From: Terriglobia bacterium | GTDB lineage: Bacteria; Acidobacteriota; Terriglobia; Acidiferrales; UBA7541 | Direction of reading: 5' to 3' | DNA length: 59,517 nucleotides | NCBI GenBank assembly: GCA_020073705.1 | Contig: JAIQES010000025.1 | Span: 1 to 59,517, forward strand | Shown here: in pieces, positions 1 to 59,517 of the stretch | Layout of the letters: every line of letters starts with the position of its first letter | Position numbering within the stretch: the stretch's first letter is position 1 | The notes under the pieces: model-generated | Database searches by the model: none | Told to the model about the DNA's origin: nothing | What the model saw: the letters and a program-made list of their open reading frames with translations, nothing else | Program-made: the position numbers and the translations under genes

Positions 1-147
1 GCCATGACGCGCCAAAAGAAAGTGAATGACCACGTGGTCCTTGCCGAGCGCGCGCCCAATCTGATGCAACGAGTGTCCCGCCTTCCAACGGCACCACATG
101 TCAGTCCTCTGCGCCGCAGAGAGCCTCACTCGTTTCCCTTGCGTCAT
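1..147 (-). mobile_element. IS30-family transposase, N-terminal 49 codons (cut by window edge)
   Basis: Reading the minus strand from the ATG at 147 gives 49 uninterrupted codons to the window edge. They begin MTQGKRVRLSAAQRTDMW and continue with a helix-turn-helix-like stretch (WKAGHSLHQIGRALGK). I recognise this as the N-terminal DNA-binding part of the acidobacterial IS30-family transposases. The DDE catalytic domain would lie beyond the window, so intactness cannot be judged. The 48-bp sequence at 179-226, just upstream of the start, is probably the IS end. Identification is by recall of the family; I am confident it is a transposase and fairly confident of IS30. Confidence 0.75.
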
Positions 148-178
148 AAACACCACCTTTTAGAAAAACATTCCTATC

Positions 179-226
179 AGATGGTGTTGCATCGACCGGT
201 TGAGCCGGCAGGGATTATCGGAAACT
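179..226. repeat. IS30-type IS end, copy 1
   Basis: This 48-bp sequence recurs at 15788-15835 with only two differences (46/48 identical). Both differences fall in a small palindrome and compensate each other: CCGG-TTGAG-CCGG here, CCAG-TTGAG-CTGG there. It starts with GATGGTGTTGCATCGACC, which resembles the terminal inverted repeats of IS30-type elements, and it lies directly upstream of the transposase start at 147. The exact IS boundary is not determined. Confidence 0.6.
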
Positions 227-512
227 AGCCATGACGCGTCGCGAGTCAACGGAAAGGGTTCCGAGAAACCGACTGTGCTGCTAGTGCTGTGAGCTGTCCG
301 ATCGAGAGTGCTTCTGCGTTTCAGGAGTCGGATAGAGCAGTTCTCCGTGTGGCGTTGCACCATGACGTGGGTCACTGCGAATATAATCCGAGGGCCATAC
401 CATGGCGGCGGGTTGAGTGGGGCGACCCGCATAAGACACCTTGGGAAATTAGAGTGGGAGTATAGTTATGGTTTCATTGCGCCGACGAAAGTCGCGGTAC
501 GAAAGGAGGCAC

Positions 513-1841
513 ATGCGTCAACGCTTAGTAGTGCTTGGGACAGCCGCTCTCGGTCTCATCGCGGTTTTCCTGTTTGAAGGGAGAACGGCTCCAACAGCGC
601 AGGTACAAGCAGGTCCAGCGCGGGCACCGGCCAGTGCTGCGGCGGTTGCGGGCGAAATAGGTGGCCAGGATATCTTTGGGGCCTACGAACCTGTCGCGAC
701 TTGGCCCCAGGACCTGGCCGAGTTACCGGGGCATGAAAAGTGGACATGGGGATCGGTGGAAGGCGTCTTCGCAGAGAGCCCAAACCGAGTCTTCATCTTT
801 CAGCGCGGCGAACTGCCAAACATTCCCATGCCCAAAACGAGACGGACTCCTGAGTTCGGGCCGAGCCTCGCGTTCCCAGTTGGTGAAGGTCGGGTACCGA
901 TGCGAAACGCAACTTTTGCCAGCCCTCCGGCAAACGGCGGCACGGGTCAACTGGCGGAGGATGGACTTCGACTGTACACCGGAAAATTCGGCGTGGACGC
1001 CCAGTGGGAACATTGCCTAGTGGCGGTCGACGCTCAGGGAAAGATCATCGAGGGATGGACCCAGTGGGACTCGATGTGGCGGCGGCCGCATTCGGTCTAC
1101 ATCAGTCCATACGATCCAGAGAAGCACGTGTGGCTGGTGGATGACCACATGCACGCGATCTATAAGTTCACCAACGACGGCAAGAAGTTGGTGCAGACAA
1201 TTGGCACACCTGGGGTGCATGGCGCCGATGGCACACACTTCAATCGGCCAACGTTTATTGGCTGGCTGCGCGACGGTACCTTCTTCGTCGCGGATGGTTA
1301 CAACGGCACCCGGGTAGCCAAGTTTGACAAGGACGGCAAATTCCTGCTGGACTGGGGCAAGCCGGGCATAGCGGTTGGCAATGGAACAACCGGTCCGCTT
1401 GATACGCGTCCGAGTTACATGAACAATGTTCACGGCATCGCGGTGGATCCCGACACGCGGCGGGTGTTCGTGAACGATCGGTCCAATAAGCGGATTCAGG
1501 TCTTCGACGAGTATGGCAAGTACCTTTACGAGTGGAGCATTGGGGTGGAGCCTGCGCAAATCTACACGATCTACTTGGGCGCCGATCATTTCCTATGGGG
1601 GGCGGACTACGGTACGTCGAAGATGGTGAAGTGGGACGAGCAAGGACACTTCCTGTATGCCTGGGGCACTTTCGGTATCTTTCCGGGTGGGATGTGGGGC
1701 GTCCACCAGATCAGCGTGGACCAGGAGGGGAATGTGTATGTCGCGGAAGTGAACAACGGGCGGGCGCAGAAGTTCCGGCCCAGACCGGGCGCCAACCCGG
1801 CTTTCCTGCTAGGAAAGCCGATCTACTCGGCTTGGAAATAG
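513..1841 (+). CDS. Secreted NHL-repeat beta-propeller protein
   Basis: A 442-residue protein. I chose the ATG at 513 over the upstream ATG at 468 because AGGAGG sits at 504-509 and the protein then opens with a good signal peptide (MRQRLVVLGTAALGLIAVFL, then a small-residue-rich cleavage region). The mature part carries NHL-type blades, for example VWLVDDHMHAIYKFTNDGK, FFVADGYNGTRVAKFDKDGK and VFVNDRSNKRIQVFDEYGK, so it should fold as a six-bladed propeller in the periplasm or outside the cell. Similar propellers occur in peptidyl-hydroxyglycine lyase-like proteins, but I see nothing that proves an enzyme. The next intact gene is a SoxC-like sulfite dehydrogenase; a partnership is possible but unproven. 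Confidence 0.85.
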   Translation: MRQRLVVLGTAALGLIAVFLFEGRTAPTAQVQAGPARAPASAAAVAGEIGGQDIFGAYEPVATWPQDLAELPGHEKWTWGSVEGVFAESPNRVFIFQRGELPNIPMPKTRRTPEFGPSLAFPVGEGRVPMRNATFASPPANGGTGQLAEDGLRLYTGKFGVDAQWEHCLVAVDAQGKIIEGWTQWDSMWRRPHSVYISPYDPEKHVWLVDDHMHAIYKFTNDGKKLVQTIGTPGVHGADGTHFNRPTFIGWLRDGTFFVADGYNGTRVAKFDKDGKFLLDWGKPGIAVGNGTTGPLDTRPSYMNNVHGIAVDPDTRRVFVNDRSNKRIQVFDEYGKYLYEWSIGVEPAQIYTIYLGADHFLWGADYGTSKMVKWDEQGHFLYAWGTFGIFPGGMWGVHQISVDQEGNVYVAEVNNGRAQKFRPRPGANPAFLLGKPIYSAWK

Positions 1842-1991
1842 GGCACTAAAATTCCGTTGGAAGATGGCTGCACGTCCCCCGTTGAATGTGACAAGAGCGA
1901 GATTTTGACGCGCCTTCCCGGCTTGAATTGGACGGTTATTGCCCCTCGACCATACATTCCGAGAAGCCGACTTCTCAGGCCCTATCCGAAT

Positions 1992-2135
1992 TGCGATGCC
2001 GCCTTTGCGAAGCCAGAGATTTACGAGTCGCTGGAGGAACGGGGCGTGAAGTATGCGATCCGTATCCCGGCTAACGACAGTCTGGTGCGAAACATCGAGG
2101 AGATGCTGACCAAGCCCGCGACGAAAACAAATTAA
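1992..2135 (+). pseudogene. IS1380-family transposase fragment (internal part)
   Basis: One open frame here encodes CDAAFAKPEIYESLEERG followed by VKYAIRIPANDSL and a short tail ending at TAA 2133-2135. I recognise this as the middle of the acidobacterial IS1380-family DDE transposase (the DAAFAKPEIYE...YAIRLPAND block). The N-terminal and C-terminal parts are missing on both sides, so it is a relic. It separates the NHL gene from the soxC-like gene. A second relic, from the N-terminus of the same family, lies at 20225-20343. Confidence 0.75.
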
Positions 2136-2220
2136 TTCACTCGGGAGGACCACGGGTATATAAGTGTGCTTATCAGAGAGGTCAAAACGGGAATCCCGGT
2201 TAGATTAGGAGGGTCCCACC

Positions 2221-3603
2221 ATGAATTCCAAGATGTCTGATCGCAGAGGATTTTTGAAGCGGAGTGCAGCTCTGGCCGGCTTGGCCGCGTTCGCGAATGG
2301 CAAAGCGCTCGCCAGCGTTACCGACGGTATGATCAAAGGCGAAGCCGACACCAAGTTGGGCGTTACCCCCGACGAACCCAACATCAATGATTTGTTATAC
2401 GGCGGGCGTTCCAGATACGAGACCACTATACGCATACCGACTATAGGAGCATCTGTCAACACGGGACTACGAAATCTGACCCCGCTTCAGGATTCGATAG
2501 GAATCATCACACCATCCTCTTACCATTACTTGGTTCAGCACGATATGCATATCATGAACATTGATCCCCGGAAGCACACTCTCATAATTCACGGCATGGT
2601 GGAACGTCCCATGGTCTTCACCATGGAGGAAATAAAGCGCCTGCCTTCCGTATCCCGAGTTCACTTTTTGGAGTGCACGGGAAACAGCGGCCTGGCGCAT
2701 TATAAGTCCCTGTTGGCGGACATTAAGAAAGGGAGGACTGACGTCACGGTAATTCAAGGGGTGCATGGAAGACTCTCTAACAGTGAATGGACGGGAGTTC
2801 CCCTCTCCTTGCTGCTCAAGGAGGTCGGTGTGCAGGAAGGGGCGACTTGGCTGGTTGCGGAAGGGGGGGACGATTGCCATCACGCGAAGAGCATTCCGGT
2901 GGCAAAGGCTATGGACGATATAATAGTGGCGTACGGTCAGAATGGCGAGGCGTTGCGGCGCGAACAGGGTTATCCCTTGAGGCTGCTCGTTCCCGGTTTC
3001 CAAGGGGTCTGCAGTGTGAAGTGCCTGAGCAGCATTAAGTTGGTGGACAAACCTTACAATCTCCAGCGGGAAATCACTTTCTACACCAATTTGAAACCGA
3101 ACGGCATGGCGAGCCGGTATGAATCGCAAGTCGGGCCGAAGTCCTTAATCACCTTCCCATCGGACGCGCATAAGCTGCTGGGACGTGGCTTTTATGAGAT
3201 TTCCGGCGTAGCTTGGTGCGGCAGAGGTGCGATCAGCCGAGTGGAAGTAAGCACCGACAACGGGCGGAGCTGGAAGGATGCCAGCCTTCAGCAGCCGGTG
3301 TTTCGAAAGGCATGGACGCGATTCCGCCTGGGCTGGAATTGGGACGGAACAGAGACGGTGATTATGTCTCGCTGCACGAATGAATACGGCGAGATTCAAT
3401 CGTCGATGCGAGAGCTCGCCAAACTGTGGGGCGATGACGTTACACCTCACATACCGGCCGAGGAAATTGAGCACTGGTGGGCAAGCGCAGACATCTCGGA
3501 GTTTCTCAATAATCCGATTCAGCCATGGAAAATAAAACCCGATGGGAGCGTCCAAGATGCGATCTACAACACTTTATTGCCGAATCCGTATTTTCCCGTC
3601 TAA
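2221..3603 (+). CDS. soxC: Molybdopterin-dependent sulfite dehydrogenase, SoxC-like
   Basis: A 460-residue protein with an AGGAGG ribosome site just upstream (around 2206-2211). The N-terminus has a twin-arginine signal (DRRGFLKRSAALAGLAAFA), so a folded cofactor-containing protein is exported. The core has the sulfite-oxidase fold signature with the Moco-ligating cysteine in VHFLECTGNSG (around residue 160), then the C-terminal dimerisation domain (EISGVAWCGRGAISRVEVS). This is the SoxC branch of the sulfite oxidase family, which normally pairs with the dihaem cytochrome SoxD to oxidise sulfane or sulfite sulfur. No intact soxD follows; only a short possible remnant at 3557-3661. The upstream neighbour is a secreted NHL propeller. 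Activity on sulfite is likely; the electron acceptor is unknown. Confidence 0.88.
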   Translation: MNSKMSDRRGFLKRSAALAGLAAFANGKALASVTDGMIKGEADTKLGVTPDEPNINDLLYGGRSRYETTIRIPTIGASVNTGLRNLTPLQDSIGIITPSSYHYLVQHDMHIMNIDPRKHTLIIHGMVERPMVFTMEEIKRLPSVSRVHFLECTGNSGLAHYKSLLADIKKGRTDVTVIQGVHGRLSNSEWTGVPLSLLLKEVGVQEGATWLVAEGGDDCHHAKSIPVAKAMDDIIVAYGQNGEALRREQGYPLRLLVPGFQGVCSVKCLSSIKLVDKPYNLQREITFYTNLKPNGMASRYESQVGPKSLITFPSDAHKLLGRGFYEISGVAWCGRGAISRVEVSTDNGRSWKDASLQQPVFRKAWTRFRLGWNWDGTETVIMSRCTNEYGEIQSSMRELAKLWGDDVTPHIPAEEIEHWWASADISEFLNNPIQPWKIKPDGSVQDAIYNTLLPNPYFPV

Positions 3604-3661
3604 GTGTAACTTTCTGCTGCCGGTGATGGCTCTGTTGGCGTGCGGGACAGCGAAAGTTTAG
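3557..3661 (+). other. Short overlapping ORF, possible decayed start of a soxD-like gene
   Basis: In the +1 frame relative to the end of soxC an ATG at 3557 opens 34 codons ending at TAG 3659-3661. The product is MRSTTLYCRIRIFPSKCNFL followed by LPVMALLACGTAKV, which looks like a signal peptide with a hydrophobic core. soxD normally follows soxC directly, so this could be the surviving start of such a gene. No cytochrome CxxCH motif appears downstream. It could equally be a chance ORF. Confidence 0.2.
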
Positions 3662-4086
3662 ATCAGCCTGACAGATTTTGGACGGACGACGAGGTTTCAC
3701 CAGTCGGTGGCAGCCCCAAACGCTCGCCAGGCCTCGTTTCTAGGTTTTGGAAATCTTTCTATTTGCGCAAGGAGATTAGACGCCGGGGTGTCCTCATTGA
3801 GCGATACAAAAAACGGTATGGGTTGAGATGTTTACTGCCGAACCCCACCCCAAAACCATTCCTAAGGCTGATGTCATAACGAGGTCGGCCTCACAGCGGC
3901 CCGAGTAAACTGTTTCGGTGGCGCGAACGACCCGAACGTCGAACACAATTGCGGGAAAGAGGGGGTTGGGTGTATACGTGACTCACTGGATTCTCGAAAC
4001 CGAAGATTCCTGTTTGCTGCCGAGGATTTGTTGCGAATGAGATGATCCAGTCCGCACCTGGAAGCAGACACGGGGGAGGAGCCACG
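3662..4086. other. Intergenic region, no gene recognised
   Basis: I see no convincing gene here. An open frame from 3640 to 3879 on the plus strand has no ribosome site and no recognisable motif. The last bases hold the GGGGGAGGA ribosome site (4072-4080) of the next gene. Confidence 0.5.
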
Positions 4087-4578
4087 ATGAGGATCACGCG
4101 TGTAATAGCTATGGGGGTCCTGGTTGTCTTGCCAGCTTCTTATGGATTGACCAGCGCAAGAAAACTCAAGAAGCCTGTTCGCTCCGCTTCGGAGCAGCTT
4201 GTTGGAACTTGGAGGCTTGTCTCCCGAGTTGTTAAACACCCGGATGGCCGCTCAAATCCCGACCCGGCCTACGGACAACGATACCCTATCGGCTACATAA
4301 TGTATGACCACACCGGCCACATGGCCGTTCAATTCATGGGACTCAATCGACCTGACAATCACTCTTCGCTCGCCTACGAGGCATACTTTGGTACGTATAC
4401 TGTGGATGAACAGAAGAACCCCATGACGGTCACACATCATGTGGAAGGAAGTCTCAATCCCAACGACATCGGCAAAGACAACGTCAGAGATCTCGCCATC
4501 AACGGGGACGAATTGACACTGGTCGTACACACCTCCACACCGAACATTAACATCAACACGTTTGCCAGGGTGAAATGA
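4087..4578 (+). CDS. Exported lipocalin-like domain protein
   Basis: A 163-residue protein. The ATG at 4087 is preferred over the in-frame ATG at 4042 because GGGGGAGGA lies six bases upstream and a signal peptide follows (MRITRVIAMGVLVVLPASYG). The mature part has the lipocalin-like pattern LVGTWRLVSRVV near the start, then YIMYDHTGHMAVQFM and GTYTVDE, as in the small Lipocalin_5-type beta-barrel family. The ligand is unknown. It is isolated from its neighbours by long non-coding stretches. Confidence 0.75.
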   Translation: MRITRVIAMGVLVVLPASYGLTSARKLKKPVRSASEQLVGTWRLVSRVVKHPDGRSNPDPAYGQRYPIGYIMYDHTGHMAVQFMGLNRPDNHSSLAYEAYFGTYTVDEQKNPMTVTHHVEGSLNPNDIGKDNVRDLAINGDELTLVVHTSTPNININTFARVK

Positions 4579-5194
4579 CAGAAAGTCTGTCGGTTGGGCC
4601 ATTCAGTTCAGCAGTCAAATCATTTGCGACCGCAGATCGTGTCCTGGTGCAGTCAAGTCGGGATTTTGGTGTTCATATGGAGACTATAGCTTGGATCGCG
4701 TTGAGCGCCCGATCGGACCGGAAAAGGCCAAAGCGGCCAGTGATTACCGCTGAAGATTAGATTTCGTCCTCTCATCTCAAATATTGTCTCTGTATCAATG
4801 CGGCTTCACGTCAGTCAATTGCTGGAGCACCATAGTGTATTACCGAATCCTATCAGTTCGCTTCTGTTGATGATTGTGCCCGAGTGACGGCATGCCCGGA
4901 AATGATCCCCCTGGTCGAGTAACGAGAAAACTGGCGACCTTCGAGATGAGTTTTACGAAGAAGCTAACTACCGCCTAAACCGGATAGCGCCTGATAAACG
5001 GTCTTCTCGGAAACTGACCCACCACCCGTCCGACTCGGCGCTTGCGGGGGGCGTCGTAGGACGCTATCCTTTGTGTGCTGCCGCCGGAATGAATTCCGGT
5101 TCTCCTTAGTCCCGGCACAGTTCGGTCGCAGCACCCAGATTCTGCAGGCTGCACGAGTCTTGATTCGACAGCAAGAAAACATCTCCGAGGACGT
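4579..5194. other. Intergenic region, no gene recognised
   Basis: There is no supported gene in these roughly 600 bases. The stretch 4990-5020 is an imperfect copy of 35476-35510. The last bases hold a CCGAGGA ribosome site for the GTG at 5195. Confidence 0.5.
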
Positions 5195-5836
5195 GTGATC
5201 AAACTTTCTTTTATCGGAATGTCCGGTGCGGGTAAGTCTTATTGGACGCGGAAACTTGCCGCGTCCGGATTTCGTGCGATCAGCGTTGACGATCGCATCG
5301 AGGGGAAGCTCGCCCCGGAGCTGAATGCAGGCGGTTACCGGGGCATTGGCGGCGTCGCGGAATGGATGGGATGGCCGGACCAGCCCGCGTACCGCGAACG
5401 CGAACAGAAATATCTGACGAGTGAAATTGAGTCCATGCGCGAGGCCCTGGACGAAATCGAGAGGTCGGCCGATGAAGGAATCGTATTGGACACCACAGGC
5501 AGCGTTATCTACACAGGTGATGAAATTTGCCGCCGCCTCCAACAGCTCACCACGGTCGTGTATCTTGCAGCTTCGCCTGCAGAAGAGGAAACTTTGATCG
5601 CACGATATTTGTCCGATCCCAAGCCCGTCCTCTGGGGCGGCGAGTTTTCCCAGCGTCCGGGTGAATCCGCGAAGGACGCGGTGGCGCGCTGTTATCCCCA
5701 GCTTATCGCCTACCGGAAACAACTTTACGAGCGGTATGCGCACCGCATCGTCCCCATGGAGCGCCTGCGAGACGCCGCGCTCGACGCACGCAGCTTCCTT
5801 GAACTCCTATTTTCGCAGGCGCGGCCCGCGCGATGA
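5195..5836 (+). CDS. Shikimate-kinase-like P-loop kinase
   Basis: A 213-residue protein starting at GTG 5195, with CCGAGGA just upstream. The Walker A loop is at the very N-terminus (GMSGAGKS, residues 8-15), followed by an SVDDRIE acidic motif where shikimate kinases have their substrate-binding Asp. The length is close to the shikimate/gluconate kinase family, but the middle (GIGGVAEWMGW and later KPVLWGGEF) does not match canonical AroK closely. The stop overlaps the start of threonine synthase (ATGA, 5833-5836), so the two are co-translated. I call it a small-molecule kinase of the AroK-like superfamily; the substrate is not settled, and a role next to ThrC should be considered. Confidence 0.75.
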   Translation: MIKLSFIGMSGAGKSYWTRKLAASGFRAISVDDRIEGKLAPELNAGGYRGIGGVAEWMGWPDQPAYREREQKYLTSEIESMREALDEIERSADEGIVLDTTGSVIYTGDEICRRLQQLTTVVYLAASPAEEETLIARYLSDPKPVLWGGEFSQRPGESAKDAVARCYPQLIAYRKQLYERYAHRIVPMERLRDAALDARSFLELLFSQARPAR

Positions 5837-7140
5837 AATTTCGAAGCACACTCCGCCGCAGTCCGGAAGTCTCTTTGCGCGATGCCGTCTTTCGCGGCTC
5901 CGCCCCGGACGGTGGCCTGTACATGCCGGTCGAGATGCCGCGCCTGCCCGCCGGCTTTTCCAGCCGCTTGCGCTCGCTTTCATTTCCCGAACTTGCCCGG
6001 GAGGTTGGCGCATTATTCGTCGGCGACGATGTTCCGCCGGACGCCTTGGCTGAAATTGTCACTGGGGCTTTTGATTTCCCGGTACCGCTGATCACCCTCA
6101 CCGAGCGGCTGCACATCCTCGAACTTTTCCACGGCCCGACCCTGGCGTTCAAGGATTTTGGCGCACGCTTCATGGCGCGCCTGATGGGGCATTTCGTCCA
6201 GGAAACGGGGAAGCTCCTCACGGTCATCGTCGCGACATCGGGTGACACGGGAAGCGCTGTCGCGCACGCCTTTCTGGGAGTCCCAGGCATCCGCGTCGTG
6301 ATTCTCTACCCTGCCGGGCGCGTCAGCGACGCGCAGGAAAAACAACTCACGACCCTGGGGCAGAACATCACCGCCCTCGAAGTGGCCGGTTCGTTTGACG
6401 ACTGCCAGCGCCTGGCCAAACAGGCTTTGGTCGATCCCATTGTCACGCAAGAGATCATGATCACATCGGCAAACTCAATCAACATTGCGCGACTGATCCC
6501 GCAGATGTTTTATTACTTTGGCGCATTCTCGCAACTTCGCGACCCGGCAATTCCGGTGGTTTTTTCAGTGCCCAGCGGCAACCTCGGCAACCTGACTGCG
6601 GGCTTGCTTGCCAAGCGGATTGGGCTCCCGGCCGCGCAATTCATCGTAGCCACCAATACAAACGACGTCGTCCCCGAATTTCTGCGGAGCGGACAATTGA
6701 TTCCGCGTGCTTCTCGCCACACGCTTTCCAACGCCATGGATGTCGGGAATCCGAGCAACTTCGCGCGCCTGGTCGATCTCTACGACAACGATCTGCGGGC
6801 CATCCGCCAGGATATCTGGGGCTGCAGCTTCAGCGATGAAGAAACGCTGCGCGCCATGCACGACGTGAATCAGCGCCACCACTACACGCTCGATCCACAT
6901 ACAGCCGTCGGCCTGCTCGGCTGGGAAAGTTTTGCAAAGCAGAATCAGGCGGCCGCGCAGGGGATCGTCCTGGCCACCGCGCATCCCGCGAAGTTCGCGG
7001 AGACGGTCGCCCGTGCCATCGGCATCCGGCCCGAAATGCCGGAGCGGCTCGCCGGCTTGCTGAAGCGGCCGAAGCAATCGATCCCATTTCCCAACCGCTT
7101 TTCCGCTCTCCAGGAATTTCTTCTATCTTCGAAGACCTGA
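5833..7140 (+). CDS. thrC: Threonine synthase
   Basis: A 435-residue PLP enzyme that converts O-phosphohomoserine to threonine. The N-terminus has the short non-PLP segment of the E. coli/yeast type (AVFRGSAPDGGLYMPVEMP). The PLP lysine lies in HGPTLAFKDFGARFMARL (around residue 110), and the phosphate-binding loop region is SGDTGSAV. The C-terminus continues with the PLP-fold domain (DPHTAVGLLGWES, LATAHPAKFAETV). Its start overlaps the stop of the upstream kinase by four bases. A second, more distant threonine-synthase-like gene lies at 28023-29273. No homoserine kinase or homoserine dehydrogenase is nearby. Confidence 0.92.
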   Translation: MKFRSTLRRSPEVSLRDAVFRGSAPDGGLYMPVEMPRLPAGFSSRLRSLSFPELAREVGALFVGDDVPPDALAEIVTGAFDFPVPLITLTERLHILELFHGPTLAFKDFGARFMARLMGHFVQETGKLLTVIVATSGDTGSAVAHAFLGVPGIRVVILYPAGRVSDAQEKQLTTLGQNITALEVAGSFDDCQRLAKQALVDPIVTQEIMITSANSINIARLIPQMFYYFGAFSQLRDPAIPVVFSVPSGNLGNLTAGLLAKRIGLPAAQFIVATNTNDVVPEFLRSGQLIPRASRHTLSNAMDVGNPSNFARLVDLYDNDLRAIRQDIWGCSFSDEETLRAMHDVNQRHHYTLDPHTAVGLLGWESFAKQNQAAAQGIVLATAHPAKFAETVARAIGIRPEMPERLAGLLKRPKQSIPFPNRFSALQEFLLSSKT

Positions 7141-7384
7141 TATCGTGGTTTAAACCGTTGGTGTGAAAATGACGTTCTTCGTGGGCACTACAATGCGTTC
7201 GCCATGCTGCATGGGGACGCGGGATCGTCCCTCAATGTGCCCCGAGGAACTGCATTCAGAAAATTGCCGGGAATTGCACAAGAAATGCTGGTGAATCTAG
7301 GGGGACTTTTCAATAGCCTGCCGTCATGTGTGCGGCTCTCCACAATCATGGAAGGCATTGTGAGGATAGCCGTGAGAAATCGCG

Positions 7385-7579
7385 TTATTCTTGCGTATCC
7401 GAGTCTGATGCCCCGACGTCTGGCAAACCCAAAGGATCAATGAAGGCTTCGATCACTGGTCCACCTTCTGAAGGACCTGCGAGTTTCTTCTGCGCGCGGC
7501 GTTCCGCCTTCATGCGCTGCTTTTCCTGTCTCTTCATTTCCTTCTGGCGCTTTTGGAACGTAGATTTAGATGTTGCCAT
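7385..7579 (-). CDS. Small basic conserved protein of unknown function
   Basis: A 64-residue protein with a strong AAGGAGGCAC ribosome site directly upstream of the ATG at 7579. The first half is very basic and probably helical (FQKRQKEMKRQEKQRMKAER), the second half acidic and probably disordered. Proteins like this commonly sit beside RRM-type RNA-binding genes, as here (next gene upstream, same strand, about 65 bases away). I do not know its function; nucleic-acid or ribosome association is an inference from charge. Confidence 0.65.
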   Translation of the reverse strand: MATSKSTFQKRQKEMKRQEKQRMKAERRAQKKLAGPSEGGPVIEAFIDPLGLPDVGASDSDTQE

Positions 7580-7644
7580 TGTGCCTCCTTGAATGTCGTG
7601 CGCGAGAGAGACTGCCGGGCACCCGGTTCGGTCACTGTTGCGTG

Positions 7645-8043
7645 CTACCAGCGAGGCTCGCGCGGCTGCCGTGCGCTATCGCGGTAATCCTCGTTTGAGA
7701 ACCGGCCGCCTTGCTTCCCGCCGCGGCCTCGATCGCCGCCTCGTTCACCGCCCCGATCGCCCCCACCGCCAAACCCGCCTCGAGGACCACCGGACGCGGA
7801 CTTGGGGCGAGCTTCGTTCACCTTCAGATTGCGGCCGCCGACTTCTTTCCCGTCGAGACCCGCAATGGCCTTGGCTGCCTCGGCATCGTTAGGCATTTCG
7901 ATAAAAGCGAATCCACGAGCCCTTCCAGTCTCCCGGTCCATCGCGATATGAACGCGCGTGATTTGTCCGAAAGGCTCGAACAGCGCGCGCAAATCCGCCT
8001 CGGTCGTCTGAAAGCTCATGTTGCCGACAAATAGATTCTTCAT
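7645..8043 (-). CDS. RNA-binding protein, single RRM with Gly/Arg-rich tail
   Basis: A 132-residue protein. The ATG at 8043 has a GAGAGAAGAA ribosome site and puts the RRM at the N-terminus. Both RNA-binding motifs are present: RNP2 (KNLFVGNMSF, residues 2-11) and RNP1 (RARGFAFIEM, around residue 45). The C-terminal 50 residues are Gly/Arg-rich (GGFGGGGDRGGERGGDRGRG) and likely disordered. This is the family of bacterial glycine-rich RRM proteins induced by cold in some phyla, acting on single-stranded RNA in the cytoplasm. A TATAAT box at 8214-8219 suggests a 5' leader of about 160 bases, which may mean post-transcriptional control. Confidence 0.9.
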   Translation of the reverse strand: MKNLFVGNMSFQTTEADLRALFEPFGQITRVHIAMDRETGRARGFAFIEMPNDAEAAKAIAGLDGKEVGGRNLKVNEARPKSASGGPRGGFGGGGDRGGERGGDRGRGGKQGGRFSNEDYRDSARQPREPRW

Positions 8044-8213
8044 ATTCTTCTCTCTTTCGTTCTGTAAAAATCTGAAACCCGAACGTGCCGTCAATCGCCG
8101 GATTCAGATCGCTTGGAGGCGACGATGAGGACCGGATGAAGTCAGGAGGGGCGAGGAGCTTCCGACACCCGGGAGGACTCACGGGGTATCCGACTTCCTT
8201 CAAATACAATGTA

Positions 8214-8243
8214 ATTATACCAGAGGTCCCACAGATTTCTGAA
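8214..8243 (-). promoter_or_regulatory. Candidate sigma-70 promoter for the RRM gene
   Basis: On the minus strand TTCAGA (8238-8243) and a perfect TATAAT (8214-8219) are separated by 18 bases. Transcription would start about 160 bases before the RRM start codon. Confidence 0.45.
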
Positions 8244-8321
8244 CGGATTTCCCTGACGGCCGGCATTGTGGGACAGACCAAAGGCGGATCCAAGTTTCGG
8301 CTTGGTTGCAGGGATATTTTC

Positions 8322-8351
8322 TTGGAGCAGAATTTCGCCCCTCGCTATAAT
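8322..8351 (+). promoter_or_regulatory. Candidate sigma-70 promoter, rightward
   Basis: TTGGAG (8322-8327), an 18-base spacer and a perfect TATAAT (8346-8351). The first well-supported gene downstream is the methyltransferase at 8577. The 533-base region 8044-8576 between the two divergent genes holds this promoter and the leftward one; an open frame at 8401-8619 has no recognisable content. Confidence 0.4.
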
Positions 8352-8576
8352 CATTGACGTCATTTAAGGCCAGCGCATAGCCTGAGGCCGGCCTCCAAGC
8401 ATGGCAAACAAAGAGGGGAAAGGGCAACTTTCATGGTTATTTCCGGTCAGAAATCCGCGGGCACGCAGCCGGCAGCATCGCGTCCCAACGCGGATCGCAT
8501 CAGGATCAAGTAATTCGGTTTTGTGCCGTAATATGTTACGTGCCGTCGAACGTTTCATCTTCGGGAAGGATTATTT

Positions 8577-9593
8577 ATGGCTCGCAAAGCAAACAAGGCA
8601 GTGCTCTCACCGAACGTGATCATGGAAGAACTAACCGGTGGATGGAGAGCCCAGACATTATCTGCCGCGATCGAGTTGGATGTTTTCAGCCACATCGCCG
8701 CGGGAAAACGCACGGCGAAGGAAGTCGCCGGTGCAGCCGGGGCATCGCTACGCGGCATGGCCAGCCTGCTGGACGCTCTTGTGGGGCTGGGCCACTTGCG
8801 GAAGACCGGCGCCCGCTATAGTCTCCAGCCCGTCGCAGCAGCGTTTCTGGTGCGCAGCAAGAAGACCTATATGGGTGCAGCAGCCGAATCCCTCAGCCTC
8901 ACCTGGGATGTATGGAAGCACTTGGCCGAGGCAGTGAGAACCGGCCACCCGTATGAGGCCGTCGACGTTGCGAAGCGCGGCAAAGAATTTTTTCCGAAGT
9001 TGGTGGCGGGCATATTCCCCGGCAACTTTGCCGCGTCATCCGCGGCGGTGTCGAGTCTTCCCGGCAAGGAACGCCGAGAGATTCATCGAATCCTGGACGT
9101 CGCAGCAGGTTCAGGAGCATGGTCGCTGGCCTTCGCTCAGGCAATTCCAGAGGCCCGCGTGACGACCGTGGATTTCCCCGAAATGACGCCGATCACGCGG
9201 GGGTTTGCCGAAAAACTCGGTGTTGCCGGCCGGTATGAATATCATGAGGGCGACTTGCGGCAGACGGATTTCGGCCAGGACATCTATGACCTGGTGATTC
9301 TCGGCCATATTATCCATTCAGAAGGCGAGAAACACGGCAAGGAACTTATTCGGAAGTCCTATGCGGCGCTGCGGCCCGGCGGGATGCTGCTTATTGCGGA
9401 ATTCGTCCCGAATGACACCCGCACCGCACCCTCATTCCCACTGCTTTTCGGGTTGAACATGCTGCTGCAGACCGAGGAAGGCAACGTCTTCACCTTGCGC
9501 GAGTACCGCGCCTGGCTCAAGGCCGCTGGATTCCGCAAGGTGAAGACCGTTCCGGTTCCCGCTCCGTCGCCGTTGATCCTGGCGACAAAATAG
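8577..9593 (+). CDS. SAM-dependent O-methyltransferase-like protein
   Basis: A 338-residue protein in the small-molecule O-methyltransferase family. Residues 10-100 form the winged-helix dimerisation domain (VIMEELTGGWRAQTLSAAIE, DVFSHIA, GLGHLRKTGARYSLQP). The SAM-binding motif I follows (ILDVAAGSGAWSLAFAQ, around residue 172), with the acidic ribose-binding end of strand 2 (VTTVDFPE) and motif DLVILGHIIHSEG. The late motif LRPGGMLLIAEFVPND is also typical. The substrate cannot be read from sequence; relatives methylate hydroxyls of quinones, polyketides or small aromatics. It stands alone between an RRM gene and the converging dap operon. Confidence 0.8.
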   Translation: MARKANKAVLSPNVIMEELTGGWRAQTLSAAIELDVFSHIAAGKRTAKEVAGAAGASLRGMASLLDALVGLGHLRKTGARYSLQPVAAAFLVRSKKTYMGAAAESLSLTWDVWKHLAEAVRTGHPYEAVDVAKRGKEFFPKLVAGIFPGNFAASSAAVSSLPGKERREIHRILDVAAGSGAWSLAFAQAIPEARVTTVDFPEMTPITRGFAEKLGVAGRYEYHEGDLRQTDFGQDIYDLVILGHIIHSEGEKHGKELIRKSYAALRPGGMLLIAEFVPNDTRTAPSFPLLFGLNMLLQTEEGNVFTLREYRAWLKAAGFRKVKTVPVPAPSPLILATK

Positions 9594-9628
9594 CGTCCGT
9601 GCGGAAGTATTGCGATAAGGTTATGTCT

Positions 9629-10486
9629 TCAGCGCAGCAAGTCTTCGAGCCGAATTTTCGTGTCCGTCTTGGCATCGCGATATTTGACGATCACCGGCGT
9701 GTAGAGCGAAATGCCCCAGTCCTTGCCCGTGCCGCGCGACAATGCGCGCGAGCCGGCAACTACTACAGCTTCCTCCGGGACGACGAGAGGTTCGCTCTCT
9801 GTCGCCGCGTACACTTCCCCGCGCACCAGATCGTAGAGCGGCGTCGAGCGGTTCAAGATCGTGCCCGTGCCGAGCACGGCGCGGCGCTTCACAATCGTCC
9901 CTTCGTAGACGCCACAGTTCCCGCCCACCAACACATCGTCTTCGATAATTACTGGCAACGCTCCCACAGGCTCCAGCACGCCGCCGATCTGCGCGCCCGC
10001 TGAGATATGGCAGTGGCGTCCAATTTGTGCGCAGCTTCCGACCAGGGCGTGGGAATCGACCATCGTGCCGTCGCCCACGTACGCACCCGCGTTGACGTAC
10101 ATTGGCGGCATGCACACGACGTCGCGCCCGATGTAGCAACCATCGCGGATGCTCGATCCACCGGGCACGATGCGCACGCCATCGCCCGCCACAATGCGCC
10201 TCACCGGGTACGTGTCCTTATCGAAAAATGGCTGCTTCGCGGGATCGAGAGACATGTCGACAATCGTACCCATGCGGAAGCCCACAAGAATGCCCTTCTT
10301 CACCCAGACATTCGTCCGCCAGCCACTGCTCCGGGAAGAATCGGGTTCGGCAGAGCGCACGCGGCCTGCGTTCAGCTCCTGCTTGAACGCGCAAAACAGC
10401 CGCTGGTCCTGCTCGGTATAGCGGGCAGGTTTCGCGTCAAATAAGGCTTCGATCTGCTTTTCCATCTTCTCAAGCGCGGTTTGCAA
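9629..10486 (-). CDS. dapD: Tetrahydrodipicolinate N-succinyltransferase
   Basis: DapD adds succinyl to tetrahydrodipicolinate in the succinylase branch of lysine/diaminopimelate synthesis. The left-handed beta-helix of hexapeptide repeats is visible from about residue 110 ([59 protein letters not shown]). The start is uncertain. A TTG at 10486 with an AAAGG site matches the usual N-terminus ([17 protein letters not shown]) and gives 285 residues; an ATG at 10519 and one at 10465 are alternatives. The TTG start overlaps the end of dapA by 17 bases, suggesting translational coupling in the dapE-B-A-D operon. Confidence 0.92.
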
Positions 10487-11390
10487 CGTGGACCCTTTCG
10501 AGCAGCGCGAGGGATTCAAGGACGGCGTGAATCTTCGCGAGATTTTCCGGGCGCGGCGGCACCAGCGGCAGGCGCCAGACTGGCTCGAGCAACCCCATCT
10601 CCGCCATGGCCGCCTTAACCGGCGTGGGATTCGTCTCGATAAAGTTCACCTCCATCAGAGGCAGCCACTTGCGCTGTAGCGCGCGGGCCCCGGCGAAGTC
10701 GCCCGCGAGGCACGACTGCGCCAGGCGCGTCATTTCCGCGGGGATTTCGTTCGAAGCCACCGAGATGATCCCGCGGCCGCCCATGGCCACCAGCGGCAGC
10801 GTCAGCGCATCGTCGCCAGAAAATACCAGGAACTGCTCGGGCACTTGCTGGATCACCTGCGTCATCTGCGCGATGTTTCCCGAGGCTTCCTTGACGCCGA
10901 TGATGTTCTCAATCTTGGCCAGGCGGCGCAACGTCGCGGGATCGATGTTCACGTTGGTGCGCGGTGGCACGTTGTACAGAATGATCGGAAGCGGAATCGC
11001 GGACGCGATGGCCTTGTAATGCTGGTAGAGCCCTTCCTGCCCCGGCTTGTTGTAGTACGGCGTGACCGACAAAATCCCGTCCGCGCCCAGGCGCTCGATT
11101 TCGCGCGCCATTTCGATGACCTCGCGCGTATCGTAGCCCCCTGCGCCTGCCAGGACCAGCACCTTGCCCTTGGCCTCTTCCAGCGTGATTGCTACAACGC
11201 GCAGGTGCTCCTCGTGCGTCAGCGTGGGGCTTTCGCCCGTCGTGCCGCACGGCACCAGAAAGTTGATCCCTCCCGCGATCTGGCGCTGTACCAGCCGCCG
11301 CAACGCGTCTTCATCGAGCGACAAGTCCTTACGGAACGGCGTGACCATCGCTGTCCCGCAACCCGTGAATCCTTTAAACATGGTTGCCAC
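10470..11390 (-). CDS. dapA: 4-Hydroxy-tetrahydrodipicolinate synthase
   Basis: A 306-residue class I aldolase-fold enzyme that condenses pyruvate with aspartate semialdehyde. The substrate motif is [16 protein letters not shown] (around residue 46), the catalytic tyrosine is in [13 protein letters not shown] (around 138) and the Schiff-base lysine in [10 protein letters not shown] (around 166). It follows dapB by three bases. It draws aspartate semialdehyde from the LysC-Asd pathway encoded at 32-34.7 kb. The ATG three codons in is an equally good start. Confidence 0.95.
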
Positions 11391-11393
11391 CTC

Positions 11394-12137
11394 TCAATCC
11401 GCCGGGCGGCGCGCCGCTGGTTCGAGCCGATCATGCGCATCGCCCGGAAAAATCACTTCTCCAAATTCGTGCAGTCCGCGTTTGCCGATCACCCACTGCG
11501 CCGCCTTCAGGGCCCCGCGCGCGAATCCTTCGCGGCTGCGCGCCGTGTGCCGCAGCGTAATCGTGTCGGCCGCGGAGTCAAATCCGATTTCGTGCGTACC
11601 CGGATTTGCGCCTGCGCGGTTCGAACTGGTATCGACCGGCCGCGCATATCCAGCGCGCTTCATTTCCTCCACCAACTGGAGCAACGTACCCGAAGGCGCG
11701 TCTTTCTTCGCCGCGTGATGGACTTCCCACGCCCAGGCTCCATATTCGGCTTCATTGGCGAGCAGGCGCGCAGCTTCAGCCACCACGCGGCGGAACACGT
11801 TCACTCCGATCGAGTAATTCGCGCTCCATACGACGCCTGTCCCGCTACGCTCGACGAAAGCCCTAACGCGCTCGAGTTCCCCGAACCATCCCGTCGTGCC
11901 GGTCACGGTGGGCACGCCGATCGCGCAGAGCCGTTCGAGATTGGCTACCGCCACCTGTGGCGTCGAAAATTCAACGGCCACGTCCACACCGCGGAAATGT
12001 TCGGGCGTGATTCCCTGCTGCCGCTCATTCAAATCAATATCAAGCTTCAAGACAACGGCAAACCCCGCCTCCGGCGCGAGCTGTTCGATCAGGCGGCCCA
12101 TTTTCCCATATCCCACGATGGCGAGGTTTTTCGGCAT
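11394..12137 (-). CDS. dapB: 4-Hydroxy-tetrahydrodipicolinate reductase
   Basis: A 247-residue NAD(P)H-dependent reductase, the step after DapA. The Rossmann loop is at the N-terminus (LAIVGYGKMGRLIEQL) and the family signature with the catalytic histidines and lysine is EVHHAAKKDAPSGT (around residue 138). The shared motif VTGTTGW is also present. It is one base from the preceding dapE-like stop and three from dapA, so a tight operon. Confidence 0.95.
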   Translation of the reverse strand: MPKNLAIVGYGKMGRLIEQLAPEAGFAVVLKLDIDLNERQQGITPEHFRGVDVAVEFSTPQVAVANLERLCAIGVPTVTGTTGWFGELERVRAFVERSGTGVVWSANYSIGVNVFRRVVAEAARLLANEAEYGAWAWEVHHAAKKDAPSGTLLQLVEEMKRAGYARPVDTSSNRAGANPGTHEIGFDSAADTITLRHTARSREGFARGALKAAQWVIGKRGLHEFGEVIFPGDAHDRLEPAARRPAD

Positions 12138-12138
12138 T

Positions 12139-13155
12139 TCACGCTTCCGCCCGGCTCAGCAGCATCCGGGTCATTTGTGCGTAGGTATCGACCGCGTCGA
12201 GCAGTTCGCGCTTCGAAATCTTTTCATCTTTCGTGTGGGCCACCTGGATGCTTCCCGGTCCGAACAAGAATGGTTCTCCCCAGGCCGGCGCCAGCACCGG
12301 AATATCGGTCGTGAACGACACCACCGATGTGGGGAAGCCGTCAAGCGACGCGAAGTGCATTGCCGGAAGCGTCAGAATTTTCCTGACCTCCGCGCGGGCT
12401 CCGACCGCCTCTCGCAAAACCTGATCGATTTTACACCCGTCGCCCACAATGCGGATCGCCAGCTCTGCCTTCGCGGCGTCCGGCACGATGTTCGGCGCGC
12501 GGCCGCCGGAGATCGTGCCGATATTCACCGTGGTCCGGCCGAGGACAGGATCTTCCGGAAGCTGCATCCGGCGAATGGCATTGAGTGCATCCAGAAGTTT
12601 TTCAATCGCGGATTCGCCCAGCTCGGGATACGCCGAGTGGGCCATCTTCCCCGTGGCTACGATTTCGTAGCGCAAAATCCCCTTTGAGCCCAGCGCAACC
12701 CTGCTCTCGGTCGGTTCGCCGTCGATCAGGTACCGTGAGCCGTGAGGCGAGCGGGAAGCAACGTCCGCACCGGCGCTGTTCCGCTCTTCTCCAACGACAA
12801 AGAGCAGCCCGAAATTTCGCGTGCCGTTCTCCAGCAGCTTTTCCGCCGCGGCAACCATCGCCGCAATGATTCCCTTGGCGTCGCAGGCGCCGCGACCGTG
12901 GATATACTCTTCGTCCTCGCTTGACGCGATGAAGGGCGGCACCGTGTCCATGTGCGTCGAAAGCACCACGACGGGACGGCCCCATTCGGCATACACGTTG
13001 AAGCGTTCGGACGTCACCGGCATGGCTTCCGCCCGGCCACCGGAGCCCGCCGCAAGCCCGGAGAGATAGCGAAGCAGGAATTCACCAACCTGCTTCTCGT
13101 TCTCCGTGATCGACTCCATGTCGATCAGCGCGCGCGTCATCTCGAATGGGTGCAT
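12139..13155 (-). CDS. dapE: M20 metallopeptidase, probable succinyl-diaminopimelate desuccinylase
   Basis: A 338-residue zinc-dependent amidohydrolase. The M20 signatures are VVLSTHMDTVPPF (first zinc His and nearby Asp, around residue 65), HGRGACDAKGIIAAM (bridging Asp, around 88), LLFVVGEERNSAG (catalytic and metal Glu, around 120) and VAHTKDEKIS near the C-terminus. DapE, ArgE and related acylases share these, so substrate is inferred from position: it is the first gene of dapE-B-A-D and DapD makes succinylated intermediates. That makes desuccinylation of N-succinyl-diaminopimelate the best guess. An ArgE-like role is the alternative. Confidence 0.82.
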   Translation of the reverse strand: MHPFEMTRALIDMESITENEKQVGEFLLRYLSGLAAGSGGRAEAMPVTSERFNVYAEWGRPVVVLSTHMDTVPPFIASSEDEEYIHGRGACDAKGIIAAMVAAAEKLLENGTRNFGLLFVVGEERNSAGADVASRSPHGSRYLIDGEPTESRVALGSKGILRYEIVATGKMAHSAYPELGESAIEKLLDALNAIRRMQLPEDPVLGRTTVNIGTISGGRAPNIVPDAAKAELAIRIVGDGCKIDQVLREAVGARAEVRKILTLPAMHFASLDGFPTSVVSFTTDIPVLAPAWGEPFLFGPGSIQVAHTKDEKISKRELLDAVDTYAQMTRMLLSRAEA

Positions 13156-13172
13156 TCACTCCACCAGCAGTG

Positions 13173-13232
13173 GCACAGACTTTAGTCTGTGCACCTGTCA
13201 CATGTCTCAACCGCACAGGCTGAAGCCTGTGC
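13173..13232. repeat. Two palindromes of the TGAA/TTCA-loop family
   Basis: Two 20-bp palindromes lie upstream of dapE: GCACAGAC-TTTA-GTCTGTGC (13173-13192) and GCACAGGC-TGAA-GCCTGTGC (13213-13232). Related palindromes with other stems are at 29283-29302, 29329-29354 and 37253-37270. The rest of the 13156-13651 intergenic region shows nothing I can support. Confidence 0.75.
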
Positions 13233-13651
13233 TACTAACCCAGTGACTGATTTAATTCCGGGAAGGAACGGTGCGCAAAGGAAGAAGCAGGGCGCAGACA
13301 AACTCAAGACGCCTCGCTTCTTGATAGCGCTCCATCCGATTCCTCGAATGACAGTGGGCAGGTGTTAGCCACGCCCCCCAGGCGCCTCGGCGAAACTGCC
13401 TTCGGCGACTTCGGCGGAAGATCCTGCTGCACCTTTCGCTCGGACCCCCGAAGCTCCTCGGAACACCGGCCCGGCTACTGTTTGCTTCCGCACCTCTACC
13501 AAAACAACCCCACGATACCACCCCGAATACAACGGGTCAAACTCGCAAAGCCAAAAAGTTGGGCCATTTTGTGAGAATCCAACTAATCAGGAAGTGGCTA
13601 GAGGCAAGTTTCTCGCCTGCCATTTCGCTGATTGTGTTCGGTCTTCTATCT

Positions 13652-15508
13652 TCAAGTTGATGTGAGCGCGGGCTTCGGCGAATCAGAAGCGGGCTGCGGC
13701 GCACGTCCCTGCCCAAGCAGATCAACCGCAGCATGGTTTAGCTTTGCGCGCAATTGAGAACGCTCGTTCGCGCGCGTGACATAACGCACGGAAATTTCGA
13801 TTCCGCCGATGACGGGCCTGACGTTGATCGCAGGCGCGGCCGAGATAGTGTTCGTGGCGCGCGATTTTGCCGCACTCTGCCATTCCTGCTCGGCCTGCCG
13901 CGCGCTTTCCGACGTCGCTTCCAGAACTGTTTTCTGGATTGCATCGACGATCGGATACGGATTTTGTCCGGCCGGCAAAATAATCTGTAACTCATCCCAC
14001 AGCCACTGCCCCGACGTCGAAAAATTAAAATAGTGACCCTCGATCGCAAAGCTATTTGTAAACGTCACGCGCCGGCCAGTCGGATGGCCCGAGTCCGTCC
14101 AATTCCCGGTTTCGAGCAGCACGGTATGAAACATTCCGAGTTCCACCACTTCACCGGTGACGCCGTTAATCTCCACCCAGTCGCCGAGCCGGATTCCGTT
14201 TTTTCCCATCAACACAAACCAGCCGAAGAAGCCGATGATGAAATCCTTCAGCGCGATCGTCAGGCCCGCTCCCGCAAGCCCCAGAAACGTTCCGAGCTGG
14301 CTCGGGGGTCCGAATATGACCAGCAAAATCAAAAGCATTCCGACAATCTGGAGCGCAACGCGCGTGACCGTGCGCAGCATCTCCACCTGCCGACGGTCCA
14401 TCGACATCTTCCCGAGCAGGCTTTCCATCCAGCCACCAACGAAAAGTCCCATGATCGCGATCGCTAGAATGACCAGCACGCCTCGCAGCCCGCCATTTAC
14501 GACCGACCGCTGTTCAGCCACAATAACGTCGATCCACTTGCCGTATACGTTGGCCAGCTGCTTTTCGTTGTCGATCCGCTCGGCCAGAGTGGCAAGCGTT
14601 TTCTGATTGGCAGCGCGGCGTTTCGTTGTTTTCACCATGGCCGCCGATTCTTTGCGGTTGGGGTTGGTGCGCTCTCCGCCGGTGATAGGTGTTGATGCCG
14701 CACTGCCCGGCACAACTGGACCCGGTGAGTTCTTTTGCTGTGCGCCGATCTGCTGCTGAAGAGAGTTGTGCTTCATCGAAAGCGCCGTTGCTGTCGATGT
14801 CGCATCTCGTTTCGCGCGCCACAATTGCAACTGTTTCTGATGCAGCGCTGACCATTGTTGGAAGCGTTGAATCAGACCGTGCATTTCGATCGGCGCGCTG
14901 ACGGCCACCTTCATGGTGTCTGAGACCTGCGAAGCCGCTTCGTGCTCCTGCACCATCGCCTGTATGCGGCCCTGCGGATCGCCTCCTGCACGGATTAATT
15001 CCTGCTCCGCATCATCCACTTCGTCCTGGCCTAGCTCCAGCCGCGCCTTGGCCAGATCGAGCTGGTCGTCCAGAGCGTCCTTCTTGGCTCCGGTGGCCTT
15101 CCCCTCTGCGGCCGTCAGCTGTGCGACCCGCGCCTGCTCCGCCGCCAGAGCGTCCTCCCCCTTCTGTAACCGCGCCTGAATCTCCTTCGCCTCGGCGGTC
15201 AGTACTGGCGGATGCCCCGTCGCGTCGAGGACCGCCACCGCAAACGCCAAGTCCATCTCGCGATCCCCAAGCTGCAGCGCTTCCTGTGCGAACGGCAGCT
15301 CAGCCGCGCTGGTCGGCATGTGCGCCAGCCTTTGGGCCGTAAGCAACGGCGTCTGATCCACTACCGCAGCCTGTTCTGGCGTAGTTTCTGCGGCTGTTCC
15401 ATTCTCGGGAGGAATGATGGTCTGCCGTCCGGTGCGAATCAGTCCATACAGCGTCGCGCCCAGTAGCACCACGAGCACAATCGAAACGATCTTGCGTGCG
15501 GGTTTCAT
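13652..15508 (-). CDS. MscS-family mechanosensitive channel with long periplasmic coiled-coil domain
   Basis: A 618-residue membrane protein. One N-terminal membrane segment or signal (IVSIVLVVLLGATLYGLI) is followed by about 300 residues rich in charged heptads and Ala/Gln, likely a periplasmic coiled-coil. Two membrane helices follow (GVLVILAIAIMGLFVGGW and VALQIVGMLLILLVIF), then the glycine/alanine-rich pore helix (FLGLAGAGLTIALKDFIIGF, around residue 405) and the MscS beta domain (GDWVEINGVTGEVVELGMFH). It should gate on membrane tension and protect against hypo-osmotic shock. The length is far above E. coli MscS (286 residues). It is a single gene with the dap operon downstream. Confidence 0.88.
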   Translation of the reverse strand: MKPARKIVSIVLVVLLGATLYGLIRTGRQTIIPPENGTAAETTPEQAAVVDQTPLLTAQRLAHMPTSAAELPFAQEALQLGDREMDLAFAVAVLDATGHPPVLTAEAKEIQARLQKGEDALAAEQARVAQLTAAEGKATGAKKDALDDQLDLAKARLELGQDEVDDAEQELIRAGGDPQGRIQAMVQEHEAASQVSDTMKVAVSAPIEMHGLIQRFQQWSALHQKQLQLWRAKRDATSTATALSMKHNSLQQQIGAQQKNSPGPVVPGSAASTPITGGERTNPNRKESAAMVKTTKRRAANQKTLATLAERIDNEKQLANVYGKWIDVIVAEQRSVVNGGLRGVLVILAIAIMGLFVGGWMESLLGKMSMDRRQVEMLRTVTRVALQIVGMLLILLVIFGPPSQLGTFLGLAGAGLTIALKDFIIGFFGWFVLMGKNGIRLGDWVEINGVTGEVVELGMFHTVLLETGNWTDSGHPTGRRVTFTNSFAIEGHYFNFSTSGQWLWDELQIILPAGQNPYPIVDAIQKTVLEATSESARQAEQEWQSAAKSRATNTISAAPAINVRPVIGGIEISVRYVTRANERSQLRAKLNHAAVDLLGQGRAPQPASDSPKPALTST

Positions 15509-15787
15509 TTCTTCTCAGCGAATCCTGATGAACGACATTCTAAGGTGCGCCGTGACGTGCCCCCAGTTGTTGTACACAGCCGTCCTCAATAGTACGCCAA
15601 GTCCTGATAAATGGGACGGTCTCAATGGGTCGACGCAACACTTGCTCGAAGTCCACGTGCAGGAGTCTACGAAGCTAAATTCGTTCAAGGGCGTTGATGT
15701 GAACGGAACACTGCCCTGTTTAGGTTCTGATTGAGTACAGCCTTATAGATCGGTTCCCTAGAGGAAGTATTGTTGGATCAACCGATT
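15509..15787. other. Intergenic region before an IS-end remnant
   Basis: I see no gene here. It separates the mscS-like gene from the solo IS end at 15788-15835 and from the end of the DUF4159 gene at 15897. Confidence 0.4.
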
Positions 15788-15835
15788 AGATGGTGTTGCA
15801 TCGACCAGTTGAGCTGGCAGGGATTATCGGAAACT
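15788..15835. repeat. IS30-type IS end, copy 2 (solo)
   Basis: 46 of 48 bases match 179-226. The two differences sit opposite each other in a 4-bp stem (G-C there, A-T here), so the palindrome is kept. No transposase sequence is visible nearby, so this is an isolated end, either a relic of a deleted element or a related small element. Confidence 0.6.
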
Positions 15836-15896
15836 GAGCCACTACCAGGCCAAGAGCTGGGACATTTTCCGGGAAGCCGGCGTTGCTGCGCAGAAT

Positions 15897-16760
15897 TCAG
15901 TGCGTCATCGCGTAAACAACGTAATTCACGCCGATACGCATTCCCAGGTCGGAAAACTTTTGCGGATATCGCGGATCGTTCGACCATTCCCAGGAATCGC
16001 CAATGTCTGAATTGAACGAGATCGCCACCATGATCCGGCCCTTGTCATCGTAAATGGCGCGCCAGTGCGCGTCTACCCCGTCGGCCTTATAGCCTACCCT
16101 CAGGTGCTCCGCACCTGTAATCCGGTAGCGGTCATCCAAATCGAACACGGTATGGAAGATCGGATCGCTGTTGGGGATTTCCACGATGGGACGGTCTGGA
16201 AAAACCTTTCTGATATTCTCTTCGAACACCTGCCACTCCAGGGTCCCATGGAAATCGTCAGCCATGAAGAAACCTCCGCGCAGCAGGTAATCGCGAAGCT
16301 TTTTCGCCTGGGCGTCGGTCAAGCCCCATTCGCCCACTTGCACGGCGTAAAGCCAGGGCCAGTTATACACCTCGTCACCGTCTTCCAGGTTCACCGGTTG
16401 CTCGACGGAGCGCGCATGTATGCGGGTCAAACGCCGGACCGCCTGGGAGAATGCCCGATCCGCCCGCGGATAGTCCTGCGTCCAGAGGGAGAGCCCTTTC
16501 CTCCAATCTCCGTCGAACCGGCCGCGATAGCCGTCATTCCAGCCTGCCGGATACATCAACCGCGCGAAGGCCCACTCGGTCCTTTCCTGATAGTCCCGAG
16601 GCAGCGGTATGTAGCCATATTCTACGGAGGGATATTCCCGGAATGGGCCCTGGTAGGCATACGACACGCCGACAAGAACAAGCGCGCACCCAAGTAGCCA
16701 GAAAGTCTTCAAGAGGCTTATCCTCGCTGCCTGATTCCGAGGATAACACAGGGCGCACAT
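15897..16760 (-). CDS. Exported DUF4159-domain protein
   Basis: Up to 287 residues. The ATG at 16760 gives an odd cysteine-containing N-terminus; a TTG at 16712 with GAGGATAAG upstream would start directly at a signal peptide (KTFWLLGCALVLVGVSYAYQ). The body matches DUF4159: FARLMYPAGW near the start, NWPWLYAVQVGEWGLTDAQ, then LRDYLLRGGFFMADDFHG (around residue 180), typical of a flavodoxin-like or GATase-like fold. The domain is common in Acidobacteriota and Planctomycetota, often near MoxR/von Willebrand gene sets, none of which are here. No function is established. Confidence 0.8.
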   Translation of the reverse strand: MCALCYPRNQAARISLLKTFWLLGCALVLVGVSYAYQGPFREYPSVEYGYIPLPRDYQERTEWAFARLMYPAGWNDGYRGRFDGDWRKGLSLWTQDYPRADRAFSQAVRRLTRIHARSVEQPVNLEDGDEVYNWPWLYAVQVGEWGLTDAQAKKLRDYLLRGGFFMADDFHGTLEWQVFEENIRKVFPDRPIVEIPNSDPIFHTVFDLDDRYRITGAEHLRVGYKADGVDAHWRAIYDDKGRIMVAISFNSDIGDSWEWSNDPRYPQKFSDLGMRIGVNYVVYAMTH

Positions 16761-16810
16761 GCCCCACTATCGGCTGTGGATGGAGGCAGTGGACTAATTC
16801 TGTTTTGCTG

Positions 16811-16900
16811 GGAGTCCCGAAGGGACGTCACAACTTAGCCCACTGCGGAAGCGGTGGGAAAATGGGTCGAGGATGACCAGAAAACCCCGGCAGGGGTGAC
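16811..16900. repeat. Cluster of short palindromes
   Basis: Between the DUF4159 gene and cysN three short palindromes follow each other: AGTCCCGAAGGGACGT, CCCACTGCGGAAGCGGTGGG and CCCCGGCAGGGG. Such stretches recur between genes in related genomes. No T-run follows, so they are not obvious terminators. Confidence 0.5.
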
Positions 16901-16995
16901 ACATGGAACTCAGCCACATGAAATTAGCCCACTAACCAGATGGACCTGTTAGTTGCAGGACCTATGTGTTACGGACTCGCAAAATCGCAGCTCAA

Positions 16996-18720
16996 TCAAT
17001 TGATCTTGTCTTGATCTTCGTGGTCCGCGACAGCGCGGAGCGGATGAAGGAGTGAGAGAACCTTTTGCACGGTGCCTGGTTCGTCCGCAGGCAATTGAAG
17101 AGTGGAGAGATCGAAGAACCGATTCCCCACAAGGGCGTTTAGTCTTTCCTTCGTTTCCGGAGCGAGCGCGCCGCACGAATAAACTGCAACCAGCCCCATG
17201 GACTGAGTCAAGCGAAGCGTGCTTTCGAAAAGATGCTGAGGCACATCCTGGTCGCTCACGTGCAGCACCTCGAAATGATCGTCGAACAAGGCGCGCTCCA
17301 GACGACTCGCAAGGGCGGGGTTGCCTTCCACCAGGATCAGCGCGGGGTAATGCCCGTGGCGCTTGTAGCGTTCCGCCGCGGTCACCGGCTTCGGGGTGGC
17401 ATCCTGGACGACTGTTTGGTCTGACAGGTCTTCGCGGATCATGCCGGCGCCGAGCGTGGCGTTCGAAATGGGATCGATCAAGATAAAACTGCCGGTGATC
17501 CGGTTTTGCGTATACGGATCGAAGAAGAGCGGGCTGACAGTTTCGAATTCGACGTAGGCTATATCATTCATCTGCAGGCTGTTCACCGGCTCTTGCACCA
17601 ACGTGCTGACGTTCACTCGATAGCGAATCTTGACCGCCTTTGCCCGGACAGTCCGCGAGGTATGCTTGAGCAGATAACTTCGCCCTGGCTTCGAAGGCTC
17701 CGAGTTAAACCACACCACCATGCCCTCGAAGTGGCGAGACACGCGCGGTGGATGGCCAGGCGAAACCAGCATGTCGCCGCGGCTCAAATCAATCTCGTCC
17801 TCTAACGTGAGCGTTACCGACATCGGAGGAAACGCTTCCGGCACGTCAGCGTCGAAGGTCACAACCGACCGCACTCGACTCTTCTGCCCGGAGGGAAGGG
17901 ACACGACCGCATCTCCCGGCCGGATTACGCCGCTGGCCACTTGCCCGGCGAATCCGCGAAAGCTGGCGTCCGGCCGGATCACATACTGCACGGGAAACCG
18001 CACCGCGTCCGACATCGTTTCGACACCGAGCGGCACGTTTTCGAGATGCTCCAGGAAAGTTGGCCCGCGGTACCATGACATTCGCTCGCTTGGTGTGACC
18101 ACGTTATCGCCCATGAGCGCGCTGATCGGGATCGTCACGACGTGCGGGACAGCCAATTGCTTCGCCAGGGCTTGAAAATCCTGTTGCAGCCGAAGGAATA
18201 CGTCTTCGCGGTATTCCACAAGATCCATTTTATTGATGGCCACCAGGACATTCGGAATTCCAAGCAGCGACGCGATGTAGGTGTGCCGCCGGGTTTGCGC
18301 GAGAACCCCCTTCGTGGCATCGATCAGAATCACGGCTAAATCGGCGGTCGAAGCGCCGGTCGCCATGTTGCGCGTGTACTGCTCGTGGCCCGGAGTGTCC
18401 GCGATAATGAATTTCCTGCGGGACGTTTCGAAATAGCGGTAGGCCACGTCGATGGTGATGCCCTGCTCTCTTTCGGCCCGCAAACCGTCGGTGAGCAACG
18501 AGAAATCCACCGCTCCGCTGGAGCGATTGATGCGGCTGTTTTTTACAGCGGCAAGTTGATCCTCGAATACGGATTTGGAATCGTGCAGCAGTCTTCCGAT
18601 GAGCGTCGATTTGCCGTCATCCACGCTGCCGGCCGTGGTGAATCGAAGCAGCTCCTTCTCCAGGTTCTGCTCCATGAACGACTCGAAACCCCACGCTTCC
18701 TTGTTCGCGGTAAGGCTCAT
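16996..18720 (-). CDS. cysN: Sulfate adenylyltransferase subunit 1 with degenerate APS-kinase-like C-terminus
   Basis: A 574-residue GTPase subunit of ATP sulfurylase, which makes APS with CysD. The GTPase motifs are all present: TTAGSVDDGKSTLIGRLL (P-loop, around residue 30), DTPGHEQYTRNMATGA (G3), and INKMDLV (G4). EF-Tu-like domains II and III follow to about residue 440. The last 120 residues align by eye with an APS kinase (ALILVEGNPALASRLERALF, LVAVYSCGALAPETKERL), as in CysNC/NodQ fusions, but the P-loop GLSGxGKS is replaced by VEGNPALAS. APS kinase activity is therefore unlikely. The start overlaps the cysD stop by one base. Confidence 0.93.
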   Translation of the reverse strand: MSLTANKEAWGFESFMEQNLEKELLRFTTAGSVDDGKSTLIGRLLHDSKSVFEDQLAAVKNSRINRSSGAVDFSLLTDGLRAEREQGITIDVAYRYFETSRRKFIIADTPGHEQYTRNMATGASTADLAVILIDATKGVLAQTRRHTYIASLLGIPNVLVAINKMDLVEYREDVFLRLQQDFQALAKQLAVPHVVTIPISALMGDNVVTPSERMSWYRGPTFLEHLENVPLGVETMSDAVRFPVQYVIRPDASFRGFAGQVASGVIRPGDAVVSLPSGQKSRVRSVVTFDADVPEAFPPMSVTLTLEDEIDLSRGDMLVSPGHPPRVSRHFEGMVVWFNSEPSKPGRSYLLKHTSRTVRAKAVKIRYRVNVSTLVQEPVNSLQMNDIAYVEFETVSPLFFDPYTQNRITGSFILIDPISNATLGAGMIREDLSDQTVVQDATPKPVTAAERYKRHGHYPALILVEGNPALASRLERALFDDHFEVLHVSDQDVPQHLFESTLRLTQSMGLVAVYSCGALAPETKERLNALVGNRFFDLSTLQLPADEPGTVQKVLSLLHPLRAVADHEDQDKIN

Positions 18721-19694
18721 CAGAAGTAGCCCTCCCGCTTCTTAATCTCCATCGAGCCTTCTTCGTCGTGGTCGATGACGCGGTTTTCCCGCTCCGAGCG
18801 CCGAAACGAAATCATCTCCTCGATGATTTTAGGAACCGTATCCGCCTCGGATTGGATCGCCCCGGTGCAGGATACGCAGCCGAGTGACCTCATGCGGCAC
18901 ACCATCCGCTGCTTCTTCTCGCCTTTCAGGATTACCGAATTGTCGTACACCACCACAATCGAGCCGTCGCGAATGACGACATCGTGCTCTTTCGCGAAAT
19001 ACAGGGGCACGATCGGAATTTTTTCGAGGTGGATGTAAAACCAGATGTCCGCCTCGGTCCAGTTCGAGAGGGGAAACACTCTGATGCTTTCGTTTTTGTT
19101 GATTCGGGAATTAAAAATGTTCCACAATTCCGGCCGCTGATTCTTGGGGTCCCACTGCCCGAACGGATCCCGGAAGGAATAGATTCTTTCCTTGGCCCGC
19201 GATTTTTCTTCGTCCCTGCGCGCCCCGCCAAACGCCGCGGTAAAGCCTCCCTCCGCCAGCGCGTCCAATAGCGATTTCGTTTTCAGCAGGCTGCAACATT
19301 TCTGCGTGCCCAGGACAAAAGGGTTCGCGCCTTGATCGAGCGCCTCCTGGTTCTTATGCACGATCAGCTCCGCGCCGATCTCCCGTGTGTACCGGTCGCG
19401 AAACTCGGCCATTTCCGGAAACTTGTAGCTCGTGTCGATATGCAGCAGCGGAAACGGAATTTTGCCCGGATAGAAAGCCTTCTGCGCCAGACGCAGCATC
19501 ACCGAAGAGTCTTTTCCGATCGAATACAGCATCACCGGCCGCGCAAACTCCGCCGCCGCCTCGCGCAGGATGTGAATGCTCTCCGCCTCCAGAGTCCTCA
19601 GATAGTTCAGCGTCCTCGCGGCAATGAATCCAGGCCGCTCATGGAGGCCAGCATCCACTGCAGAATTCACGATTTCTTTGGAAATATTTGCCAT
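18720..19694 (-). CDS. cysD: Sulfate adenylyltransferase subunit 2
   Basis: A 324-residue ATP-pyrophosphatase-type subunit that forms APS from ATP and sulfate with CysN. The PP-loop is [18 protein letters not shown] (around residue 60), with the conserved [28 protein letters not shown] and a C-terminal [10 protein letters not shown] prefer the ATG at 19694 ([13 protein letters not shown] upstream) to the one at 19736. Its stop overlaps the cysN start (ATGA). A repeat element and an intrinsic terminator lie in the 150 bases upstream, so the operon either starts within that stretch or reads through the terminator. Confidence 0.94.
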
Positions 19695-19731
19695 CTGCCT
19701 TGCTTCCTGCCAGCCTCTTCGTGCCTTCGAT

Positions 19732-19815
19732 GTCATTCCGAACCCGCTTCAGCGGGTGAGGAATCTCTCTTTCACATGCATCGAAGAGAGATTCCTCGCT
19801 CCGCTCGGAATGACA
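19732..19815. repeat. GTCATTCCG-type inverted-repeat element, copy 1
   Basis: The element begins GTCATTCCG and ends CGGAATGAC, with inner inverted arms GAGGAATCTCTCTT and AAGAGAGATTCCTC. Compared with copy 2 (37148-37235) the left tip is different: ACCCGC-TTCA-GCGGGT replaces GAGCGAAGCGAGG. The element lies between cysD and the terminator at 19842. It has the form of a REP/MITE-like element. Confidence 0.75.
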
Positions 19816-19841
19816 ACCTCGGAGCCTTGGCCCTTCGACCT

Positions 19842-19882
19842 AAAACAAAAAACCCACCAACCAGGTCTTCCGGTGGTGGGTT
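19842..19882 (-). terminator. Intrinsic terminator, leftward
   Basis: On the minus strand AACCCACCA (complement of 19874-19882) pairs perfectly with TGGTGGGTT (complement of 19851-19859), followed by TTTTTTGTTTTA. No protein gene precedes it on this strand, so it ends the RNA described at 19883-20045 or acts as an attenuator before cysD. Confidence 0.8.
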
Positions 19883-20045
19883 AACATCAGTGCCAGTCTA
19901 AGAATCTTGCGCCAGATTGACTACCTTATCCACCCTGTTGGAAGACACCCGCTTCCTGCTGTCCGACAACAACAGCAACAAGCGGCACTCTTCGCAGGGT
20001 GGGCTACCAGATTCACGTCATTGAGCTTACCCGAAGCTCCTTTGC
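19883..20045 (-). ncRNA. Structured RNA upstream of cysD, possibly 6S RNA
   Basis: There is no ORF here, yet the minus strand folds into a long rod ending at the terminator. The helices are 19930-19937 with 19995-20002 (8 bp), 19941-19945 with 19989-19993 (5 bp), 19949-19954 with 19980-19985 (6 bp) and 19957-19962 with 19972-19977 (6 bp). A closing helix of 6 bp (19902-19907 with 20009-20014) leaves an asymmetric internal bubble. A rod with a bubble and a terminator suits 6S RNA, but I could not match its conserved bases. It could also be a cysD leader. I looked for tmRNA, SRP RNA and RNase P signatures and found none. The ends are estimates. Confidence 0.45.
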
Positions 20046-20224
20046 ATCGCAAGATGAAATTCGTTCAGCTCGCCGCGCCCTTTCGCCCGTAACCGGGGCC
20101 ACACGTACTAAGCCCACGACAGATTTGCCATCCTAATTCAGACACCTAAAAGGTCTTTGGGCTCGCGTTCGCACATATGCTATGTTCGGTTTTTACATCA
20201 GGACGCCTTGGGGGTACACACCCA

Positions 20225-20343
20225 ATGGGTGAGAAACAAAACCAACCCTTTCAGCTCTCGTTCAATGCTTCCTTGAAGGTCGATTTCCAGGGATCGGGAG
20301 TGATTTCCGATGGTGGCCTGATTCTGGTTCGCGACGGTTCAAC
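20225..20343 (+). pseudogene. IS1380-family transposase fragment (N-terminus)
   Basis: From the ATG at 20225 the frame reads MGEKQNQPFQLSFNASLKV, then DFQGSGVISDGGLILVR, after which similarity stops. This is the N-terminus of the same IS1380-type transposase whose middle is at 1992-2135. The break lies just before the ribosome site of the next gene at 20375, so the relic abuts the beta-propeller cluster. Confidence 0.75.
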
Positions 20344-20374
20344 ACCTTGTGGCTATTCCCGAAGGAGATGATCT

Positions 20375-22009
20375 ATGAAGAAGTTGATTCTAATTCTGTT
20401 GTTCCCAGTGTTCGCGTTGAGTGCGGATACGGTCAACTTTGGTTCGGATACACCTGGCACGGTACCGAAAGGGTGGTCAGTGAACATGACTCATCAGGGC
20501 GGCGCGCCGAAATGGGAGGTCGTTGCGGACAAGACCGCCCCTAGCAAGAAGGCCTACGTTGTGGCGCAGACTTCAAAATCTCCGGACGACAACCGGTTTC
20601 CACTATTAATCTATGACAACTCCAACCTGAAGGATGGAGAGATGAGTGTTGCCTTCAAGCCGATTTCCGGGAAGGTTGACCAGGGCGCCGGCGTGGTATG
20701 GCGCTACAGGGATCCGGACAACTATTACGTCGCCAGGGCCAACGCGTTGGAAGACAACGTCGTGCTTTACAAGGTCGAGAAAAGCCAGCGCATTCCGCTG
20801 CCGCCCGTGGGCCAACCTTCCAACACCTATGGAACCGCTCACAGAGTTCCCACCGGGGTTTGGAGCACCCTGCGGGTCACTTTCAAGGGTTCTCTTTTCA
20901 CCGTTTACGTCAACGGCGACAAAATCTTCGATGTGGATGACAAGACGTTCACCGACGCAGGCAAAGTGGGCCTCTGGACGAAGTCGGACAGCGTCATCTA
21001 TTTCGACAATTTTGCGTTCGTAACAGCAATTTCGGCGACTGGCGGCTACCATTTGTCACAAACCATTCCAGTGGGAGGCGCAGGAGTTGTTGGTGTTCTT
21101 TGCACCATGGACACCGCTGGCAGGCGGCTGTATGTGCCACATATCGCCCAGGTCGAAGTCATAGACGTGGATTCCGGTAAAGTGGTGGGAAAAGTTGATA
21201 AAACGCCTGGTGTCCGGGCGGTTGCGGTAGCTTCGGAACTAGGACGCGGCTTTACCACCAATAGCCAGGGTACTTCGTCGACGATCTTTGATCTGAAGAC
21301 GCTGGAAACCATCGGGGAGGTGAAAGTAGGTCCGTCCCCGAATCAGATCCTCTATGATCCTGCGACGAAACGTGTCTTCACTTTGAATCGGCGCGGCTAC
21401 AGCATGACCGCCATTGACGCTAAGGAGGGCACGGTGTCCGGTACGATCGAACTGGATGCAAGACCGGAATTCGCAGTGTCGGACGCGAAGGGCCGTCTTT
21501 TTGTCAGCCTCTGGGAGAAAGAGGCTATCCTGCCGATTGATGCCCGGAAGCTGACGGCAGCCGGTGAATTCTGGAAGGCAGGGGCCTGCGAGCGCCCCAC
21601 GTCCATGGCAATCGACCAGAAGAACGCAAGGCTATTTGTCGGCTGCGCAAATCGCATGATGGCGGTCCTGGATGTGAATGGCGGGCGCCTGATTGCCAAA
21701 GTGCCAACCGGCCCGGGAAGAGCTGCGGCCGTCGCCTTCGATCCGCAAGCCCGCCTCGTATTTAGCTCCAACGGCGAGGGGACCAACGGTGAAGGAGCCG
21801 TAACCGTTATCCGCCAGGAATCCGCGGACAAGTATAGCGTGCTGGAAACCGTGAAGATTGGGGCCGGAGCGAGGGCCATGGCCCTGGATGAGAAAACGCA
21901 CAACCTATTGGTACCGTTTGCTGACCAAGCGACTGCTGAGATGGGTGTAGGGGGTAACGACATCAGATACGTACCCGGCACCTTTCGGGTTCTTGTCTTT
22001 GGTCAGTAA
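20375..22009 (+). CDS. Secreted two-domain protein: DUF1080/concanavalin-like plus YncE beta-propeller
   Basis: A 544-residue protein with AAGGAG upstream and a signal peptide (MKKLILILLFPVFALSADTV). Residues 20-210 look like a concanavalin-type jelly roll as in DUF1080 proteins (VAFKPISGKVDQGAGVVWRY, DNYYVARANALEDNVVLYKV, VGLWTKSDSVIYFDNF). From about residue 220 a YVTN/YncE-type propeller follows (MDTAGRRLYVPHIAQVEVID, KRVFTLNRRGYSMTAIDAKE, NARLFVGCANRMMAVLDVNG). The propeller half is closely related, even at DNA level, to the next gene, so the pair arose by tandem duplication. Function is unknown; it may bind a glycan or ligand handled by the TonB receptor downstream. Confidence 0.8.
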   Translation: MKKLILILLFPVFALSADTVNFGSDTPGTVPKGWSVNMTHQGGAPKWEVVADKTAPSKKAYVVAQTSKSPDDNRFPLLIYDNSNLKDGEMSVAFKPISGKVDQGAGVVWRYRDPDNYYVARANALEDNVVLYKVEKSQRIPLPPVGQPSNTYGTAHRVPTGVWSTLRVTFKGSLFTVYVNGDKIFDVDDKTFTDAGKVGLWTKSDSVIYFDNFAFVTAISATGGYHLSQTIPVGGAGVVGVLCTMDTAGRRLYVPHIAQVEVIDVDSGKVVGKVDKTPGVRAVAVASELGRGFTTNSQGTSSTIFDLKTLETIGEVKVGPSPNQILYDPATKRVFTLNRRGYSMTAIDAKEGTVSGTIELDARPEFAVSDAKGRLFVSLWEKEAILPIDARKLTAAGEFWKAGACERPTSMAIDQKNARLFVGCANRMMAVLDVNGGRLIAKVPTGPGRAAAVAFDPQARLVFSSNGEGTNGEGAVTVIRQESADKYSVLETVKIGAGARAMALDEKTHNLLVPFADQATAEMGVGGNDIRYVPGTFRVLVFGQ

Positions 22010-22092
22010 GAATTAGTTTGCCCAATCGGTCGCCAATGCCAGGAGTGGCAGCGTAGCTGCCTCGGTCCGGCTTGGGCGAAGGAGGGGAAACT

Positions 22093-23115
22093 GTGAAGGC
22101 TTTTTCAACTTTGTTCGCATTCATCCTGGGTGCTTTCGCCACAGTAGCTTTGGCCGCTGGCGGCTATCATCTGCTGCAAAAAGTTTCTATTCCTGGCGAT
22201 GACGGATGGGATCATCCCACCGTGGACACTGCTGGCCGGCGACTGTATGTTGCGCATGGCTCACAGGTGGAAGTAATGGATGTCGATTCGGGAACGCTGG
22301 TGGGCAAAATCGACAAAACGTCCGGTGCTCACGCGATCGCGATTGTTCCGGAACTGGGCCGTGGCTTTATCAGCAACGGCGGGGCTAACTCTGTGACGAT
22401 CTTTAATCCCAAGACGCTCGAAACCATCGGGGAGGTGAAAGTGACTGGTGTGAACCCGGGTCCGATCGTCTATGATCAGCCGACCAAGCGTATCTTCACT
22501 TTTAATGGCGGAAGCAGCAACGCGACTGCGATTGACGCTAGGGATGGCACCGTGGTGGGTACGATCGACCTGGGCGGAACGCGGGAACTTGCGGCATCGG
22601 ATGCGAAGGGCCATGTTTTTGTCAACCTGGTGGACAAGAACGTTGTCTTGCAGATCGATTCCCGTACGCTGAAGGCCGGCGAACGCTGGCCGTTGGGTGC
22701 CTGCCAGCGTCCTGGGACCATGGCAATCGACCAGAAGAACGGAAGGCTATTCGTCGGGTGCGGGAATCGCCTTATGGCAATTCTGGATGCGAATGATGGG
22801 CGCCTGATTACCACGGTGCCAATCGGCGAAGGGAGGGATCAGGCTGAGTTCGATCCGGAGACCGGCCTCGTATTCAGCTCCAACGGTGAGGGGACAGTAA
22901 CCGTCATTCGTCAAGAATCTCCGGACAAGTACAGCGTGCTCGAAACCGTGAAGACTGAGCCCGGAGCGAGGACCATGGCCCTTGATTTGAAAACGCATAA
23001 GATATTTCTGCCATTAGCCGACCTCGGGCCTGCGCCGCCAGCCACCGCAGAGAATCCCCGCCCCCGGGGCAGCATTATACCCGGAACATTTCGGGTTCTT
23101 ATTTTTGGAATGTGA
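22093..23115 (+). CDS. Secreted YncE-like beta-propeller, tandem paralogue
   Basis: A 340-residue protein. I favour the GTG at 22093, which has GGAGGGG just upstream and opens with a signal peptide (VKAFSTLFAFILGAFATVAL), over an in-frame start at 22072. The propeller matches the C-terminal half of the previous gene blade for blade (DTAGRRLYVAHGSQVEVMDV, ELGRGFISN, QESPDKYSVLETVKT), but it lacks the N-terminal jelly-roll domain. It ends with a Pro-rich tail before a shared GTFRVLIFG C-terminus. Role unknown; exported. Confidence 0.8.
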   Translation: MKAFSTLFAFILGAFATVALAAGGYHLLQKVSIPGDDGWDHPTVDTAGRRLYVAHGSQVEVMDVDSGTLVGKIDKTSGAHAIAIVPELGRGFISNGGANSVTIFNPKTLETIGEVKVTGVNPGPIVYDQPTKRIFTFNGGSSNATAIDARDGTVVGTIDLGGTRELAASDAKGHVFVNLVDKNVVLQIDSRTLKAGERWPLGACQRPGTMAIDQKNGRLFVGCGNRLMAILDANDGRLITTVPIGEGRDQAEFDPETGLVFSSNGEGTVTVIRQESPDKYSVLETVKTEPGARTMALDLKTHKIFLPLADLGPAPPATAENPRPRGSIIPGTFRVLIFGM

Positions 23116-23188
23116 GAATCAGTTTGGCCACGTCGACGGGTTTTCGTGTAAGTGAAATAGGGATTTGTTAGACTGCGTAGTTCAGGAT

Positions 23189-23213
23189 CGCCCGTGAATG
23201 CGATTCACGGGCG
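23189..23213. repeat. Perfect 11-bp palindrome with 3-base loop
   Basis: CGCCCGTGAAT-GCG-ATTCACGGGCG lies between two propeller genes. No T-run follows on either strand, so it may be a REP-type element or a weak terminator. A palindrome with the same geometry but another sequence is at 46308-46332. Confidence 0.6.
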
Positions 23214-23333
23214 CAGCGAGCGTCGAAACGGAGTTGACGCAATCGATGGCGAAAGAAAGGCAAGAGTAGCTGTGGCCCAACGCGGCTCCCTGTATCAATG
23301 CGGTTAATTTCAAGAACTGTGGAGGACAGAATA

Positions 23334-24389
23334 ATGAAGAAAGCTCTCGGTGTTTGTCTCGGACTGACGTTGGTGGTGACATGCGCAACGCTGGTGGGCG
23401 CTCAGCAGAGCGCTAGAAAGCGTTCAACCGTGCAGAACAGGGCAACGCCGAAGCGCGAACAGCCGCTCGTTCTGACGGAAGCAATTCCTCTGCCAGGCGT
23501 GAAGGGGCGTTTCGATCACTTCGCTTCCGGCGGAGGCCGGTTGTTTCTTGCCCAGCTAGGCAACAAGTCAGTGGCAGTCATCAGCACCGGCGGTAGAACC
23601 CTCGACCACACCATCACCGGAATCCCCGACCCTCAGGGCGTGGCCTTTTCTCCTGAGGCTAACGAGCTCTTTGTAGCCAGCGGCGAAGGCAAGGTCTACA
23701 TCTACAATGGGAAATCGTTTGATCTCGTCACAACCATCGACTTTGAGGGGGGCGCTGACAACCTGCGGTACGACTCGGCGACCAAGCGTGTCTACGTCGC
23801 CTGTGGCGATGAGAAGACAGGGGCCATCGCGACAATTGATGCCATGACCAACAAGCGCCTCGATGAAGAGTACAAACTCGGGGCAGAACCGGAGTCCTTC
23901 CAACTGGAGAAGACAGGACCCAATATTTACGTAAACCTGCCGGATCCGAAACAGATCGCGGTCATCAATCGCACCACGAAGGCCATCACACGATGGTCTC
24001 TGACCCTAAAGGGCAATTTCCCGATGGCGCTCGATGAAGCCGACCACCGGTTGTTCGTGGGCACGCATGAACCGGCGCGCCTGGCGGTGTTTGACACGAA
24101 CTCGGGCAAAATGGTCGCGGCGCTTCCGAGCGTCCAGATGACCGATGATGTGTACTACGATGCTTCATTGAAACGGATTTACATGCCAGGAGGAGAGGGT
24201 TTTATCTACGTGTTCCAAATGAATGATCCTGACCATTACCAGCTCCTCGCGAAGATTCCTACTGCTCTGGGCGCGCAGACGGCTGGCTACTTTGGAGTGG
24301 CGGGGAAGGGCTTCAACCGCTTTTACCTCGCCGTTCCGGCTCGTGGCAACACGCCCGCCGAAGTCAGGATCTACACCGCCCAGGAATGA
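23334..24389 (+). CDS. Secreted YncE-like beta-propeller, divergent member
   Basis: A 351-residue protein. The ATG at 23334 follows TGGAGGA and starts a signal peptide (MKKALGVCLGLTLVVTCATL), so it is preferred to an ATG at 23298. After a basic Ser/Arg-rich linker the propeller begins (PLPGVKGRFDHFASGGGRLF, GNKSVAVISTGG, PDPQGVAFSPEANELFVASG). It is only distantly related to the two preceding propellers. It is followed after about 80 bases by the TonB-dependent receptor, so the four genes probably form a unit acting at the cell envelope. Confidence 0.8.
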   Translation: MKKALGVCLGLTLVVTCATLVGAQQSARKRSTVQNRATPKREQPLVLTEAIPLPGVKGRFDHFASGGGRLFLAQLGNKSVAVISTGGRTLDHTITGIPDPQGVAFSPEANELFVASGEGKVYIYNGKSFDLVTTIDFEGGADNLRYDSATKRVYVACGDEKTGAIATIDAMTNKRLDEEYKLGAEPESFQLEKTGPNIYVNLPDPKQIAVINRTTKAITRWSLTLKGNFPMALDEADHRLFVGTHEPARLAVFDTNSGKMVAALPSVQMTDDVYYDASLKRIYMPGGEGFIYVFQMNDPDHYQLLAKIPTALGAQTAGYFGVAGKGFNRFYLAVPARGNTPAEVRIYTAQE

Positions 24390-24473
24390 CGATCCAGGGC
24401 GCGCGTGCAGTGTGGACGGCGCCTGATGATTGCGGACGATGAAAGTAGTGTCCCGAAGCAGAGTTTGCAATTG

Positions 24474-27400
24474 ATGAAGCCGATTACCCTGCATGGAAAT
24501 ACTCGAGCTGGCATACAGAGGATGGTCCGGATGGCAGCGGCACTCTGCTTGCTGGTGCTGTCACTTGCGGCATCCTGGGTAACCAGAGCGCAAGTGGCCG
24601 GGGGATCAATCACTGGGACCGTGACGGCAGAGTCTGGCTCTGTGATGCCGGGAGTGCACGTCTCGATTACAGAAGTGACTTCAAGCGCGGTCAGAACGGT
24701 CACGACGGACGCCGACGGATTTTATCGCGCGCCCGACCTGCCTCCCGGAAACTATGAAATGAACTTCTCGGCTTCCGGATTTGTTACCCAGGTATTGACG
24801 ACTATTAGCGTTGCGGTGGGCGGCGAGCGCGTCCTCAATGTCGTCATGCGGCCGGGCAGTTCTGAACAGGTAGTGCGGACAGCGGCGCCTATCGGACCGA
24901 TAAGCCAAGCTTCCGCCTGCTGCGGCGGAAACGTCAATGCCTCCACGGTGCGTGACACACCACTGAACGGACGCGACTGGGCCCAGCTCGCGACTTTGCA
25001 GGCCGGTGTCACCGGGGTTCAGTCTCCCGGGGGTAATACCAACCGCGGGTTTGGGGCGGCGATAAGCATTTCCGGATCGCGGCCCGATCAGAACAGTTAC
25101 CGGCTGGATGGAATCAGCATCAACGATTACTCGAACGGCGCTCCGGGCAGCGTGCTCGGTGACAATCTGGGAATCGATGCTGTGGAGCAGGTGTCCGTTC
25201 TCGGGAGCAATTACCCAGCCGAATATGGGCGAACTTCTGGCGGCGTAATCAACGCGGTGACCCGCTCGGGGAAGAACGCTTTCCACGGCACCGTGTATGA
25301 GTTTCTCCGCAACAGTGCCCTGGATGCGCGAAACTTTTTTGATGGACCCACGATTCCGCCCTTCCGTCGTAACCAGTTTGGAGGCTCGGCAGGGGCGCCG
25401 ATCCAGAAAGACCGCACGTTCGTTTTCGGAGACTATGAAGGCCTGCGCCAATCGCTGGGCGTGACGACAGTCAATACCGTGCCATCGATTGCAGCGCGCA
25501 ACGGCCAACTTTCCACGGGAACGGTGCAGGTCGATCCCGCAGTATCGCGATTCCTCGCGGCTTTCTACCCATTACCCAATGGGCCACTGCTGGGAGCCGG
25601 CGACACCGGAATTTTTACTTTCGCCGCGCAACAGGTCACCAACGAAAATTATTTCACACTTCGTGTGGATCACAAGTTTTCGGAAAAGGACAGCCTGTAC
25701 GGGACCTACATGCGAGACAACTCGAAGACCGTCCAGCCCGGCACATTCGGCGAACTGTTCTCCGACGTGGTCTCGGGCCGTCAGGTGGTGACCCTTCATG
25801 AGCAGCACATATTCAGCCCCTCTTTTCTGAATGCTGCTCGATTCGGTTTCAGCCGCGCCGTAGGGATTATGGGAGGAGTGTCCGAAGTGTTGAACCCTCT
25901 CATGCTGGATCCCTCCTATGCGTTCGTACCCGGAGGATATGCTGGGGCAATACGCACTGTGCCGGGAGTGACTAACTTTTCGGGAGCCCCGACCGCACAG
26001 GGAGTTCTCCCCTCCAGCAGATCTCTTTTCTGGAACTCCTTTCAGGGAGGCGACGACGCCTTCCTCACTCTGGGAAAGCATGCTCTGAAGTTCGGTGGCG
26101 TTGTCGAACGTATGCAAGTCAACCAGTTGACCTCCGCCGACCAAAACGGAGCTTTCCGCTTCGATTCGTTGTCGGGATTTCTCACCAACCAGCCGCATGC
26201 GTTTTCAGGCACGAGCACGGTCATTACACCGGGCGTTGGGTTGCGCGAAACACTTTTTGGCGCGTACGTGCAAGATGATGTCCGGCTGCAAAAGAATCTG
26301 ACTTTCAACGCCGGTTTGCGCTATGAAATGGTGACCGTGCCGACCGAGGCGCACAACCGGATTTCCAACCTGCACAACGTTACCGACCCTCAGCCGGTTG
26401 TGGGATCACCTTTCTTCCAAAACCCCACGCTTCGAAATTTTGCACCGCGCTTGGGCTTCGCGTGGAATCCGAGCGGCGGCAAGAACCTCATCCGCGGGGG
26501 ATTCGGCGTTTTCGACGTGCTTCCACTGCCGTACGAATTTACTCTTTCTTTTCAGCGGGCAGTGCCGTTCGTGCAAACGATAGTCGCGAACGATCTCCCT
26601 CCGGGTTCATTCCCGACGGGCGCGTTTCAACAATTTAGCGGCCAATCGACTTCCGGTCTTGCCGCCTACGTCCAGCAGAAGCCCAAGCGGAATTACGTCA
26701 TGCAATGGAACCTGAGCGTGGCACGCGAGCTGTCGTCCACGCTGGCCGTTACGGTCGGCTACGTGGGATCGCGAGGAGTCCACCAGCCCTACCGGGTTGA
26801 CAATATCGATATGGTGCTCCCGACGCTGACCACGGCGGGTTATGTCTTTCCATCCACCTCGACCAGCCAAACGCTGAACCCCAATTTTGGCCGCATCAAC
26901 GCCACTCTTTGGCAAGCCAATTCGTTTTATCACGCACTGCAGGTGGATGTCACGAAACGCGTGAGCCATGGCTTCCAATTTCATGGCGCGTACACCTGGG
27001 GTAAGAGCATAGACACGCTCTCGGCCACCGTGGCCAACGATGCATTTCCGAACGGGCTCTTCAATCAGCTCTTCTTCGACCAGCGGACGACGCGCGGGCT
27101 TTCCGATTTCAATGTCGCACAGACCTTCGTCCTGAGCTTCACATGGGAAGTGCCGGGTCCAGCGACGGGTTCGAAACTTCCGAGTTGGGCTCTGGACGGG
27201 TGGCAGCTCGGCGGTTTATATAAGCTGAGCAGCGGACAGCCGTTTACACCAATTCTCGGCGGGGACGTAGTTGGGATGAAAGTGGACGAAACCAGTGAGC
27301 CGCCGGACCGGCTCGTCGGCCCGGGCTGCCAGACACTGACCAACCCTGGAAACCCCAGCCATTATATCAAGACTGAATGCTTGGCTTTCCCCGTTCCTAG

Positions 27401-27686
27401 TAACCGGTGGGGGAATCTCGGCCGCAATACCCTCATTGGACCAGGACTGTCAAAGCTGGACTTCTCCGTTTTCAAGAATAATTATGTGAAGCGCATCTCA
27501 GAAAATTTCAACGCTCAGTTCCGAGCAGAGTTCTTCAATATTCTTAACCATCCAAATTTTGCCTCGCCCACTGACAACCTTACAGTCTTCGACCAGAACG
27601 GCCAGCCCATTCTGAGCGCGGGACTAATTACCTCCACGCAGACCACGTCCCGGCAAATTCAGCTTGCGATCAAATTGATCTGGTGA
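24474..27686 (+). CDS. TonB-dependent receptor, Oar-like, with carboxypeptidase-regulatory domain
   Basis: About 1,070 residues. A signal peptide (MVRMAAALCLLVLSLAASWV) lies slightly inside; the ATG at 24522 or a GTG at 24405 are other possible starts. Residues 45-125 form the CarboxypepD_reg-like fold (GGSITGTVTAESGSVMPGVH, DADGFYRAPDLPPGNYEMNF). The plug follows with TVRDTPLNGRDWAQLATLQA, QNSYRLDGISINDY and YPAEYGRTSGGVINAV. The rest is a 22-strand-type outer-membrane barrel ending in an aromatic residue (LAIKLIW). This receptor class is expanded in Acidobacteriota. The substrate is unknown. A Cys-Cys pair (QASACCGGNV) just before the plug signature is unusual. The three upstream propellers are candidate partners. 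Confidence 0.88.
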   Translation: MKPITLHGNTRAGIQRMVRMAAALCLLVLSLAASWVTRAQVAGGSITGTVTAESGSVMPGVHVSITEVTSSAVRTVTTDADGFYRAPDLPPGNYEMNFSASGFVTQVLTTISVAVGGERVLNVVMRPGSSEQVVRTAAPIGPISQASACCGGNVNASTVRDTPLNGRDWAQLATLQAGVTGVQSPGGNTNRGFGAAISISGSRPDQNSYRLDGISINDYSNGAPGSVLGDNLGIDAVEQVSVLGSNYPAEYGRTSGGVINAVTRSGKNAFHGTVYEFLRNSALDARNFFDGPTIPPFRRNQFGGSAGAPIQKDRTFVFGDYEGLRQSLGVTTVNTVPSIAARNGQLSTGTVQVDPAVSRFLAAFYPLPNGPLLGAGDTGIFTFAAQQVTNENYFTLRVDHKFSEKDSLYGTYMRDNSKTVQPGTFGELFSDVVSGRQVVTLHEQHIFSPSFLNAARFGFSRAVGIMGGVSEVLNPLMLDPSYAFVPGGYAGAIRTVPGVTNFSGAPTAQGVLPSSRSLFWNSFQGGDDAFLTLGKHALKFGGVVERMQVNQLTSADQNGAFRFDSLSGFLTNQPHAFSGTSTVITPGVGLRETLFGAYVQDDVRLQKNLTFNAGLRYEMVTVPTEAHNRISNLHNVTDPQPVVGSPFFQNPTLRNFAPRLGFAWNPSGGKNLIRGGFGVFDVLPLPYEFTLSFQRAVPFVQTIVANDLPPGSFPTGAFQQFSGQSTSGLAAYVQQKPKRNYVMQWNLSVARELSSTLAVTVGYVGSRGVHQPYRVDNIDMVLPTLTTAGYVFPSTSTSQTLNPNFGRINATLWQANSFYHALQVDVTKRVSHGFQFHGAYTWGKSIDTLSATVANDAFPNGLFNQLFFDQRTTRGLSDFNVAQTFVLSFTWEVPGPATGSKLPSWALDGWQLGGLYKLSSGQPFTPILGGDVVGMKVDETSEPPDRLVGPGCQTLTNPGNPSHYIKTECLAFPVPSNRWGNLGRNTLIGPGLSKLDFSVFKNNYVKRISENFNAQFRAEFFNILNHPNFASPTDNLTVFDQNGQPILSAGLITSTQTTSRQIQLAIKLIW

Positions 27687-27745
27687 GTCGCACCGAGGTG
27701 TACGCGGCAGCCCGCGAGCGCAACTGCTAGTGTGCCGAAAACTCC

Positions 27746-27774
27746 TTGACAGCACCCCCCAAATATGCGACAAA
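27746..27774 (+). promoter_or_regulatory. Candidate promoter for the second threonine-synthase-like gene
   Basis: A perfect TTGACA (27746-27751) is followed 17 bases on by GACAAA, a poor -10. If used, the leader is about 240 bases and contains the hairpin at 27885-27913. Confidence 0.3.
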
Positions 27775-27882
27775 GGGAGCGTTGTAGATTCGCAGTAGCT
27801 GGACACGTGGCGATTTAAGGCAACTTGCTCCACGTAAAAAACTGCTAAAGAGTCGGACGAGCACTCAGATCAGGTTTTGAGC

Positions 27883-27922
27883 CCTCCCCGCATTCTTTGG
27901 CGTGGAGGGTTTCTTAGTTTTA
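27883..27922 (+). terminator. Candidate intrinsic terminator or attenuator
   Basis: CCCTCCCCGC and GCGTGGAGGG pair with one mismatch around a short loop and are followed by TTTCTTAGTTTT. It may end the receptor transcript. It also lies between a possible promoter at 27746 and the gene at 28023, so an attenuator is possible. I saw no T-box or SAM riboswitch bases. Confidence 0.5.
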
Positions 27923-28022
27923 GCCCCTCACGCCGCCTTCCCGCAGCAGTTTACCAGCCGGATTTAGATTAGGCGCCGAGCGGCCCGCCACGAGGGTTGC
28001 CCGAGGCAGGAAGGCAATCAAT

Positions 28023-29273
28023 ATGGGCGAATATTATCAGCTTAAGTGCCGTGAATGCGGCAAGTTATGGGGCAATGAGGCGCGCTCCTTTTGCGATGAG
28101 TGCCTTTCGCCTCTGGAAATTTCGTATGACATGGAAGCCGCGCGCGGCAAGTTTACGCGCAAGAATATCGAGGCGGGACCTACGAATTTGTGGCGCTACA
28201 GCGGCCTGCTTCCTCTCCCAGAAGGTTTCCAAGGCACACTCCCAACAGGCTTTACACCGCTGGTGAAAGCGCCCCACCTGGGCAAGCGGTTAGGAGCCAG
28301 CAATCTTTACATCAAGAACGATGCCGTCTGCTTCCCCACCCTCTCGTTCAAGGATCGCGTGGTGGCGGTGGCGCTGGCGGCGGCGCGCCGTTTTGGATTC
28401 AAGGTGGTAAGCTGCTCTTCGACGGGCAACTTGGCAAATGCCGTGGCCGCCCAGGCCGCGCGCGAAGGTTTCGATGCGTGGATTTTTGTTCCCGCCGACC
28501 TAGAGCCGGCAAAAATCACCGGCACTCAGGTCTTCGGCGCGCATCTGGTGCGGATTGCGGGCAACTACGATCAAGTGAACCGGCTGTGCTCGCAGATCTC
28601 GGAGAAATTCCACTGGGGATTCGTGAACGTGAACCTGCGGCCCTATTACGCGGAAGGCTCGAAGACCGTGGGCTACGAAATCGCCGAACAGCTCGGCTGG
28701 CGCCTGCCGGACAACGTCGTGGTGCCCATGGCCGGAGGCTCGCTGATCAGCAAAATCCGCAAATCGTTTTCGGAATTGATCGCGCTGGGCCTGGTCGAGG
28801 AAAAGAAGGTCAAGATCTTCGGCGCGCAGGCGACCGGCTGCTCTCCAATTTCAGACTCTGTCAAGCGCAACCTCGACCACTTTGAACCGCAAAAGCCGGC
28901 GACGATTGCGAGGTCGCTCGCCATCGGGAATCCGGCGGACGGCTACTACGCCTCGTGCGTGATCCGCGACAGCGGCGGCTGGGCGGAAGATGCCTCTGAT
29001 CCCGAACTCGTCAAGGGCATCCAGCTATTGGCGGAGACCGAAGGAATTTTCACGGAGACCGCCGGAGGCGTGACGACCTGGGTCACCAAGAAACTGATCG
29101 AGCAGGGACACATCGGCCCGCACGAGACCACGGTGGTTTGCATCACTGGCAACGGCCTCAAGACCATCGACGCCGTCTCCCAGGAATACACACTCAGTCC
29201 CGCTATCGAGCCGCGTCTGGCGGTGTTCGAGTCATTTATCAACGACCGCGTAGTTGCGATCGCAGGAAACTAA
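28023..29273 (+). CDS. Threonine-synthase-like PLP enzyme with N-terminal zinc ribbon
   Basis: A 416-residue fold-type II PLP enzyme. It opens with two Cys pairs (LKCRECGKLW and FCDECLSPLE), a zinc ribbon seen in the archaeal/plant-type threonine synthases. The PLP lysine is in PTLSFKDRVVAVALAAARRF (around residue 108) and the phosphate loop in SCSSTGNLANAVAA. The glycine loop VPMAGGSLISKI follows. It differs from the E. coli-type ThrC at 5833. Downstream are a ThiS-like sulfur carrier and cysH-cysG-asd-lysC. It may make threonine, or it may be a sulfhydrylase-like relative using sulfur from the carrier; sequence alone does not decide. Confidence 0.82.
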   Translation: MGEYYQLKCRECGKLWGNEARSFCDECLSPLEISYDMEAARGKFTRKNIEAGPTNLWRYSGLLPLPEGFQGTLPTGFTPLVKAPHLGKRLGASNLYIKNDAVCFPTLSFKDRVVAVALAAARRFGFKVVSCSSTGNLANAVAAQAAREGFDAWIFVPADLEPAKITGTQVFGAHLVRIAGNYDQVNRLCSQISEKFHWGFVNVNLRPYYAEGSKTVGYEIAEQLGWRLPDNVVVPMAGGSLISKIRKSFSELIALGLVEEKKVKIFGAQATGCSPISDSVKRNLDHFEPQKPATIARSLAIGNPADGYYASCVIRDSGGWAEDASDPELVKGIQLLAETEGIFTETAGGVTTWVTKKLIEQGHIGPHETTVVCITGNGLKTIDAVSQEYTLSPAIEPRLAVFESFINDRVVAIAGN

Positions 29274-29282
29274 GATTTGTGG

Positions 29283-29354
29283 GTCGGGCCTTCAGGCCCG
29301 ACAATGAGCCTGGGTAAGGAGCTTTTAAGCCCTGAAGCTTCAGGGGCTGAAGCC
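29283..29354. repeat. Palindromes of the TGAA/TTCA-loop family, three nested or adjacent
   Basis: GTCGGGCC-TTCA-GGCCCGAC (29283-29302) is followed by CCCTGAAGCTTCAGGG and, overlapping it, GGGGC-TGAA-GCCCC (to about 29354). Stems differ from those at 13173-13232 but the loop bases are the same. Confidence 0.75.
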
Positions 29355-29453
29355 CCACATGTTGCAGGCGATGATACCGGAGCTAAAGTTCCGGCCGACA
29401 AACCGAAAGAATCATGTGTTACGGGATTTTGGAGTCAGGAAACTAAAATCGAG

Positions 29454-29750
29454 ATGAAAATTACTGTGGATATACCAACAGCGCTGCGCCGGTTCACCGG
29501 CGGGGTTCAATCGATCGAATGCAGTTCGGCGACGCTGCCTGAACTGCTCGGGGAAATCGAACAGCGGTTCCCGGCGATCAACAAGCATCTGCGTGACGAC
29601 TCGGGGCAGGTCCGGCGTTTTGTGAACATTTACGTCAACGAGGAAGATATCCGGTTCCTCGGCGGCAACGAGTACCGGTTTCGCGATGGAGATCGTGTCC
29701 TGGTCGTGCCCTCGATCGCGGGTGGAGCGCCGGCGGATGCGTGCGGATGA
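29454..29750 (+). CDS. ThiS/MoaD-like sulfur-carrier protein with residues beyond Gly-Gly
   Basis: A 98-residue beta-grasp protein. The ATG at 29454 begins MKITVDIPTALRRFTGG; the weak AGGA upstream is not decisive. The body fits ThiS/MoaD (LPELLGEIEQRFPAINKHL, VRRFVNIYVNEEDIRFLGG, FRDGDRVLVVPSIAGG). Carriers of this kind are adenylated and thiocarboxylated at a C-terminal Gly-Gly. Here Gly-Gly is followed by APADACG, so a protease would have to trim it first, as in the CysO/Mec and HcyS/HcyD systems. Neighbours are a PLP enzyme upstream and cysH-cysG downstream. A role in protein-bound sulfur transfer to an amino acid is inferred. Confidence 0.75.
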   Translation: MKITVDIPTALRRFTGGVQSIECSSATLPELLGEIEQRFPAINKHLRDDSGQVRRFVNIYVNEEDIRFLGGNEYRFRDGDRVLVVPSIAGGAPADACG

Positions 29751-29802
29751 ATCGGATGCGCCCCCTGGAAACCTGTCCGGACGCCCGGCTTGGAATTTAG
29801 TC

Positions 29803-29830
29803 TTGACAAATTCGGCGGCTGATTTAAGCT
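29803..29830 (+). promoter_or_regulatory. Candidate promoter for the cysH leader
   Basis: A perfect TTGACA (29803-29808) is followed at 14-16 bases by a weak AT-rich -10 (within GATTTAAGCT). Transcription would start just before the small ORF at 29840. Confidence 0.45.
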
Positions 29831-29839
29831 GTAGAGGCA

Positions 29840-29944
29840 ATGATGACGTTGATTTCCAAGGGAATTACGATTACCACGCGCACGCCCAAGTGTACATGGG
29901 TGGCGCGGACCCCCTTGGGAGCCAAGGATATGCAAACGCAGTAA
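29840..29944 (+). CDS. Leader peptide ORF upstream of cysH
   Basis: An AGAGG site precedes tandem ATGs at 29840 and 29843; the frame runs 34 codons to TAA 29942-29944. The peptide starts MMTLISKGITITTRTPKC and continues TWVARTPLGAKDMQTQ, with a single Cys at position 18. It lies between a TTGACA box and the terminator at 29971, so it has the layout of an attenuator leader. Within it CCTTGG (29913-29918) can pair either with CCAAGG at 29856-29861 or with CCAAGG at 29922-29927. Translation is not proven; I do not recognise the peptide from a named family. Confidence 0.45.
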   Translation: MMTLISKGITITTRTPKCTWVARTPLGAKDMQTQ

Positions 29945-29970
29945 GACAATCCTTCAAGCTCTTAAACGCG

Positions 29971-30007
29971 GCCCGCGAAGCCAAATGCTCGCGGGCGTTT
30001 TTATTTT
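29971..30007 (+). terminator. Intrinsic terminator between leader ORF and cysH
   Basis: GCCCGCGA (29971-29978) pairs perfectly with TCGCGGGC (29989-29996) around a 10-base loop, followed by GTTTTTATTTT. It lies 37 bases before the cysH start and 26 bases after the leader ORF stop, so cysH expression must involve read-through or antitermination. Confidence 0.82.
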
Positions 30008-30044
30008 GGGGCGGAGAGCACACGGAAGGCGCGGACAGAAACCT

Positions 30045-30743
30045 ATGAGCGCAGCGGCACAGGAAAAAATCAGCAACGTGCAGACCGATGCGGAGCGCTG
30101 GAATGCCGGGGAAGTCCTGCGCTGGGGGCTGGGGGAGTTCCATCCGCACGCGGCCATCGCATCGAGCTTTGGCGCGGAGGATGTCGTACTGATTGACCTC
30201 GCGGCCCGGGTGCGCCCGGATCTACGCGTATTCACGTTGGACACGGATTTCCTCTTCGCGGAAACCTATGAGCTGCTCGAGCAGATCGAGAACAAGTACG
30301 GAATCCGCGTCGAACGGATGAAATCTCTGCTGACGCCGGAAAGACAGGCTGAGCTGCACGGGCCGGCGCTGTGGTCGGTTGATCCGAACAAGTGCTGCTC
30401 GCTGCGCAAGGTCGAGCCGCTCAAGGTCAAGCTTAGCGAGCTGACCGCGTGGGCGACAGGCATCCGCCGCGACCAGGCGCCCACGCGCGCGAATGCAAAA
30501 AAAATCGAATGGGATGAAAAATTCGGCCTGGTGAAAATGAATCCGCTGGCGGACTGGACCCGGGACAACGTGTGGGAATACATCCGTGCCAACAACGTGC
30601 CCTATAATCCGCTGCACGAGCAGAATTATCCCAGCATCGGCTGCACATACTGCACGCGCCAAGTACAGCCGGGAGAAGACCCGCGCGCCGGGCGCTGGCC
30701 GGGCTTCGCGAAAAAGGAGTGCGGACTGCACGCTTCGGAGTAA
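30045..30743 (+). CDS. cysH: Adenylylsulfate (APS) reductase, assimilatory
   Basis: A 232-residue enzyme that reduces APS to sulfite using thioredoxin. The ATG at 30045 starts MSAAAQEK and lies after the terminator. The PP-loop-like region is IASSFGAEDVVLIDLA, with VFTLDTDFLFAETYEL next. The iron-sulfur cysteine pairs NKCCSLRKVEPL and IGCTYCTRQVQPGEDPRAGR mark the APS-reducing, [4Fe-4S]-containing type rather than the PAPS type. The catalytic C-terminal motif KKECGLH is present. This fits a CysN whose APS kinase domain is degenerate. Four bases separate it from cysG. Confidence 0.94.
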   Translation: MSAAAQEKISNVQTDAERWNAGEVLRWGLGEFHPHAAIASSFGAEDVVLIDLAARVRPDLRVFTLDTDFLFAETYELLEQIENKYGIRVERMKSLLTPERQAELHGPALWSVDPNKCCSLRKVEPLKVKLSELTAWATGIRRDQAPTRANAKKIEWDEKFGLVKMNPLADWTRDNVWEYIRANNVPYNPLHEQNYPSIGCTYCTRQVQPGEDPRAGRWPGFAKKECGLHASE

Positions 30744-30747
30744 AGAT

Positions 30748-32166
30748 ATGAGTTTGTTTCCCATCTTCGTAAAACTGGATGGCCGGCGGTGCCTGGTGGT
30801 GGGCGCCGGGACCGTGGCCGAGGCGAAGATCGAGAGCCTTCTGGCAACGGCAGCCTCGATACATGTGGTTGCGCCGAAGGCCACGGCCAAGGTGCGTGAA
30901 TGGTCGCGCGAGGGCCGCATCGAGTGGAATGCGCGCGAGTACGTGCCCGAGGATCTTTCCGGTGTGTTCCTGGTGATTGCTGCGACCGGGTCGCCGGCGC
31001 TGCATGACAAGATTTGCGCGGAAGCGCGCCGCAGCGGAGTATTGTGCAATGCAGTGGACGAGCCGCAGCGCTGCGACTTCTACTTCCCTGCCGTGGTGCG
31101 GCGGGGGGAGTTGCAGATTGCCATATCGACAGGGGGATTGAGCCCCGCGCTGGCGCAGCGGCTGCGGAAAGAACTGGAGCAGCAATTTGGTCCGGAATGG
31201 GAACAATGGGTGGCGCAACTCGGTCGAAAGCGCGAAGAGCTTTTGGACATTGCTATGCCTTCGGAACAACGGAAGCGGCTGCTGCACCAGTACGCGAGCC
31301 TGGACCCCGAAGTGCGCTACAGGAATCACGTTGGAGGAGTTGCCACCGGGATGCCTGGAAAAGTTTATCTCGTAGGAGCCGGCCCGGGCGACCCGGAACT
31401 GCTGACACGTAAGGCGTGGCGCGTGTTGCAGTCCGTCGGCGTCGTGTTGCACGATGATTTGGTTTCCGAAGAAATTCTCCGCGTCCTTCCACCAACGGCC
31501 GTGCTGCTGAATGTGGGGAAGCGTTGCGGCGCAAGAAAGATTTCCCAGGCTGAAGTGAACGAGCAGATGGTGAGTCTGGCCCGCGCGGGCAAGGTGGTTG
31601 CGCGCCTCAAGAGTGGCGACCCGCTGCTTTTCGGACGGGCGGGAGAGGAAATGGAAGCGCTGCGGCAGGCAGGTATCGAGTTCGAAGTAATTCCAGGAGT
31701 GACGGCGGCGCTGGGCGCGGCGGGAGCGGCCCGGATTTCGCTCACGGACCGGCGGCATGCTTCGCGCGTCGTATTCGTCACAGCTCATCGCTCGAATGGG
31801 TCGGGATTAACCAATGAGCGGCATGTGGCCGAGGACACCACCTACGTCATCTACATGCCGGGCAACCGTTATGCCGAGCTGGCCGCGGAGCTCGAAGCAG
31901 CGGGAATTGGCGCGCACATTCCGTGTGTTGTGATTTCGCGCGCAACAACCCGCGACGAGACGATTTACCGGACCACGGTCGGAAAATTGCCCAAGTGTCC
32001 GGCGGCGGTAGCGCCGTCTCTGCTGGTCGTTGGATACGTCGCGGGCGCACCGGCAGGCGAAGAAACGCGCGAGGGAGAGCTTTCGAGCGAGCTTTGCCCG
32101 GAAATTGTGAGTCTTGCAATGCAACATCCATTTCATAATTCCTACGGGAGGGGCAGTGTCGAATAA
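30748..32166 (+). CDS. cysG: Siroheme synthase: precorrin-2 dehydrogenase plus uroporphyrinogen-III methyltransferase
   Basis: A 472-residue fusion that makes siroheme for sulfite reductase. Residues 1-215 are the SirC/Met8-like dehydrogenase-chelatase (FVKLDGRRCLVVGAGTVAEA, CNAVDEPQRCDFYFPAVVRR, ISTGGLSPALAQRLRKELE). From about residue 215 comes the CobA/SUMT domain (VYLVGAGPGDPELLTRKAW, VVARLKSGDPLLFGRAGEE, VIPGVTAALGAAGAARISLT). The ATG at 30748 follows cysH by four bases. The end overlaps the asd start at 32156 by 11 bases. No sulfite reductase gene is in the window. Confidence 0.94.
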   Translation: MSLFPIFVKLDGRRCLVVGAGTVAEAKIESLLATAASIHVVAPKATAKVREWSREGRIEWNAREYVPEDLSGVFLVIAATGSPALHDKICAEARRSGVLCNAVDEPQRCDFYFPAVVRRGELQIAISTGGLSPALAQRLRKELEQQFGPEWEQWVAQLGRKREELLDIAMPSEQRKRLLHQYASLDPEVRYRNHVGGVATGMPGKVYLVGAGPGDPELLTRKAWRVLQSVGVVLHDDLVSEEILRVLPPTAVLLNVGKRCGARKISQAEVNEQMVSLARAGKVVARLKSGDPLLFGRAGEEMEALRQAGIEFEVIPGVTAALGAAGAARISLTDRRHASRVVFVTAHRSNGSGLTNERHVAEDTTYVIYMPGNRYAELAAELEAAGIGAHIPCVVISRATTRDETIYRTTVGKLPKCPAAVAPSLLVVGYVAGAPAGEETREGELSSELCPEIVSLAMQHPFHNSYGRGSVE

Positions 32167-33265
32167 TCGAGTGCGGGTGGGAATTCTGGGCGCGACCGGA
32201 ATGGTCGGCCAGCGTTTCGTGCAGTTGTTGGCGAACCATCCAGGGTTCGTGGTGACGGCGCTGGCAGCGTCGGACCGTTCGCAGGGAAAGCCGTATGGCG
32301 AAGCCTGTACGTGGCGGCTGGTGGGCGACATGCCGCCATTAGTGAGGCCAATGGTGGTCCAGTCGCCGCAGCCGCCGCTGGAATGTGACGTGGTGCTCTC
32401 CAGCTTGCCTTCCGATATCGCGCGAGCCGCGGAAGAAAGCTTCGCGCGCGCCGGCTATCCGGTGATCAGCAACGCGTCTTCATTCCGCATGGACGCCGAC
32501 GTTCCGCTCTTGATTCCCGAAATCAATGCAGACCATCTGGACGTTCTCCCGCGACAACGGAGGGAAAGAGGATTCGGCGACGGCTATATTGTCACGAACC
32601 CGAATTGCTCGACAATTATCATGGCTCTAGCGCTGGCGCCTCTCCACCAGCGATTCGGCATCGAAGCAGTCGTGGCGACAACCCTCCAAGCGGTTTCGGG
32701 CGCCGGCTACCCGGGCGTGCCGTCGCTTGACGTCGTCGACAACGTGCTTCCCTTCATCGACGGGGAAGAAGCAAAAATGGAGCGCGAGACACGAAAAATT
32801 CTTGGCCGCCTGGGGCACACCGCATTCGAGGACGCTGCCTTTGTGGTCAGCGCGCAATGTCATCGCGTGAACGTCGCCGACGGACACACGGTGGCAGTGC
32901 GCGTGAAGCTGTGCAAGCGCGCTAGCATCACGGAAGTTCGCGAAGCGCTCTCCGCATACCGGTCTGTTCCGCAGGAACTGCGCCTCCATTCCGCTCCGGA
33001 GCGGCCCGTCATCGTGCGGGATGAGAATGACCGGCCGCAGCCGCGCCTGGACCGCGATACGGGCGGAGGCATGAGCGTGACGGTGGGGCGGCTGTTTCCT
33101 GACAGCGTGCTCGACTACCGTTTCGTTGTCCTGGGACACAATACGATCCGCGGCGCAGCCGGCGCGGCGATTCTGAATGCCGAACTGCTGCAGGCTCGCG
33201 GCCTGCTCGAAGGGAAATCGGCGCGGGAAGATACAACAGCCACCGCCCAGGCGAGGTTGCGATGA
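32156..33265 (+). CDS. asd: Aspartate-semialdehyde dehydrogenase
   Basis: A 369-residue NADP-dependent enzyme. The GTG at 32156 has GGGAGGGG upstream and gives a proper start just before the Rossmann loop (VRVGILGATGMVGQRFVQLL); an ATG at 32114 is out of line with the ribosome site. The catalytic cysteine is in VTNPNCSTIIMALALAPLH (around residue 146), and the substrate-binding histidine region is QCHRVNVADGH. The sequence is closest to the archaeal/fungal subclass. It turns aspartyl phosphate into the semialdehyde used by the dap operon at 9.6-13.2 kb and by threonine/methionine synthesis. It overlaps cysG and lysC, so sulfur reduction and the aspartate pathway share a transcript. Confidence 0.93.
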   Translation: MSNNRVRVGILGATGMVGQRFVQLLANHPGFVVTALAASDRSQGKPYGEACTWRLVGDMPPLVRPMVVQSPQPPLECDVVLSSLPSDIARAAEESFARAGYPVISNASSFRMDADVPLLIPEINADHLDVLPRQRRERGFGDGYIVTNPNCSTIIMALALAPLHQRFGIEAVVATTLQAVSGAGYPGVPSLDVVDNVLPFIDGEEAKMERETRKILGRLGHTAFEDAAFVVSAQCHRVNVADGHTVAVRVKLCKRASITEVREALSAYRSVPQELRLHSAPERPVIVRDENDRPQPRLDRDTGGGMSVTVGRLFPDSVLDYRFVVLGHNTIRGAAGAAILNAELLQARGLLEGKSAREDTTATAQARLR

Positions 33266-34728
33266 GCCGCCCGATTCAAGTGATGAAGTTCGGCGGCACG
33301 TCGGTCGGCGACGCCAAGCGAATCCGGAACGCGGCCACGATCGCCGCGGAGGCTTCGAAGCAGCGCTCCGTGGTTGTAGTCGTTTCGGCGATGTCGGGGG
33401 TGACAAACACACTCATCTCCGCAGCGGGAAAGGCAGCGACTGGAAATGAAGCCGCGGCAGAGGCACTCGCCAAAGCCCTCCAAACAAAGCACCGGGAAAC
33501 GATCGAAGCGCTGATTTCAGACGGCGAACAGCGCCGGGAACTGCTCGATGAAATAGACGTATTGATCGATCGGGCCGCGAACTATTGCCGAGGATGCGCG
33601 TTGCTCGGCGAACTCTCACCCCGCGCGCTGGACGTAATTGCGGGCTCCGGCGAGCGGATTTGCGCGCGAATTGCAGCCGCCGTGCTTCGCCAGATGGGGT
33701 ACCGTGGCGTGGCGTTCGACGCGACCGATCTGATTGTGACCGATGAGGTCCACGGCGGCGCGCGGCCGCTGGCCGGGCCAACGCGTGAGAAAACGCGGGC
33801 CGCGCTGCTGCCCCTGATCGAAGGGGGCGGAATTCCCGTCGTCACGGGATACATTGCCGCCACCGCCAAGGGTGTTCCCACGACGCTGGGCCGCGGCGGA
33901 TCTGATTTTTCCGCCACGATTCTGGGCGCGGCGCTCGACGCAGAAGACGTCATCATCTGGACCGATGTGAACGGAGTGCAGACGGCGGACCCAAGGATGG
34001 TCCCCGAAGCCGTTACGCTCGACGAGGTTTCCTACGCGGAGGCGGGCGAGTTGGCGTTCTTCGGTGCGAAGGTACTGCACCCGATGACACTGCGCCCCGT
34101 GGTCGATAGTGGGATCCCGGTATGGATTCGCAACAGCTTCGAGCCACACAAGGCTGGAACCAAAATCACGCAGACGGCTCGCCCGACGCCGCATGGCGTA
34201 AAGGCGGTTACCGCGACCCGCGACGTAGCCATGATCGCGGTTGCGGGCCCTGGGATCATCGGCGTGCCGGACATCGCGGCGCGCATTTTTGCCGCGTCCG
34301 CCTCGGTCCGCGCAAACATCGTGATGATTTCGCAATCGTCTTCGCAGGACAACATCTGCTTCGTGGTGCAGGCAGCGGACGCCGTCCGCACGGAGAAAGC
34401 GCTGCGGGATGCTCTGCATGAAGACGTGCGCCACCATGACCTCGAACACGTCAAGGTGAATCGGAATGTGGCCATCGTCGCGGCGGTCGGTGAAAAAATG
34501 TGCGGCACTCCGGGCATCGCCGGGCGCGTCTTCAGCACCATGGGCAACGAAGGCGTCAACATCATCGCCATCGCGCAGGGGTCATCGGAATATAACATCT
34601 CGTTTCTAGTGGAATCGAGCGGCATGGAGAAAGCCGTCAAGGCGCTGCATCGGGCCTTCGGCCTCGGCCAGGTGGAATCGGGAGAAAAAGCAAGCACGGC
34701 CGCACAGGTGACCTCGAAAACCGCTTGA
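33262..34728 (+). CDS. lysC: Aspartate kinase
   Basis: A 488-residue enzyme for the first step of the aspartate family. The N-terminal signature is MKFGGTSVGDAKRIRNAA (around residue 8); the catalytic core includes TTLGRGGSDFSATILGAALD (around residue 210) and NGVQTADPRMVPEA. Two ACT domains end the protein (AVAGPGIIGVPDIAARIFAA and AAVGEKMCGTPGIAGRVFST), so feedback control by lysine or threonine is likely. It is not fused to homoserine dehydrogenase. Its start overlaps the asd stop (ATGA). Last gene of the operon; no clear terminator follows. Confidence 0.95.
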   Translation: MSRPIQVMKFGGTSVGDAKRIRNAATIAAEASKQRSVVVVVSAMSGVTNTLISAAGKAATGNEAAAEALAKALQTKHRETIEALISDGEQRRELLDEIDVLIDRAANYCRGCALLGELSPRALDVIAGSGERICARIAAAVLRQMGYRGVAFDATDLIVTDEVHGGARPLAGPTREKTRAALLPLIEGGGIPVVTGYIAATAKGVPTTLGRGGSDFSATILGAALDAEDVIIWTDVNGVQTADPRMVPEAVTLDEVSYAEAGELAFFGAKVLHPMTLRPVVDSGIPVWIRNSFEPHKAGTKITQTARPTPHGVKAVTATRDVAMIAVAGPGIIGVPDIAARIFAASASVRANIVMISQSSSQDNICFVVQAADAVRTEKALRDALHEDVRHHDLEHVKVNRNVAIVAAVGEKMCGTPGIAGRVFSTMGNEGVNIIAIAQGSSEYNISFLVESSGMEKAVKALHRAFGLGQVESGEKASTAAQVTSKTA

Positions 34729-34988
34729 GCTGGCCCGGACGAATCGTGCGCGAATTGCGTTGTGCGGTTTCCGGCGAAAGAATCATATTCAAAAGCACTC
34801 TATCCGGCCCCAGGAATGGCCTGCCACCCACCTTCCAAATCATACCGGTTCCAGTAGATTCAGCAACTTAGCCTATGAGTTCCTTAGGAGAGGACTTCAC
34901 GGGACTCGGCTCGATTGTGGGTGTAAAGTGAGGGTGGAGGTGTCCCCCGAATGAGAATCGGATCGGTGTCACCCTATAGGAGTGAAAC

Positions 34989-35411
34989 ATGAGAATTCTG
35001 CTCGCGATAGACGACTCTAAATTCTCAGAAGCTGCTGCACAAGCCGTGATCGCTCAACACCGGCCCGAAGGGACGCAAGTGAAGATACTGAATGTGGTCG
35101 ATCTGGCCATACCCATCCCAACGTCGGATGCGGCGGGGTTCCGAGAGGAAAGTCTGAAGCATGGTCAGGAAGTGGTGCAGCGGGCTGAACAGATGTTGAA
35201 CAGGGCGGGTTACACAGTGCAGACCGCGGTCGAGGAGGGGTATCCGAAGTCCAAGATCATTGACCAGGCCACTCAGTGGAATGCGGATTTGATCGTCGTC
35301 GGATCGCATGGACGGAAAGGGATCGACCGTTTTCTGGTGGGAAGCGTCGCGGAAGGCGTCGCGCGCCATGCGCCTTGCTCGGTCGAGATCGTACGCTTGC
35401 CCAAAAGTTGA
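34989..35411 (+). CDS. Universal stress protein, ATP-binding type
   Basis: A 140-residue UspA-domain protein starting after TATAGGAGTGAAAC. The N-terminus is RILLAIDDSKFSEAAAQAVI. The nucleotide-binding loop is complete (VVGSHGRKGIDRFLVGSVAEG, residues 106-126 region: G-x2-G-x9-GS), so it should bind ATP. It is a single cytoplasmic domain. Function is general stress resistance by family; there is no operon partner. Confidence 0.88.
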   Translation: MRILLAIDDSKFSEAAAQAVIAQHRPEGTQVKILNVVDLAIPIPTSDAAGFREESLKHGQEVVQRAEQMLNRAGYTVQTAVEEGYPKSKIIDQATQWNADLIVVGSHGRKGIDRFLVGSVAEGVARHAPCSVEIVRLPKS

Positions 35412-35527
35412 TGATTTCGCGAGGCTGCGCGGACGATCGATCTTGAGCTTGGTATAGGCCGCATTCCGGTCAGTTCCTGATAAACCGCCTTCCTTATCGG
35501 AAGCTGGCCCTCTTCCGCACATCATCC

Positions 35528-37102
35528 TCAGATTCGAGTGAACGTCGCCTCGCCGGGATCGCTGGAGCGCACCATATTAGCGCGGCCGTTCGAAGCCAGG
35601 TGTTCGAGGATGAGATAGACGCTTTCGGCAGACTGCGCGGCTCCAATGGCCGCGGCAATCTGGCCGGCGGTCTGCGGCGCGCTCGACAGCGCGGCGAGCG
35701 CCTTGGCCTGCAGGCTGAGCACGGCTGCGGCGGCTTTCTTCCCTGCTTCGACGCCCGGCTGGTGGTAGGCGTTGATGTGGATCAGGGACGCGTAGAGGCC
35801 GACGGCGCGTTCGAATAGGGCGATGAGCGCTCCGACGGTGCGCGCGTCAACGCGACGAACCGTGATCGTCATGGACTGGCGGTCGTTGCCGTAGAGCGCT
35901 TCCCGCGTGCCAAGCAGAAAACCGTGGAGATAATCGCCCGAGGTGACGCCGGGCTCGACTTCAATAGGCGCGCCTCCGGATTCGAGGACGCGCACGAAGG
36001 TCACGAAGAAATTGTTCACGCCGTCGCGCAATTGCTGCACGAAAGCATGCTGGTCGGTGGACCCCTTGTTGCCGTAGACTGCAATTCCCTGTTCGACGCG
36101 GCGGCTGTCGAGATCGAGCTGCTTGCCGAGCGACTCCATCACCAGTTGCTGAAGATAGCGGCTGAACAAGAGCAGGCGATCCTTGTACGGGAGGACGACG
36201 AGGTCCTTCTTTCCCTTTCCGTCTGTCGCCACATACCACATCAGAGCCATCAGCGCGGCGGGGTTGCGGCGTATATCGTGGACCCGTGTGGCAGCATCGC
36301 AAGCGGCGGCTCCGGCGAGCAGGCCTTCGATGTCGATCCCCTGCAAAGCTGCGGGGAGCAACCCCACCGCCGAGAGTTCGCTGGTCCGGCCGCCTATCCA
36401 GTCAAACATCGGGAATCGCGAGAGCCAACCTTCGGACACAGCGAGCTTGTCCAATTGCGATCCAGCCATGGTGACGGCAACGGCGTGGCGCGAAAAATCC
36501 AGACCTGCGGCGCGATACGCGGCGGCGACGACAATCATGCCGTTGCGCGTGTCCGGCGTGCCGCCGCTTTTGCTCGTGACGATGCAAAGGGTCTCCGCAA
36601 GGAGTCCTTTGAGCGATTCGAGCATGCGCGCGATGCCGTCGGGATCGGTGTTGTCGATGAAATGGATGCGCATGCGGTCCCCTGCGCGGTCGCCCAGCGC
36701 GTCGCCCACGAACATCGGGCCCAATGCGGAGCCGCCTATGCCGATCGCAAGCACTTGCGTGAATCGGGGCGAGGAAGGCGGCTTGATCCTGCTTGCGTGA
36801 ACGTCTGCGGCGAATTTCTGGATGGCTGCAACGGTGCCCGTGATCTCCTGCGCAATCTCCTTGGCCGGCGCGAGTTGCGGCGCACGCAGCCAGTAATGGC
36901 CCACCATGCGCTTTTCGTCGGGATTCGCTATCGCGCCCTTTTCGAGCGCGTCCATTTCGGTGAAAGCGCTCTGGACCGCAGGCTCCATCGAAGCGAGGAA
37001 GCCTTCGTCGAAATGCATGCGGCTGATGTCGAGCGCAAGCTCGAGCGAATCCACGCGGCAGAGGTACTGTCGGTAGCGCTTCCAAAGGTCCTGTGCGTCC
37101 AT
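35528..37102 (-). CDS. pgi: Glucose-6-phosphate isomerase
   Basis: A 524-residue isomerase interconverting glucose-6-P and fructose-6-P. The ATG at 37102 follows GGGGAGGGAC. An earlier in-frame start at 37192 would translate a repeat element (giving [10 protein letters not shown]) and is rejected. Two sugar-phosphate-isomerase (SIS) motifs are present: [18 protein letters not shown] (around residue 125) and [18 protein letters not shown] (around 185). A PGI-type signature [19 protein letters not shown] follows around residue 355. The last 90 residues form an extra Ala-rich helical or winged tail ([20 protein letters not shown]). Same orientation as tkt, about 180 bases downstream of it. Confidence 0.92.
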
Positions 37103-37147
37103 TGCGTGTCCCTCCCCGGATAGATTGCGGAAGAAGTAGGTTAGGAT

Positions 37148-37235
37148 GTCATTCCGAGCGAAGCGAGGAATCTCTCTTTCTTCAAAACCCAAGAAAAGAG
37201 AGATTCCTCGGCACGCAGCGTGCCTCGGAATGACA
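37148..37235. repeat. GTCATTCCG-type inverted-repeat element, copy 2
   Basis: It runs GTCATTCCGAGCGAAGCGAG ... CTCGGAATGAC, with inner arms GAGGAATCTCTCTT and AAGAGAGATTCCTC. Copy 1 is at 19732-19815. The element sits between tkt and pgi and supplies a false N-terminal extension to the pgi frame. Confidence 0.8.
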
Positions 37236-37252
37236 ACGTTTTTAGTTTTTCA

Positions 37253-37270
37253 GCAGACTGAAGTCTGTGC
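37253..37270. repeat. Palindrome of the TGAA/TTCA-loop family
   Basis: GCAGAC-TGAA-GTCTGTGC, almost the same stem as 13173-13192. It lies immediately beside the GTCATTCCG element and just after the tkt stop. Confidence 0.6.
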
Positions 37271-37283
37271 TACGAAGAGCCTC

Positions 37284-39377
37284 CTAGCGTTTCGCCGGCT
37301 GAATCTGTTCCTTCGCCGCAGCGACGACATGCTCTACGGTGAAACCAAAGTGTTTCTGAAGCTGCTTGAGTGGCGCGGAGGCTCCGAAACTGTGCATCCC
37401 GATGCTGTAGCCCGATGGGCCGACATAGCGCATCCAGCCGAACGTTGTGGCCATTTCGACGGAAACACGCGCTTTCACGGCGGGCGGCAGGACCGAATCC
37501 CGGTACGCTTGATCCTGCTTTTCGAACAATTCCCAGGACGGCATGCTGACGACGCGGGCCTTGATTCCCTGTTTCGCGAGTTGTTCGAACGCCTCGACGC
37601 AAAGGTGGATTTCGCTGCCGGTCGCGAGCAGAAGCACGTCGGGTTTGCCGCCGGGAGCATCGGCAAGCACGTATGCGCCCCGAGCAAGGCTTGCGGCGGG
37701 CGCAAACTTCGTGCGGTCGAGCGTGGGAAGCGCCTGGCGCGTCAGGACCAGCAATGCAGGCTCGTGCCGAAGCTGCATGACGACCTTCCAGGCCTCGACG
37801 ACTTCACTGGCGTCCGCCGGACGCAGAACGATCAGGCCGGGCGTGGCGCGGAGCATCGCCAGATGTTCGATCGGCTGATGCGTGGGCCCGTCTTCGCCAA
37901 CGCCAATGGAATCATGCGTGAGGATGTAGATGACAGGGATTTCCATGATGGCGCTCAGACGCATTCCGCCCCGCATGTAGTCCGTAAAAACAAAGAAGGT
38001 CGCGCCGTAGGGACGCACTTTGGTGAGGCTCATGCCGTTGATAATCGCGGCCATGGCATGCTCTCGAATGCCGAAGTGCATGTTCCGGCCGGCATAATTT
38101 CCGGCTTCAAAATCGGCGGCCCCGGCGAGTAGCGTCTTGGTCGAGGGCGCGAGATCGGCAGAGCCTCCCAGCAGCCAGGGAACGTTTTTCGCAATGGCGT
38201 TCTCGACTTTGCCGGAGGAATCGCGTGTCGCTAATCCCTTCGGGTCTGCAGGAAACGACGGAAGATCCTGATCCCATCCCTCGGGAAGCTGCCGGTGCTC
38301 CATGCGCGAAATCTCATCGGCTAGCGCCGGGTATTTCGTGCGGTAGGCGTCAAAACGCGCGGTCCAGGCGTCGCGGAGATTCTTACCTCTCTTGCCGACG
38401 CCGGTCCGGAAGTGTTCATACACGCCATCGGGAACAAGGAATTTGGCGTCCTCGGGCCAGCCGTAATTTCGTTTGGTCAGCCGGACCTCCTCTTCTCCGA
38501 GAGCCTCGCCATGAGCGGAGGCGCTGTCCTGCTTGTGGGGCGAACCCCAGCCGATGTGGCTGTTCACAATGATGAGCGTGGGCCGCTCTGTAGTTTGCAA
38601 GAACGTGCGGAAACCGCGGCGAACCATATCCAGATCGTTCGCGTCGGTGACGTGCGCAACATTCCAGCCATAAGCAGCGAATCGTGCGCCCACATCTTCG
38701 GAGAAAGCCAGCGGCGTGCCGCCCTCAATTGTGATCCGGTTGCTGTCGTAGATCCAGCAGAGGTTCGCAAGCTTCAGGTGGCCCGCAAGTGAGGCGGCTT
38801 CGCTCGAAATTCCTTCCATCATGTCGCCATCGCTTGCAAGGGCATAGACATTGAAATTGTAGAGGTCTTCGAATCCGGGCTGGTTATAGCGTGACGCAAG
38901 CCACCGGCCGGCAAACGCCATCCCGACGCTATTCGCGACGCCTTGGCCGAGCGGCCCCGTCGTGGTTTCAACGCCCGTGGTCAGGTGAGATTCCGGATGG
39001 CCGGGACATCTGCTGCCTAGTTGGCGGAACTTCTTGATTTCCTCAAGTGGAACCGACGGTGCATCGAGAATCTCGTAGTTCTTCCCGGCCTGTTTGACTC
39101 CAGTAAGGTGCAACAGCGAATACAGAAGCATGGAGGCGTGCCCGGCGGAGAGAACGAAGCGATCGCGGTTGGGCCAGAACGGGTCCTTCGGATCGTACTG
39201 CAGAAATTCCTGCCACAGGCAGTACGTCAACGGCGCCATCGACATCGGCGTTCCGGGATGCCCCGAATTGGCAGCCTGCACTGCGTCCATGGAGAGGGTG
39301 CGGATCGTGTTGATGCACGTCATCTCTATCGGATCGGCGGCGTTTCGTATGGAAGCGCTGGCTTCGGTTATGCTCAT
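37284..39377 (-). CDS. tkt: Transketolase
   Basis: A 697-residue thiamine-diphosphate enzyme of the pentose phosphate pathway. The ATG at 39377 has AAGGAGTCAG upstream; the frame extends to 39500 without a better start. The N-terminal signature is VQAANSGHPGTPMSMAPLTY (around residue 30). The ThDP/Mg motif begins at SDGDMMEGISSEAASL (around 165) and the pyrimidine domain carries FGIREHAMAAIINGMS (around 420). The C-terminal regulatory domain ends with FGFTVEHVVAAAKEQI. The length matches the family. It lies upstream of pgi on the same strand, though a repeat separates the two. Confidence 0.95.
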   Translation of the reverse strand: MSITEASASIRNAADPIEMTCINTIRTLSMDAVQAANSGHPGTPMSMAPLTYCLWQEFLQYDPKDPFWPNRDRFVLSAGHASMLLYSLLHLTGVKQAGKNYEILDAPSVPLEEIKKFRQLGSRCPGHPESHLTTGVETTTGPLGQGVANSVGMAFAGRWLASRYNQPGFEDLYNFNVYALASDGDMMEGISSEAASLAGHLKLANLCWIYDSNRITIEGGTPLAFSEDVGARFAAYGWNVAHVTDANDLDMVRRGFRTFLQTTERPTLIIVNSHIGWGSPHKQDSASAHGEALGEEEVRLTKRNYGWPEDAKFLVPDGVYEHFRTGVGKRGKNLRDAWTARFDAYRTKYPALADEISRMEHRQLPEGWDQDLPSFPADPKGLATRDSSGKVENAIAKNVPWLLGGSADLAPSTKTLLAGAADFEAGNYAGRNMHFGIREHAMAAIINGMSLTKVRPYGATFFVFTDYMRGGMRLSAIMEIPVIYILTHDSIGVGEDGPTHQPIEHLAMLRATPGLIVLRPADASEVVEAWKVVMQLRHEPALLVLTRQALPTLDRTKFAPAASLARGAYVLADAPGGKPDVLLLATGSEIHLCVEAFEQLAKQGIKARVVSMPSWELFEKQDQAYRDSVLPPAVKARVSVEMATTFGWMRYVGPSGYSIGMHSFGASAPLKQLQKHFGFTVEHVVAAAKEQIQPAKR

Positions 39378-39761
39378 TCTGACTCCTTGGCGCCGGTACG
39401 GAAGATACGTCTTCCCGCGTCCCGGGTGAGACGCTACTTTAGTCCAAAGCGGCGATTGCGGAAATGGGGAAGGCATAAAATTTGTATTTGTCGATCGCAT
39501 GATTCAGGACAGGCGCTCTTGCCGTTCGGGCAATAAACGAATATGCGATTTTCAACGACACTGGCGTCCGGCTGCGGTCGCTGGTTCCGGATGCAAGGAA
39601 GAGGACTTCTCCCACGCAGCAGCGGTTCTAGTGCATTCCATCGGCAACTACCAAGAAGGTAATTGCATACCAAGATAAGTGGTACACAGCTAGGCCATTC
39701 GGACCGAAGACTCGCACGGCAGGCTATTCGAATGAAGCCCGGACTCGGGAGTGCCACATTT
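39378..39761. other. Intergenic region between esterase and transketolase
   Basis: I see no supported gene. A minus-strand open frame (39434-39757) has a cysteine-rich tail but no ribosome site or known motif. The region should carry the tkt promoter; I could not pick a convincing one. Confidence 0.4.
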
Positions 39762-40673
39762 CTAGCGCGCCAATTCGAACTCCCGCCAATGGAATTCGAA
39801 TGATGCTCCTCGGTGGGCGAGGAGATACGAGACGTTGTGCCCTCCGGGGTAAAGGTGGAACTCGTGGGGGATTTTGAGCGATCTGAGCGTCTGGTCCAAT
39901 TCGCTCGCGGTGCGGTTGAAGCCGTACCTGTCTTCGGTGCCGCAATCGAAATAGATTTTAGTTTTCGAAAGCAAGGCGGCGTTTTTCTTTGCCAGCACGA
40001 AGGGGCTATTCAGATCCCAGAAATCCCGGTTGATTGGATTGCCGAAAACGTTCGTCAAGATGGCTGCCGGCAAGTTCCCTGCCGACGCCCCGGCGGCGAC
40101 ACCCTGTGGCGGAACACGCATCAGTGCGGCGCTATGCGCGCTGGCCGAGCCGAACAGTTCCGGGTTTGCAAAGGCGATTTGGAGCGCCCCGTACCCTCCC
40201 ATCGAAAAACCCGTGATTCCGCGTGCGGCGCGTTCAGCCCGAACACGATGCGTGCGTTCGATGAACGGCATGAATTCGCGAAGGAAAAAATCGCCGTAGA
40301 GAGTCTTGCCGTCCTGAGAATTGATGTAAAACGTATCCGATCCGTCCGGAGCGACAACGAGAAAGTCGCCCACCTTATGATCCCTGCGTAAATCCTGCAG
40401 CACACTCCATTCCCCGGACAAAGCCATCTCCCGTTCGTTTCCGCCTAGGCCATGCAGAAGATATAGGACCGGGAACCGCTGCGTCTTCGCGTTCGCAGAG
40501 AAATAGCTGGCCGGCAGAAACACGCAATAGCGCACGGAGGCATGCAGGATCGTGCTGCGGAACGCGCGGCAATCGGCGCGCTCTTGCGCGAACGCGGTCG
40601 AAACAGCCAGCAGTGCCAGGAACAACAACGGTGCACGATGGCTGAATCTGTGCCGCTGAAATAGATAGGCCAT
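39762..40673 (-). CDS. Secreted esterase, alpha/beta hydrolase of the esterase D type
   Basis: A 303-residue protein with a signal peptide (HRAPLLFLALLAVSTAFAQ). The fold is the putative-esterase family (VLYLLHGLGGNEREMALSG), as in S-formylglutathione hydrolase and antigen 85-like enzymes. The nucleophile elbow is GITGFSMGGYGALQIAF (around residue 155), the acid probably in DCGTEDRYGFN (around 250) and the histidine in YPGGHNVSYLL. It acts outside the cytoplasm on an ester, possibly from feruloyl or acetyl carbohydrates; no neighbour narrows this. Confidence 0.85.
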   Translation of the reverse strand: MAYLFQRHRFSHRAPLLFLALLAVSTAFAQERADCRAFRSTILHASVRYCVFLPASYFSANAKTQRFPVLYLLHGLGGNEREMALSGEWSVLQDLRRDHKVGDFLVVAPDGSDTFYINSQDGKTLYGDFFLREFMPFIERTHRVRAERAARGITGFSMGGYGALQIAFANPELFGSASAHSAALMRVPPQGVAAGASAGNLPAAILTNVFGNPINRDFWDLNSPFVLAKKNAALLSKTKIYFDCGTEDRYGFNRTASELDQTLRSLKIPHEFHLYPGGHNVSYLLAHRGASFEFHWREFELAR

Positions 40674-41010
40674 AAGGACGAAGCAACCATTCTAGGGGCG
40701 CATCTCCGTCGGAGCAATAGAACTTCGCAGGAAACAAACCATTTACGGGCTTATGGAATCCTTACAACACTCGCATGACTTCCTAACCTGCGAACAAGCA
40801 TGATGCCGGTGTAAGACGAGGCCACACCAGTGATCTCTGATAGAACCAGATGTGACGGGACTCACAGCAATGTGTGGTGGCGAACCGCTATAAGAGGCAT
40901 CGGCACGCGACAACTTCGGATTGCGATTGTCATTTTAGGGCAGTCCCAGGAGGATCACGGATCTGATGCCGAGTTCACAGCGTACTGCGCCGGCGCCTGA
41001 AGGGAGTCCA
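40674..41010. other. Region upstream of the kdp genes
   Basis: No gene is seen. An AGGAGG at 40948-40953 lies 12 bases before an ATG at 40966, in frame with the next gene. TATAAG at 40889-40894 is a possible -10. I saw no c-di-AMP riboswitch bases. Confidence 0.35.
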
Positions 41011-41325
41011 ATGGCCATACTCATTTTCACTGTACTGAGTGGCATGGGCGTAGCTTTTCTCCTCTATGTGCTGGTCAACTTCTGGAAAGAGGGAAAGCGG
41101 GCAAAACATCCTGCCGCCCGAAGTTACAGGCCTTTGTCTCTGGACAGCGCCAAACCAGAGGTATTTATCGCAACACGACCTCTGACTCTTGAGACGGACC
41201 GTCCGACCGAGCATTCTGTGATTCGATTCCATGCTCCCGAAGGCCGCCCACAAGAGAAACAAGTTGCCCGGAATTCTGTTGAAGGAGTGAAGAAAATGGT
41301 AATCAGGCGGTTTTCTTCGAGATGA
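41011..41325 (+). CDS. Single-pass membrane protein upstream of kdp, unknown
   Basis: A 104-residue protein starting at ATG 41011, four bases after AAGGGAG. The ATG at 40966 is an in-frame alternative with AGGAGG at longer spacing. One membrane helix is at the N-terminus (ILIFTVLSGMGVAFLLYVLV), followed by a basic cytoplasmic part (FWKEGKRAKHPAARSYRPLS) without a known domain. It lies about 80 bases before two microproteins and kdpA on the same strand, so it may belong to the Kdp unit. Not recognised. Confidence 0.55.
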   Translation: MAILIFTVLSGMGVAFLLYVLVNFWKEGKRAKHPAARSYRPLSLDSAKPEVFIATRPLTLETDRPTEHSVIRFHAPEGRPQEKQVARNSVEGVKKMVIRRFSSR

Positions 41326-41402
41326 ACTCCGGGAACTCGGAAGAGAGGCAACCTTTGGGTTGGATCGGTGGTTTGGACGGAATCGGAGGAGGTTGATATA
41401 CC

Positions 41403-41489
41403 ATGCTGGATACGATCTTTTTAGTCTCGACGCTGGTCTTTTTTGTGGTGGCCGTGGTGTATGTAAAGTTCTGTGACGGATTGAGGTAA
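41403..41489 (+). CDS. 28-residue membrane microprotein before kdpF
   Basis: A GGAGG site precedes the ATG at 41403. The product is one hydrophobic helix with a polar tail: MLDTIFLVSTLVFFVVAVVY, then VKFCDGLR. It starts with the same MLDTI as kdpF six bases downstream and may be a paralogue. Small proteins ending in a Cys-x-x-Leu-type tail occur beside kdpF in other phyla as I recall. Likely to be an accessory of the Kdp pump; not proven. Confidence 0.6.
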   Translation: MLDTIFLVSTLVFFVVAVVYVKFCDGLR

Positions 41490-41494
41490 GGACC

Positions 41495-41581
41495 ATGCTG
41501 GATACTATTGTTTCGCTGGTCGTTTGTGCTGGTTTGCTCGTATATCTGGTGTACGCGATGCTGCGTCCGGAGAGGTTCTGA
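41495..41581 (+). CDS. kdpF: KdpF, small subunit of the potassium-transporting ATPase
   Basis: A 28-residue single-helix protein: MLDTIVSLVVCAGLLVYLVY, then AMLRPERF. The ending LRPERF is the usual KdpF ending, and it is two bases from kdpA. KdpF stabilises the KdpABC complex in the membrane. It is too short for most gene callers. Confidence 0.85.
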   Translation: MLDTIVSLVVCAGLLVYLVYAMLRPERF

Positions 41582-41583
41582 CC

Positions 41584-43350
41584 ATGACTACGAACGGCTG
41601 GCTCCAAATTCTGTTCTTCCTCTTCGTGGTGCTGGCGCTGACCAAGCCACTCGGGGTGTTCATGACGCGCGTGTTCAACCGCGAGAAGACGTTTCTCGAT
41701 CCGGTGCTGCGTCCGATCGAGAAGCTTCTGTACCGGCTCACGGGCGTGGATGAGACCCGTGAGATGCGCTGGACCGAATATGGCGCGGCCATGCTCATCT
41801 TCAGCGGCGTCACCATGGCCCTCACGTATCTGATCGAGCGCGTTCAGAACAGGCTGCCGCTCAATCCGCAGAAGCTCGCGGCGGTGGCACCTGACCTGGC
41901 GTTCAACACCGCAGCTTCGTTCACGACGAATACGAATTGGCAGGCTTATGTGCCGGAAACCACCATGTCGTATCTGACGCAGATGGCCGCGCTGGCCTAT
42001 CACAATTTCATTTCTGCGGCCACGGGGATTGCCCTGGCCATCGCCGTGGTCCGTGGAATCGCGCGCCGCGAAAAAGACACCCTCGGAAATTACTGGGTCG
42101 ATATGACGCGCGCGACGCTTTGGGTTTTGCTGCCGGCGTGCATCGTGGGCTCTCTGTTCCTGGTTTCGCAGGGCGTCCCACAGAATTTCAAGCCGTACAC
42201 GACCGCCCAGCTCGTGGACCCGCAAACGGTGCAAATAACAGGGGCTGACGGAAAGGCAACGACGCAGGTGGTACGCGAACAAACGATTGCGCAGGGCCCT
42301 ACGGCCTCGCAAGAAGTCATCAAGGAGTTCGGTACCAACGGCGGCGGATTCTTCAATGCCAATAGCTCCCATCCTTTTGAAAACCCAACACCGCTCACCA
42401 ATTTCTTCGAGCTCGTTCTAATTTTCGCCATCGGATCGGGATTGACCTACACGCTAGGACAAATGACGGGATCTCCACGGCATGGCTGGGCGGTGTGGTG
42501 CGCGATGGCCATCTTGTTCCTGATCGGGGTCACGGCAACGTATTCGGCCGAGGCGCGCGGAAACCCGCTAGTGCAAACAACGGCGAACCATTTGCAGCCC
42601 ATCGGAAACATGGAAGGCAAAGAAGTCCGCTTCGGCATCGCCAACTCAGCCCTGTGGGCCGTGGTGACAACGGACACTAGCTGCGGCGCGGTGAACTCGA
42701 TGCACGATTCCTACACGCCGCTGGGCGGCATGATTCCTCTGATCAATATGCTGCTGGGCGAAGTAATCTTCGGCGGAGTAGGTTCGGGGCTATATGGAAT
42801 TATCGTCTTCATCATCCTTTCCGTATTTATTGCGGGGCTGATGGTGGGCCGCACGCCGGAATACCTGGGCAAGAAGGTCGAGGCGTTCGACGTGAAGATG
42901 GCCATGCTCACGGTGCTGATTTACCCGCTGTTCGTTCTGGGGTTCACGGGCATCTCGGTCTTGGCGCCGAAATTTGGTTTGTCGAGCCTCGCGAATGCAG
43001 GTCCGCACGGATTGTCCGAGATTTTTTATGCCTATGCGGAAGCAGGCGCGAACAACGGCTCGGCATTCGCCGGCCTGAATGCCAACACCCTCTGGTACAA
43101 CTCGACTATTGGCGCGACCACGCTGTTTGGCCGGTTTTTTATGGTCATCCCCGTCCTGGCCATTGCCGGAAGCCTGGCGTGCAAGAAGCATGTGCCCGAA
43201 TCGGCGGGAACGTTTCCGGTGACGACGCCGCTGTTTACGGGTCTGCTCATCTCCGTGGTTTTGATCGTTGGCGCATTAACGTTCTTCCCCGCTCTCAGCC
43301 TGGGCCCGATCCTGGAGCACCTGCTGATGTACGCGGGCAAAGTGTTCTGA
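41584..43350 (+). CDS. kdpA: Potassium-transporting ATPase subunit A
   Basis: A 588-residue K+-channel-like subunit with about ten membrane helices. The ATG at 41584 starts [20 protein letters not shown]. Selectivity-filter-type loops are visible: [13 protein letters not shown] (first repeat), [20 protein letters not shown] (second), [20 protein letters not shown] (third). It takes up K+ at low external concentration, driven by KdpB. Order kdpF-A-B-C is the standard one. No kdpD or kdpE sensor genes are visible within the window on either side. Confidence 0.97.
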
Positions 43351-43358
43351 GGAAGATT

Positions 43359-45404
<2,046 letters not shown>

Positions 45405-45413
45405 GGAAATAAA

Positions 45414-45986
45414 ATGAAAAAGAATTTCATGATCGCAATCCGGATGACCATCGCAACCACACTCCTGCTCGGCGTTGTCTATCCCTTTGTCGTGACCGGG
45501 CTGGCGCAAGTGCTCTTCCCGAAGCAGGCGAACGGTGAGTTGATTACGGTAAATGGAAAAATCGTCGGATCCCGGCTGATCGGACAGCCGTTTTCTTCGC
45601 CCGGTTATTTTCGTCCACGGCCTTCGGCCGCGGGAACTGGCTACGATGCCGGCAATTCCGGCGGCTCAAATCTCGGACCGACAAACAAAACTTTGATCGA
45701 CCGCGTGAACGGTGACGTACAAAAACTCCAGGCCGAGAATCCCGCCATGCCCGTTCCAATGGACCTGGTCACCACGTCCGGATCAGGCCTGGACCCGCAC
45801 ATCTCGCCCGAGGCTGCTGCGTTCCAAGTTCCTCGCGTCGCCCGAGAACGCAGCATGACGGAAAACGACGTCCGCGCACTCATCGCCAAACACACCGAAG
45901 GGCGTCAGTTCGGGTTCCTCGGCGAGCCGCGCGTGAATGTCCTGGAACTGAATCTCGACCTCGATGCAGTTCACCCGCTGCACTAG
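45414..45986 (+). CDS. kdpC: Potassium-transporting ATPase subunit C
   Basis: A 190-residue subunit with one N-terminal helix ([20 protein letters not shown]) and a soluble domain. The conserved KdpC segments [33 protein letters not shown] and [13 protein letters not shown] are all present. It assembles KdpA and KdpB into one complex. It is nine bases after kdpB and ends the operon. Confidence 0.96.
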
Positions 45987-46350
45987 GATTTGATCAAGAC
46001 TTCATCCAATTACACTGGCTGCAAGCTGTTGCACAACCCTCCGTAAGACGATCCTGAAGCAGGCGATATGAAAAAATGCACCATAGATCTTGAGCGAACG
46101 GTCGGCCCGTTACAATTGACACAATTACCGCTACGGATGACGCGCTGGGGCGCATGGTCGAGCTGTACAGCGGCGGAACCTACAGCGAGATTGTTTATGC
46201 GCCGACGGGAGACAAGTTTGCCCTGATGAGCGGCCAAAGCTTGACGCGGGCATTTTTTTCCTTGGCGGGTGGCCGCGCCTTTACGGGGTGCGAACTGTGG
46301 GGTGCCGCACCCTTGCGGTTTCCGCAAGGGTGGGTGGCAGGAACTGAAAT
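45987..46350. other. Intergenic region with a perfect palindrome
   Basis: No gene is supported between the converging kdpC and dehydrogenase genes. CACCCTTGCGG-TTT-CCGCAAGGGTG (46308-46332) is an 11-bp perfect stem 18 bases from the dehydrogenase stop; without a T-run it is not a classic terminator. Confidence 0.5.
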
Positions 46351-47334
46351 TTATCTGGTGCGCGTAGACGCGAGTGCTTCCGGATTAACAGGATTGCGAG
46401 GGGGCTCGCCGGAAAGTACCCGCACCACTTCTTCGGCTGCTTTGGTTTGCAACTCCTCGAGCGCTTCGACTGAATAGAAACTCGTGTGCGGCGTCAGAAT
46501 CACATTATTGCGGCCAAACAGCGGCGAGTTCGTAGGCGGCTCCTGCTCCAGCACGTCGAGCGCAGCACCTGCCAGTTGCCCGGCATCGAGTGCCGCTGCA
46601 AGCGCCACTTCATCAATCACCGGTCCACGTGACGTATTCACAACGACCGCACCGGGCTTCATCTGACGAAATGCTTCCGCATTAAACAAATGATGCGTCT
46701 CGGGCAGCAATGGCGTGTGAATCGAGATGTAGTCTGACATCTTCAGCAGATCCGTGAACTCCACACGCTCGACTCCCGCGTGGTCCAGCACCGTCTGCGG
46801 CACGTAGGGATCATACGTCACCACGCGCAGGCCGAATGCTTTTGCCTTCGGTGCAACCGTCTGCGGAATCCTTCCGAATCCTACCAGGCCTAGCACAGTT
46901 CCTCGCAACCGGTGAATTGGCACGACTGCCGGCATCTCCCAATGCCCCGCGTGCGCGCGCGCGCTCGAAAACGGAATCTTGCGCACCAGTGAGAGCAACA
47001 ACGCCATCGCGTGATCGGAAACTTCCTCGATGCAATAATCCGGCACTTTCGTTACAACGATTCCCGCAGCCGTTGCTGCGGCAATATCCACGTTATCGAC
47101 GCCGATCCCGAATCGCGAAATGATCCGGCACCGTTTCATCTCGCGGATCATTTCCGCCGTGATCTTCGCGTAGGTCACCAACAACCCATCCGCTTCCCGC
47201 GCCACGGCGACAATTTCCGATGGCGTGGGATGCGCGGCCAAGCGCAACTCGGCCCCCACCCGCGACACCACGCCGGCGGCCAGGTCCAAGTTTGGAAACA
47301 CGGAATCCGATACTGCGACCAGTCGTTTCGCCAT
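46351..47334 (-). CDS. D-2-hydroxyacid dehydrogenase, phosphoglycerate-dehydrogenase-like
   Basis: A 327-residue NAD-dependent enzyme. The ATG at 47334 (MAKRLVAVSDSVFP) lies two bases after the M24 gene stop; a longer frame to 47529 overlaps that gene and is rejected. The Rossmann motif is GLVGFGRIPQTVAPKAKAFG (around residue 150). The catalytic residues are in VVNTSRGPVIDEVALAAALD (Arg), ALDVLEQEPP (Glu) and LTPHTSFYSVEAL (His). No ACT domain is present. Coupled to the M24 gene, it probably acts in the same catabolic route; substrate unknown. Confidence 0.85.
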   Translation of the reverse strand: MAKRLVAVSDSVFPNLDLAAGVVSRVGAELRLAAHPTPSEIVAVAREADGLLVTYAKITAEMIREMKRCRIISRFGIGVDNVDIAAATAAGIVVTKVPDYCIEEVSDHAMALLLSLVRKIPFSSARAHAGHWEMPAVVPIHRLRGTVLGLVGFGRIPQTVAPKAKAFGLRVVTYDPYVPQTVLDHAGVERVEFTDLLKMSDYISIHTPLLPETHHLFNAEAFRQMKPGAVVVNTSRGPVIDEVALAAALDAGQLAGAALDVLEQEPPTNSPLFGRNNVILTPHTSFYSVEALEELQTKAAEEVVRVLSGEPPRNPVNPEALASTRTR

Positions 47335-47336
47335 GG

Positions 47337-48608
47337 CTAGCACCTCATCGCTTCTTCCATGTGCTCCATCAATGTGAACACGACCGGGCCTTTGCCGGAA
47401 ACGAGAACGTTCTCCTCGAGACGGCAGGTCTGCTGCAAGCCCGGGTGTCCCGCGAAGGTTTCGATGGCGAAGTACATGTTCTCTTTGATCTCCGCCGGAT
47501 ACTTCAGCGAATACGCCCGCGACATCCACATGCCTTCGTACAGCGTCAGGCCGATACTGTGCGCGAACTGCTGCAGCGTCACCGTGCCGTACTTGTCATC
47601 GTCGTACTTGGGGAATGCCGCCGCGACATCCGCCGTCGTGTTTCCCGGACGCAGCTTCTCGATGCCGGCATACATCGAGTCGTACACTTCCCGGTACAGA
47701 TCGATCTCCTTCTGAGTCATCTTCATTCCTTGCGCCCCGCCGCACTTGAAGCAACGCACGAAGTCGATGAAATAGCCCGAGGGACCCACGGCGTTGATGT
47801 CTACGATGATCAGGTCGCCCTGACGGATCAGTTTATCGGTGGCCCAGCGCCTATACGGGCTCGTGTTCCCTCCCGACGCGACGATGATGTCGTAGATGAT
47901 CTCGCAGCCGCGCTCGAGCATGAACTCGTGCACCTTGGCTTCGATTTCCCGCTCGCGCACGCCGGGCTTCAACCATTCGTACTTGATCTTCCACATGGCC
48001 GCATCGCCGATGCTGGAGGCCTGCTTGAGCAACTCGATCTCGTCCCGCGTCTTGACTACGCGCGCCGCTGATACAGCCGGCCAGCCATTGACGATTTTCA
48101 AACCAGTCTTCTGGAACGCTTCCAGTGACGGCATGTCAAAGTTGTCGATGCCGATGCGTTCCTTGGCGACTCCGTGCTCCTTCAGCACTTCGGCCACGCT
48201 CTCAGCCATCCGCCCGGCCATGTAGGGCACCGCCCCTTCGGCCCACTGCCAGGTGATCGCGGGACGAATGCGCCCCTCCATCCACGGCAGGTCGATCTCG
48301 GCGCAATGCAGGTCCGATCCCGCCGTTTCGAACAACACGGGCTCGCCGCTGTGAGGCACCACCGCGTATCGAATATTAATATTATATTTCCAATTGCCCT
48401 GATAGGACGCCGTGGCGTAGCGAATGTTCGCTCCGGCAAAAAGCACGAGCGCTCCCAGGTCGTGCGCCTTCATCGACGCCCGCAACTTCTCCAGGCGCTC
48501 CTTGCGCAATCTGTCAAAATCCACCCGGTGCTGCCAGTCCGCTCCCGTCTGGCTGTACAACCGCCGCGGATCCCATTCGTGTGGCTTACCTATAAATCGT
48601 GTGTCCAT
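47337..48608 (-). CDS. M24-family metallohydrolase, creatinase/Xaa-Pro peptidase or DddP-like
   Basis: A 423-residue protein of the pita-bread fold. The N-terminal creatinase-like domain holds LGALVLFAGANIRYATASYQ and GEPVLFETAGSDLHC. The metal-binding residues of the C-terminal domain appear in LIIVDINAVGPSGYFIDFVR (two Asp), LQQFAHSIGLTLYEG (His), NMYFAIETFAG (Glu) and CRLEENVLVSG (Glu). Members include Xaa-Pro peptidases, creatinase and the DMSP lyase DddP. With no signal peptide and with two NAD-dependent dehydrogenases beside it, a small-molecule catabolic role is more likely than protein digestion. Substrate unresolved. Confidence 0.8.
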   Translation of the reverse strand: MDTRFIGKPHEWDPRRLYSQTGADWQHRVDFDRLRKERLEKLRASMKAHDLGALVLFAGANIRYATASYQGNWKYNINIRYAVVPHSGEPVLFETAGSDLHCAEIDLPWMEGRIRPAITWQWAEGAVPYMAGRMAESVAEVLKEHGVAKERIGIDNFDMPSLEAFQKTGLKIVNGWPAVSAARVVKTRDEIELLKQASSIGDAAMWKIKYEWLKPGVREREIEAKVHEFMLERGCEIIYDIIVASGGNTSPYRRWATDKLIRQGDLIIVDINAVGPSGYFIDFVRCFKCGGAQGMKMTQKEIDLYREVYDSMYAGIEKLRPGNTTADVAAAFPKYDDDKYGTVTLQQFAHSIGLTLYEGMWMSRAYSLKYPAEIKENMYFAIETFAGHPGLQQTCRLEENVLVSGKGPVVFTLMEHMEEAMRC

Positions 48609-48633
48609 CGGATGTATCCCTCATTATGAAATG

Positions 48634-48870
48634 TTAATTGGAACGTTTGCAAAGAGTCGCATAACAGAAACAACTTAACATACAATGGCGTCTTTTTAGG
48701 AGACCAGATTGGATACCCAGGCGAAAACTGTCGTGCGGGATTCTGCGGGGATCAAACCACGGCTGGCCCGCAACCAGATCCGCAGCTTCTGGGCTGCGTG
48801 GGAATGTCGGTGTGATGACCATCAAACCGTAGATTCCAACGACCAGAAACACGATCTTTGCGAATGGCAT
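48634..48870 (-). pseudogene. Possible remnant of a small membrane protein
   Basis: From the ATG at 48870 the minus strand reads MPFAKIVFLVVGIYGLMVIT, then PTFPRSPEAADLVAG. The first 20 residues look like the start of the small acidobacterial membrane proteins that read GIYGLxVLTP, but the rest does not fit, as if frameshifted. The remaining part of the 48609-49101 region shows no gene. Weak call. Confidence 0.25.
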
Positions 48871-49101
48871 GTTCAACACCTTAGCGCGCAAGTGCGGCGC
48901 ATCCGCACCGTCATCGAGGCGCTATCGCTACAAGTCGCAACACCGGACGAAGCTCACCAAATGCCCCAACCAGGAGCGCGGGCAAACGCGGGTTTCTGAA
49001 GTTCGAAGCGACGACCGGGCGCCATCGCTACGCCCTACACATGTCGTTGGAATTCCTTCGACGTCGGCGCGCGCGGTCTTGAAGTTTGCAAATCTCCGAG
49101 C

Positions 49102-50013
49102 TTATCGCCGCCGGCTTTGACCACGTGTGCGCACGCGTGGGCTGTTCGCCATCTGCTCGAGGACTGCACACACCGCCGCAGTGTCCTCCTCCTGTCGACC
49201 CATCGCCATGGTGGCGGTATAGAAGGATGCGCTGGCAGAAAACAGCGGCGTCGGACAATCGATCTTGCGAGCGAAGTCGCCGATGATTGTCATGTCCTTC
49301 TGCCAGATCCCGACTTTCATCGTCGCATCAGAGTAATCTCCCTTCACCATCATGGGTGCTCGCATCTGAAACATACGCGAGCTTCCGGCGCCATCGCCGA
49401 TTACTTTCACAACCATCGCCGGGTCGAGCCCCGACTTCATGGCGAGCACCATCGCTTCCGCAGCTGCCACATTGTGAATCGCAACGAGCAAATTGGCGAT
49501 GAACTTCATCCTCAAGCCGGCGCCGAACGGCCCGACATAATAGTGGGCGCGCGCAAAACCGTCCAGAACCGGAGCGATGCGACCGCAGGCCTTGCGGTCA
49601 CCGCTTGCATACACCACCAGATCTTTCGCACGCGCTTGCGCGCCGGTCCCGCTCAGCGTGCAATCGAGCAGGATCGCGTGGCGTGCCGCGAGGCGTTTTC
49701 GAGCTTCCTCTTTCACTGGAATGGGCAGCGTACTGGTCTCAATGACAATTTGATTGGCCCGCGCCGAACCGGCAAGTTCCGCTGCAATGTTCAGCAGCGC
49801 CTCGGAAGACGGCAACGACGTCACGATGATGTCGCTGCGCCTGGCCACCTCACGGCAACTGCGCACAGCAGTCCCGCCGGCCTTAGTGTGGTCCTTACGG
49901 CGTTGCGGGAGCACGTCGTAACCCACAACTTCAAATCCTGCCTTGATAAGATTGGACGACATTGCCGATCCCATAATTCCAAGTCCGATCATGCCCACGG
50001 CCTTTGACTCCAT
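49102..50013 (-). CDS. NAD(P)-dependent beta-hydroxyacid dehydrogenase (3-hydroxyisobutyrate dehydrogenase family)
   Basis: A 303-residue enzyme. The ATG at 50013 follows GAGAGGAGAG; an ATG at 50046 is in frame but lacks a site. The Rossmann start is VGMIGLGIMGSAMSSNLIKA (around residue 8). The family catalytic lysine is in GAGLRMKFIANLLVAIHNVA (around 170), and the substrate loop is LDCTLSGTGAQARAKDL. It probably oxidises a small 3-hydroxyacid or reduces a semialdehyde. Same strand as the M24 and D-hydroxyacid dehydrogenase genes, but about 500 bases upstream. Confidence 0.85.
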   Translation of the reverse strand: MESKAVGMIGLGIMGSAMSSNLIKAGFEVVGYDVLPQRRKDHTKAGGTAVRSCREVARRSDIIVTSLPSSEALLNIAAELAGSARANQIVIETSTLPIPVKEEARKRLAARHAILLDCTLSGTGAQARAKDLVVYASGDRKACGRIAPVLDGFARAHYYVGPFGAGLRMKFIANLLVAIHNVAAAEAMVLAMKSGLDPAMVVKVIGDGAGSSRMFQMRAPMMVKGDYSDATMKVGIWQKDMTIIGDFARKIDCPTPLFSASASFYTATMAMGRQEEDTAAVCAVLEQMANSPRVRTRGQSRRR

Positions 50014-50397
50014 AGCTCTCCTCTCAATCGGAAATCCCGATTCCAACTTTATCTTTCCACAGAACCATACGGCAGCTGCCCCTGTCCAGTTAATCTCAGA
50101 TCGCCATGGCTGTGGTTGAGTGGCGCCGCGGACAGATCCGTGGTTCAGGCTACGCGCCAGCCGGCTTGACCATCGTGACGAAGGTCCCGCAGCAAAATAC
50201 CTTGGTCGTTCGCGGTGCGCTGGTCGATATTATTCTGCCGTACGCATTTTTGTGCTATGGTTCCCCGTGCGCGAGCGCCGGAGTTTCTTCCGCACGCAAC
50301 TGTTTTTCGGCATGGTGTCTAAGTGGAACTTCACCACTAGGGATAGACATTTTGGGCACGTAGCAACAACATTTTGTGGTTTCACATCGGTTTTCGC
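50014..50397. other. Intergenic region between divergent genes
   Basis: No gene is supported. Open frames here (for example 50106-50363) show no ribosome site or family motif. Confidence 0.4.
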
Positions 50398-50426
50398 TTG
50401 ACAGAAATTTCACGGTTGTTTACATT
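50398..50426 (+). promoter_or_regulatory. Candidate sigma-70 promoter for nrdJ
   Basis: A perfect TTGACA (50398-50403), a 17-base spacer and TACATT (50421-50426). It predicts a leader of about 360 bases before the nrdJ start. Confidence 0.6.
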
Positions 50427-50529
50427 GCAGCCTCAGATTCGGGGGACCGTGATTCGGCGAGCGGCCGGCCCATTCACCCCGGGAATACCGCGACGTCGTC
50501 TGACGCAACCTGCCGGGTTAAACCGAGAC

Positions 50530-50640
50530 ATCGAGGGGGGCTTCCACTCTCCGTCGCCGACGCTCCCAGTGCTGCCGGCGAGGCAAAGCGCAGACCCGCA
50601 GACGCTCGGAGTGGCTACCGGGATGCGCAAGGGGAGCCGT
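50530..50640 (+). promoter_or_regulatory. Possible structured leader (cobalamin-riboswitch-like) upstream of nrdJ
   Basis: Within the long nrdJ leader, CCACTC (50544-50549) pairs with GAGTGG (50609-50614), and GGCT (50539-50542) with AGCC (50635-50638), enclosing GC-rich arms. The interior TCCGTCGCCGACGCT, CCCAGTG, CGGCGAGGC and GCGCAGACCCGC loosely follow the order of conserved cobalamin-riboswitch elements (core, then the AGACC-type B12 box), but no element matches well. A published nrdJ RNA motif is another possibility I could not check. Weak call. Confidence 0.3.
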
Positions 50641-50792
50641 TTTCGTTTCTCGATGTTTCGAAATTCCCGGCGAATCGAATCTAGCGGCTGCCTGCTGAGA
50701 ATTGGGCAACTGCCAGCTCCCGGCCGCCCATTCGGGAGTAAAATGATTGGGTTCCCTCTGCGCGGGGGAGCCCACCTGCGCGGAGGTGATGC

Positions 50793-53609
50793 ATGGCACA
50801 TACGAAGATGGCCCTGAACGAAAAGACGCTCCAGCCCAATCCGGCAACTCCCGCCGATGTTGCGGTCCGCACTGGCCTCGAGTTCCAGCGACGCTTCACC
50901 GACGGCCGTACTTCTCCGTTCGAAGCGGTTGAATGGGAACGCCGCGTCGCGCAGATCGCCAACGAAAAGGGCAAGACGATTTTCCGTCAGGAAAACGTGG
51001 AAGTGCCGAAAGGCTGGTCGCAGACGGCGACGAACATCGTCGCGTCGAAATATTTCCACGGCAAGCTCAACACGCCCGAGCGCGAGGGCTCGGTGCGCCA
51101 ACTCATCAGCCGCGTGGTGAACACGATCGTCGGCTGGGGCGAGCAGGGCGGCTACTTCGCCAATACCTCTTCACGCGACGCCTTCCGCGACGACCTGACC
51201 CACTTGCTGGTCGAACAGAAGATGGCGTTCAACTCACCGGTGTGGTTCAACGTCGGCGTGCAGCCCCAGCCGCAATGCTCGGCCTGCTTTATCAACTCGG
51301 TCCAGGACGACATGGAATCGATCATGAATCTGGTCAAGATCGAGGGGATGCTGTTCAAGTGGGGCTCGGGCACGGGCACGAATTTCTCGTCGCTGCGCGG
51401 GAGCCGCGAAACACTGTCCGGCGGCGGCGTCGCCTCCGGGCCGGTCAGCTTCATGAAGGGTTTCGATGCCTTCGCGGGCGTGATCAAGTCCGGCGGCAAG
51501 ACGCGCCGTGCCGCGAAGATGGTAATCCTGAACGTGGATCATCCGGATATCGTCGAGTTTATCGGCTGCAAGATGAAGGAAGAGCACAAGGCGCAAGTGC
51601 TGATCGAGCAAGGCTACAATCCGGCGATCGACGGGGAAGCCTACTCTTCGGTCTTCTTCCAGAACGCGAACCACTCGGTCCGCGTCACCGATGAATTCAT
51701 GCAGGCGGTCGAGGACGACCGCGACTGGTGGACCCGCAACGTCAACGACGGAAATCCGTTCGAAAAGCACAGCGCGCGCGAGCTGCTGCACCGGATGGCC
51801 GACTCCGCCTGGCACTGCGGCGATCCCGGCATGCAGTATGACACCACGGTGAACCGCTGGCACACGTGCAAGAACACCGCGCGGATCAACGCCTCGAATC
51901 CGTGCTCGGAGTACATGTTTCTGGACGACTCTGCCTGCAACCTGGCGTCGCTCAACTTGATGAAGTATGTGAATTCAAGTGGCGCCTTCGACGTCGAAGC
52001 GTTCCGTCACGCCGTGGATATCACCATCACGGCGCAGGAAATCCTGGTGGACAAGGCCAGCTACCCGACGCCGAAGATTGCCGACAACTCGCACAAGTTT
52101 CGCCCGTTGGGCCTGGGCTACGCCAACCTGGGCGCGCTGCTGATGTCGATGGCGCTGCCCTACGACTCCGATGGCGGGCGCGACATGGCCGGCGCGGTCA
52201 CCGCGCTGATGTGCGGCGAAGCGTATGCCCAATCGGCGCGCATCGCCGAGCGGCTGGGGCCGTTCCCGGGTTACGACGCTAACCGCGAGCCGATGCTGGA
52301 CGTCATTCGAATGCACCGTAATTCGCTTCGTCCGATCAGATCCGAGAACGTGCAGCCGTCGCTGCTCGGCGCCGCGCAGACCGCCTGGGACACCGCGCTC
52401 GCGCTCGGCGAGAAGTTCGGCTACAAGAATGCGCAGGTCACGGTGCTTGCTCCCACCGGGACGATCGGCTTCATGATGGATTGCGACACGACCGGCATCG
52501 AGCCCGACCTGGCGCTGGTGAAATACAAGAAGCTGGTCGGCGGCGGCGTCATTAAGATCGTCAACAACACCGTCCCGCAGGCGCTGATGCACCTGGGCTA
52601 TTCGCCCGAGGAAACTTCGCAGATCGTTTCCTATATCGACCGCACCGGTAAGATCGAAGGTGCGCCGGGGTTCAAACCGGAGCATCTGCCGGTTTTCGAT
52701 TGCTCGCTGGCCACGGCCGGCGGGCGTTCGATCGCCTGGCGCGGCCACCTGAAAATGATGGCCGCGGCGCAGCCATTCCTTTCCGGGGCGATCAGCAAGA
52801 CGATCAACATGCCCGAGGAATCCACGGTCGAAGACATCATGCAGACGTACATCGAGTCGTGGAAGCTGGGCCTGAAGTCGGTCGCGATTTATCGCGACAA
52901 CTCGAAGGGTTCGCAGCCGCTTTCTGCCGCTGGCGACAAGAAAGACACTGCGCAGCAGGGACAGATGGCCGCGGCGAAGGCGGCGGAGACCGTGTCACCC
53001 GTGGCCGAGCAGCGAGAACTATTCCCTGGCGTGCGCCGCCGAAAGCTGCCGAGCGAACGCCAGTCTGTCACGCACAAGTTCTCGATTGGCGGCCACGAAG
53101 GATACATCACCGTGGGGCTGTACGAGGACGGAAAAACGCCCGGCGAGATCTTCATCAAGATGGCCAAGGAAGGCTCGACGCTCTCCGGCTTCATGGACGG
53201 CTTTGCGCTTTCCGTTTCGATGGCCCTGCAATACGGCGTGCCGCTCAAAGCGCTGGTGGATAAGTTCATCAACACGCGGTTCGAGCCTGCGGGCTATACG
53301 GGCCATCCGGCAATCCCGTATGCCAGATCCGTGCTCGACTATATTGGGCGGTGGCTGGGCGGACGGTTCATCTCCTCGGATTACCTCACGCATAATGGTG
53401 ATGCGGCTTTGTCAGTTGCGACTTTGGAGAGGCCTGCTGCGGCTCCGGCAGCCGTCGCGACGACCGATGACGATCTGCGTTCCAAGAATGCGGGCCCGCG
53501 TCCCATATTCGACGGCGCGCCCACCTGCTCCGAGTGCGGCATGCTCATGACGCCCAACGGCGGCTGCTACAAGTGCGAGAACTGCGGCGGCACCTCCGGC
53601 TGCAGCTAA
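50793..53609 (+). CDS. nrdJ: B12-dependent (class II) ribonucleotide reductase
   Basis: A 938-residue adenosylcobalamin-dependent enzyme that makes deoxynucleotides. The ATG at 50793 has a near-perfect GGAGGTGAT. Key stretches are FNSPVWFNVGVQPQPQCSAC (around residue 150, first active-site Cys region), NPCSEYMFLDDSACNLASLN (around 370, radical and second Cys region), and VTVLAPTGTIGFMMDCDTTG (around 550). The C-terminus has a Cys-rich reducing tail (CSECGMLMTPNGGCYKCENC). It needs no oxygen and needs B12. No other reductase genes (nrdAB, nrdD) are in the window. Confidence 0.96.
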   Translation: MAHTKMALNEKTLQPNPATPADVAVRTGLEFQRRFTDGRTSPFEAVEWERRVAQIANEKGKTIFRQENVEVPKGWSQTATNIVASKYFHGKLNTPEREGSVRQLISRVVNTIVGWGEQGGYFANTSSRDAFRDDLTHLLVEQKMAFNSPVWFNVGVQPQPQCSACFINSVQDDMESIMNLVKIEGMLFKWGSGTGTNFSSLRGSRETLSGGGVASGPVSFMKGFDAFAGVIKSGGKTRRAAKMVILNVDHPDIVEFIGCKMKEEHKAQVLIEQGYNPAIDGEAYSSVFFQNANHSVRVTDEFMQAVEDDRDWWTRNVNDGNPFEKHSARELLHRMADSAWHCGDPGMQYDTTVNRWHTCKNTARINASNPCSEYMFLDDSACNLASLNLMKYVNSSGAFDVEAFRHAVDITITAQEILVDKASYPTPKIADNSHKFRPLGLGYANLGALLMSMALPYDSDGGRDMAGAVTALMCGEAYAQSARIAERLGPFPGYDANREPMLDVIRMHRNSLRPIRSENVQPSLLGAAQTAWDTALALGEKFGYKNAQVTVLAPTGTIGFMMDCDTTGIEPDLALVKYKKLVGGGVIKIVNNTVPQALMHLGYSPEETSQIVSYIDRTGKIEGAPGFKPEHLPVFDCSLATAGGRSIAWRGHLKMMAAAQPFLSGAISKTINMPEESTVEDIMQTYIESWKLGLKSVAIYRDNSKGSQPLSAAGDKKDTAQQGQMAAAKAAETVSPVAEQRELFPGVRRRKLPSERQSVTHKFSIGGHEGYITVGLYEDGKTPGEIFIKMAKEGSTLSGFMDGFALSVSMALQYGVPLKALVDKFINTRFEPAGYTGHPAIPYARSVLDYIGRWLGGRFISSDYLTHNGDAALSVATLERPAAAPAAVATTDDDLRSKNAGPRPIFDGAPTCSECGMLMTPNGGCYKCENCGGTSGCS

Positions 53610-53640
53610 GGAGTCGGCAGATGGGACATGAGAACAGGAC

Positions 53641-53901
53641 TTAGAGCGCGACTGTTCTTCCTCTGTCGAATGCCTTCGTGGAGGGGAGATCCCAAACTTC
53701 TCGGGCAGTTTCGGCCACGAGCCGCAGTTCGGCTTCCTGGTCGTCCGGCGTTAACAGATTCCCCGCCATCGTCATCCCAGGGGAGAAGTATCGGCGGCGA
53801 GGCATGTTGGAAGCGAAAAGCAGGCCACGGAAGTCCGCGATACGACTAAACGAATCGCGCGTGCCACCGAACCGCGCCAAGACGATCTGAGACTGCGGCA
53901 A
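53641..53901 (-). CDS. Possible small protein of unknown function
   Basis: An 86-residue frame starting at TTG 53901 with GGAAGG just upstream. The C-terminal half looks helical and protein-like (DDQEAELRLVAETAREVWDL), but I recognise no family. It lies in the 342-base gap between nrdJ and the zinc-ribbon gene. Could be a chance frame. Confidence 0.3.
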   Translation of the reverse strand: MPQSQIVLARFGGTRDSFSRIADFRGLLFASNMPRRRYFSPGMTMAGNLLTPDDQEAELRLVAETAREVWDLPSTKAFDRGRTVAL

Positions 53902-53951
53902 ATGGCCTTCCAGATCGCAACAGGCCGGGGTATCATTCTGACTCAGCGCAC

Positions 53952-54185
53952 GTGAACTTTATGTTCAAGATACATGCGGTTTCACTTGGGGTAGGAGCAC
54001 GGCGTTGCCCGCTTTGCGGGAGCGATGATGTGCTGCGTTCCCATCGCCGGGGGCTGTTGGAATGGACCATCCTGCTGCCGCTGCTGTTGCGGCCGTTCCG
54101 CTGCCGCCAATGCAGCGCGCGGCATCTGGGTTTTTTCTTCCGCAGGCGGCGGGTGAAGGAAGCGAAAACCGCAGTTGCCGGCTAG
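53952..54185 (+). CDS. Small zinc-ribbon protein with hydrophobic segment
   Basis: A 77-residue protein, start GTG 53952 or ATG 53961. Two Cys pairs frame a short hydrophobic stretch: RRCPLCGSDDVLRSHRRGLL, then EWTILLPLLLRPFRCRQC and a basic tail (FFRRRRVKEAK). The zinc ribbon is clear; the segment between may lie on the membrane. Function unknown. It ends about 35 bases from the converging xerC. Confidence 0.6.
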   Translation: MNFMFKIHAVSLGVGARRCPLCGSDDVLRSHRRGLLEWTILLPLLLRPFRCRQCSARHLGFFFRRRRVKEAKTAVAG

Positions 54186-54219
54186 CCTGACGACAGATGT
54201 ATCCGCTTACGCCGCGAAA

Positions 54220-55182
54220 TCACGCGCGGGGATGAGCCTTGTCGTACACCTCCATCAGTTGCCGGATGGAAGCGTGCGTGTATCGCTGCGTGGTCGAAAG
54301 CGAGGAATGGCCGAGCAACTCCTGAATCGCGCGCAGATCCGCCCCGTCGGCGAGCAGGTGCGTGGCAAACGCGTGGCGCATGGAGTGGGGATGCAAGTTC
54401 CAGTTGACGTTGATCAGGCGCACATATTTTTTCACGATGCGCCCCACCGACCGCGGCGTCAGGCGCGCGCCGAGATGATTGAGAAAGACCGCCTGGGGAT
54501 CGCCCCGGTATCCCCCTTTGCGCAGAAAGCCCTCGCGCACCGGCCCGTAGGCTTCGAGCGCCTGTTCCGCTTTGCCGCCGTAAGGGACAATGCGTTCTTT
54601 GTTGCCCTTGCCGCGCACGCGCAGCATCAGCTCTTTCCGATCCATGTCGGCAAGGTTCAGTCCGGTCAGTTCGCTAACGCGCAACCCGGAAGCATAGAGC
54701 AGCTCGAGAATCGCGCGGTCGCGCTTGACCAGCAGGCGACTTTCGTCCGGGGCGCCAGGGCCCTTGCGGCGGCCGGGAGCGGCCGCTGGGGCGGCGATCA
54801 CGCCATTCAAGAATATATTCATATCTTCGGCGCTTAAGACTGACGGAATCCTCTTCGGCAGCTTGGGAGTCGCCACCAGGCGCGCCGGGTTTCGTACGAC
54901 CAGCCCTTCCCGCACGGCAAATTTGAAGAACGAACGAATTGCAGCCAGCTTGCGGGCAATGGACGATTTTTCCAGATTGTGATCGTGTAGGTGCGCCACG
55001 AATTCGCGAATCAGGAGGTGCGTGATGTCCCGGAGCGGAGGCGACTCGGTGCCGGGAGGCGTCAGGAACGCGAGAAACTGGCTGAGGTCGTTCTCATAGC
55101 TACGGAGCGTGTGTGGTGAGGCGTTGCGCACCGAGCGCAGATAATTCAGGAACTGACCCATCGCGGATTTCATGTCCCTCAC
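54220..55182 (-). CDS. xerC: Tyrosine recombinase XerC/XerD
   Basis: A 320-residue site-specific recombinase for resolving chromosome dimers at dif. The SAM-like core-binding domain is residues 5-95 (FLNYLRSVRNASPHTLRSYE). All catalytic residues are visible: Arg in YASGLRVSELTGLNLADMD, Lys in GKGNKERIVPYGG, the HxxR motif HPHSMRHAFATHLLADGADL, His in LLGHSSLSTTQRY and the nucleophile Tyr in TTQRYTHAS. A Pro/Gly/Ala-rich insertion (AAPAAAPGRRKGPGAPDES) sits between the domains. It follows topA, as in the common dprA-topA-xer order. XerC versus XerD is inferred from that order. Confidence 0.92.
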   Translation of the reverse strand: MRDMKSAMGQFLNYLRSVRNASPHTLRSYENDLSQFLAFLTPPGTESPPLRDITHLLIREFVAHLHDHNLEKSSIARKLAAIRSFFKFAVREGLVVRNPARLVATPKLPKRIPSVLSAEDMNIFLNGVIAAPAAAPGRRKGPGAPDESRLLVKRDRAILELLYASGLRVSELTGLNLADMDRKELMLRVRGKGNKERIVPYGGKAEQALEAYGPVREGFLRKGGYRGDPQAVFLNHLGARLTPRSVGRIVKKYVRLINVNWNLHPHSMRHAFATHLLADGADLRAIQELLGHSSLSTTQRYTHASIRQLMEVYDKAHPRA

Positions 55183-55316
55183 CGGTGCGCTGATTTCCAG
55201 GATTCACCGTCTCATTCCGCGGATCCGGTTCGAATTCGGACCAACCGAAGCGCCGAGGACCAGAAATCCACGTTTTTAAATTCCCAAAAAACCAACGTAA
55301 CAAAGCAACCTCCTGA

Positions 55317-57884
55317 TTATGCCTTGATAGAGCCCGCTGGTTCGAGAGTCACCGCGGCGGCGGTTTCCGTAACGGCAACTTTCCAGTCACAACCTTCCTT
55401 TAAGCAAGCGCGCACGGCGCCCATTTTACCGCGCTTTTCGACGATGAACGGCGCGCCGCATTTGGGACATGGTTCAAGGATGGGCAGATGCGCCGTCGTG
55501 AAGTCGCACTCGGGATACTTGTTGCAGCCGTAGAAGACGCGCCGGCGGCCTTTCCTGGCCACGCGCTCGACCAGTTCGCCGGCCTCGCACTTCGGACACT
55601 TGATGCCGAGCGTCTTCGAACGAATGAACTTGCACTTCGGGTAGGCGGTGCAGCCGATGAACTCGCCGTATTGGCCGTGCTTCTTGACCAGTTGCGAGCC
55701 GCATTCGGGGCATTTTTCGTCGAGCAGCTCATCGGGCTGGTGAGCGCGGCGCGTGCCAGCCACCAGGCGGCGCGTCGTCTTGCATTCGGGATACCCGGTG
55801 CAGGCCAGGAAGGCTCCCCATCGGCCGCGCTTGATCACCATTTCTCGCCCGCAGTTATCGCAATATTCGGTTTTAGGCTCCCCGCCCTCATCCTCGCCGG
55901 GCAATTCCGGAGCGAGGTCGCGAATGAAGTCGCAATCGGGATAGCGCGAGCAGCCCAGGAAAAATCCGTGTCGGCTGATGCGCTCGAGCAGTTCGCCCTT
56001 TCCGCACTTCTCGCACTTCTGCCCGGTGGGGATGCCGGCCTTGTAGGATTCCATCTCCCCTTTGGCTTGCTCGAGGTCCTCTGCGAAGCGGCCGTAAAAT
56101 TCCTTGACGGATTTCTTCCATGGCAGCTTGCCCTCTTCGATTTCGTCGAGTTCCTCTTCCATGCGAGCCGTGAAACCGACATCGAAAATATCTTCGAAGC
56201 TCTTGACCAGCAGCACGCTTACTTTTTCGCCGAGCATCGTGGGTGCAAAGCGGCCCTGGTCCTTCGTGACGTACTCGCGATCGACGATGGTGGAAATGAT
56301 CGAAGCGTAGGTGGAAGGACGGCCGATGCCTTTTTCTTCCAGTTCCTTCACCAGCGTGGCCTCGGTGTAACGGGGCGGCGGCTCGGTGAAATGCTGTTCG
56401 GGGCGCACGGTTTCAAGACGCAAGGTTTCGCCTTCAACGACGCGCGGTAGCAGGGCCTTGTTGTCTGTCTCGGCGTCCTCGTCGTCCTCGGCGGAAACCT
56501 GGTATACGGCAAGGTACCCGTCGAATTTCTGCACCGAGCCGGTGGCGCGAAAAGTGTATTCCCCCGCCTCAATATCGATCGTGGTCTGGTCGAACACCGC
56601 CGGCACCATTTGAGAAGCGACGAACCGCTGCCAGATGAGCTGGTACAGCTTGAACAGGTCCTCGCTCAGGAACGGCTTCACATCCGCCGGCGTGCGCGCG
56701 GCGTCGGTCGGCCGGATAGCCTCATGGGCCTCCTGGGCGTCTTTCTTGGACTTGTAGAAATTCGGTTTCTCTGGCAGGTAGTTCTGGCCGAAGCTGGAGC
56801 CGATCAGGCCGCGGACCTGGTCGAGCGCGTCGTTCGAAACGCGGACCGAATCGGTGCGCATGTAGGTGATCAGCGCCACGGAGCCTTCCTGGCCCAGTTC
56901 CACGCCTTCATATAGGCGCTGCGCCAGCGCCATGGTGCGTTTGGCTGTGTACCGCAGGCGGTTGTAAGAGGCCTGCTGGAGTTTCGAAGTCGTGAACGGT
57001 GGAGGCGCGTAGCGGCGCTTCTCCTTCTGCGCGACGCTGGCCACCTTCCACGGAGCGCTCCGGGTCGCGGCGACGATGGCGTCAGCCTCCGCCTGCGTGT
57101 GCACCTCCAGATCTTCACCCTTATATTTGGTCAGCTTCGCTTCGAAGGCGGGCGGTTCCCCGGCAGCCAGAAGCGCATGGATGGTCCAGTACTCGACCGG
57201 GTTGAACGCGCGGATTTCAACCTCGCGGTCCACGATCAGGCGCAGCGCGACGGTCTGGACGCGCCCGGCGGAAAGCCCCCGGCGCACCTTGTCCCACAAT
57301 AGCGGCGAAATCTTGTAGCCGACCAGGCGGTCCAGCACGCGGCGCGCTTGTTGCGCGTCCACCAAGTTGGTGTCGATTTCGCCCGGATGCTCGAACGCGG
57401 CCTTGATCGCCTTCGGCGTGATTTCATTGAACATCACGCGGAAGATCTTCTTACGGGCGATGACGGGTTTGCCTTTGGCGGCTGCCTTTTTGGCTGGCTT
57501 GCTGGTTTTCTTCTTGCCCTTCTTGCCGGTTCCGCCCGTTTCTTCCTTGTTTTTCTCCCCTTCCTGTGGAAATTCGAGTTTCGGTCCGCTCAACACGTCG
57601 GCCAGATGTGCGCAAATGGCCTCGCCTTCGCGGTCCGGGTCGCCTGCCAGATAGACCGCATCCGCGGTCGCCGCAGCTTTTTGCAGTCCTGCAACGACCT
57701 CGGTCTTGCTCGGGCTAACTTCGTAGGTCGGCTCAAACCCGTGGGCAATGTCGATGCCGAGCACCTTCTTGGGCAGGTCCATGATGTGCCCGTAGGAGGC
57801 CTTGACCGAGTAGTTGCGGCCCAGATATTTGTTGATTGTCTTCGCCTTCGCGGGCGATTCGACGATGACTAGCGATCTTCCCAT
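55317..57884 (-). CDS. topA: DNA topoisomerase I
   Basis: An 855-residue type IA topoisomerase that relaxes negative supercoils. I start at ATG 57884 (MGRSLVIVESPAKAKTINKY), the usual N-terminus; the frame extends upstream to 57974. The Toprim domain has the acidic triad in YLAGDPDREGEAICAHLADV; a Lys-rich insertion follows it (KKGKKKTSKPAKKAAAKGK). The catalytic tyrosine is in VALITYMRTDSVRVSNDALD (around residue 325). At least four C-terminal zinc fingers follow (GQKCEKCGKGELLERISRHG, EYCDNCGREMVIKRGRWGAF and others). It lies between dprA and xerC. Confidence 0.96.
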   Translation of the reverse strand: MGRSLVIVESPAKAKTINKYLGRNYSVKASYGHIMDLPKKVLGIDIAHGFEPTYEVSPSKTEVVAGLQKAAATADAVYLAGDPDREGEAICAHLADVLSGPKLEFPQEGEKNKEETGGTGKKGKKKTSKPAKKAAAKGKPVIARKKIFRVMFNEITPKAIKAAFEHPGEIDTNLVDAQQARRVLDRLVGYKISPLLWDKVRRGLSAGRVQTVALRLIVDREVEIRAFNPVEYWTIHALLAAGEPPAFEAKLTKYKGEDLEVHTQAEADAIVAATRSAPWKVASVAQKEKRRYAPPPFTTSKLQQASYNRLRYTAKRTMALAQRLYEGVELGQEGSVALITYMRTDSVRVSNDALDQVRGLIGSSFGQNYLPEKPNFYKSKKDAQEAHEAIRPTDAARTPADVKPFLSEDLFKLYQLIWQRFVASQMVPAVFDQTTIDIEAGEYTFRATGSVQKFDGYLAVYQVSAEDDEDAETDNKALLPRVVEGETLRLETVRPEQHFTEPPPRYTEATLVKELEEKGIGRPSTYASIISTIVDREYVTKDQGRFAPTMLGEKVSVLLVKSFEDIFDVGFTARMEEELDEIEEGKLPWKKSVKEFYGRFAEDLEQAKGEMESYKAGIPTGQKCEKCGKGELLERISRHGFFLGCSRYPDCDFIRDLAPELPGEDEGGEPKTEYCDNCGREMVIKRGRWGAFLACTGYPECKTTRRLVAGTRRAHQPDELLDEKCPECGSQLVKKHGQYGEFIGCTAYPKCKFIRSKTLGIKCPKCEAGELVERVARKGRRRVFYGCNKYPECDFTTAHLPILEPCPKCGAPFIVEKRGKMGAVRACLKEGCDWKVAVTETAAAVTLEPAGSIKA

Positions 57885-58123
57885 GGCTGCTCTTGTAAAC
57901 CGCAACGCGTCCCGAAGGAAGCGTTGTTTCCTTTCCGCTCCCTTAGCGTGGCCCCCAAGTCCCTGCTTTGTCAACGCTAGTTAGATGAGGATGGTGTCGT
58001 TTTCGATTCGGGGTGCTGTAGTTCGCCCCGGTTTGACTGGGGCGAGGGGTTCTTTGAGCCGTCCCCCAAAGGTCCTGCGTCTGACGTGCAGGTTTGGATT
58101 CCCGGCTTCGTCGGGGACGCAGG

Positions 58124-59251
58124 CTACAGCAAAACCTTGATGAATTGCTTGCCCGGCATCTGCCGCACAATTCCTTTCATTTCCATTTCGCAGAGCGCCG
58201 CCAGGACTTCCGAGGAGGTCAATTCCGATTTTTCGACCAGCTCATCCACATGCACCGTTTCGTCCAGGCCCAGCAGACCGAAGACCTTCTTCTCTAAGGG
58301 CGAGAGTTCATCTGCAAACAAGGACGCGCGTTCCTCGCGGGTGGTTGTCTCGACCGGAAACAACTCAGCCCGGACCTCCGTGGGCAGCTCTTCGACCACG
58401 TCCTCCCACGAGGTCACCAGCTTTGCGCCCTGCTTGATCAACTGGTTGGGGGCAAAGCTGACATCGGCCGTGATGTTCCCGGGAATACCGTAGACCTCGC
58501 GGCCAAACTCCATCCCGAGTCGCGCGGTGATCAGCGAGCCCGAATACTGGGCGCCCTGCACCACCACCACGCCCAGCGACATCCCGGCAACGATCCGGTT
58601 GCGTACCGGGAAATTTTCAGGAGCGGGATGCGCGCCGAGCGGAAACTCGCTGATCAGCGCGCCGCGCTTTTCCACTTCGCCGAACAGTTTCCGGTTCTCC
58701 TTCGGATAGATAACGTCCACACCGGTGCCGAGTACGCCGACCGGCGCGCCATGCGAGGCCCGGCACGCGCCCTGATGCGCCGAGCTGTCAATGCCGCGCG
58801 CCATCCCGCTGACGATCGTAAGGCCTCGCTCGGCAAGATCGCGTCCCAGCCGCTCCGCCACTTGATTCCCGTAGGGCGTCGGCCTCCGCGTGCCCACCAT
58901 CGAGATGGAGTGCCGGTTCAGCGCGCTGGCATCGCCGCGGACATAGAGCAGCGGCGGCGGATCGTAGATTTCGAGAAGCCGCTGCGGATATTCCGGTTCG
59001 TCCCAGTTCAGCAGGCGGCAGCCAAGCTTGCGGACCCGCTCGAGTTCCGCTTCCGCCTCCTTGTGCGCCCGCCGGGACTGAATCGCCTGCGCGGGCGCCG
59101 CAGGCAACCGGCACGCTTCCAGTTCGGTCAGCGAAGCGCGGAAGATACCTTCGGGCGAGCCGAATTGGCGCAGAAGTTTCCCTGCCAGGCGCGAGCCCAG
59201 CCCCGGCGTCATCACCAGTGACAGCCAATCGAGGGAAGCGTCAAGTTCCAC
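58124..59251 (-). CDS. dprA: DNA-processing protein DprA
   Basis: A 375-residue protein that loads RecA on incoming single-stranded DNA during transformation. The N-terminal SAM/HhH-like part (TPGLGSRLAGKLLRQFGSPE) is followed by the Rossmann-like DprA domain: ISMVGTRRPTPYGNQVAERL (around residue 115), VSGMARGIDSSAHQGA (around 147), GVLGTGVDVIYPKENRKLF and FPVRNRIVAGMSLGVVVVQG. A C-terminal winged-helix domain (LSPLEKKVFGLLGLDETVHV) completes it. It is the first gene of dprA-topA-xerC. Natural competence genes are not otherwise visible. Confidence 0.95.
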   Translation of the reverse strand: MELDASLDWLSLVMTPGLGSRLAGKLLRQFGSPEGIFRASLTELEACRLPAAPAQAIQSRRAHKEAEAELERVRKLGCRLLNWDEPEYPQRLLEIYDPPPLLYVRGDASALNRHSISMVGTRRPTPYGNQVAERLGRDLAERGLTIVSGMARGIDSSAHQGACRASHGAPVGVLGTGVDVIYPKENRKLFGEVEKRGALISEFPLGAHPAPENFPVRNRIVAGMSLGVVVVQGAQYSGSLITARLGMEFGREVYGIPGNITADVSFAPNQLIKQGAKLVTSWEDVVEELPTEVRAELFPVETTTREERASLFADELSPLEKKVFGLLGLDETVHVDELVEKSELTSSEVLAALCEMEMKGIVRQMPGKQFIKVLL

Positions 59252-59321
59252 GTCGGCGGCGACGCTACTCCTATGTTCGCGACTCTGTCAAGTCGCCGGC
59301 ATGCGAATGTCTTAGCTCCAT

Positions 59322-59363
59322 AATTCTGTCACCCCTTTACAGCAACGTGAAAATGTCACCCCT
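59322..59363 (+). repeat. ISNCY-type IS end
   Basis: TGTCACCCCT occurs twice (near 59326 and 59354) just before the transposase start, as at the ends of ISNCY-type elements that begin with a TGTCACCCC repeat. Confidence 0.55.
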
Positions 59364-59517
59364 ATGGAGACGTACACGTTGAGTGCAAAGGAACTACAAC
59401 GAGTGACCGTCATTTCCAGTTGCGTGAAGGGGAACCTGGCGTGTGCTAGCGCCGCGAAGCTGCTCGAGCTTACGCCTCGCCATGTCAAACGCCTCAAAGC
59501 ACGCTATCGGCAAGCAG
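59364..59517 (+). mobile_element. ISNCY-family transposase, N-terminal 51 codons (cut by window edge)
   Basis: The ATG at 59364 opens a frame that runs off the window: METYTLSAKELQRVTVISSC, later LLELTPRHVKRLKARYRQA. The pattern of an N-terminal helix-turn-helix with xxRHVKRLKxRYR is typical of ISNCY-type transposases. The integrase core would lie outside. It is divergent from dprA. Confidence 0.75.

Follow-up and report, generated by a model that had tools for sequence, protein, structure and literature searches.

A probable MetM/MetO pair for carrier-fed homocysteine synthesis behind a SAM-II-like riboswitch in a Terriglobia bacterium

Homocysteine synthesis in Wolinella succinogenes is fed by a protein thiocarboxylate through HcyS, HcyD, HcyF and MetY. 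A JAMM protease removes extra C-terminal residues in this system, and its PLP enzyme is an O-acetylhomoserine sulfhydrylase of the Cys/Met-metabolism family (PF01053). The protease Mec frees cysteine from its adduct with the carrier CysO. The original prediction for the DNA examined here took CysO/CysM and HcyS as its parallels. Their carrier logic is supported, but the closest described system is instead the MetM/MetO pair of Streptomyces albulus, which, as reported in PMC12172450, comprises an O-phosphohomoserine homocysteine synthase (MetM), metO and an upstream SAM riboswitch (Hasebe et al., 2024, Appl Environ Microbiol 90:e01247-24). The same source credits Hasebe et al. (2024) with MetM homologues in cyanobacteria. 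Operons that combine a carrier, an E1, a JAB protein and a cysteine synthase, one of them in an acidobacterium, have also been described (Iyer et al., 2006; PMC1779556), and the passages on these operons do not mention a pairing with a threonine synthase (ThrC)-like enzyme.

We analyzed a 59,517-nt stretch of DNA (the window; contig JAIQES010000025.1) from a Terriglobia bacterium whose 3.79-Mb genome is assembled in 78 contigs and is 97% complete. Its gene content, gene pairing, riboswitches, enzyme phylogeny, residue switches and partner genes suggest, with a probability that we put at about 0.8, that the window encodes an acidobacterial MetM/MetO pair: a carrier-fed O-phosphohomoserine homocysteine synthase under the control of a SAM riboswitch. 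For this assignment, S. albulus MetM was known by description and a relative from Nonomuraea (locus L160) served as its sequence stand-in.

Gene order and phylogeny of the threonine synthase-like enzyme

The locus contains the following genes:

28023-29273, + strand: metM homologue, a threonine-synthase-like PLP enzyme of 416 amino acids (PF00291, NCBIfam, tree, diagnostic residues, fold)
29454-29750, + strand: metO homologue, a ThiS/MoaD/CysO-type sulfur carrier of 98 amino acids (PF02597, nearest structures, pairing)
29985-30743, + strand: cysH, APS/PAPS reductase; ORF with a likely start near 30045 (PRK02090, 281.9 bits; TIGR02055, above cut-off)
30748-32166, + strand: cysG-like sirohaem synthase, start at about 30748 (NF007922, 422.8 bits, above cut-off)
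32114-33265, + strand: asd, aspartate-semialdehyde dehydrogenase, start codon uncertain (TIGR00978, 452.9 bits, above cut-off)
33262-34728, + strand: lysC, aspartate kinase, overlapping the asd stop (TIGR00657, 399.7 bits, above cut-off)

The metM product carries an N-terminal zinc ribbon (Cx2C...Cx2C; C9, C12, C24 and C27) and is a fold-type-II PLP enzyme (PF00291) that keeps the core of the PLP site, SFKDR, with the PLP lysine at K110. MetO matches PF02597 with 52.1 bits. Its true start is the ATG at 29454, as homologues begin M-x-V/I-x-IPTxLR, and the ORF listed from 29277 starts too early. These profiles and motifs bear out the original prediction of a zinc-ribbon PLP enzyme followed by a carrier ending GG-APADACG and then by cysH-cysG. 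The genes cysH, cysG, asd and lysC all lie 3' of metM-metO on the same strand. The first two fit a service in sulfate reduction, with cysH as the source of reduced sulfur, and asd and lysC fit as providers of the carbon skeleton. About 295 bases separate metO from cysH, and we assume that the two are co-transcribed. The gap between metM and metO (29274-29453) contains two palindromes, GGGCCTTCAGGCCC and GGGGCTGAAGCCCC, plus an imperfect third, each present once in the window; they may represent a repeat element that was inserted between the two genes.

Gene order varies among relatives. For example, cysH-cysG lies 5' of metM-metO in an NC10 bacterium (L100), and other relatives have lysC, asd or E1 beside metM. 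In other phyla or families (L098, L102, L183 and L189), the metM cluster contains genes for E1, CysM or a cysteine desulfurase. The gene upstream of metM-metO in L183 codes for a cysteine desulfurase family protein (TIGR01977, above cut-off), and we rejected a metZ label for it. L187 and L188 have a similar match at the same place upstream of metM, and a role of these desulfurase-like proteins as dedicated sulfur donors is possible.

Homologues of the enzyme were found in 44 of the 199 Acidobacteriota genomes sampled, and a plasmid collection yielded a single close MetM, that of Nonomuraea. The replicon that encodes it, an 11.85-Mb "plasmid I" (NZ_LT559118.1, Nonomuraea gerenzanensis), has the look of a chromosome filed under plasmids by mistake.

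The best curated name for the metM product is threonine synthase (TIGR00260, above cut-off; NCBIfam), and ThrC is the closest known fold to its predicted structure (pLDDT 83). Furthermore, a Microcystis homologue that is 51.6% identical to S. albulus MetM and is encoded next to a metO-like gene showed threonine synthesis and threonine deamination in vitro, with no clear homocysteine (PMC12172450). This result is the main published caution against the MetM/MetO reading. It supports, together with the name and the fold, an enzyme that acts as threonine synthase, with or without deaminase activity, and that stands beside a carrier gene by chance. We consider such an enzyme quite improbable, given the phylogeny and residues of the metM proteins and the independent ThrC genes of their hosts. 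We placed 50 proteins in a tree that included metM homologues, ThrCs of known structure and ThrC paralogs encoded alongside metM. Its 29 metM rows, which represent Acidobacteria, NC10, Nitrospinota, Mariprofundaceae, Dadabacteria, delta-proteobacterial bins and one actinobacterium, all fell into a single clade with 100/100 support. Neither the paralogs nor the ThrCs of known structure (Thermus, Aquifex, Bacillus, Mycobacterium and Arabidopsis) joined it. The enzyme therefore did not group with proven threonine synthases, in line with the original prediction.

Residue patterns divide the two groups in the same way. At 23 positions, the six ThrCs compared share one fixed residue and the metM clade has a different fixed one. 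The switches include, from Thermus ThrC to MetM, T88 to L137, S155 to N204, N157 to R206 and R160 to Y209, and further Q164 to S213, N191 to L241 and W249 to G307; none of these seven ThrC-invariant residues is kept in the metM clade. Our literature search found no residue-level account of ThrC substrate binding. Across the genomes examined, almost all metM homologues can be told from every ThrC by an 18-position signature, and a nearly fixed diagnostic string reads DLVLYNRYSASLKSGTGT in metM and EGGTFSNRQGGNAAWPSD in ThrC.

We also identified in the window a separate threonine branch:

5195-5836, + strand: shikimate-kinase-like P-loop kinase overlapping thrC (NF040667 hom_kin_desulfo, 36.9 bits against a cut-off of 197; PF01202, 22.2 bits)
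5833-7140, + strand: canonical type-I threonine synthase, separate from metM (PF14821, 72 bits; TIGR00260, 302.7 bits)

Two close relatives also have a type-I ThrC. Five other Acidobacteria (G005-G009) have a type-II ThrC directly beside thrB, and in these genomes thrB adjoins this other paralog and not metM. The separate clade, the switched residues and the separate ThrC genes thus indicate that the metM product is not a typical threonine synthase. We rejected a plain ThrC identity on the clade and the replaced invariant residues.

SAM riboswitches upstream of metM

Two RNA elements precede metM in the window:

27800-27856, + strand: SAM-II-type (SAM_alpha-like) riboswitch aptamer (RF00521, sub-gathering; conserved motif)
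27879-27912, + strand: terminator-like hairpin, then a U-rich stretch (folding: -19.9 kcal/mol, z -3.36)

The aptamer has a P1 stem (ACGTGG/CCACGT) in which 27805-27810 pairs with 27830-27835, and the conserved elements GATTTA, CTTGC and GCTAAAG. Its match to RF00521 scored 25.0 bits (E = 3.7e-4 for 131 nt and 0.0068 for 2.4 kb), below the Rfam gathering score of 36 for SAM-II/SAM_alpha, and the identification as SAM-II-like therefore rests on motif and conservation. A 44-nt aptamer core, identical save one base, is common to the window and two relatives (L029 and L081), and the shared element carries the SAM-II signature CGTGG-GATTTA-CTTGC-CCACGT-GCTAAAGAG. There is one copy per genome, and the window holds the sole copy of its own genome. 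A further genome (L030) has the element near the end of another contig, and the L030 contig itself begins where the element should end. The window, L029, L081 and L030 form one metM sub-clade (98/94), so one exchange of SAM-I for SAM-II is enough to account for this distribution. The hairpin is the probable expression platform of the riboswitch. A generic terminator scan missed it and folding revealed it; by folding, the equivalent hairpins of L029 and L081 have z values of -4.4 and -4.2. In alphaproteobacteria, met genes are controlled by SAM-II aptamers with a terminator behind them (PMC9373788).

Most relatives carry the other riboswitch class, which shares the ligand and differs in fold. 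Matches to RF00162 above gathering place SAM-I immediately 5' of metM in 7 of 12 loci. With a model derived from these positive loci, SAM-I was found before metM in 70 of 80. The Rfam SAM-I model also matched upstream of metM in Nonomuraea, L098 and NC10. There was no SAM-I upstream of metM in the window, L029 or L081, and no SAM riboswitch was detected in L094-L097, L099, L102, L183, L185-L192, L196 and L197. The model derived from the positive loci found no SAM riboswitch before the ThrC-like paralogs of relatives (0 of 15). This restriction to metM is a further argument against a threonine synthase, and the SAM riboswitches, as read from sequence, mark the metM-metO pair as methionine genes. 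The SAM-I/SAM-II swap before one orthologous gene also offers a clean natural example of riboswitch-class replacement.

Elsewhere in the window we identified a lysine riboswitch (RF00168, 62.7 bits; 13317-13506, - strand) upstream of - strand lysine-pathway genes, and an Acido-Lenti-1 RNA (RF01687, 50.1 bits; 16813-16858, - strand), which belongs to a family of unknown function.

The MetO carrier, its tail and its partner genes

The carrier gene lies directly downstream of metM in 78 of 80 homologous loci, a frequency that argues against a chance pairing and confirms that the carrier is conserved beside the PLP enzyme. metM homologues without an adjacent carrier occur in L077, L091, L184 and L193-L197, and four of these loci (L184, L193, L194 and L195) still have SAM-I. 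Such loci, and the cysH and cysG genes that would supply sulfide in the window, are compatible with a MetM that uses free sulfide on O-phosphohomoserine and a MetO that is a co-regulated general carrier for tRNA or cofactor thiolation. We regard the free-sulfide route as unlikely in view of the tight metM-metO pairing and of the E1, CysM or cysteine desulfurase genes in the metM clusters of other groups. Furthermore, the Terriglobia metO and cysO genes formed separate clades in the carrier tree, which is short and has many deep forks unresolved.

The carrier-fed reading also has to accommodate the C-terminus of MetO, PSIAGG-APADACG, in which the Gly-Gly is followed by an extension:

29727-29747, + strand: seven-codon tail (APADACG) after Gly-Gly, variable in relatives

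The nearest solved structures to MetO are 4n6e, a ThiS/MoaD family protein, and M. tuberculosis CysO (3dwg), and the APADACG tail would have to be removed before MetO could be activated. PSIAGG is constant in the 68 Terriglobia carriers measured. The residues after it number 0 in 9 loci, 1-3 in 49 and 34 at most, counts that come from related loci and hence not from independent events. The tails have no common sequence except for a Cys-rich type in one group, and nine acidobacterial loci outside Terriglobia have a carrier that ends exactly at Gly-Gly. The tail thus appears to face little selection, as would be the case for residues that a protease trims off. Its free variation makes the role of JAMM trimming directly testable.

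Two kinds of extension stand out. Cys-rich tails with a shared CCSYCGxEECxC-like motif follow Gly-Gly in L035, L036, L045, L055, L066, L092 and L171; the motif is conserved within one Acidobacteriaceae group and is possibly a metal or persulfide site. In a delta-proteobacterial/myxobacterial bin (L094, 4346-4858), a NIL domain (PF09383, 46.9 bits) is fused to a MetO-like carrier directly after Gly-Gly. The arrangement resembles a ubiquitin fusion that would need cleavage to free both parts.

The original prediction saw no Mec-like protease or E1 in the window. We noted none there either, and the partners are encoded on other contigs. The genome has two Prok-JAB (JAMM) genes, neither of them on the metM contig. 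One is the mec gene of a CysM-Mec-CysO run on contig C52, which is closely followed by a gene for an E1-rhodanese fusion, and the other is on contig C73. A JAMM gene was present in all 12 genomes examined. The C52 CysO is also tailed (GG-SPNSTND). The genome therefore has two CysO-type carriers, 51% identical, one per PLP enzyme, and relatives have the same layout.

MetO is 46% identical to M. tuberculosis CysO, and this similarity, that to the CysO of its own genome and the adjoining cysH would suit a pair that makes cysteine from O-phosphoserine, as CysM/CysO do. We find this extremely improbable, since the genome has a CysM-Mec-CysO locus on another contig. Over 208 residues, MetM shares only 24.5% identity with CysM, and we rejected a CysM-type identity for a protein this distant from a CysM encoded elsewhere. 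Moreover, the SAM riboswitch and the asd and lysC neighbours are marks of the methionine family and point to homocysteine rather than cysteine. The original prediction of a sulfhydrylase that forms either cysteine or homocysteine is thus narrowed to its second half: homocysteine agrees with the riboswitch and the aspartate-family neighbours, and cysteine is disfavoured by the separate CysM-Mec-CysO-E1 locus.

Predicted pathway and comparison with known systems

The source of O-phosphohomoserine is the weakest link of the MetM/MetO reading. No GHMP homoserine kinase (ThrB) scored above cut-off in the genome. The P-loop kinase that overlaps thrC is a candidate non-GHMP homoserine kinase and could provide the substrate. 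MetA was found in none of the 12 genomes. The best MetX-like match of the genome is partial (84 bits over 207 of 351 positions), and three other genomes have matches of 280-454 bits; the curated MetX cut-off is no guide to these scores, as no control genome reaches it. The lack of MetA and of a convincing MetX in a genome that is 97% complete is suggestive. We also identified a single full-length PF01053 enzyme, unlinked to metM, that best matches cystathionine gamma-lyase models. It would fit, with a cystathionine beta-synthase-like gene also present, a pathway of reverse transsulfuration. We rejected an HcyS/MetY type of system, as this gamma-lyase-like enzyme is the sole full-length PF01053 protein of the genome and no O-acetylhomoserine sulfhydrylase of that family stands beside the carrier.

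In the pathway that we propose, a JAMM protease, probably the Mec of the CysO locus or the second JAMM, would trim MetO behind Gly-Gly. The rhodanese-fused E1 would adenylate the trimmed carrier, leading to a C-terminal thiocarboxylate. MetM, a ThrC relative that has lost the ThrC pocket residues, would then carry out a gamma-replacement on O-phosphohomoserine with the carrier sulfur. The product would be homocysteine, either free or attached to the carrier as an adduct. From the adduct it would be freed through hydrolysis by a JAMM protease, perhaps as Mec does with CysO-cysteine. The homocysteine would be converted to methionine and then to SAM, which would shut the operon via the SAM-II-like riboswitch and terminator before metM.

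A broader scenario, to which we give about even odds, is that Terriglobia keep two CysO-type carriers, dedicated to cysteine and to homocysteine respectively, and that a single E1 and a single JAMM protease serve both. The protease would mature the carriers and also release the amino acid from its adduct. The tail would thereby be freed from selection and drift between 0 and 34 residues, up to the NIL fusion of the myxobacterial-bin relative, and SAM-I before metM would have been replaced by SAM-II in this clade. As long as these genes are annotated as threonine synthases, many soil acidobacteria seem to have an interrupted methionine pathway. Recognizing MetM/MetO would close this gap with no need for an acyl-homoserine step, and the predicted phenotype concerns methionine rather than threonine.

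Compared with ThrC (Thermus 1uim, Bacillus 6cgq and M. tuberculosis 2d1f), the enzyme shares the fold, the PLP lysine and probably the substrate, O-phosphohomoserine, but differs in its clade, 23 switched positions, N-terminal zinc ribbon, SAM riboswitch and carrier neighbour. The likeness to CysO/CysM/Mec of M. tuberculosis lies in the carrier (fold and sequence), in the JAMM and E1 genes of the genome and in the logic of a phospho-amino-acid sulfhydrylase. However, the PLP enzyme in the window is ThrC-like, CysM-Mec-CysO forms a second, distinct locus, and M. tuberculosis CysO ends at Gly-Gly whereas the window carrier has a tail. Unlike the PLP enzyme of the HcyS/MetY system, that of the window belongs to PF00291, with O-phosphohomoserine as its likely substrate.

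The window shares with S. albulus MetM/MetO a ThrC-like PLP enzyme, a carrier gene beside it and a SAM riboswitch in front. In Nonomuraea, the actinobacterial relative, SAM-I, metM (54% identity) and metO (41%) follow in the same order, and its carrier ends at Gly-Gly, in contrast to the tailed carrier of the window. The window further differs from S. albulus in having a SAM-II-like element in place of SAM-I, a gene run that continues into cysH-cysG-asd-lysC, and an acidobacterial host with a separate CysO/Mec system. Thus, metM-metO belongs here to the recently described MetM/MetO kind, to which our analysis adds a residue signature, a riboswitch-class swap, variable carrier tails and a two-carrier genome.

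Follow-up and report, generated by a model that had tools for sequence, protein, structure and literature searches.

A putative Thr/Ile-sensing attenuator ahead of cysH-cysG-asd-lysC in an acidobacterium

Introduction

Which amino acid, if any, is read by a short open reading frame (ORF) that lies between a promoter and an intrinsic terminator, ahead of genes for both sulfate reduction and aspartate-family synthesis? The question arises at a locus of Terriglobia bacterium (Acidobacteriota), where a preliminary description of a 59,517-nucleotide stretch of DNA (hereafter the window) had proposed that the position of a ribosome on such an ORF, or a ligand, decides read-through into cysH, and had pointed to the cysteine-sensing leaders of mycobacteria. 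Leader-peptide attenuators are textbook regulation: the E. coli thrL-thrABC attenuator, represented in Rfam as Thr_leader, has a Thr/Ile-rich leader peptide, and in attenuators of the E. coli ilvGMEDA type one leader senses several amino acids. Mycobacteria, for their part, reportedly carry poly-Cys leaderless short ORFs, said to have been described by Canestrari et al. in 2020 (cited in PMC9094748).

PMC1262725 treats cys leader peptides of Actinobacteria and gives no conserved terminator hairpins for them in Mycobacterium, and PMC2965389 reports for Acidobacteria that almost none of the predicted attenuators had associated functions. A literature search found Thr/Ile attenuators not assigned to Acidobacteria in the accessible portions of PMC2965389, PMC4833913, PMC1262725, PMC9094748 and PMC12452182, and an earlier prediction is possible (2010 survey, Lopatovskaya et al., cited in PMC4833913).

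Results

Architecture of the leader

Family searches of the window place the leader between thrC-like and ThiS-like genes upstream and four plus-strand genes downstream, whose identities (NCBIfam/Pfam) agree with the preliminary description: cysH, a (P)APS reductase (30045-30743), cysG, a siroheme synthase (longest ORF 30586-32166, family match from about 30757), asd, an aspartate-semialdehyde dehydrogenase (longest ORF 32114-33265), and lysC, an aspartate kinase (33262-34728). The promoter consists of a -35 element TTGACA (29803-29808), a 16-nt spacer and a -10 element TAAGCT (29825-29830). The -10 is a weak match and a promoter scan of the window listed nothing at the leader; in an alignment, read by eye, of the four leader-bearing members of the genus (g1: G000, the genome of the window, with G001, G004 and G005), all four share the same -35 and retain TAnnCT at the -10. 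With 9 nt between the end of the -10 and the ATG, transcription probably starts 2-4 nt before the latter, and we infer from this promoter geometry a near-leaderless start of translation; the ribosome site that had been described for the ORF is thus not upheld.

The leader ORF (frame F1) runs for 34 codons from ATG at 29840 to TAA at 29944 on the plus strand and encodes MMTLISKGITITTRTPKCTWVARTPLGAKDMQTQ, with 8 Thr, 3 Ile and 1 Cys; Thr and Ile make up 0.33 of the peptide, a fraction equalled by no other ORF among the 193 window ORFs of similar size (28-41 aa). Stalling computations lead us to propose as sensing codons the Thr/Ile run at codons 9-15 (I T I T T R T, 29864-29884), and the single Cys codon, number 18 as previously reported (29891-29893), lies at the edge of the in silico antitermination window. 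Within the transcript, a protector strand A (CCAAGGG, 29856-29862) is predicted to pair with strand B (CCCTTGG, 29912-29918), for which CCAAGG at 29922-29927 is the other partner. A predicted inner helix (29877-29887 with 29898-29907) would sequester the antiterminator strand CGCGGACC (29904-29911), itself predicted to pair with GGCCCGCG at 29970-29977, and a further predicted hairpin, C:D, joins 29919-29929 to 29949-29961. The sequence elements on which the preliminary description was built are all found where it had placed them, including TTGACA, the ORF, CCTTGG (29913-29918), both copies of CCAAGG (29856-29861 and 29922-29927), CGCGG (29904-29908), CCGCG (29973-29977) and the cysH ATG at 30045.

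The intrinsic terminator (29971-30007), recognised from its sequence and its conservation in the genus, has a stem of 29971-29978 with 29989-29996 followed by a T-rich tract. It was not listed by a simple terminator scan of the window, probably because its stem is bulged, and a second finder returned none for G044, G000, G005 or G001; a looser finder gave a hairpin at -19.2 kcal/mol. The locus has a short ORF, in which Thr/Ile codons are over-represented, between a promoter and an intrinsic terminator and ahead of an amino-acid operon. As already stated in the preliminary description, its sequence is not of a recognised kind: Rfam searches at gathering and relaxed thresholds gave the leader chance-level matches only (for example Trp_leader, E 1.3), with no match to Thr_leader above the gathering score or to the described riboswitch classes in Rfam, and a Pfam/NCBIfam search with the peptide gave no match.

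Other RNA elements occur in the same neighbourhood. Directly before thrC-thiS lies a SAM-II/SAM_alpha-like RNA (27797-27869, plus strand; 25.0 bits against a gathering score of 36), in which about 70 nt do not vary among the four genus members; a terminator-like hairpin comes next. Elsewhere, at L111 and L108, a thrC homologue (68-70% identical) carries a SAM-I riboswitch above the gathering score. SAM-type RNAs before thrC genes suggest that the ThrC-like protein and the ThiS-like carrier serve methionine/homocysteine synthesis. On the minus strand, the window also holds a lysine riboswitch (13317-13506) before a DapE/ArgE-like gene (12139-13155), a class found at L071-L073 too, and an Acido-Lenti-1 RNA above the gathering score (16813-16858).

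Conservation within the genus

Promoter, 34-codon ORF and terminator are present together in 4 of the 6 genomes of the genus, and ATG and open frame are kept in all four. A peptide search of 151 genomes matched the three further same-genus genomes at 70-73% identity, its other matches (E 0.019 or more) being taken as chance; the remaining members, G002 and G003 (72% and 71% complete), had no credible leader match, the G003 contig stopping just before asd. Pairwise identity in the genus is 0.87 across the leader and 0.80 across the promoter, against 0.57 before the promoter and 0.41 after the terminator, which suggests that the leader is conserved more than chance would give. Gene order around the leader in the three relatives, as seen by tblastn, is thrC-thiS-(cysH)-cysG-asd-lysC: cysG-asd-lysC follows the leader in 4/4, and cysH is missing at this place in G004 and G005. 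The asd gene behind the G004 leader (L078, G004:C99:83459-84601) carries one in-frame TGA, which may be an assembly error or a lesion.

No compensatory change was seen at any helix pair across the four sequences, hairpin C:D included. Loops and third codon positions are well conserved too. A search with model R1, built on the four genus members, recovered only those four among 399 class genomes (strict filters, 8 candidates scored per genome). An exact-pattern search of genome contigs gave five loci, three being known genus members and the other two (L066, L070) scoring at R1 noise level; the same search of viral contigs gave no locus, and no such leader was reached through CysH orthologues in g7.

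Thr/Ile leaders before lysC-asd in relatives

We scanned 47 family genomes (47 loci) for Thr/Ile-rich ORFs before a terminator and upstream of asd or lysC, and found 29 clear leaders in the sister genus g5, three others (G012, G037, G042) and 15 loci without a convincing leader (including G015); several of the 47 loci also gave spurious ORFs. A Thr/Ile-rich leader and terminator thus precede lysC-asd in 29 of the 30 g5 genomes scanned, and the leader of the thirtieth, G060, was found afterwards with model R2, as was that of G033. These g5 leaders, such as MLSIATKRITSKSSMSTTSTTTKTTISASGAWRNS, occupy a single place before lysC, are alignable and share a common terminator; Thr and Ile form 34% of their residues, a richness that is no independent result because the leaders were selected for it. 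Their nucleotide sequence and length vary while the Thr/Ile codons are kept, and of the two remaining frames one is open in just 8/29 and the other in 7/29.

Model R2 was built from 29 leaders, leaving out G044, G037 and G079 (whose stretch is identical to that of G036), and did not find the cysH leader when run against the window. The case for relating the window leader to the g5 leaders is therefore made by its N-terminus, its position and the order of the genes; KRIT or KGIT occurs in 19 of 29 g5 leaders, KGIT in three of the four g1 leaders and KGIM in that of G004.

Antiterminator pairing and ribosome stalling in silico

In g5, the end of the ORF is predicted to pair with the 5' arm and loop of the terminator. 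Antiterminator energies were compared with 300 dinucleotide shuffles for 35 leaders (28 from g5, G012, G037, G042 and the four of g1, whose terminator was defined by motif; G044 was left out), and were better at p<=0.05 in 30 of them (median z -5.8; g5 alone, -6.1). The exceptions were G037 and all four g1 members; in g1 the duplex does not outdo shuffled sequence (z -0.6 to -1.1, p 0.15-0.24). The CGCGG:CCGCG pairing of the preliminary description is the likely antiterminator there. When the g5 antiterminator was held in a fixed register, 84% of cells pair as against 30-53% when it is slid, with no covariation in excess of shuffles; in the g5 terminator, one pair is changed on both sides.

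We then placed a ribosome on each codon in a folding model whose footprint extends 13 nt beyond the first base of the codon in the A site and in which the free RNA folds prior to synthesis of the 3' arm; the model is a non-kinetic one, with assumed values for footprint and energies. Across the 29 g5 leaders, mean antiterminator pairing was 0.72 with the ribosome at Thr/Ile codons, 0.48 at other codons and 0.28 without a ribosome, and fell to 0.03 once the stop codon occupied the A site; the on-zone covers most of the ORF and ends approximately where the Thr/Ile codons end. In g1, a stall at codons 10-11 would free the antiterminator in 4/4 and at codon 12 in 3/4, codons 13-15 being weak (codon 10 of G004 is Met), and a second window appears at codons 17-18 (about 0.9 in 4/4), in a computation that sets codons after 18 to zero by construction. 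Thr/Ile codons account for 33 of the 58 g1 codons at which a stalled ribosome leaves the antiterminator free, as against 10 of 71 elsewhere.

A second measure, in which the terminator arm is scored as paired upstream, gave G000 an on-zone of codons 10-18 (0.56-0.67), with Cys codon 18 as its last codon (0.56, then 0.30). This measure returned a switch result for 22 of 23 leaders (none for G060); contrast between on-zone and stop was poor for G037 (1.00 to 0.55) and for two leaders before cysD-cysN considered below, those of the window (0.52 to 0.42) and of G001 (0.91 to 0.54), and modest for G012, G033, G042 and G000:C32. With the full terminator included, and a footprint 2 nt longer than in the codon-window computation, equilibrium favours the antiterminator in just two members, G000 (codons 9-10) and G001 (codon 10), and not in G004 or G005; the model therefore works only if it counts which part of the RNA is made first.

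Leaders with other repeated residues

Of the 399 class genomes, 150 had an R2 match at E<=0.1; among the matches listed, many extend over the terminator alone. We chose 20 places for high score or near-full length, of which 18 were leader-like, and identified the next gene by family search (by eye for G282, G353, G381, G057 and G004). Thr/Ile(Met) leaders stand before lysC or asd in G335, G317, G282, G367, G353, G024, G060 and G033, His leaders before hisI/hisG genes in G256 and G381, and a Val/Leu/Ile leader before ilvD-ilvB in G213. Cys leaders precede sulfite reductase (G276) and rhodanese (G064, G057), and also an NMT1-like binding protein (G001) and outer-membrane proteins (G000, G005, G004), where a fit to sulfur is not evident. 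These findings suggest a simple code in which the repeated residue of a leader often tells the pathway of the next gene.

The Cys-rich leaders L182 (G000:C32:6106-6196, minus strand), L184 and L185 share the terminator plan and lie before outer-membrane proteins (a porin; an OMP beta-barrel in L184); leaders of this kind perhaps serve sulfur-source uptake. Upstream of 5805 in G059 (g4), L074, reached via a CysH orthologue, is a Cys-rich leader, MHCVCHWSCCCPAASRASRSGSM, with a terminator before cysH-cysG. The window itself contains, on the minus strand, a Cys leader (20016-19921; VNLVAHPAKSAACCCCCRTAGSGCLPTGWIR, with CCCCC; its GTG start is a guess) followed by a terminator (19882-19845) and by cysD and cysN, and G001 has a relative of it with CCC.

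Discussion

We propose, with a probability of roughly 0.7, that the window leader is a ribosome-mediated transcription attenuator of the thrL kind that senses Thr/Ile, a reading with which an input from Cys at codon 18 is compatible. RNA polymerase would start just before the leader ORF and a ribosome would follow. With ample charged tRNA-Thr and tRNA-Ile, the ribosome would reach the stop codon, A:B and the inner helix would close behind it and hide CGCGGACC, and the terminator would act. With Thr or Ile short, it would stall within codons 9-15, best at 10-12, where it masks the 5' side of the inner helix as well as strand A; the antiterminator strand, now free, would pair with the terminator 5' arm (29970-29977), allowing read-through into cysH-cysG-asd-lysC. 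The signal would then be Thr/Ile supply, and the outcome would depend on co-transcriptional timing. Of the preliminary proposal, the leader ORF, the alternative helices, the terminator and ribosome position as the likely switch are retained, and cysteine as the sensed residue is not. Against a Thr/Ile reading stands the first downstream gene, which is cysH rather than a Thr gene.

Does the genus alignment point to translation of frame F1 at all? Synonymous changes, a supporting rather than strictly required sign of an attenuator, and one that the preliminary description had looked to, do not mark the peptide frame: pairwise comparison of codons in the F1 core gives 3 synonymous and 31 non-synonymous differences, which counts against our reading. 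For the frame at offset +2 (NDDVDFQGNYDYHAHAQVYMGGADPLGSQGY...), the core figures are 17 and 15; this frame is open in 4/4, and in G005 its ORF also extends upstream, as might be expected were it translated as a Tyr-containing leader or as part of a longer protein. We consider this very improbable, as the offset frame has no ATG, GTG or TTG between the -10 and the leader, has, in the alignment, a single additional base in G000 close to its 3' end, and is closed in 22 of 29 g5 relatives. Of the 12 variable sites of the F1 core, six are second codon positions, where many of the F1 changes are C/T; several amount to Thr/Ile/Met exchanges, a kind also found between g5 leaders. Post hoc, and from four sequences only, we read the F1 changes as a putative exchange of equivalent sensing codons, as between g5 leaders. 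The mostly non-synonymous F1 substitutions would also suit a ligand-binding riboswitch, whose RNA would respond to a metabolite, the ORF being incidental, as would the fall in identity outside the leader and the conservation, by eye, of stretches outside the predicted helices at about the level of the helices. Such a riboswitch nevertheless seems rather unlikely given that Rfam matches stay at chance level, that start codon and open frame persist in 4/4 around a strongly Thr/Ile-rich peptide, and that the g5 lysC-asd leaders vary in sequence and length yet keep their Thr/Ile codons.

If a ribosome does read F1, the residue to which it responds could instead be cysteine, a stall at codon 18 freeing the antiterminator and turning on cysH-cysG. 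Both genes do lie downstream, codons 17-18 form the second in silico window in all four members, and the Cys codon closes the on-zone of G000; this alternative is nonetheless improbable, as is the mycobacterium-like sensing first suggested, with one Cys set against 11 Thr/Ile and with relatives whose leaders at lysC-asd are rich in Thr/Ile. In this window and genus, the Cys leaders have 3-6 Cys codons, in runs that the cysH leader lacks (CCCCC before cysD-cysN; ACLCCLCC elsewhere in the same genome), a further one has CCCC before sulfite reductase-cysG (G276), and asd-lysC always follows the g1 leader, whereas cysH is absent at this place in 2/4. A special case of the Thr/Ile reading is a composite attenuator, with codons 9-15 reading Thr/Ile, codon 18 reading cysteine and shortage of either inducing, and this we regard as a tentative possibility. 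It would account for the two in silico windows, codons 10-11(12) and 17-18, in 4/4, and it finds the same mix in genus g12, whose leaders hold Thr, Ile and Met with 2-3 Cys: that of G042 has ATIMCTTMKCMC before sir-asd-cysG and that of G033 RTTIMGTCHKCI before asd-cysG. Counted by hand, Thr/Ile leaders of mixed operons contain Cys in 6/6 cases and the others in 7/38 (Fisher p 0.0002 on these counts), but the six come from two genera and are not independent, and operon content was checked in just 14 of the 38. The Thr/Ile run closes with a Cys in some lysC leaders too (G317, G282), and conservation of the g1 Cys codon says little because it sits in an invariant stretch.

Like E. coli thrL-thrABC, the window leader combines a Thr/Ile-rich peptide, alternative helices, a terminator and aspartate-pathway genes; it differs in having no Rfam match, in its phylum, in its first genes (cysH-cysG, then asd-lysC), in an ORF that runs past the antiterminator strand and in its probably near-leaderless start. 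The last feature, and a short ORF ahead of sulfur genes, it shares with mycobacterial poly-Cys and actinobacterial cys leaders; unlike the mycobacterial poly-Cys leaders, it has one Cys, a dominance of Thr/Ile and an intrinsic terminator. As in the E. coli ilvGMEDA type, several amino acids would be read by one leader, here for the Asp family and possibly cysteine.

With the window leader, genes for sulfate reduction and for aspartate-family synthesis are joined into a single unit. On the composite reading, whose chances we put clearly below even, this joint operon would supply sulfide and aspartate semialdehyde together for homocysteine/methionine, and its leader would be one of a broader group in Acidobacteria whose members have their antiterminator-terminator plan in common and differ in interchangeable sensing codons (His, Val/Leu/Ile, Cys, Thr/Ile). 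The leader offers a clear test, namely whether it responds to Thr/Ile, to Cys or to both, and a residue-to-pathway code of this kind could make regulation readable in many uncultured soil bacteria.
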